This document shows, one piece after another, positions 1 to 28,165 of a DNA stretch of 28,165 nucleotides. The stretch is taken from IMG/VR virus record IMGVR_UViG_3300020473_001846, positions 1-28,165 of that record, one strand, 5' to 3'. The position numbers and the translations under genes are program-made. The notes under the pieces are model-generated. The model worked only from the letters and a program-made list of their open reading frames with translations, had not been told where the DNA came from and made no database searches. Source of the DNA: a virus. Position 1 is the first letter of the stretch, and every line of letters starts with the position of its first letter.

Positions 1-47
1 CCCATATATATTAAGACATTCTACCCACATCATGCACACACGATGTG

Positions 48-171
48 TGTGTTCGGTATTGGCAATCCATCATATGTATGTGAGGCGTAGGGTGTTCGGG
101 GTGTTCGGGGTGTTCAGTGCATCGGTTTTAGTTGTGCATTGGTTGTGCATCGGGGTGTTCGGGTTGTGCAT
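48..171. repeat. Short iterated repeats in the left non-coding region
   Basis: Two short words recur here. GGTGTTCGG (last copy GGTGTTCAG) is present three times in exact 9-bp register at 91-99, 100-108 and 109-117, again as GGTGTTC at 154-160, and a related TGTGTTCGG lies at 48-56. TTGTGCAT occurs at 132-139, 143-150 and 164-171. Just to the left is a perfect inverted repeat, CACACA-CGA-TGTGTG, at 35-49. The clustering is visible directly. The function is inference: iterated binding sites near a replication origin, a packaging site or an early control region are all possible. Short ORFs that cross this region are rich in Val, Phe, Cys and His because of the repeats and do not look like proteins. 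Confidence 0.6.
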
Positions 172-250
172 TTCGTCCAGTCATTGTGTTATTTCAGGCA
201 CTTACAAGCACACAATGTGTTGACCTGCGCGGCCTTGCTTGTCTATTTTT

Positions 251-448
251 CGGGGTGAGCGAAGCGAAGGGCCGCCGAAGGCAACTAGAGACTGGAGCGC
301 AGCGAAAGGAACGAAATTCTTCAGGTGAAGCGTAGCGAACACCGTAACCCGAAGGGTGAGGGGGGGCCGGAGCAAGGTAAGCGAACGAAGTGAGAGTCCC
401 GACCGAAGGGCGGGTACCTTAGCGGAGGGCTTCCCGATGCTCTGCTAA
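251..448. other. Dense array of small hairpins, many with GNA loops; possible structured RNA or DNA element
   Basis: The stretch contains consecutive potential hairpins. Mini-hairpins of the form GC-GNA-GC lie at 259-265 (loop GAA), 297-303 (GCA) and 330-336 (GTA), each followed by GAA. GCC-GAA-GGC is at 274-282 and CCC-GAA-GGG at 348-356. GGTG (324-327) pairs with CACC (340-343) around the 330-336 mini-hairpin. CTGGAG (292-297) can pair with CTTCAG (319-324) with one wobble pair. AAGGTA (374-379) pairs with TACCTT (415-420) and encloses a hairpin at 398-414 with a GAA loop. TTAGCGGAG (419-427) pairs with CTCTGCTAA (440-448). GNA triloops closed by C-G are known to be unusually stable in DNA. 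I do not recognise a named RNA family. It lies upstream of the packaging genes, so a noncoding RNA, a packaging or genome-end site, or a replication element are all open. Confidence 0.5.
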
Positions 449-491
449 CTCAGGTCTGAAATCGATCTGCAAAAAAACGAATTTTGGCTTT

Positions 492-529
492 GGGACTCCT
501 AAAAAATTTTGGGACTCCTAGAAAATTTT
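492..529. repeat. Tandem duplication of a 19-bp A/T-rich unit
   Basis: Two copies of a 19-bp unit (GGGACTCCTA, one variable base, then AAAATTTT) sit head to tail at 492-510 and 511-529 and differ only at the eleventh base (A versus G). The AAAATTTT core is self-complementary and may be bent. The duplication lies just before the most plausible start of the small membrane protein gene. The reading frame stays open through it because 38 bp plus flanks happens to avoid stops, so the repeat makes the true start of that gene uncertain. Confidence 0.75.
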
Positions 530-549
530 TTGGTGTGTATACTGCGGGT

Positions 550-876
550 GTGACGGATGAACTCATACGGCAGTTGATTGACTTTGGTGGTCTTGGTGGT
601 TTCGCCGGATTCCTTGTTTGGCAGTTTCTTCAGATGCAGAAGCGATTAGACAACCTGGTTGAAAAGTTTCAAGAGCAGGTTAGAGAAATCTCAGAAGACC
701 ATGACACGCGTGTAGAGCGGATGCGTGCCAGGTATGATGTTGTTATTGCAGACATCAGGGCGGACTGCAGCACAACCATCAACAAGCTGCAGGATGAGGT
801 AAAGCAGGCACAAAGGGATCTGCTCGCTCGGGAACGAGAATCTTTGTATAGCTTAAGGACAAGTGACGATGAGTGA
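550..876 (+). CDS. Small membrane protein with coiled coil, holin-like (BhlA/UviB type?)
   Basis: About 108 residues if it starts at the GTG at 550; the frame is open further upstream to a TTG at 484, but that part is encoded by a tandem repeat and reads as low-complexity sequence, so I prefer the internal start. No start in this frame has a clear ribosome binding site. The protein has a short N-terminal amphipathic stretch, one membrane segment at about residues 11-29 (Gly-rich, then FLVWQFLQM), and then a long charged helix with heptad character to the C-terminus. This topology, membrane anchor followed by a Lys/Arg/Glu coiled coil, is that of BhlA/UviB-type holin-like proteins and also of Rz-type inner-membrane spanins. 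It therefore may act at the inner membrane in lysis. No endolysin gene is seen beside it, so the role is inferred from shape alone. Confidence 0.5.
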   Translation: MTDELIRQLIDFGGLGGFAGFLVWQFLQMQKRLDNLVEKFQEQVREISEDHDTRVERMRARYDVVIADIRADCSTTINKLQDEVKQAQRDLLARERESLYSLRTSDDE

Positions 877-946
877 TTTATTTATACTGGTTGTCATTGT
901 GTGGCTATCGTTGTTTGCCGCATCACACTTTTGCAGCTCTGACTAG
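869..946 (+). CDS. Possible 25-residue single-helix membrane micro-protein
   Basis: An ATG at 869 overlaps the end of the upstream gene (the ATG sits a few bases before that gene's TGA at 874-876) and opens a 25-residue frame that ends with TAG at 944-946. The product is almost all membrane helix (LFILVVIVWLSLFAAS, about residues 4-19) with a Cys near the end. The overlapping start suggests translational coupling to the holin-like gene. There is no good lipobox, and only a few residues follow the Cys, so it is not a convincing outer-membrane spanin (Rz1). It could be a small holin, an antiholin partner or a chance ORF. Its end overlaps the 3' end of the convergent minus-strand gene by 4 bp. 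Confidence 0.35.
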   Translation: MSDLFILVVIVWLSLFAASHFCSSD

Positions 947-1353
947 CTAGCCTGGGCTTGCCCGCCGCCCTGTTCCATACGAAACAATGTCATCCGAACT
1001 GACGGCATGCTCCTGGCGTTGACCGGTTGCATTCGTTGAAAGTTGAACCGTTGCCCCAGGATTGCGTCTCTTACCATGGTGGACATTGATGCCCCCAGAT
1101 ACACGCCCACCTTGTTCAGCTCATCATATGTTCTTTTCGGCAGTTGGATTGTTTTGCCTTTTGTCGAGCCAACGATAGCTTTGATGTCGGTGCTTGGTGC
1201 AGTGACTCCATAGTTTGCCAGTGAGCCAATAAACGACTCGACACATATGCTTGCAAGTGCACTCACGGTGATGTGTGTTTTCTTTGCCGTTCGCGACAGA
1301 AGCTCAAAACAGGAATCATCGATAGGAATTGTTGTTTTACTTTTGTTTGCCAT
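943..1353 (-). CDS. Probable DNA-binding regulator with two ribbon-helix-helix-like segments
   Basis: A 136-residue protein and the only convincing minus-strand gene in the window. Residues about 6-45 and 66-104 each read as a short beta-strand segment (KTTIPIDD; KTIQLPKR) followed by two helices (ELLSRTAKK then SALASICVESFIG; YDELNKVGV then MSTMVRDAILG), the pattern of Arc/MetJ/CopG ribbon-helix-helix (RHH) repressors. Two such units in one chain would make a pseudo-dimer. The C-terminal 30 residues are Gln/Gly/Arg-rich. The start codon is separated by only 17 bp from the GTG of the divergent plus-strand gene, so any promoter or operator must lie inside coding sequence, and the protein is well placed to control that gene or itself. 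No Shine-Dalgarno sequence is visible. The assignment rests on secondary-structure pattern, not on a recognised family member. Confidence 0.6.
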   Translation of the reverse strand: MANKSKTTIPIDDSCFELLSRTAKKTHITVSALASICVESFIGSLANYGVTAPSTDIKAIVGSTKGKTIQLPKRTYDELNKVGVYLGASMSTMVRDAILGQRFNFQRMQPVNARSMPSVRMTLFRMEQGGGQAQAS

Positions 1354-1370
1354 TGCCGCAGAATACCGTT

Positions 1371-1841
1371 GTGAGTGAATCTACGTCAACAACTACATCT
1401 TTACTCCAGTTAGTTGAAAAATCAGATGTTGCTGATTACTGGCTAAAGGCTGCTGTGAGCACCGAGTGTCTTGTTGCCCGTGCATTTGATGAGAGTGCAG
1501 GCGACCTGGCCGAACTTCACCGTAACCTTCGTGCAGTTCAAACCTATGTCAGCGTTCGCAAGTCGATTGGTGAGATGGTGGAGAAGTCGAGTACATTTTC
1601 CACAGATTCTAGCTGGGACCCATTTGCGCCTGATGTGCTTGACAAGCAACTGGATGTTTCTGCTGCCAGGGCAGAGTTTGATGCATCAGCTTCTACAGAC
1701 GCAGCGGTTGAGTTATACAAAGCGGGCTTGAGCTACAACGACATTATTGATAAGACCGGTCTTTCGAGGCGACAGGTTGAAAAGGCAGTGAAGAAGTCGG
1801 GTATTCGTCGTAAGCGTAAGACTCTTGAAATTGTGGGCTAG
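1371..1841 (+). CDS. Candidate terminase small subunit (helix-turn-helix protein)
   Basis: About 156 residues from the GTG at 1371. An upstream in-frame TTG at 1329 would overlap the divergent gene and adds an unlikely Cys/Phe-rich leader, so it is rejected. The N-terminal two thirds are helical and acidic. Residues about 111-145 form a clear helix-turn-helix (AAVELYKAGLSYNDII, then TGLSRRQVEKAVKK), followed by a basic tail RRKRK. Small terminase subunits bind the packaging site through such a motif and recruit the large subunit, and this gene is the nearest plus-strand gene before terL, which is the usual order. The odd point is that the DNA-binding motif is at the C-terminus; in well-studied small terminases it is N-terminal. 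A transcription regulator is the main alternative. No ribosome binding site is evident. Confidence 0.55.
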   Translation: MSESTSTTTSLLQLVEKSDVADYWLKAAVSTECLVARAFDESAGDLAELHRNLRAVQTYVSVRKSIGEMVEKSSTFSTDSSWDPFAPDVLDKQLDVSAARAEFDASASTDAAVELYKAGLSYNDIIDKTGLSRRQVEKAVKKSGIRRKRKTLEIVG

Positions 1842-1856
1842 TCACATTAGTATGTT

Positions 1857-1868
1857 GTTCGAGCGAAC
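1857..1868. repeat. Short inverted repeat (operator-like)
   Basis: GTTCG and CGAAC flank a 2-bp centre in the gap between the small and large terminase genes. Just downstream GTGGT (1872-1876) can pair with ACCAC (1891-1895). The symmetry is real but short, so a protein-binding site is only a possibility. Confidence 0.3.
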
Positions 1869-1919
1869 CATGTGGTCTTTAATCCTTTGTACCACTCACT
1901 CAGGCAAGCTCTCCTTTTG

Positions 1920-1966
1920 CGCCACCAGCGGCCTTTTACCATTCAAAAGTTGTTGGTGGCGTTTTT
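1920..1966 (+). terminator. Stem-loop with T-run immediately before the terL start codon
   Basis: CGCCACCA (1920-1927) pairs perfectly with TGGTGGCG (1954-1961). An inner CTTTT (1933-1937) can pair with AAAAG (1945-1949). Five T residues follow at 1962-1966 and the ATG of the large terminase gene begins at the next base. The form is that of a rho-independent terminator with a long loop. Because its T-run touches the start codon, it may reduce read-through into the late genes or act as an attenuator. It also leaves no room for a Shine-Dalgarno sequence at terL. Confidence 0.6.
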
Positions 1967-3739
1967 ATGAGTAAAGTAAAAGAATTCTGGGAACGTTGTC
2001 GTACAGACAGGCGGTTTTACTTCCAGAACTGTTTGAAGATCCGAACCATGGTGGACGGCAAGTATAAGCTGACGCCGTTCCTTCTAAACGATGAGCAGGA
2101 GCAGATCCTCAATGCCATCGAAGAACAAGAGCAAGCACATGCGCCAGTTCGGTTGATTATCCTGAAATCCAGAAAGGTCGGCTGTTCGACTCTCATTGAA
2201 GCTCTGGGTCAACATTACTGCCAGTTCAGTAAGCACGCGAATGCCAAATGCATCGCTCACCTCAAAGATAGCACCAAGGAAATTTTTGGTATTGCAAAAC
2301 GTTACCAACAAAACCTTCCAGACTTCTTTGATGAGATTGCCCCGGCGCGGGTCATTGGCCATTCAATCCAGTGGACACATGGCTCCAGGTTTGCCATCCA
2401 GACACAGGGTGCCACTGATGCTGCGCGTGGCTCTACACCTGACTTTCTTCATCTGTCTGAGCTGGCGCTATGGTGGAAGAACCGCCGTGCAACATCTGAT
2501 GAAGATGTGCTTCAGTCTCAGTTGGGTTCTTTAGAAGATAAGTTTGGAACCACCTGCATTATTGAATCTACAGCTCACGGTGCGGCAGGCGCGTTTTACA
2601 ATCGGTTTTGGCAAGCCTGGAAGAACGAGCCTGGTAACATATTCAAGGCTTTGTTTTTCGGGTGGCAGGAGCACGTTCATTACCGTCTGCCTGCGGAGCA
2701 CGGGGATAAGGCGCTTTATGAGCGCCTGGTCCGTGCCCATCGTTCAGACGATAAGACATTGTTCTACGAGTTAGCCTCCCAGCAAGGCTGGGATGTGTTC
2801 TGGGCAGATAGAATGATTGAGTTCAACCTCGACCCTTGCCAAGTTCGCTGGGCGCTTCAGACGCTGCGAACGAAATTCGGTGGCGATTTGGTGAGGTTTG
2901 ACACAGAATACCCACTCTCACCTCAGATTGCTTTTACGTCTAGCGCCAGAAGTCCTTTTGACCAGGTTGCTGTTGAGGAGATTTCTCGCGAGCTTTCCGA
3001 TAATCCTCGTCCCTGTACTAAGGGAGAGTCTATAAATGAGAACCTTGTTCTTAGTCCAGGGAAAGATCATTGGCACGTGTGGAAGCTGCCTGAGCCTAAC
3101 CATGAATACCTTGTGACTATTGACTCGGCACACGGAGTAGAGGATGGAGACTTCTCTTGTTTACAAGTATTGGACCGGACCACTCGAGAGCAGGTGGCCG
3201 AATATTACGCTCGCAAGCCACCCGATATCGCTGCACATCAGGCCGCTCTTGCAGGCAGAGCGTACAACGATGCCCTTATTGTTCCTGAAATCGACGGACC
3301 TGGCCTCGCGGTGGTCAAAGAGTTGCTCGATATGTTTGGGGGAAGTGGATACCCCAATATCTATGTACGCTCAACATCAGGTAACTGGACCCAGCGATTC
3401 GGTTTTAGAACTCAGGGAAAGGGGCAGCGTTCAGCAGCAATAGCTGCGTTAGCTAAGGCGATTAGGCTCAGGGGTTGGACCTTCAATTCATTACGTCTAA
3501 TGGGTGAGTGTAAAACCTTTATTGAAAACATGAGCGGTCGCGCAGAGGCTATGCCTGGTTCACACGATGATGCGGTAATGGCAATGGCTATCGGTTTGTA
3601 TCTTGACTATGAACTGGGAGATGCGGCAATATCGACTCCAGCAGTGAAAGCAAAAGAATTGCCGAGGGATGCGGTGGCTAATTTCTTAGACGTGAAGCCA
3701 GATGGCGACAGAGATCCACACCTGGGGACGATATGGTAG
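1967..3739 (+). CDS. terL: Terminase large subunit (packaging ATPase and nuclease)
   Basis: A 590-residue DNA-packaging motor that docks on the portal, pumps DNA into the prohead by ATP hydrolysis and cuts the concatemer. The N-terminal ATPase shows a Walker A-like loop at residues 67-75 (KSRKVGCST), a Walker B strand with catalytic Glu at 159-165 (DFLHLSE) and a coupling motif near 200-205 (ESTAHG). The C-terminal RNase H-like nuclease shows the expected acidic residues: Asp386 in YLVTIDSAHG, Glu441 in VPEIDG, and Asp534/Asp535 in GSHDDAVMAM. Length is normal for the family. The start is not supported by a Shine-Dalgarno sequence, since a stem-loop and T-run end right at the ATG. The gene ends inside the next gene with a 7-base overlap. 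Confidence 0.96.
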   Translation: MSKVKEFWERCRTDRRFYFQNCLKIRTMVDGKYKLTPFLLNDEQEQILNAIEEQEQAHAPVRLIILKSRKVGCSTLIEALGQHYCQFSKHANAKCIAHLKDSTKEIFGIAKRYQQNLPDFFDEIAPARVIGHSIQWTHGSRFAIQTQGATDAARGSTPDFLHLSELALWWKNRRATSDEDVLQSQLGSLEDKFGTTCIIESTAHGAAGAFYNRFWQAWKNEPGNIFKALFFGWQEHVHYRLPAEHGDKALYERLVRAHRSDDKTLFYELASQQGWDVFWADRMIEFNLDPCQVRWALQTLRTKFGGDLVRFDTEYPLSPQIAFTSSARSPFDQVAVEEISRELSDNPRPCTKGESINENLVLSPGKDHWHVWKLPEPNHEYLVTIDSAHGVEDGDFSCLQVLDRTTREQVAEYYARKPPDIAAHQAALAGRAYNDALIVPEIDGPGLAVVKELLDMFGGSGYPNIYVRSTSGNWTQRFGFRTQGKGQRSAAIAALAKAIRLRGWTFNSLRLMGECKTFIENMSGRAEAMPGSHDDAVMAMAIGLYLDYELGDAAISTPAVKAKELPRDAVANFLDVKPDGDRDPHLGTIW

Positions 3740-3942
3740 AGGCTACTATACTAATAGTGGGGATGACCCTGGCAATTCCGTTTGCACTGCTTTGTTTATC
3801 TGTGCGAAGATTCCTGATACATAAGTCCGATATTGAAGACAGAAAGCTCAAGGTTGCAGTAATGGAAAATTCCAAGAGCGCCTGGGAAGAGTTTGATGTA
3901 AAGTATCGAGAGCAGTTTGAATTTGATGCGGGGAGGCAATAG
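3733..3942 (+). CDS. Small membrane-anchored hypothetical protein
   Basis: 69 residues. Its ATG lies inside the end of terL (ATGGTAG, 7-base overlap) with a GGGGA sequence just upstream. One hydrophobic segment at about residues 4-25 (ILIVGMTLAIPFALLCL) is followed by Arg/Lys residues and a charged helix. I do not recognise it. The position between terminase and portal, and a membrane helix plus coiled coil, would also suit a small holin or a minor virion membrane-interacting protein. It abuts the next gene, whose ATG follows the TAG directly. Confidence 0.7.
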   Translation: MVEATILIVGMTLAIPFALLCLSVRRFLIHKSDIEDRKLKVAVMENSKSAWEEFDVKYREQFEFDAGRQ

Positions 3943-4272
3943 ATGGCGGCAAGCATAATAGCAGCAGCAATAACGGGTGCTATCGGGCTGATTGGTTCAA
4001 TCACGTCAACAAAGATGCAGATAGACGCTCAGGAAGAGGCTGCGGCAAAGCGGGCTGCTTTTTCAAAGCATCAATCTGCATTGGCACGAAAAGAACAAGA
4101 AAGAGTGAAGTTTAAGCCGCAGGAGCGGGCGCAGGCACCCCAGCCTGGATCGGTTGGTATGGTTTCCCAGGCACCTCGAATGCAAGACACTGGGTATGTT
4201 CAACTGTCCAGGTCACCTCGGATGACGGCAGCAGAGCGAATCAAAGAACAGCTACAAGCTAGGAGAATATAA
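3943..4272 (+). CDS. Hypothetical protein with hydrophobic Ala/Gly-rich N-terminus
   Basis: 109 residues with a good ribosome binding site (GGAGG at 3932-3936). Residues about 4-20 are an Ala/Ile/Gly-rich hydrophobic helix, 25-57 a strongly charged amphipathic helix, and the rest a Pro/Gln/Arg-rich, probably disordered tail. This shape is common among small phage virion proteins that contact membranes or DNA, but no family is recognised. The stop overlaps the next ATG by one base (TAATG), which suggests coupled translation. Confidence 0.7.
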   Translation: MAASIIAAAITGAIGLIGSITSTKMQIDAQEEAAAKRAAFSKHQSALARKEQERVKFKPQERAQAPQPGSVGMVSQAPRMQDTGYVQLSRSPRMTAAERIKEQLQARRI

Positions 4273-4574
4273 TGGCAGCATTACCCCCACCACCTCCCGG
4301 TCCTGGCGGACCTCCAATGGGCGGACCTCCAATGGGCGGACCTCCAATGGGCGGACCTCCAATGGGCGGACCTGAAGAGGTTTCACCTGAGCAAGTAGAT
4401 CAGCTAATTTCAATGCTGCTCACATTGCCACCAGAGATATTGCAGCAAATAATCAGCGCAATTGACACTGAGATGGCAGCGGGCGGTGAAGAGATGTCAG
4501 CGCCTGGACCAGCGGAAGCAGATATTCCTGCTGGTGCACTCGATGAAGCAGCGCAGGCTCGGGCTGGGCTTTAA
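4272..4574 (+). CDS. Hypothetical protein with PPMGG tandem repeats
   Basis: 100 residues preceded by AGGAG at 4261-4265. The N-terminal third is a Pro/Gly tract containing four PPMGG units. Residues about 38-70 form a predicted acidic helical segment (SPEQVDQLISMLLTL and on), and the C-terminus is Ala/Pro/Glu-rich. The composition suggests a flexible linker with a short helical binding domain, perhaps a minor head or portal-associated protein. No family is recognised. It overlaps its neighbours by one base at each end. Confidence 0.7.
   Translation: MAALPPPPPGPGGPPMGGPPMGGPPMGGPPMGGPEEVSPEQVDQLISMLLTLPPEILQQIISAIDTEMAAGGEEMSAPGPAEADIPAGALDEAAQARAGL
4305..4373 (+). repeat. Perfect 15-bp tandem minisatellite inside a gene
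   Basis: The unit GGCGGACCTCCAATG occurs four times in a row without a mismatch (4305-4319, 4320-4334, 4335-4349, 4350-4364), followed by a 9-bp partial copy to 4373. It encodes PPMGG repeats in the host gene. Exact identity, including third codon positions, implies recent slippage expansion. Confidence 0.95.
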
Positions 4575-4888
4575 TGGCGATACCTCGGTTTGAAAACCCG
4601 GCATTTGCTGCCGCAGGTGCCCCTAAGATGTTTGGTAGGCCTGAGCAACAGGCGACGGGCGAGCAGGGGGGGTTAACCGATTTGGATCGTGAGATGGTTG
4701 ACTTGATTGGGGATCGGGACCAAGGGGCTGAGATTGCAAGAATGACGGCTCAACCACCGCAAGAGCAGCAAGGCTCTTTTGGCAGCGGAATGGACTGGCG
4801 AGCAAGGGCAGCGCAATTGATGCGAAAAAGAATGGCAGCGCAGTCAGATCAAGAAGGTCAGCCAGCTTGGATGCAACAGCGAGGGTAA
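4574..4888 (+). CDS. Hypothetical acidic/Gln-rich small protein
   Basis: 104 residues, translation probably coupled to the upstream gene through a TAATG overlap, since no strong ribosome binding site is visible. It is rich in Gln, Ala, Arg, Met and Gly, with a short helical stretch at about residues 35-58 (LTDLDREMVDLIGDRDQGAEIARM) and a basic helix near 74-90. No membrane segment and no known domain. Its stop codon is followed directly by the portal ATG, so it belongs to the packaging/head transcription unit and may be a minor head or portal accessory protein. Confidence 0.65.
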   Translation: MAIPRFENPAFAAAGAPKMFGRPEQQATGEQGGLTDLDREMVDLIGDRDQGAEIARMTAQPPQEQQGSFGSGMDWRARAAQLMRKRMAAQSDQEGQPAWMQQRG

Positions 4889-7042
4889 ATGGACTCAGGA
4901 CCAATCACCGATGCTTATAGCGAAAAGGGCGTAGAGACCTACGATCCAGACGAGAAAGAGCAAAAGGCTGCGGCCTATGTTCACGAGCAGTGGGGCATCT
5001 CTGAAAGCACAAAGCAAAAGATAATTGAAAACGTATGGTTGTCTTTAGCTTTTTACACGGGGAGGCAGTGGTCCAGGTATAACAGAGTCTCAAGGCTTTT
5101 GACACAGGACAATCCCCCGCCGTGGCGTGTCCGTATGGTCCTCAACTACATCTTACCAACGGTGGAAACGCTTGCTGGTAAACTCGTTGAAAATCGCCCT
5201 GGGTTTATTTGTATGCCCGCTACAGGCGACGACGACGACATTGACGCGGCGCGTCAGTGCGAGGCTCTGCTTGACTACATCTGGCATGAACTCAAAGTCC
5301 AGAATAAAATCTATGAAGCCATGAAATGGGCAGCGGTTACAGGGACTGCGTTTATTAAGTGCCACTGGGACGTTGAGGCTGGCGAAGAATTTGAGGACGA
5401 GAGCGAGGCAATTCAAGATGTCATCGACTACGCCGAAGAAAAAATCAATCTTGAGGAAGTAAAGACAAGGGACAAGGAGCGAGCTACATACAAAAGCGGT
5501 CTTCCTGTTATCGATGTTCTTTCCCCGCTCGAGGTCGGCTGGGACCCCGGTGCAAAGGACATGGACACTTGTCGGTGGATCATTCACAGCAATCTACTGC
5601 ACATCGACGCCGTCAGGGCCAGATGGGAGAAAGGTAAGTACGTTCAGCCAAACACAAGTTACGAGGTAGACGAATACTCCCAACAGGTGATGAGAGAGTT
5701 TGTATCCCCGTCGTCAGACGTTGACCAGGCGCACCTCGATAGAATCAATGTGCTTGAGTATTTTGAGCGCCCGTCGCCAAGGTATCCAAATGGTTACTAC
5801 GCCATTGTTGCCGGTGGCATTGTTTTAGAGGAAGAGGAGTCACTGCCCTATGGAAAGCTGCCGTTTGTTTGCATTCGCCACAATACAGTCCCTGGCAGAC
5901 TTCCTGGGGAAGGTGTCGTTAGGGCACTTATCCCCGCTCAAAAAGAACTCAATAAGTCCGTTAGCCAGCGAATTGAAAACAAAAACATGCACGCGCAGCC
6001 CAAGTGGCGGGCTGAAAAGGGTAGTGTAGAGAAGCAGTCGTTTACGGATGAGCCGGGGGAGATCATATTCTACTCCAGGACGGCAGCGCGGCCACCTGAG
6101 CCAGTACCCCCTCCACCAACGTCACCCGAACATCGGATGATAGAAAAGGAGCAGATTGAGCACATTCAGGCTATCAGTGGGGTTAACGACGTTTCACGGG
6201 GCACGGCACCCGCTCAAACCAGCGGTAGAGCCATCGGCCTTTTGTCTGACCTTGATGCTACGAAACTAGGTCCAACTGTTCGTGAGCTTGAGTCAGCCAT
6301 TGAGGAAATGTGTGAGCAGATACTTTGGATGTGGCGAGAGTATATGCCTATCGAGATGACAATTCAGACGCTAGGCCGAAACAAGATAGTTGAAGTATTT
6401 CAATTCCACGCACAGCAGATAAAGAACACTCGTGTTCGGGTGATGCCAAACAGCATGCTACCCAAACACCCATCATACCGCAGAGAGCAGATCATCCAGA
6501 TGTACCAAGTTGGCATTTTGGGTGACCCGGCTGATCCAAGAACCCAGATGAAAGCCAGAAAGATGATGGAGTTTGGGTTCATGGAAAACGTTTATGGGGA
6601 TGAGTCAAAAGACCGCAACTTATCAAGGGAGGAAAATGAGTTACTCAAGCAAGGACAGTTGCCTGACGTTAATGCATTTGACGACCATGCGGTACATATC
6701 GATCAGCACAGTGAGTTCATGAAATCGATTGATTACAGGCTACTGCCAGAAAAGGCACAAGAAAACTTCTTGCGCCACGTGGCATGGCACTACTATGCTG
6801 AATCACAGAACCAACAGGGAATGCCATGGTGGCAAGCATATGTTGACGGGGGTACAGAAGGCATGCCCCCAACGACTGGCCCACCCGGCATGGCACCCCC
6901 TGAAGGGGCACCACCCGCAGGCGCGGGAGGTGCTGAACCAGCAGGAATGACTGGTGGTGGTACACCGGAACTCAACCAAGCAATTGGTACACGGGGTCCC
7001 GGCGTTGCCGACTACGAGACAGGAATGCAAACACCACAATAA
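4889..7042 (+). CDS. Portal protein (P22-type)
   Basis: A 717-residue portal subunit. Portals form the dodecameric ring at one capsid vertex that holds the packaging motor, passes DNA and then binds the tail connector. The sequence follows the P22-type layout: an N-terminal helical wing with LAFYTGRQW and NRPGF segments, the stem/crown region around residues 330-420 (PFVCIRHN, then LNKSVSQRIENKNMHAQPKW), and a helical C-terminal part including EQIEHIQAISGVNDVSRG, a typical portal-stem signature. The last 70 residues are Pro/Gly/Ala-rich and probably disordered. Length is close to the 725-residue P22 portal. A GAGGG element precedes the ATG. Its place between terminase and scaffold is standard. 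Confidence 0.9.
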   Translation: MDSGPITDAYSEKGVETYDPDEKEQKAAAYVHEQWGISESTKQKIIENVWLSLAFYTGRQWSRYNRVSRLLTQDNPPPWRVRMVLNYILPTVETLAGKLVENRPGFICMPATGDDDDIDAARQCEALLDYIWHELKVQNKIYEAMKWAAVTGTAFIKCHWDVEAGEEFEDESEAIQDVIDYAEEKINLEEVKTRDKERATYKSGLPVIDVLSPLEVGWDPGAKDMDTCRWIIHSNLLHIDAVRARWEKGKYVQPNTSYEVDEYSQQVMREFVSPSSDVDQAHLDRINVLEYFERPSPRYPNGYYAIVAGGIVLEEEESLPYGKLPFVCIRHNTVPGRLPGEGVVRALIPAQKELNKSVSQRIENKNMHAQPKWRAEKGSVEKQSFTDEPGEIIFYSRTAARPPEPVPPPPTSPEHRMIEKEQIEHIQAISGVNDVSRGTAPAQTSGRAIGLLSDLDATKLGPTVRELESAIEEMCEQILWMWREYMPIEMTIQTLGRNKIVEVFQFHAQQIKNTRVRVMPNSMLPKHPSYRREQIIQMYQVGILGDPADPRTQMKARKMMEFGFMENVYGDESKDRNLSREENELLKQGQLPDVNAFDDHAVHIDQHSEFMKSIDYRLLPEKAQENFLRHVAWHYYAESQNQQGMPWWQAYVDGGTEGMPPTTGPPGMAPPEGAPPAGAGGAEPAGMTGGGTPELNQAIGTRGPGVADYETGMQTPQ

Positions 7043-7049
7043 ACGCCTA

Positions 7050-7065
7050 CCAGTGCGATAACTGG
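7050..7065 (+). promoter_or_regulatory. Small hairpin in the portal-scaffold gap
   Basis: CCAGT (7050-7054) pairs with ACTGG (7061-7065) around a six-base loop, 13 bases before the scaffold ATG and next to its GGGG ribosome binding site. In P22 the scaffold gene is autoregulated after transcription, so a leader hairpin here is of interest, but the stem is short and may be chance. Confidence 0.3.
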
Positions 7066-7078
7066 CTTGTGGGGTAGA

Positions 7079-7798
7079 ATGAGTAGTGAATATGGCGATA
7101 CGAGTTATGACTCCGTGGAGGATTCGCAGACCTCTGGGTATGATGGCGAGGATAGCGCGGAAACCGGCGATACAGGTGGATTTGAGCCAGAGTACGACGA
7201 CAAAGGTAATCCAGAGCCTGTCCCTTACGATAGGTTTAGGGAAAGCCGAAGTCAATTAAAGGATGCTCGTTCTATGAACGAGAGTCTGCAACGTCAAATT
7301 TACGAGTTGCAAGAGAACAACCGGCGGCAGTCGGAGTACAACCAGTACGCATATCAAGAGATGCAGCGACTACAGGAATCATCGTCATCCACTGAAGCAT
7401 CGGTAGATGAATACGTTGATCCACTTGAAGAGAAGTACACCCAGCTCGAAGCACAGAACAGAGAGCTGGCTTCTCGACAGGAGCAGTTGATTATCGATCA
7501 AAGTAGGCGTCAGCTAGAGAACGACATTGCGGTAGCGCAACGCCGTTACCCCAGCATGAATCCTCTAGATGTGTGTAATGTCATTATTGAAAATCCAAAT
7601 GCGAGCGTGATGGCTTTGGCCAAGCGTTCACACGAGGCAGCGGAGCGCAAGTACAATGAGCGTCTACGACGTGATGGGTATGCGCCAAAACCCCGTAAAT
7701 TATCACGGGGCCAAAACCGAATGCCCGTTGCAAAGGATTATGGTGACGACCTGGAAGGTGCTGAAGCTGCCGCCATTGAGTTTTTGAACAACTCTTAA
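7079..7798 (+). CDS. Capsid scaffolding protein
   Basis: 239 residues from the ATG at 7079; an in-frame TTG at 7067 is ignored because the ATG has GGGG at a suitable distance. The N-terminal 50 residues are very acidic and Gly/Ser-rich, about 55-140 form a long Gln/Glu/Arg coiled coil, and the C-terminal quarter is basic and helical (ending before a short acidic tail). Acidic disorder, coiled coil and a basic capsid-binding C-terminus are the hallmarks of phage scaffolds, which direct assembly of the coat into a prohead and then leave. Placement between portal and major capsid genes supports the call strongly even though scaffold sequences diverge fast. Confidence 0.85.
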   Translation: MSSEYGDTSYDSVEDSQTSGYDGEDSAETGDTGGFEPEYDDKGNPEPVPYDRFRESRSQLKDARSMNESLQRQIYELQENNRRQSEYNQYAYQEMQRLQESSSSTEASVDEYVDPLEEKYTQLEAQNRELASRQEQLIIDQSRRQLENDIAVAQRRYPSMNPLDVCNVIIENPNASVMALAKRSHEAAERKYNERLRRDGYAPKPRKLSRGQNRMPVAKDYGDDLEGAEAAAIEFLNNS

Positions 7799-7820
7799 TT
7801 ACTTCATGGAGTAAAGGCTA

Positions 7821-9200
7821 ATGGCTACACAACAAAAAGGTTCGAGAACCGATGGTGTCGGTACGGATTTCGACGTAGTACTCAAAGAGTATTACGAGGG
7901 TCCAGTTCGCGAACACCTCAATAATTCAATTCCTATTCTAAAATACGTCGAAAAATCCAAACGAAAGTGGAATGGTCGCCGTGTCGTATTTCCCGTTCAC
8001 CTTCGCCGCAACCACGGTGTTGGCGCACGTGGCGAAACAGGCACACTGCCAACCGCTGGCCGACAAGAGTACGTCGAGAGTCGCATCAACGCAAAGTTCC
8101 TTTACGGACGTATTGAGCTTACTGGTGTTGTTATCGCGGCATCTCAAGGTGATAAAGGTTCTTTCGCGTCTGCTCTACGGACAGAGGTCGAGGGGATGCG
8201 GCGTGATCTTCGCGTTGATATGAATCGCCAGGTCTGGGGCATTAACTGGAAGACTGTCGGTGCTTCAGTGGCTGACCCTGCATCCGTTGCAAACTATGCG
8301 GGCAAAACCGGAATTATTGCAGCGGGGACAAATGCCAATCAGGCTGCCGTGAGTACAGTTAGCGCAAAGGCAACACTTCAGGCACATACCGATGCCGCCT
8401 CAAACAACCAGCACGATGTTGGCACGCGATTCCTTAAGAAGGGAATGCCTGTTGTGTTCGGAACGGTGAGTGATGCCGGTGCGTTTACTGCTGACACTGG
8501 CGGCTTGACTGTGCTCAAGGTGATTGACCGGGATACGTTCCAGGTGACCACCAATGGCACCGATGCGGCAACCGTCACATTGGCAGCAAACGATGTTATT
8601 GTTCGAGGTGACAGCGCAGCGGCTGGTAACAATTCATTTGATAATGAAATAACAGGCTTGTCGTTTATGGTTGATGATGCTGATGATGATCTTCAAGAGG
8701 TCAACACAGGAACAAACCCTGAATGGAAGGCAAACGTTCTTTCCAACAGCGGCACAAACCGGCCACTGAGCCTTGAATTGATGCAGCTTGCGATTGACAC
8801 AACTGACGAGGTTGCTGGCTCTGAGCCAAACCTTATCATGGGTCATCACTCGCTTCGCCGTGAATACATCAACCTTTTGACCAGCGACGTACGTTACTCA
8901 CCTGAGCAACTTCGCGGTGGTTTCCAAAAGTTGACGTATGCTGGTGGCACCAATCCAATGCCTATCGAGTTTGACCGAATGGCTCCCTACAACAAGCTGT
9001 TCTTCCTCAACACGAAGGACATCAAGTTGTACACCATGAAAGACTGGGCCTGGGCAGACCGAGATGGGTCTACATTTAGCCGTAAGCTCAACTCTGATAG
9101 CTGGGAAGCTTTCATGTGTTGGTATGGCAACTTGGGTCTTGAGCGTCGTTTCTCGCAAACGTTGCTTGACGACATCGAGGTTAGTAACTTGATCTTCTAG
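7821..9200 (+). CDS. Major capsid protein (HK97 fold)
   Basis: 459 residues, preceded by GGAG at 7808-7811. The N-terminal 100 residues carry a pattern typical of HK97-fold coats of podoviruses (LKYVEKSKRKWNGRRVVFPVH, then RGETGTLP and FLYGRIELTG). A long helix about 115-140 corresponds to the spine helix. Residues about 150-275 look like an inserted, Thr/Ala/Asp-rich beta domain (VVFGTVSDAG, TVLKVIDRDTFQVTTNG). The C-terminal part (PNLIMGHHSLRREYINLL and on) fits the A-domain and P-loop. It forms the icosahedral shell. A strong terminator follows the gene, consistent with high-level expression of a head operon. Confidence 0.92.
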   Translation: MATQQKGSRTDGVGTDFDVVLKEYYEGPVREHLNNSIPILKYVEKSKRKWNGRRVVFPVHLRRNHGVGARGETGTLPTAGRQEYVESRINAKFLYGRIELTGVVIAASQGDKGSFASALRTEVEGMRRDLRVDMNRQVWGINWKTVGASVADPASVANYAGKTGIIAAGTNANQAAVSTVSAKATLQAHTDAASNNQHDVGTRFLKKGMPVVFGTVSDAGAFTADTGGLTVLKVIDRDTFQVTTNGTDAATVTLAANDVIVRGDSAAAGNNSFDNEITGLSFMVDDADDDLQEVNTGTNPEWKANVLSNSGTNRPLSLELMQLAIDTTDEVAGSEPNLIMGHHSLRREYINLLTSDVRYSPEQLRGGFQKLTYAGGTNPMPIEFDRMAPYNKLFFLNTKDIKLYTMKDWAWADRDGSTFSRKLNSDSWEAFMCWYGNLGLERRFSQTLLDDIEVSNLIF

Positions 9201-9219
9201 GGATCGTGCAGAACCCTAG
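9197..9219 (+). repeat. Hairpin overlapping the capsid gene stop codon
   Basis: CTAGGG (9197-9202) pairs perfectly with CCCTAG (9214-9219), 6 bp with an 11-base loop. The left arm contains the TAG stop. It stands directly before the terminator hairpin, giving two stacked stems at the 3' end of the capsid message, which could protect it from exonucleases. Confidence 0.5.
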
Positions 9220-9220
9220 C

Positions 9221-9255
9221 CACTGGGGGGTTAATAGCCCCCTGGTGTTTTTTTT
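9221..9255 (+). terminator. Strong intrinsic terminator after the capsid gene
   Basis: CACTGGGGGG (9221-9230) pairs with CCCCCTGGTG (9238-9247) over ten positions with two wobble pairs and a seven-base loop, followed by eight T residues at 9248-9255. This is a textbook rho-independent terminator. It separates the packaging/head genes from the tail genes. Confidence 0.93.
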
Positions 9256-9300
9256 ACTTAGTATCCCCGCAATGGGGGGTAAACTGTGGAGTGGTAAACT

Positions 9301-9882
9301 ATGATTCGCGACAGAAATATCAATTACAAATATCAAAACCTTTTCCTGCCAGCGGCAGCGTTTCATCATGTAACGGGAAACGCCGGTACGGCAGATGGTG
9401 TCCCTGTGTTTTCTGAAATCGCTACAACGGAAATCACGGCCCTCAAGATGGAGGATGAAGACGACGAAGCCTCGTGGGGTTCCGCAATGCCAACATGGAT
9501 TGACTTTGCAAACGACATCCACGTCCGAGTGCATTATGCAAACGTTGGCACCGATGCGGGGACCTGCATCTGGACGGTCAAGTCGTTCACGCCATCATTT
9601 GGTGAAACGTTCCAGGCCGATGACGGCACTGCCATTTCAACCAGCACACTAACAGACACTCTTCCAACAACGGCAAACCAACTGGTTGTGACGCCATGGG
9701 CAAAGGTTAGTGGTGGCACAATCGTTGCGAGTGCTGGCGATTGGCTGAAGCTGCACGTCATTTTCACTGATCACGGCGCAAATGAAGCGAACTGTTGGTT
9801 CGCTGGCTTAGAAATTCTGTATTTGCCGAAACTGACTGACGGGCCGCAGGTGAATGACCAGCCTGTTCCAACGGATGCATAA
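9301..9882 (+). CDS. Probable beta-sandwich virion surface protein (head decoration or fibre)
   Basis: 193 residues, with GGAG at 9288-9291 well placed before the ATG. From about residue 60 on it alternates hydrophobic and polar residues in many strands (IHVRVHYANVG, CIWTVKSFTP, QLVVTPWAKVSGGTIVASAGDWLKLHVIFTD, CWFAGLEILYLPK), as in jelly-roll or beta-sandwich phage surface proteins. A decoration protein is often encoded right after the major capsid gene, which suits this place. It has its own leader after the capsid terminator and could be a separate transcription start or read-through product. No specific family is recognised, so the role is inferred from fold pattern and location. Confidence 0.55.
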   Translation: MIRDRNINYKYQNLFLPAAAFHHVTGNAGTADGVPVFSEIATTEITALKMEDEDDEASWGSAMPTWIDFANDIHVRVHYANVGTDAGTCIWTVKSFTPSFGETFQADDGTAISTSTLTDTLPTTANQLVVTPWAKVSGGTIVASAGDWLKLHVIFTDHGANEANCWFAGLEILYLPKLTDGPQVNDQPVPTDA

Positions 9883-10382
9883 TGATTCTTACTGAAACTC
9901 AATGGAATGACATCAAACGAATTAGCTGGAATCAGACAGAAACCAAGCGACTTCGTGAACAGATCCATGACGACAAGCTCGTTGTTGGATGGTGTGGCCG
10001 TGAAAAACGGTGGATGATTGCTCGAATCATCGATGCAACCGTTGAGGTTCGGTTTGGGATCAAAACTATTCCTACAAGGGAACGAGTGCCATTTGTGTGG
10101 AAGGTGTGGGAGGATGACGACGGGCTACCTTTAGGCATTAGGGACCCCCGTCTCGCCCCCTACATCCGGCGGTGTGATCTGTGGCGTACTGGCTCAGACA
10201 AATATCTCAAGCAGTTTGATGACATCAAGTACATCGAAGAGATGAAAGAGCAAAGCGAAGTAGACGACATTCACTATGCAGCCAAACACGCGATATGGGA
10301 CTCAGCTAAAAAGTTGGGTGACCAGTTGTGCGGGACTGACGTTCGGCACAAAAAGCCCGACCGGTTCTTTTTTATGAACTAA
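9882..10382 (+). CDS. Hypothetical protein in the head-tail region
   Basis: 166 residues, starting with a TAATG overlap with the previous gene. It is rich in Trp, Arg, Lys and Asp (for example WNDIKRISWNQ, GWCGREKRWMIARIID, VPFVWKVWEDDDG), has a short beta-rich centre at about residues 30-75 and a charged helical C-terminal half. It has no membrane segment or recognised motif. Its position between a capsid-surface gene and the connector gene suggests a minor head, completion or assembly protein. Confidence 0.65.
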   Translation: MILTETQWNDIKRISWNQTETKRLREQIHDDKLVVGWCGREKRWMIARIIDATVEVRFGIKTIPTRERVPFVWKVWEDDDGLPLGIRDPRLAPYIRRCDLWRTGSDKYLKQFDDIKYIEEMKEQSEVDDIHYAAKHAIWDSAKKLGDQLCGTDVRHKKPDRFFFMN

Positions 10383-10391
10383 GGGGGCTTT

Positions 10392-11132
10392 ATGAGCTTT
10401 GGCGACCTGGGTGCCGTCAGAACACTTGAAGACGTAAAAGGTCTTGCCAAGTTGCTGCTAGATGAGGGCGGCGATCTATTTTGGACGGCAGCACAACAAA
10501 ACGCCTTGGCTAATGAAGCTAATAGGGCGGTGTTTCGTGAACTGATAGAGACGAATCCAGAATACTTTATCGAGTCAACAACTGGTCCGTTCGTGTGGGC
10601 TGCTGACACTGAGTCGTTTGACCTTACGTCTAACTTCATCAATTCAATTCCGTACAAGATAATTGGCATTGAGGAGACTGAAAAGGCCTCTGCTGTGGCC
10701 AATGACAACTTGCCCACAAAGTGGCGACCAATGCGGTTTCAAGACCGCAGCTATGTTCACTCGATGGACAGTTGGTGGCGAGGTGAGGTGACGAGGTATT
10801 ACAGCTTGGTTGGCAAGAAGTTGTACATTGCTCCAATGCCACACGAAGCAATCAATTTCCATATCTATTGGATTAAGAACATTGAGAAGATTTCGGCAGA
10901 CGACCACACGGTTTTACGAAGCACCCAAGGTCAGGCCAACGGTGCAGCGGAAGCCTATGGCGACCTTGTTGCCGTCTATCTTGCAAAGCTGATGAACGCA
11001 AAACAACAAGGCCAAAACCCAATGATCGAGCAATTGTGGCTTGAGGGTTTAGACCGCATGAAAAACAATGCTCAGTCCAGAAACGTGGACGAGCCTAGTT
11101 ATGTGAGGGTGACACGTGCCCCGTGGGACTAA
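10392..11132 (+). CDS. Head-tail connector (adaptor) protein
   Basis: 246 residues with a GGGGG element before the ATG. The first 60 residues are helical (LEDVKGLAKLLLDEGGD, then ANEANRAVFRELIETNPEYF), the middle carries beta strands with YYSLVGKKLYIAPMPH and INFHIYWIKN, and the last third is helical again (AEAYGDLVAVYLAKLMNA, then LWLEGLDRMKNNAQSR). This helix-strand-helix arrangement, and the place between capsid and tail nozzle genes, match the ring adaptor that joins portal to tail in podoviruses (the role of P22 gp4 or T7 gp11). The family match is from pattern, so the exact name is tentative. Confidence 0.68.
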   Translation: MSFGDLGAVRTLEDVKGLAKLLLDEGGDLFWTAAQQNALANEANRAVFRELIETNPEYFIESTTGPFVWAADTESFDLTSNFINSIPYKIIGIEETEKASAVANDNLPTKWRPMRFQDRSYVHSMDSWWRGEVTRYYSLVGKKLYIAPMPHEAINFHIYWIKNIEKISADDHTVLRSTQGQANGAAEAYGDLVAVYLAKLMNAKQQGQNPMIEQLWLEGLDRMKNNAQSRNVDEPSYVRVTRAPWD

Positions 11133-13206
11133 AACAAAGCTCGGCAACAGAGCAATACCTAGGACGTTTACTATCCAGGGACCGTGGGCTGGCATGGAGG
11201 AACGAGAGAACTTCCAGACCGAACAGCACTGCCAATTGGCGCTGAATATCGACTTCCACCGTGGCTATATTGAGGGCAGGAAGGGCTTCAAGCAGATATC
11301 GTCGAAAGGTGCTGACCGGATGCACCTGCATACGGTTAAGGTAAACGGATCTCCCAGGTATGTTCTTGGTGTAGGGGTTACGGGGCCAGATGGAGATACA
11401 GCAACTGCGGGCACAGTTGTGTACTACGTCTACGATGCAAAGACTGGCGAAAACGTAAAGACGAGTCGCGCAATAGCAAATGAGCCTATCGACGAAGAGT
11501 TTGCCTGCCGGTTTGCGGATGTTATCTTAGCGAAGGATGTCGATGGGGATGGGGTGAAAGAGTCCCCTCGTCACGTTACGTTAATTTACACCAAACATAA
11601 TATCTATGTGTTCGACCCACACGTAAATACGCTGGAGATCACCGTTGCTGACATGTCAGCAGATGTTATTGCAATTAATGACATAAGCTGGGGATATTGG
11701 ATTACACCACCGCGTGGCTCTGGGCCATTTGGACCCATCATGACCGAACATCTTGGGTCAACCTGGTATGCCGGGTTTCCTGAGCACTTCAACGTTGAGC
11801 TGTCGTTCCCTGTCCATAAGCTCCAGAACCAGTTTGGCGAGTCCATGGTGAACCAGAGCAACCGCTCTAAGATGATTTTTGGACCGCAGCATGTTGTATG
11901 GTCTGACCCGTTTGACCCGCTCGGTATCGCAGCATACCACTTCCTTGCCGTCGAAGAGCAGGAAGTGATCACGGGGCTAAAATCATTCAGGGAGCAGTTG
12001 GTTATATTTACCGATAGGTCGATTTATCTTCTAACTGGCGGTACTGACGAGACATTTAAACTGTTTAAAGCAGTTGGCGGAATCGGGTGTGTTGCCCCTA
12101 ACTCAATTGTTGAGGCTGGCGGTGTTCTGTATTTTATGGCAAGAGATGGAATTTATGGCTTTACCGGTGCAAATGAGCAGGGTGCAGGCGTAGAAAAAAT
12201 CTCAAAGAGCATCGATTCCGTGTTTACAGATCAGATTGGCTCAACCCACCTGCCAAACACAAGCGAACCATCTGTAGCAATCGACATGTCGCGCCTTGGG
12301 TGGCCATATAGAGCGGTAAAGTCTTCGATGATCTACTCAAACGCACTCCACGTTCAAAAGAAAAATCAGATTTGGTGGAGTGTTGACATTCACGGAACAA
12401 AGCCAGGGGCCTATGCTCTAACGCTTGTTTACGACTATTATCACGGGGCTTGGTCAGTTTACCAACCGCTGCAAGCGGCCCGTGGCCCAGAGTACGCAGC
12501 ACTTTCGTTTTACACATCTCCTGTCAGAGTGAGCTGCATGTTCGACGGAACGACCGTTCTCAGTAAGGGCAGCGAGGTTATTTACACGTCTGGCACAGGG
12601 GAATCATCTACAGGCGAGTTTCCGTTACTTAGGTACGGTCATCACCTGGACAACTTTGCAGTGGCCGGTGGAGCTGCAATCAACAAGTCGTACATCCCTT
12701 GCATTTACATCACAGGCAGGATGTTCAAGGATAATCCGACCGTTTCGTTGTTTAGGCCCATTCGGTTAAAGATGCTTTCATGGGGGCAATTAGATGCAGA
12801 TAAGTATGGCCCAAGGTGGTTTGCGGAAGGCGAAGAGGCACATGCAGACTCACAGTCATTTGGTGGTGATGGAACTACGGTAGTTGCCGCATCAGAGACC
12901 CAGCAAACAGATGGCCTTATACCGATGCATCCGGCTGAAAGCACGAACAAGCTAGAGTTATTTTACGGGAAGGCGTATGCAGGTACGAGCCATACCCCTA
13001 ATTCAAAGTACCAGGGAAGGGATTGGTTTACCTCAAAGCTTGAACCTGCCTCCATACGCTCGAGAACGCTTCGTGTTGGGCTGCAATCTGGTTACCAGGT
13101 AGACATTAACGGAACATACGCAACAGACGCGGTCGATAGGATTGCCGCACCACCTCTTGTTGTTCAGGCAATCATGGTTGACGTTGAAGCGGGGGACACA
13201 AGATGA
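11116..13206 (+). CDS. Tail nozzle/hub protein candidate
   Basis: 696 residues from a GTG that lies inside the end of the connector gene (17-base overlap), with GAGGGT just upstream. It begins with a Lys/Arg-rich arm, then FTIQGPWAGMEERENF and NIDFHRGYIEGRKGFKQI, a signature-like start for podovirus tail hub proteins that open with a beta-propeller-like core. The rest is almost all beta: repeated strand pairs such as EQEVITGLKSFREQLVIFTDRSIYLLTGG and GGIGCVAPNSIVEAGGVLYFMARDGIYGFTG, the latter typical of a propeller blade. This is the role of P22 gp10 or T7 gp12, a hexameric ring through which DNA leaves. Size and order (after the adaptor) agree. Confidence 0.75.
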   Translation: MPRGTKTKLGNRAIPRTFTIQGPWAGMEERENFQTEQHCQLALNIDFHRGYIEGRKGFKQISSKGADRMHLHTVKVNGSPRYVLGVGVTGPDGDTATAGTVVYYVYDAKTGENVKTSRAIANEPIDEEFACRFADVILAKDVDGDGVKESPRHVTLIYTKHNIYVFDPHVNTLEITVADMSADVIAINDISWGYWITPPRGSGPFGPIMTEHLGSTWYAGFPEHFNVELSFPVHKLQNQFGESMVNQSNRSKMIFGPQHVVWSDPFDPLGIAAYHFLAVEEQEVITGLKSFREQLVIFTDRSIYLLTGGTDETFKLFKAVGGIGCVAPNSIVEAGGVLYFMARDGIYGFTGANEQGAGVEKISKSIDSVFTDQIGSTHLPNTSEPSVAIDMSRLGWPYRAVKSSMIYSNALHVQKKNQIWWSVDIHGTKPGAYALTLVYDYYHGAWSVYQPLQAARGPEYAALSFYTSPVRVSCMFDGTTVLSKGSEVIYTSGTGESSTGEFPLLRYGHHLDNFAVAGGAAINKSYIPCIYITGRMFKDNPTVSLFRPIRLKMLSWGQLDADKYGPRWFAEGEEAHADSQSFGGDGTTVVAASETQQTDGLIPMHPAESTNKLELFYGKAYAGTSHTPNSKYQGRDWFTSKLEPASIRSRTLRVGLQSGYQVDINGTYATDAVDRIAAPPLVVQAIMVDVEAGDTR

Positions 13207-13994
13207 TCTTTGTTTCACCAGTAACTTTTCCAATACTCAGGAAGGTGTTTTCCTCCATGAGGTCGAACACTAGATTCCCCGTTACGGTATTTACCGGGGG
13301 GGATAGTCGTTTTCGGACAGTTGGGCGTCAAATTGAAAACCTTGCACGGCGCGAGTGTGAAATTTGCATTACACCCGAAACGCCCATCAGGGAGGGTTTG
13401 GGAGCACTAAGTAAGACCGGTGGCAGGTTATACCTCACGGAGGGCTTTTGGCATTTCAATAAGTCAATTGAGATCGACTCAAAGTTCATTCAGGTAATTT
13501 CCCTGTCTCCAGGGCGCACTGTTTTCAAAAGAGAGGGGGACCGTGCGACAGCAGAACCGATTATAAAGAGCACGGGCGAGAGTAATGTTTTTGAGGGCAT
13601 TCGGTTTATAGACGAAACGGGAACAGTTGCAACGCAGGCTTTGAAGATAACGGGTTCTAACACAGTCGTTCGTAATTGCGTGTTTGAGGACTTTTATAAC
13701 GGGGTACTTGTAGATAGTTGTGACAGGGTCAGGATAATAGATTGCGAGTTTCAAACTGGTGCAAACCGAGCAATTGAGTATAGTGGTACCTGCGTTGGTG
13801 GTATGATTACGCAAAACACAATTGAGCGGGCGGGTGGAAACGTGTATTTGGGCGATAACGTATCTGAGGTTACTGTAATTGCAAATACCTTTGATACAAC
13901 AAACACACAACTAAGTTACTTCGCTGGCAGGAGTATTGAGACTGGTTCCGCTCTCAACGTAATCGACCCATCACGGGTAGAGGAGCGTTGCTAA
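13203..13994 (+). CDS. Right-handed beta-helix protein (tail-associated)
   Basis: 263 residues; the start overlaps the previous stop (ATGA) and has GGGGG upstream. Residues 1-60 are a basic leader. From about residue 72 (TGGRLYLTEGFWHF) to 235 the sequence runs in repeated short strands with Ile/Val/Asn ladders and Cys pairs (SNVFEGIRFID, NTVVRNCVFEDFYNGVLVDSCDRVRIIDCEF, GMITQNTIERAGGNVYLGDNVSEVTVIANTF), the pattern of parallel beta-helices of the pectate-lyase/tailspike superfamily. Such domains bind or cleave surface polysaccharide. It is short for a tailspike and lacks a trimerisation tail, so it may be a small receptor-binding part or a structural tail piece. Catalytic residues cannot be assigned. 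Confidence 0.72.
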   Translation: MIFVSPVTFPILRKVFSSMRSNTRFPVTVFTGGDSRFRTVGRQIENLARRECEICITPETPIREGLGALSKTGGRLYLTEGFWHFNKSIEIDSKFIQVISLSPGRTVFKREGDRATAEPIIKSTGESNVFEGIRFIDETGTVATQALKITGSNTVVRNCVFEDFYNGVLVDSCDRVRIIDCEFQTGANRAIEYSGTCVGGMITQNTIERAGGNVYLGDNVSEVTVIANTFDTTNTQLSYFAGRSIETGSALNVIDPSRVEERC

Positions 13995-14539
13995 TGGCCA
14001 CTACAATTGGATTTCAAAATCAAACTGACGGGCAGGTACTCAACAGAACATACCTGAATAACAATTTTGAGGATATCAACACGTATGTTGCAGGCGGCAT
14101 ACCATTTGTTGATCTGGAACACGAGTACCATTCTTTTGCAGTCACTTTGTTTACCGGGGATCTCGATGCAGGTGAAAACGCAATCCACCAGGTGGAGCTT
14201 CCAGGTCAGACATCCATGGGCACTACCGCTGTTCTGGTAGAGGCACAGCACACACGCGCTGGACCTGCCGATGACGGTGGAGCTGTAACGTGGGAGTATT
14301 TTGATTCATACGCTGATGCGTATAGCGGAAGTGACGTGAAGCATACAATTACCATAGCCGATGACGCAGATGGGGGGTACTTTATTAATGTAACAGACAT
14401 TGCATCTGCCATAGACACGGCGATAACAGCCAACAGTGCGTTTTTTGTACGAGTAAGCGCAGCAACACATAACGCTGCTAGTGTTTGCCTTACTCTTTGG
14501 TTTAAGCTGAAACATTCAACCGCGACACTGGAGTCCTAA
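13994..14539 (+). CDS. Virion protein, first of two tandem paralogues
   Basis: 181 residues from the ATG at 13994, which overlaps the previous stop (TAATG) and follows GAGGAG at a good distance; an upstream TTG at 13988 is rejected. N-terminal residues 1-45 include NNFEDINTYVAGGIP and a conserved DLEHEYHS; the rest is beta-rich (TAVLVEAQHTRAG, TWEYFDSYADAY, TITIADDADGG, LTLWFKLKH), as in a small jelly-roll. It aligns almost without gaps with the next gene product. Location among tail genes suggests a tail or fibre-base surface protein. No named family is recognised. Confidence 0.7.
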   Translation: MATTIGFQNQTDGQVLNRTYLNNNFEDINTYVAGGIPFVDLEHEYHSFAVTLFTGDLDAGENAIHQVELPGQTSMGTTAVLVEAQHTRAGPADDGGAVTWEYFDSYADAYSGSDVKHTITIADDADGGYFINVTDIASAIDTAITANSAFFVRVSAATHNAASVCLTLWFKLKHSTATLES

Positions 14540-15063
14540 TGCCCACATCTATTGACTTTGACGTATTCTCAGAAGGGCAGGCAGTTGTTGCTGCGGATAT
14601 CGACGGCAACTTTGCCAAGATAAACACATATCTGTCCAACGGTATACCCAATGCGGATTTAGACAACAAATATCATAACATCTGCATTTCGATTCCGTTT
14701 GGTGACATGACATCAGGCAGCAACAAAATCTACGGATTTTCCGTTCCAACTTCATTTTCAGAAGGTGGACTTGTGTTTAATGAAATCAACACAACACGTG
14801 GCGGTGATCCCAGTGGTTCAAACTTAGGCGCTCTCGCGGTTCGTCTTTACACATCGTATGCAGATGCATTTGCCTCTACAACAGCGAATGCAAAGTACAC
14901 AGTTTCATTTGGTGATGATGTCGCGGGTGGAACGATGGACGCTGGTCAGGCGGCACTTGTTTTTGACCCAGGACAAAAACTATTCGTGCGCGCTGACGTA
15001 ACCACCAATAACGCACTGGATGTTACTGTTCAGCTTTGGTTCAAAGCGCAGCACAGGAGTTAG
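14539..15063 (+). CDS. Virion protein, second of two tandem paralogues
   Basis: 174 residues, joined to the upstream paralogue by TAATG, with GGAG upstream. Matches to the upstream product occur in order and at the same positions: GNFAKINTYLSNGIP (versus NNFEDINTYVAGGIP), DLDNKYHN (versus DLEHEYHS), SYADAF (versus SYADAY) and VQLWFKAQH (versus LTLWFKLKH). The outer surface-like strands differ freely, as expected if the pair diverged after an old duplication and now binds different partners. Function is unknown; a tail-surface or fibre-attachment role is inferred from context. Confidence 0.7.
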   Translation: MPTSIDFDVFSEGQAVVAADIDGNFAKINTYLSNGIPNADLDNKYHNICISIPFGDMTSGSNKIYGFSVPTSFSEGGLVFNEINTTRGGDPSGSNLGALAVRLYTSYADAFASTTANAKYTVSFGDDVAGGTMDAGQAALVFDPGQKLFVRADVTTNNALDVTVQLWFKAQHRS

Positions 15064-15064
15064 C

Positions 15065-16288
15065 ATGGCAATTTACCAAGTACCGAAAGATAGCAAAGGC
15101 TACAAGAACCCAAAGACGGAAACACCAGGGTCCTTTACTAAGATGCCTACTTCTCCCCTTCAAACCAGCGGGCTGATGGGCGCTGCCGCAAAGGCTAAGG
15201 CGCTAAAGCCGGGTATTCCCCCATTGCCCACGCTGGCACCAGCGTATGAGGAACCGGGGCAAACTGATGCCAGGGCGGCTGAGAAAACGCCAGCAGAGCG
15301 GCCAACGCAGGCACCCATCACAATTAACGTTGGTGGCGCAGGGGCACAGCCCGACCCAAGATCACAGGCAGCGGCGGCAATCGCACAACAGGGCACCGGG
15401 GCACCGGCTGGGGTTACCGGGGGCATACCGGCGGGTGGAATTCCAGGCTATATGACAGATATGAAAGCGTCGGGAATGGGTCAGCAGGCGGGGGCATTGA
15501 AGGTTGGAGATGAGGTTGGCACGGAGGAAGGCGATCCTGCGCCAGGTCAGGAAGACACCGAGTACGATGCACCGCTTGGTGGGCCTCCTGCAGCAGAAGA
15601 AGAAGAGGGTGGCTACCAAGACATAGACACAGGCGGGCTGAAAGAGGCAAAGGCTAACACGGAGAAGTATCTGTTCGACATTATGAATTCATCACTTGGG
15701 CTTTCAGAGACGGAGATACAAAACCAAGTTGAGCAAATAAAGATGTCAAGCGCAGAGGAACAGGAGGCACTTGTTCAGCAGATGGCTGCACGGGGTCTAG
15801 GTGCAAGCGGATTGACTGCCGCCGGTCTTGGGCAAATTCAAGCATCAAGCATGGCAGCGATGGCAAATGTAAGGTTCGAGGCAGCGCGAGTAAAAATAGA
15901 AGACCGACTCAACCGATTCAAGAGCTACATGGCTATGTATGGAAATATTCTTGGTGATGAGGTTCGAGTTGCAATGCAAAATGAAATCAACAGATTGACC
16001 AATAATGCAGCCGAATATGCAAAGCACCAGGATAGGATTGCGGATAGCTGGCAATCAATAGCAAACTGGGCCGCTTCACATAGCGCGAAGGGGTATGCGG
16101 ATGGCGCTCTGTCTAAGGTAATGAACATGCTGAAGACGATTAACCCAAATACCGGCGAATATTACAGCTGGGAAGAGGTGGTAGAGAACCTTACTGTTTA
16201 TCCGGCAATGGAGGATGGGGTTAAGGTTTACTATGTTCAGTGGAAACCAGGGCTAAAACAACCACCATTGTCAAAGGATTATGCTTGA
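15065..16288 (+). CDS. Putative internal virion (ejection) protein with disordered N-terminus
   Basis: 407 residues from the ATG at 15065 (AGGAG just upstream); the frame is open back to 15020 but that part overlaps the previous gene. Residues 1-190 are extremely rich in Pro, Gly, Ala and Glu and likely disordered. Residues about 192-350 are helical and Ala/Met/Gln-rich, including EQEALVQQMAARGLGASGLTAAG and RFEAARVKIEDRLNRFKSYMAM. The last 60 residues are a compact domain (NTGEYYSWEEVVENLTVY). Helical Ala-rich proteins before two larger ones recall the three ejection proteins of T7 (gp14-gp16) and P22 (gp7, gp20, gp16). The role is inferred from position and composition. Confidence 0.62.
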   Translation: MAIYQVPKDSKGYKNPKTETPGSFTKMPTSPLQTSGLMGAAAKAKALKPGIPPLPTLAPAYEEPGQTDARAAEKTPAERPTQAPITINVGGAGAQPDPRSQAAAAIAQQGTGAPAGVTGGIPAGGIPGYMTDMKASGMGQQAGALKVGDEVGTEEGDPAPGQEDTEYDAPLGGPPAAEEEEGGYQDIDTGGLKEAKANTEKYLFDIMNSSLGLSETEIQNQVEQIKMSSAEEQEALVQQMAARGLGASGLTAAGLGQIQASSMAAMANVRFEAARVKIEDRLNRFKSYMAMYGNILGDEVRVAMQNEINRLTNNAAEYAKHQDRIADSWQSIANWAASHSAKGYADGALSKVMNMLKTINPNTGEYYSWEEVVENLTVYPAMEDGVKVYYVQWKPGLKQPPLSKDYA

Positions 16289-16307
16289 TTAGGCAGGAGA
16301 ATTAAAC

Positions 16308-18656
16308 ATGGCAGGCGCAGTACCAGATATTACCCCATATTTTGCTCAAACTTACGCCCAAGGCATGGAGAATGCCCGACTTCAGATAAAGGCTGACCTA
16401 CAGAAAGAGTTGGCACAGAGTGAAGCGGCAAACGCCATGGCGCGGACAATTGTTGGCGGCTTGATTAACGTTGGTGGAAACATTGGCTCGGCGGCAGTTG
16501 CACATGCTCTTTCAGAGCCACTGGAATCGGCAAAGGCTGGTGCCGATCTGTTTACACGGGCAACGGGGAAAGACGAGGGAGAGGAGTTTGAACGCGCTGT
16601 TAGGGAGGCGGCTTACTCAAAATTTAGAAGCGATGAAGAAAAAGCCGCCGGTTGGTTGCCGCCAGCGGACAAAAGAGTTGAGATTTATGAAGGACCTGGC
16701 AAGGCAGACGTAAAGTTCTTTATGGCCAAAACCAACAGAGAGGTTACGGCAAAAGAAGCGCAAAAGGCGATGGAGAAATGGGCAAAGGGTCCAAAGGACG
16801 AAGACGGGCAGATTAAAGCACCGCCGCCCATTGCATCTTACACCATTGGATTTGGAGACGAAACAGTCAAGGGTCACCCGGCAGTTAAACCCGTAATAGA
16901 AGCAGGGTTTGAGGGCATTCCATACGGAAGTTTGCCTAAAACGGTACGAAAAGAATGGGAAGACTTGTTTGGCGAGGGGTTTGATTACCCAACGAGAGAG
17001 CGATTTCGTGCAGATCCAGAAAGATATGGCGTCGAGTTTAAATCGGCAAAATGGAAAGGCTTGTACCGGGTAAGCGAGCAAAAACGCCTGGAAGTGAACG
17101 AAAAGATAAGAGACATGTCCATGCGAAGGGACATATCTCTGGCAAGAATAAGAGCGGCAGCAGACAAAAATGTTTTACAGGCAATGAGGGAGAGCGACCC
17201 AAAGGCAACAAATGCAAACCTTACCCCTAAAAACATCGCCCCTGACTCAAAAATATATAATGGCCTTACTCAGTACAGGAAATGGGGCCTTGTTGAAGAA
17301 AACGGCAGAAAATACCTGCAAGTCAATATTGCCAATGCGGCAGACACGGCGGCAAACGGACCTACCCTCGTGCGAGTTAGAACGCCGCTTTCACAATCGG
17401 ATCTTTATAACATCAAAAACGGAATATCGTTTGCCGTCAGTGGCTCAATAAGCGTAGAGGACGCCGTACGGTGGAAAAAGCAGCTAAGGATCGCAAGTAA
17501 CTACGCTAAAAGTAGGCGCATGATAGTTAACAACTATCTAACGCAACGAAAAGAAGATCAGAGCTTTCTGGGTAAACGAATATTTGCCGTGGGGTTGGGA
17601 CAGGGCAACAGGATCGATGTTAGGACTCTGCACATCTCCAATGCTTTGCAGACACCAGATGATAATAAAGTGCCCCTGTGGAAAAAGATAGGTACGGTGA
17701 TCACTTCGTCAAAACAGACTGTTCATAACATTAACGGCAGAAAGTTTTTAGGCCTCGGGGTTGATGCGAACGATTCAACTTATCTTGCTTTGATGAAAGA
17801 TTTGAAAACCTTGGCCGCAGGTGACCAGGAGAACCCAAGGCAACACCGCTTGGCGGCTACAGTATATGCAGGGAGAAAATATGCCAGGTACAGAACACTC
17901 CTGAGAGAAGTTACCGGAAGTGCTGTTGCCTCGTCTGGCGGCACATTAAACATCACGAGCAAGCGGGGTCCTACGCAATCAAAGTCTCCATCCAGCGGCG
18001 ATGCCAATATTTCAAAGCTTTCAACAAAGTGGAAAGCAGGTAGCGTAAAAAAACTGAACGCACACGTTACTACACAGTCCTATGGCCCAGCATCTAAAAT
18101 AATAGACTCACGAACTCTTCGTGGGCAGTCCAGTGTTAACGTTACGCACTCGTACCAATTTTCAAATGGACAAACCAGGGAATATCGTTTTCCCAACGTA
18201 AACACGCAGGGAATCAGAAGAACCTCTAAACTTGACGATGTGGTTGCAAAGCTAAAAAATTCATCAGGCTGGAAGCCGTTTCAAGATGATTTGATGATGG
18301 AGTCATTTGCTCGTGATATTGTTCCAAGAATAAAAACATTGGTGAGCGATGCACGTGCCATCAGCAAAAATTTCACCCTAAATGAGTTTCATCAAACCGT
18401 AATAAATAAGCTCGGTGGTTTTTACACCGACCTTACGAAAGAAAATCGAGCAACTATCGACGAGTGGATTAAAGGAATTTGGGAAGATCAAGGCTATAGT
18501 CCCACTTTCCCATCAGAGGGACCGCAAGGCTCGCAGTTTGTTCCAGAGGTAGAGCCTGATCCGTACAGTCGCGCAATTGAGGCTATTGCGGCGATGGACA
18601 TCAGTGACAAAGCGAAAGGCCGCAGAATGGACCACTTCTTGAGCAGGATGGCATAG
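16308..18656 (+). CDS. Large internal virion (ejection) protein candidate
   Basis: 782 residues, with AGGAG before the ATG. Near the N-terminus an Ala/Gln/Glu helix leads to a hydrophobic Gly-rich stretch at about residues 45-67 (ARTIVGGLINVGGNIGSAAVAHAL). The rest is Lys-rich and mainly helical with a beta-rich section at about 560-650 (NAHVTTQSYGP, SSVNVTHSYQFSNGQTREYRF). No enzyme motif is evident. It sits as the middle of three successive large genes between tail hub and fibre genes, where T7-like and P22-like phages encode proteins that leave the capsid ahead of the DNA and span the cell envelope. Its TAG overlaps the GTG start of the giant gene. Confidence 0.62.
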   Translation: MAGAVPDITPYFAQTYAQGMENARLQIKADLQKELAQSEAANAMARTIVGGLINVGGNIGSAAVAHALSEPLESAKAGADLFTRATGKDEGEEFERAVREAAYSKFRSDEEKAAGWLPPADKRVEIYEGPGKADVKFFMAKTNREVTAKEAQKAMEKWAKGPKDEDGQIKAPPPIASYTIGFGDETVKGHPAVKPVIEAGFEGIPYGSLPKTVRKEWEDLFGEGFDYPTRERFRADPERYGVEFKSAKWKGLYRVSEQKRLEVNEKIRDMSMRRDISLARIRAAADKNVLQAMRESDPKATNANLTPKNIAPDSKIYNGLTQYRKWGLVEENGRKYLQVNIANAADTAANGPTLVRVRTPLSQSDLYNIKNGISFAVSGSISVEDAVRWKKQLRIASNYAKSRRMIVNNYLTQRKEDQSFLGKRIFAVGLGQGNRIDVRTLHISNALQTPDDNKVPLWKKIGTVITSSKQTVHNINGRKFLGLGVDANDSTYLALMKDLKTLAAGDQENPRQHRLAATVYAGRKYARYRTLLREVTGSAVASSGGTLNITSKRGPTQSKSPSSGDANISKLSTKWKAGSVKKLNAHVTTQSYGPASKIIDSRTLRGQSSVNVTHSYQFSNGQTREYRFPNVNTQGIRRTSKLDDVVAKLKNSSGWKPFQDDLMMESFARDIVPRIKTLVSDARAISKNFTLNEFHQTVINKLGGFYTDLTKENRATIDEWIKGIWEDQGYSPTFPSEGPQGSQFVPEVEPDPYSRAIEAIAAMDISDKAKGRRMDHFLSRMA

Positions 18657-21600
18657 TGGCAGACAAAGAAGTCAAAACGGAAGATGAGCTAAAGGCCTCA
18701 GTTACTGCGACTGCTGCCGCACCATTGCTTGTTGCTGGTGCTCCGTTTGCTGCTCTTGGAGCTGCCGGGTATGGCGCATATAAGCTGTTTAAGTCCGGTG
18801 CACAAAAGCTTACGAAAGAAGAAATTAATCAAATAAAAACACTATTTAAACAAAAACAGAAGGGCCAGCCCAGGAAGCAATATAGGACTCGGAAAGTAAA
18901 GGATGCTCCTGGAAAACCTCTCGACCCAAAGCATGGGACGGATATTTTTGTAGGGGGCACAACAAAGGCTCCTTTTTATAGCTATGAGGAAGGGTCGAAG
19001 ATCGATACACCGCCACTTCCTGCGGTGACTCGGGTTTACGACAAAGAGAGCGGTCGATGGATCGAGATCCCAACGGAGGCCGGATATGGGCAACCTGGGG
19101 AACAGGTTATCTATAAGGGCGTTCGCCAGCCAGAAACCCAAAAGGGTGGTCCGCTTAGTGTGTTTGTCGCTCACAAGCCTGGTGACGTGGACTTGCTTAC
19201 TTTTGACAAGGGTAACCGCCAGAACACCTCCAATCCGGCCCAAATGGTTGGAAATAATTACCTTGACCTTGCCAAAAACCTAAATCGCAAGTTCGACAGA
19301 ATTCCAAGCAAGATGAACTTCATGCAGTTTGTGAGCGAACGCCTTGCTGACTTTACACCTCTGGTTACCGGCCACTTCGACAAAGAGGGCGCGAGGCGGT
19401 TTATTGACAATCGGCAGGAGAGCAATTGGATTGAGGGGGTCTTTCCAACCAGAAAAAAACTGCGCCTGCGGAAAAAAAGGAAGATCGAAAAACCTGACAT
19501 ACCAAAAGACCTTGCGGTATCTCCTTATGGCCAGCCAAGAATAAATCTGAAGGAGCGTGTCGAGGAGAGGTGGCAAAGGGAACGGGATGAATATTCCGTG
19601 TCTAGGGGTGAAGAATTAGGGAGACCGGTAGTTTTGATATTTAAAACCGGTTTGCTTGACGCGGGGGATCGCGGCTCCCGACCTATGACCTTTGAGGAGA
19701 GACACCTTTATGGGCTTGAGGAGTTTGACGACGGGCGAAAGCAATCACCTTTTTGGGCAAAAAGGCATGAGCTTGTAGATGAGCTGAATAAAGAGAAAAA
19801 CGTTTTGATGGGCAGGCTTGAGGGCTATATAAAACAGCTACAAAATGGGCAGGCTGCGGCGTTAGATAAGATTGAGTCAGTTCAGCGGGAAATAGTTGCG
19901 CTTTCGGCAAAAGAAAAGTACCGGCTTATATTTTTTACGGAAGAAGAGGGAAGGCTCTCAGATGAGTTCAACAGCCTAGACCCCAGTAAGCTAAATGGGT
20001 GGTTAAAAAAGCACACGAAGTTTTTGGATCGCTCCATGCCATGGGGGACGGTGCCTCGTCAGGGGCAAAGTCTTGAGTGGTCAATGAAAAACGGGGAGTG
20101 GGACCGCATACGAATACCCGTCAACATGTTTACCCAGGAGCAATGGAAGGAAAAGGTTGACCGGGCAATAAAGGGTCGCCTCGATAACGTTAAAGTGCCA
20201 TGGAACCCAGCTGGGGATCGTCGAAAGCTCAAGATTGGTGAGGCAACTTCGAGGCTTATGTATGGACGCACCGACCGGCCTTTTTTACCTACGAGTGATT
20301 TTACGGAAAGTGAGGCAGCACGTGCACTTGCTACCGGCAACACTCTGCCCGCATCTGAACTTCGACCGTTATTTGACAAGTATCAACAGCGACTCAAGGA
20401 AGTTCTTACAGACGAAAATATAGTCAACCGCGCAAAGATGCTCTATTTGGCAGAGCGGGATTGGCGCAGCCGCGTAACTCATCACCCGATGGCAGTGGGT
20501 GAAAAGGAGTTGCCTCTCAAACCGCCGTCAGCGCATGTGACAAAAAAACAGTATGGCTCATATTTAGAGAAAGCGAAGCAGGCCTTAGCTTGGGATGTCT
20601 GGAAAGATTTTACTCGGCATGAGAAAGAATGGAAGCCTGCTGAAGATCTACGAAAAATTGGCATAGACCCATCGACATTGAAGTCGGCAAGTATGGTGCC
20701 TGATTTTTCTGAGCGAGCAACCACAGCGTGGAAATGGCTGGTGGGCACTATTGAACCAAAAAACACATGGTTTGATGTTCCGTGGACAGAGGGTAGATGG
20801 GGTGTCGGCAACCCATTTAAAGCTGATGACTCGGTTGTTCATGGCGCGGCAAATCTACTTGGGTCATTGTTCAAGGGCATATATCAGGGTGTTGTCGCTA
20901 CCCCGATGGGCTGGGATTCTGAAGGGAAAGCGGAGAGTGTAGATATACCTGTATGGGCATTAAGGCATGATGCTCTGGACAGCAGGGCAACCTCTGTTAT
21001 TAATTTGCTTCGCGGCGATGATCCAGAGTCGTCGTTTCGCGGCTTATTTGGACTGCGGTGGAAGGTTAGGAAGTCATGGGATCCTTCCGCAAACAATGGA
21101 AAAGGCGCATGGAAAGGTGGCTGGGTGGCTGCTGACTCGTGGACCGCAAGTGATTACCGAGACAAGGATGACAAAGAACTAGAGGTCATTTCAAAGTATG
21201 ACGATATGGATGCGGTCGAGGTTGCCGCACATGTCGCAGAGAATCTTCCGATAGAGCTAACCGCCTTGGCAATGTTTTTTCCGACCATTGCGGCGGGAAT
21301 GTGGGACATACTTGCAGAGCCATTTAGCGGCAGAAATGCAAACGAGTCAGCCGAAGTACTAAAGCAGAAAATGAACCATTTCTCGGTTGGCATGGTCGAG
21401 TCTCTAGCAAAGCATATGGGAGATCCAAAAGCTGGTCTTGTGGATGAAGGGGCCATTACCCAGTTTCTGTGGCTCCTGCCGTTTGGGCAACTTAGCGCGG
21501 GCATGATGCGTAGTTTACTGAGGACAAGGTTGGGGCAGTACGCACAGAACAAACTACTCACGCCAGAAACATATGGCTACAAGAAAGAAAGCATGCCTTA

Positions 21601-24600
21601 CAGCGAGTACGATATGCCTCACTCGCCAACGATACCTCGTCGCGATCTTGTCCTTGATAAGACATCAGGCAAGCTTGTGCCCTGGGAGAAAGCTGTTGAC
21701 GATCTTGTCGAGCAGGCAAAGAAAAAGGCAATCGATGAGACTGGTTCCCCGCTAACCCCCGCAGCAGAGTTGGAAGCAAGACAAGCTTACAGTTTAAAAA
21801 CAAAAACCCTATACGGCGAATGTGTGAGGATTTTATTCAAAAAGACACAGGCGCTAGATAAGACAAGAAAGTACCTAGAGAAGTTCAGGAAAATTATCCT
21901 CGAGGAGGCAGAGCTGGCCAACGCAGGCAAGCAAGGCAAGCTAACTCCAGAACAATTCCAAAGAACCGCAAGGAAGTATTGGGCAATGCAAAGTGCCCAG
22001 ACTAGGCTTGAAATAGCAACGGAGGTTGCGAAGCAGACTCTCAAGAGCCACGCAACAAATGTGCCGAACCCTTACCTGCCTCTACTACCAAGAACTGTGG
22101 GTGTTGTCTTAAATTACCTTCCAAGGATAACCCAGCAATTGACGGTTATGGGCATGCCAGGGGTTGGATATAACCCCCTTTCTGTCTTTGAGACCGTTGG
22201 TCTTTTTGTTGACTGGGCATTGGCCATGGAAGGAAGGGGGATGTTGGCCGCATACTTGAGCAAGCCAAGCGAGTTACTCCCTGCTGCATTTGCTCAAAAG
22301 CAAGCTGAACTAGCGTGGAGCGTGCGCCGATTTGACACTACCGTCAGGGCAACAGCCGAAGCGATACCGCGAGAACACCGTCAAAAGGTGGGCGACACAC
22401 TGGATGGTGGTGGCAAGGCGGGCACTGTAGGTAGGGATGATTTAGTGACGCCAGCAGCCCGCGAGGGTTCTGCCATGGAGGCCTTGGACAAGGTTCGCGA
22501 TAGTCAGGCGCGTCGAGTACTCAAAAACAATGAGAAGCTGGGTATAGATGAACTCTCAACGGGTTCTGAACCACACATGATGACAGCTAGGGTGTTTCGG
22601 GAGGAGTATTTGGATGTCCTTAGCAAGCCAAAACACCAGGGCACACCAGGCCATAAGCGGTATTCTGAGATACACATAGAGATAAAGAGCAGCCAAAAGA
22701 AAAGGCTTGAGGACCAATACGGAAACAGGGAGATGGCGATACACTTCCTGCACGTTAAAAAAGCAGTGTATGGGGGAAAGAAGGTTCCCTTGAGGGTTCT
22801 CCAGGAATACCCAGACCTGCTTAGGGCATATAAACGCAAGCACAACATGAAGCCTAACACTCCAATTCTTACCCCAGAGATGCTGACAAAGCGGAAAGGT
22901 AAGTTTGTTCCAGGCGATGGAAAAGAGGCTCGATCAAGACTGTACTCGATGTACGAGGAGAGGCTTCCTTTGGTTGTCTGGAATCCAACAAAGCAATTGG
23001 TTGTGGAGACTGGGGCTAATAAGGCCACAACGCTGGGCGCATGGGAAGCAAACCCAATCCTTAAAAACCAGTTGAAAGATCCAATGAAATGGAGTCAGGC
23101 TGAAGCTAATGCTGCATTTATGAATATGTGGGGGAGAGACCTGTCAATAGTGGCTTTAGAAGTAAGCCACGGCATGAAAAACATACGGTTCTGGAACCCC
23201 CTTAAAGACAACGGCCCAAGCAGGGCACCGGGCGGTTGGCAGCATGGGATGTTTGAAAACCAGGCTGCGCTCAACAAATTCTGGTGGCCGCAGCAATATA
23301 AGTCATGGGGCCGACTCACACACTTCTTGAACAGGGAGCTGCAAAAGCATTGGGGAAGGGAAACGCTTGGCCCAAGGTGGAGCGAGGTGATGAAGAACAT
23401 GGTCGATGACCTGGGTGGGCCAGGGGCAAAGCCTGCTCCTGGTGAGCTTGGCGCATCGACCAGTGCCTTGAAAATGAGTGAGATGAGGAAGCGAGGTTAC
23501 CCGCTTGAGGCACTAAAGAAAGTTGGCCTGGAGCAGAACCTAGTTAAGCGTGCAGTGACCGGTTTGGCAGGGGCAAACTTTGCCTACCAGTCCTTCAAAC
23601 TCTATAAGCACATGGCTGACGATGCGAGCATTGTTTTCAAAGGAGAAGGCCAGCCACCTTTAGTGAAGGGGTTTGTTAGTGAGTTTGTTGATGAAGTTGT
23701 TGTTGGGGTGAACCAGCGCGGCCCGTGGATTAAAATGAGTGAAGAGACAATGTTCAAGGGGTCAAACACGCCGCGCTACGGACCCTTGGCTGGTCGCTGG
23801 GTGCACGAAAGCGTGTACTGGCATCTGAAGTATGCGGAAGAACTTGCTTACGTTGCCCAGCACAATCGGTGGTCCCAGCACGTGTCCACTTGGAAGGCGC
23901 TTCATACAGTATGGAATATGCCCACATTAATGCGGAATATGTATACGAATGTGCTGCTGTACGCGCCCATGAACGACATGATGATGATGGGCAAAAACAT
24001 GAACTATTACAGACGTGCATTTAGGGAGATGAAGGAGGGCGGTGACCTTTATAAGCTAGCCTACGAGTACGGCGCGTTTGACGGCACGTTTGCGCGGACA
24101 GAGCTTTCAACGCAGGCAACGACTGCGGTTCTCAAGGGTTTTGTAGGGAGAAAGAAAATTACCGGAGTTGAGCTTCAAGAGCTTGCCCGTAAACTGGCAA
24201 AGCAAGACTTTGATGGCCTTAGCGATAAGGCAAAGTTTTTTCTACAAGAAACCCCTGGGTCCCTCTACAGCGCAATGGATGACTACTTCCGGTTCTCCCA
24301 CTGGCTGAAACTCACGGGACTCGATGATACAGTTCGTTTTTTTAGAAAAAAGGGCATGGATGAAGGTGCGGCTATTCGCAAGGCGATAGAAGGAGCAGAT
24401 AAAAGCCTTTTACAGGAAATGGCAAATAAGGTCAGAAAAGATTGGATTGACTACGAAAACGCACCTTACTTTGTAAACATTCTTAGAACGCCAACAGAGA
24501 TGGGCCTCGGTATCAAAAACATGCTTTTTGCACTGGCAGGTAAGCCATTTTTCTCGTTCTCTGCGCTAAACATGCATAAGTCCGGTCCAATCCGGCGATG

Positions 24601-26422
24601 GATGACGCAGAACCCCATCAAGTATCAGATTTACAAAAACGTTTGGGATACGCTTAGTGCATATGAGTATGCAGATGCGTTGGGTTCTGATCCAGACACT
24701 GCCAAGAGATGGATGAAAGCCCAGCGAAATCGAATGCCATTCTGGCGCAGGTTGCGCTATATACCAATGACTTCTACTGGGATTATTGGTAGGGCGATTG
24801 AGCACCTCTCGGGCGTGCCAAACGTAAAAGGTGAACGAGTTGTCCGCGATAACGTAATAGAAGTACCCAGTGATCAATGGGGTGATTTGCCCAAGGATTC
24901 GTTTGTATCGCAACTGAATATCGATGGGATACCTACGGGGATTAAAAAGCCAGTGAAAACGCTTGATGAGGCTATTGATGTAGCGTCAACGTTGATTAAG
25001 AGAAGTTCCCATACAGCACAAAACAGAGCGGCAGTAGCTGCAATTATTCAAAGGGATTTAGACATTCCCATATCTTGGGACAGCGACATTAACATGTGGG
25101 TTGCTAGGCAAAAAGTGACCAATGAAACAATCATACCTATGGTGACTAGATGGTTTAATGCCGGGTATTATACGCCGTTTGACTGGCTTGTGCCACAGCT
25201 TGAGGCGTACAATAAACAGAATCCAATTGGCTCATTTATAGCTCAACTAGTTGCCAATCAAAACCCACTCACCAGTCTAGCTATCGCATGGTCAACTGAA
25301 AAAGATCCGCATTTCAAAAGTGACTTGTACCGCGATGATCCAAATGCTTCTTCGTGGCAGAATTATGGAACACGGATGATGACATTTTGGAAGTACGGAT
25401 GGGCCAATATGGTGCCGCCATGGTTAGGGGGAAGCTCATACGACAAGCTAAAGTCAATTGGCAACCAGGACGTTAGAGGCAGGGTTCGCGGCGCAATGGA
25501 GACATGGTTTGATGCGCTCTTGGGAATCAAATACGAGAGTAATATCGAGTTGCCTGACGATATATCACGGCAGTTGACCCTGTTTGACAAGGACATGGGA
25601 AAGGCCGAGATGACTGCCATGGACTTTACAAGAAAACAATTCGATGACACAAAAGTTTCTCCGCAGGCTGAAGGCGTTGTGTTGCCGCAGAAGCTAGATC
25701 TAAACCGCCTAATTGACTACGCAAACGGCGATGACGTTCACAGGCCGAAAGAAGGCGAGCCTATTACGCCACGCCTAGCGAAGGACATGATTGATTTCTA
25801 CATGAAAACAAAGGCAAGGTTGGGGCTGAAAGCACTAGAGCGGTTGATTGCTGCCGTTGGTACGGTGCCACCGCTTCCAAGGGAGTGGCAAGCGGAAGAG
25901 GGTCCGGTGTTGGAACGGGGTAAAACAGATAAGGAAATCAAGCCTCCAACTGTGGAGGTTCCGCTCGAAACCTGGGGGTGGACGGGAGACACCAGGAAAA
26001 ATAGGGAGTTACTAAGTATTGCTGCGCTCCAGATGATGATTACAGGGTTGCCGATGGGATTTTACAACAACATTCTCAATAGGGAGAGTAGCTTCAATCA
26101 GGAAGAATTTAATTCATACCTACAGAAAAGGGTGATGGGTGCCAATGATGGCAGAAAATTAACACGCAAAGAGTTGATCAAAATTTCAAACATGTACAAA
26201 GAAAAGACCAAAGGATATAAACTTGTATATGAAATGTTGTTTGGCGCATTAGACGAGCGGGGTACTGTTGAGCAAGATCCAAAGGGTATTATCTCAAATC
26301 TGAGAACTCTGAAGACTCGCTTGAAGGATTACATTGACGAGCAAAAGAAAGCACGGCAGCACGGGGAGCCAATTCCAGGCAAAGAAAAGCCGGGTTACTA
26401 CGAACACAGAGAGGTAAAGTAA
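18656..26422 (+). CDS. Giant 2588-residue protein, probable ejected internal virion protein with an LPD38-like region
   Basis: The longest gene in the window, starting with GTG in a TAGTG overlap. Residues 15-42 are an Ala/Gly hydrophobic segment. Long charged helical stretches alternate with further hydrophobic segments at about 863-883, 936-951 and 1140-1190. A region at about 1740-2010 shows, in order, TVWNMPTLMRNMYTN (from residue 1751), DDYFRFSHWLKL (from 1875) and KPFFSFSALN (from 1963). From memory this order matches the large polyvalent protein associated domain LPD38 of giant phage proteins; a profile search is needed to confirm it. I found no complete polymerase, protease or transglycosylase motif. 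Probable role: part of the DNA-ejection apparatus that crosses the envelope, possibly delivering effector domains. Confidence 0.75.
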   Translation: MADKEVKTEDELKASVTATAAAPLLVAGAPFAALGAAGYGAYKLFKSGAQKLTKEEINQIKTLFKQKQKGQPRKQYRTRKVKDAPGKPLDPKHGTDIFVGGTTKAPFYSYEEGSKIDTPPLPAVTRVYDKESGRWIEIPTEAGYGQPGEQVIYKGVRQPETQKGGPLSVFVAHKPGDVDLLTFDKGNRQNTSNPAQMVGNNYLDLAKNLNRKFDRIPSKMNFMQFVSERLADFTPLVTGHFDKEGARRFIDNRQESNWIEGVFPTRKKLRLRKKRKIEKPDIPKDLAVSPYGQPRINLKERVEERWQRERDEYSVSRGEELGRPVVLIFKTGLLDAGDRGSRPMTFEERHLYGLEEFDDGRKQSPFWAKRHELVDELNKEKNVLMGRLEGYIKQLQNGQAAALDKIESVQREIVALSAKEKYRLIFFTEEEGRLSDEFNSLDPSKLNGWLKKHTKFLDRSMPWGTVPRQGQSLEWSMKNGEWDRIRIPVNMFTQEQWKEKVDRAIKGRLDNVKVPWNPAGDRRKLKIGEATSRLMYGRTDRPFLPTSDFTESEAARALATGNTLPASELRPLFDKYQQRLKEVLTDENIVNRAKMLYLAERDWRSRVTHHPMAVGEKELPLKPPSAHVTKKQYGSYLEKAKQALAWDVWKDFTRHEKEWKPAEDLRKIGIDPSTLKSASMVPDFSERATTAWKWLVGTIEPKNTWFDVPWTEGRWGVGNPFKADDSVVHGAANLLGSLFKGIYQGVVATPMGWDSEGKAESVDIPVWALRHDALDSRATSVINLLRGDDPESSFRGLFGLRWKVRKSWDPSANNGKGAWKGGWVAADSWTASDYRDKDDKELEVISKYDDMDAVEVAAHVAENLPIELTALAMFFPTIAAGMWDILAEPFSGRNANESAEVLKQKMNHFSVGMVESLAKHMGDPKAGLVDEGAITQFLWLLPFGQLSAGMMRSLLRTRLGQYAQNKLLTPETYGYKKESMPYSEYDMPHSPTIPRRDLVLDKTSGKLVPWEKAVDDLVEQAKKKAIDETGSPLTPAAELEARQAYSLKTKTLYGECVRILFKKTQALDKTRKYLEKFRKIILEEAELANAGKQGKLTPEQFQRTARKYWAMQSAQTRLEIATEVAKQTLKSHATNVPNPYLPLLPRTVGVVLNYLPRITQQLTVMGMPGVGYNPLSVFETVGLFVDWALAMEGRGMLAAYLSKPSELLPAAFAQKQAELAWSVRRFDTTVRATAEAIPREHRQKVGDTLDGGGKAGTVGRDDLVTPAAREGSAMEALDKVRDSQARRVLKNNEKLGIDELSTGSEPHMMTARVFREEYLDVLSKPKHQGTPGHKRYSEIHIEIKSSQKKRLEDQYGNREMAIHFLHVKKAVYGGKKVPLRVLQEYPDLLRAYKRKHNMKPNTPILTPEMLTKRKGKFVPGDGKEARSRLYSMYEERLPLVVWNPTKQLVVETGANKATTLGAWEANPILKNQLKDPMKWSQAEANAAFMNMWGRDLSIVALEVSHGMKNIRFWNPLKDNGPSRAPGGWQHGMFENQAALNKFWWPQQYKSWGRLTHFLNRELQKHWGRETLGPRWSEVMKNMVDDLGGPGAKPAPGELGASTSALKMSEMRKRGYPLEALKKVGLEQNLVKRAVTGLAGANFAYQSFKLYKHMADDASIVFKGEGQPPLVKGFVSEFVDEVVVGVNQRGPWIKMSEETMFKGSNTPRYGPLAGRWVHESVYWHLKYAEELAYVAQHNRWSQHVSTWKALHTVWNMPTLMRNMYTNVLLYAPMNDMMMMGKNMNYYRRAFREMKEGGDLYKLAYEYGAFDGTFARTELSTQATTAVLKGFVGRKKITGVELQELARKLAKQDFDGLSDKAKFFLQETPGSLYSAMDDYFRFSHWLKLTGLDDTVRFFRKKGMDEGAAIRKAIEGADKSLLQEMANKVRKDWIDYENAPYFVNILRTPTEMGLGIKNMLFALAGKPFFSFSALNMHKSGPIRRWMTQNPIKYQIYKNVWDTLSAYEYADALGSDPDTAKRWMKAQRNRMPFWRRLRYIPMTSTGIIGRAIEHLSGVPNVKGERVVRDNVIEVPSDQWGDLPKDSFVSQLNIDGIPTGIKKPVKTLDEAIDVASTLIKRSSHTAQNRAAVAAIIQRDLDIPISWDSDINMWVARQKVTNETIIPMVTRWFNAGYYTPFDWLVPQLEAYNKQNPIGSFIAQLVANQNPLTSLAIAWSTEKDPHFKSDLYRDDPNASSWQNYGTRMMTFWKYGWANMVPPWLGGSSYDKLKSIGNQDVRGRVRGAMETWFDALLGIKYESNIELPDDISRQLTLFDKDMGKAEMTAMDFTRKQFDDTKVSPQAEGVVLPQKLDLNRLIDYANGDDVHRPKEGEPITPRLAKDMIDFYMKTKARLGLKALERLIAAVGTVPPLPREWQAEEGPVLERGKTDKEIKPPTVEVPLETWGWTGDTRKNRELLSIAALQMMITGLPMGFYNNILNRESSFNQEEFNSYLQKRVMGANDGRKLTRKELIKISNMYKEKTKGYKLVYEMLFGALDERGTVEQDPKGIISNLRTLKTRLKDYIDEQKKARQHGEPIPGKEKPGYYEHREVK

Positions 26423-26423
26423 A

Positions 26424-26921
26424 ATGGCATCGATTAGTTTTGGAGCAGGGGGCGCAGCTCGGAGCATAACTCAAGAAGGCGGCTACCGCCAAAAGGCAGG
26501 TTTGCTTCCCCCGCACATGGAAAAATGCACCGTCACCACGGGCAAGGTCTACCGGGTTGTTCCGGCGTATGCATGTGACACGTGGGAGATTTATATCGTG
26601 CTTGGTAGTGAAGACCCCATGGTGCGCGTGTTTGGGTTAGACGATGATTACGCTGGCAGTGGTATTCCGTCAGCGGGAACTAAGTTTGAGTTGAACATCA
26701 AGGATGATTATGAGTCAGGCGCAGGTGGTGGCTTTGACATGGCCTCGCTCTCCTCCAAGTCAATCATTGTTGATCAGGCATGGAAAGGCTTGATGTTCGA
26801 GGTTGAAGAGAAGGCGGCTGACGGTGACCCTGGCACGGCCACAATTAAAGTAAAGGCATACCGGTCTGGGCAGTGTACATTCGAGGGCACGTTTGCCGCC
26901 GGAACCCAAGAGGATAACTAG
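26424..26921 (+). CDS. Small virion-associated hypothetical protein
   Basis: 165 residues; GAGG lies upstream and the ATG follows the giant gene's TAA by one base. The sequence is Gly/Ala/Asp-rich with many beta strands (CTVTTGKVYRVVPAY, WEIYIVLGSEDPMVRVFGLDDD, KSIIVDQAWKGLMFEVEEKA, TATIKVKAYRSGQCTFEGTF) and ends in an acidic tail, consistent with a small beta-barrel. It sits between the ejection genes and the fibre gene, so it may be a fibre-attachment, tail-knob or tip protein. No family is recognised. Confidence 0.68.
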   Translation: MASISFGAGGAARSITQEGGYRQKAGLLPPHMEKCTVTTGKVYRVVPAYACDTWEIYIVLGSEDPMVRVFGLDDDYAGSGIPSAGTKFELNIKDDYESGAGGGFDMASLSSKSIIVDQAWKGLMFEVEEKAADGDPGTATIKVKAYRSGQCTFEGTFAAGTQEDN

Positions 26922-26930
26922 GAGTAAATC

Positions 26931-28165
26931 ATGAGCGTTCGCACAGGAATACGGATTGCAGGTTTCCCGGTTGAAACAACGGAAACGGCAACATCACTTA
27001 CAGTCACCACCGAGAGCACTCGTGACCTTATTCTAAATACGAACGAGGGCACAAACTCTGGCTCGATCACAATTCATGACGGCACTGCGGGTGACATTGA
27101 GCTTGCCCCAAAGGGGGCTGTTGTTGTCGAAGATGGTGACATCGAGCTAAAGCCGACAACAATCAGCACGGCCCACATCAAAACAACCGGTTCGCTGGAT
27201 GTTCGTTGTACCGATAACATGCGCCTGGGCACTGATGATGCTGATAGTGTTCGCATTGGCCGAACAAACACCGCGCTTGCAAAGGTTTACATTCGCTCGG
27301 GCAGTGATGATGATCTGGTTGTGTCAAACAGTAAGGTTGGCATAGGAGTAGATGACCCGTCTGAGGCTCTTGAGATTGATGGTGACATTCAGCTAAGTCC
27401 AACCGCAAGCAGCACGGCACACGTAAAGGTTCCATCTGGCTCGCTGGATATTCGTTGTGCAAATAGCCTAAAAATCGGCACGGATGGCGCAGACAGCGTG
27501 CGTATTGGTCGTACCAATACTACAGCAGCAAAGGTTTATTTACGCTCAGGAAACGATGACGACTTGGTTGTATCCAATGGTAAAATTGGAATTGGTACTG
27601 ATTCTCCAGCCCACGAGCTTGATGTTGCTGGTGACGTTCATGTCAGTGGTGAAGTCAAAACCGCTAACATTGGTTACACCGATGGCGACAATGCAATCAC
27701 TATCGCTGATGGCGGTGCCTGTACATTTGCAGCGGGTATTACATCGAATGCTGCGTCTAACACCTTTGGCACTACTACATTAGGAACAACGACAGCCGGT
27801 GCGCTTACGGCGGATTCTCTCGCTGTAGATAATATTTCTATCAATGGCACTGAGATTGACCTGTCATCAGGCGACCTGACCATTGACGTTGCTGGCGACA
27901 TTAAGCTGGATGCGGGCGGTGCGGACGTTGAGTTCTTGAATGCAGGTACTGAGTTTGGCCTTATCGGCGCTGACGGTTCAAACAATATGATCATTGAATC
28001 CACCGTTCAGGACAAGGACATCTTGTTCAAAGGTGATGATAATGGTTCGGTTATTACTGCGCTGACATTAGATATGTCAGAAGAGGGCGCTGCAACTTTC
28101 AACTCAAGCGTTACAGCAAACGGACCCATTGCGGCAGATGGAAGCCTTACGGTTAGTGGAACAAC
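26931..28165 (+). CDS. Tail fibre protein, N-terminal part (runs off the window)
   Basis: Starts at the ATG at 26931 behind AGGAG (26919-26924) and is open through the last base, so at least 411 residues are present and the 3' end is missing. Residues 69-150 and 151-233 are two copies of an 82-83-residue repeat, each with GDIxLxPTxxSTAHxK, a SLDxRC strand, DADSVRIGRTNT (or GADSVRIGRTNT), a YxRSGxDDDLVVSN segment and a GIG(T/V)D.P signature. The rest continues with short Gly/Asp/Thr-rich strands (ITIADGGACTFAAGI, DLTIDVAGDIKLDAGGADVEF). This is the composition of trimeric phage fibres that carry receptor-binding tips; the tip itself is beyond the window. Confidence 0.85.
   Translation, partial: MSVRTGIRIAGFPVETTETATSLTVTTESTRDLILNTNEGTNSGSITIHDGTAGDIELAPKGAVVVEDGDIELKPTTISTAHIKTTGSLDVRCTDNMRLGTDDADSVRIGRTNTALAKVYIRSGSDDDLVVSNSKVGIGVDDPSEALEIDGDIQLSPTASSTAHVKVPSGSLDIRCANSLKIGTDGADSVRIGRTNTTAAKVYLRSGNDDDLVVSNGKIGIGTDSPAHELDVAGDVHVSGEVKTANIGYTDGDNAITIADGGACTFAAGITSNAASNTFGTTTLGTTTAGALTADSLAVDNISINGTEIDLSSGDLTIDVAGDIKLDAGGADVEFLNAGTEFGLIGADGSNNMIIESTVQDKDILFKGDDNGSVITALTLDMSEEGAATFNSSVTANGPIAADGSLTVSGT
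27135..27629 (+). repeat. Two 82-83-residue protein repeats in the fibre gene
   Basis: The two copies are encoded at 27135-27380 and 27381-27629. At the protein level they match closely along their whole length, but DNA third positions differ often, so the duplication is old and both copies are under constraint. A third, degenerate start (GDVHVSG) follows directly. Confidence 0.85.

Follow-up and report, generated by a model that had tools for sequence, protein, structure and literature searches.

What the dense run of very small hairpins at positions 251-448 of this viral DNA is, and whether it acts as DNA or as RNA, is the question raised by this locus. In DNA chemistry, the GNA mini-hairpin has the status of a textbook curiosity, and to our knowledge it has one well-worked natural role, in the promoters of phage N4. 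The window analyzed here was the whole 28,165-base viral record, which is a linear fragment.

A scan of all triloop hairpins found seven C-GNA-G hairpins of at least 2 pairs in 251-448, all on the plus strand and 0 on the minus strand, and the coordinates given in the first-pass annotation were correct. The stems of the seven hairpins were of five kinds (GC/GC three times, GCC/GGC, ACCC/GGGT, AC/GT, and CC/GG). Dinucleotide-preserving shuffles of 251-448 had a mean of 0.59 C-GNA-G loops, and 0 of 5000 reached seven. In the rest of the window, both strands included, there were no more than two C-GNA-G hairpins per 198-base segment outside the cluster. The sequence GC-GNA-GC followed by GAA, first noticed with the loop bases A, C, and T, occurred exactly three times in the window, all within 251-448, at 259 (GAA), 297 (GCA), and 330 (GTA). 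The hairpin cluster is real and far beyond chance. Its parts were as follows.

251..420, plus strand: array of seven C-GNA-G triloop DNA mini-hairpins with varied stems (seven against a shuffle mean of 0.59)
257..268, plus strand: unit GA-GC(GAA)GC-GA with tandem G-A flanks, with its hairpin at 259-265 (motif and triloop scan; flank coupling in other loci)
274..282, plus strand: hairpin GCC(GAA)GGC (triloop scan)
295..306, plus strand: unit GA-GC(GCA)GC-GA, with its hairpin at 297-303 (motif and triloop scan)
324..343, plus strand: hairpin GGTG-AA-GC(GTA)GC-GAA-CACC, core at 330-336 (similar unit GTGTGAGCGTAGCGAACACC in L024/L037)
347..357, plus strand: hairpin ACCC(GAA)GGGT (triloop scan)
374..420, plus strand: basal stem AAGGTA (374-379)/TACCTT (415-420) around two GAA-loop hairpins (direct reading and triloop scan)

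The nesting of hairpins within AAGGTA/TACCTT, also claimed earlier, was borne out. The two hairpins enclosed were CGAAC(GAA)GTGAG (loop hairpin 385-391, AC/GT) and CCCGACC(GAA)GGGCGGG (403-409, CC/GG); 374..420 is a possible three-way junction, and the DNA fold of 371-425 had a z of -1.5. In the 324..343 hairpin, the 3' arm contained GAACACC, which is the GGTGTTC repeat described below in reverse complement.

The array sits in a divergent control region, with GGTGTTC repeats on its left and a GGGTACCTTAG box on its right. The surrounding features were as follows.

91..160, plus strand: four iteron-like GGTGTTC repeats, at 91, 100, 109, and 154 (similarly placed cluster in the L004 genome, at L134 12537-12735)
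412..422, plus strand: box GGGTACCTTAG (same or nearly the same before the Arc-like gene, terS, and terL in L003, L009, L010, L023, and L024; partly in L004)
489..526, plus strand: TTTGGGACTCCTARAAAAT twice in tandem (L003 and L004 have GGGACTCC copies at the same place)
943..1353, minus strand: Arc-like DNA-binding protein, a conserved neighbor (PHROG 582, E 6e-4; homologues in most relatives)
1374..1841, plus strand: candidate small terminase gene terS, HTH_23-like (position and domain)
1967..3739, plus strand: terminase large subunit gene terL (PHROG 2, E 4e-17)

The portal and capsid genes lay downstream of terL. A 130-aa ORF at 484-876 (PHROG 10610, unknown function), located between the array and the Arc-like gene, was absent from L003 and L004. 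As in an iteron-type origin, short direct repeats lay beside the element; the L134 cluster carried the GGTGTTC heptamer in both orientations, and window positions 89-189 were 72% identical to L134 12654-12754 (E 7e-6). A 781-aa protein encoded at L134 1462-3807 had Toprim and DUF5906/VapE-like domains; it is probably a primase-helicase of the phage group and could act at the GGTGTTC repeats. The alignment of the box covered the window, L003, L004, the L024 contig, and L010. To the right of the box came a partly shared stretch and then the GGGACTCC repeats common to L003 and L004. Two unrelated contigs, L025 and L028, had GGGACTCCTAAAAAATTTT and then several GGGACCC copies in the gap after a gene.

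A DNA search of annotated phages with window positions 1-1000 gave no match, and the relatives were collected through terL, whose identity to that of the window was 86% in L003 and 84% in L004. The L004 record was 41.4 kb, with ends overlapping by 98 bases, so that this genome closes as a circle. In the L004 genome, the region homologous to that of the array divides leftward genes (AAA_24 ATPase, DUF669, PD-(D/E)XK nuclease, and DNA methylase) from the rightward terS and terL. The cumulative GC skew of L004 had its minimum in this region, but the skew also tracks gene direction.

The slot between the repeats and the box held hairpins in L003 and L004 that were quite different from those of the window. 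Some of these hairpins were strong (L004: DNA z -5.2, 0 of 200 shuffles; L003: z -2.4), and they included C-GNA-G loops, namely GGGTAC(GTA)GTACCC and ACCATTGC(GAA)GCGATGGT in L004 and TCATC(GTA)GATGA in L003. Contig L024 had three C-GNA-G hairpins, one of them in a unit close to the third GC-GNA-GC hairpin of the window (L024/L037; 90% over 31 bases). Among the more distant relatives L005-L010, the corresponding region had no GNA cluster, and the GNA array is therefore dispensable across the family. The slot is often hairpin-rich, and neither the individual hairpins nor the GNA loop is fixed.

The preferred reading, with a probability of roughly 0.4, is that 251-448 is a cluster of d(GCGNAGC)-type DNA mini-hairpins with fast turnover, formed when the DNA is supercoiled or single-stranded. 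All seven hairpins had the GNA loop and C-G closure on at least 2 bp that define the d(GCGNAGC) class. As DNA, GCGAAGC has a melting temperature near 78 °C and is nuclease-resistant, and its loop contains a sheared G-A pair (PMC4686876). In N4, the promoter hairpins, whose three-base loop contains a sheared G-A pair, are extruded when supercoiling is at its physiological level, and the loop of the template strand is the resistant one (PMC4496689). Each hairpin of the window would consist of a stem of 2-4 bp, C-G closure, and a GNA loop with a sheared G-A pair, often with a tandem G-A extension (GA-NC-GNA-GN'-GA); from known G-A pairing, the tandem sheared steps would be expected to lengthen the hairpin. 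The plus strand would form a stable hairpin and the minus strand (C-TNC-G) would not. Since the TNC loop should not have GNA-type stability, the array is presumed to be strand-specific. The hairpins would form under negative supercoiling or in single strands, as in early replication or terminase action, and their position suggests that the folded hairpins would serve as structured sites where replication or packaging proteins land or process the DNA. With selection on structure and not on sequence, any single hairpin could turn over quickly. Two observations count against this reading: the total folding energy of the array did not exceed that of shuffles, and GNA clusters were missing from the region in L005-L010. 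On the basis of loop chemistry, N4 extrusion, and strand specificity, the plus strand as supercoiled or single-stranded DNA is the best reading. Of the possibilities named in the first-pass annotation, a structured DNA that extrudes when single-stranded was likewise the one best supported, by analogy with the loop chemistry of the two systems above (PMC4686876, PMC4496689).

The same unit was searched for elsewhere. The pattern GTGAGCGNAGCGAACAC was found in 103 stretches of viral contigs, RB43-like phages included. Two-unit arrays, defined as two GAGCGNAGCGA units 20-50 bases apart (core unit GAGC-GNA-GCGA), numbered at least 120 in viral contigs and at least 120 in bacterial and archaeal genomes. 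These raw counts were dropped as evidence, since composition-matched controls, carrying either AG flanks or an ANG loop, also gave at least 120 matches each. The counts alone prove nothing, and it is the non-coding, phase-free placement that separates the sets. Among the matches listed, 64% of the viral two-unit arrays were intergenic and their phases were even (36, 40, 37), and 51% of those in cellular genomes were intergenic. By comparison, among the matches listed for the controls, 6% were intergenic and 101 of 102 (99%) in codon phase for AG flanks, and 12% were intergenic and 77 of 86 (90%) in codon phase for the ANG loop; both controls are repeats within coding sequence.

The flanks of the unit were also non-random. 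GA...GA was the commonest flank pair round NC-GNA-GN' in all three sets analyzed (9, 50, and 91 observed vs 3.3, 11.6, and 24.6 expected from the margins), a coupling of about threefold to fourfold. The first set was not chosen by motif; the two large sets were motif-chosen loci with the bait masked, and in both of them GA...GA outnumbered every listed Watson-Crick flank pair. The orientation of the GNA strand relative to flanking genes was considered as a further feature (44 opposite and 23 same in the viral two-unit set, among the matches listed) and was dropped because the bias was not repeated in two other sets (40 vs 54 in the cellular set, among the matches listed, and 18 vs 27 in the single-unit viral set). 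The biggest arrays contained many kinds of stem. The richest varied array seen was at L142 220-690, where thirteen GNA hairpins with ten kinds of stem fitted into less than 200 bases directly before terL. In RB43 (L138 1561-1880), four GNA mini-hairpins, two per strand, lay between gene 3 and a hypothetical gene.

The array of the window is a member of a widespread non-coding class of a known DNA mini-hairpin type, for which no name was found: the literature searched for GAGCGAAGCGA or for a class already named in genomes yielded unrelated papers only. A wider proposal is tentative and more doubtful than secure. It holds that arrays of sheared-G-A mini-hairpins (GA-NC-GNA-GN'-GA with free stems) may be undescribed, widespread functional DNA-structure elements in the non-coding DNA of phages and bacteria, under selection for the fold of one strand and not for sequence, and that the array of the window may be one of them, in a replication/packaging control region. 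Such arrays would escape sequence- and RNA-family searches because only the loop and the G-A flanks are kept. If natural arrays are common and selected, DNA secondary structure would be a far commoner signal in phage and bacterial genomes than is annotated, and the definition of the unit makes selection of GNA arrays testable by probing and population data.

The main rival explanation is that the array is a mutational by-product, which is a serious possibility that still has the odds against it. GC-GNA-GC would be the smallest stable fold-back of a 3' end, and polymerase fold-back or template switching would make and perfect hairpins in tolerant non-coding DNA, leaving a functionless array. 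Shared loops with differing stems fit this explanation, as do the rapid turnover of hairpins between relatives at about 84-90% protein identity and the occurrence of comparable arrays in many viral and bacterial contigs that are unrelated. In the fetched loci with the bait masked, C-GNA-G made up 39 of 956 perfect triloop hairpins of at least 6 pairs (4.1%), vs 1.6% if loops and closing pairs were equal. However, strand copying cannot yield the mismatched G-A/G-A flanks, which were the most strongly coupled feature; moreover, all seven hairpins lay in one slot, and this slot keeps hairpins in the nearest relatives. The earlier suggestion of selection for loop type, and not simple duplication, stood as a pattern, with five stems, one loop class, and coupled G-A flanks elsewhere, but mutational preference could give part of it.

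An unlikely alternative is that the hairpins are part of a pac/cos element recognized or nicked by the small terminase or TerL, as the mention of a packaging or nicking site had implied. The array is indeed upstream of the terminase genes, 0.9 kb from the terS candidate and 1.5 kb from terL, in the position beside terS/terL that such a site would have, but two ORFs intervene. Next to it is the box that relatives share upstream of terS/terL, and in unrelated contigs some of the largest arrays abutted terS (L054, L113, and, by reading of its sequence, L077) or terL (L141, L142, L162, and L212). Terminase families led the nearest neighbors of two-unit arrays among the matches listed, while the control ORFs included one terminase family (2 ORFs) among the listed families. 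On the other hand, in the 20 whole records that matched Terminase_6N, about 4 of 20 arrays were within 2.5 kb of the terminase match, which is about the level of random placement, many arrays neighbored helicases, homing endonucleases, or unknown genes, and the L004 genome was circular in assembly. A general rule of terminase adjacency, strong at first sight, was rejected because it found no support in the whole-record distances. A regular-expression search for small subunits of the Terminase_2 type gave no match in the array loci, near or far from the arrays, and was uninformative. The link of the array to the terminase is only suggestive.

It is very unlikely that a structured non-coding RNA or leader is transcribed through 251-448. 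Tandem G-A steps occur in RNA too, and direct reading shows that, on the minus strand, those GAA hairpins whose stem ends in CC/GG would give three C(UUCG)G tetraloops. Against this, the folding energy of the array was no better than that of shuffles (RNA z +1.2, DNA z +1.8, minus-strand RNA z +0.7), and the GNA loops are of the DNA-favored kind. The non-random part is therefore the loop class and the G-A flanks and not the overall pairing, and in this sense the array was rightly called structured for loop type and flanks but not for total pairing; standard energy models may be blind to the GNA loop type and the G-A flanks. Covariance models and an alignment of related phages had been proposed as checks on a novel non-coding RNA. 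No Rfam family reached the gathering threshold in the window, the sole sub-threshold match at E up to 10 was at 577-670, outside the array, and 14 array-bearing loci gave no Rfam match. The tRNA search found none, promoter and terminator scans showed no excess, and there was no intrinsic terminator (a G+C-rich stem followed by a T run) within 251-448. In the comparison for compensatory changes, the hairpins of L003, L004, and L024 could not be aligned to those of the window; with unrelated hairpins in the same slot of close relatives, there appears to be no conserved RNA to covary, and the claim of a novel non-coding RNA was not supported.

A highly improbable explanation is that the hairpins are N4-like promoters for an RNA polymerase that the virion carries and injects along with the DNA. 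The loop class is that of the N4 promoter hairpin (PMC4496689), a giant 2588-aa protein belongs to the virion gene set, and in the arrangement of L004 the leftward early genes have the array upstream of them. Against this, the stems are 2-4 bp and not 5-7 bp, similar arrays occur in bacteria, and the giant protein had no family (Pfam, PHROGs) or PDB match; a regular expression for motif A of T7-type RNA polymerases found nothing in it either. This protein, encoded at 18656-26422 in the virion gene block, was also unmatched among annotated phages, which were searched with its last 1588 aa.

Compared with known systems, the reading as DNA mini-hairpins has several partial counterparts. The REP/BIME and ERIC elements of bacteria are also short hairpins in non-coding DNA; they form families by sequence (PMC2267715), whereas in the class of the window array the loop and flank type are common and the stems differ. 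The intergenic hairpins of the T4-like phage RB43 are alike in having GTGAGCGAAGCGAACAC and CGAACGAAGTGAG between genes, and the cassette region matches three places per genome; these are dispersed repeats, whereas the window has an array in a terminase-side control region. The N4 vRNAP promoter hairpins (PMC4496689) are likewise small, lie in a phage control region, and have three-base loops with a sheared G-A pair, but they have stems of 5-7 bp, conserved bases, and a cognate giant RNA polymerase, compared with the 2-4 bp stems of the window, where no such polymerase was found. The d(GCGNAGC) mini-hairpins of Hirao, Yoshizawa and co-workers (PMC4686876) have the identical core, a C-G-closed GNA loop on at least two G-C pairs, with exact GC-GNA-GC three times in the window. 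Those hairpins are known from short synthetic DNA, whereas the hairpins of the window form a natural, strand-biased array with tandem G-A flanks.
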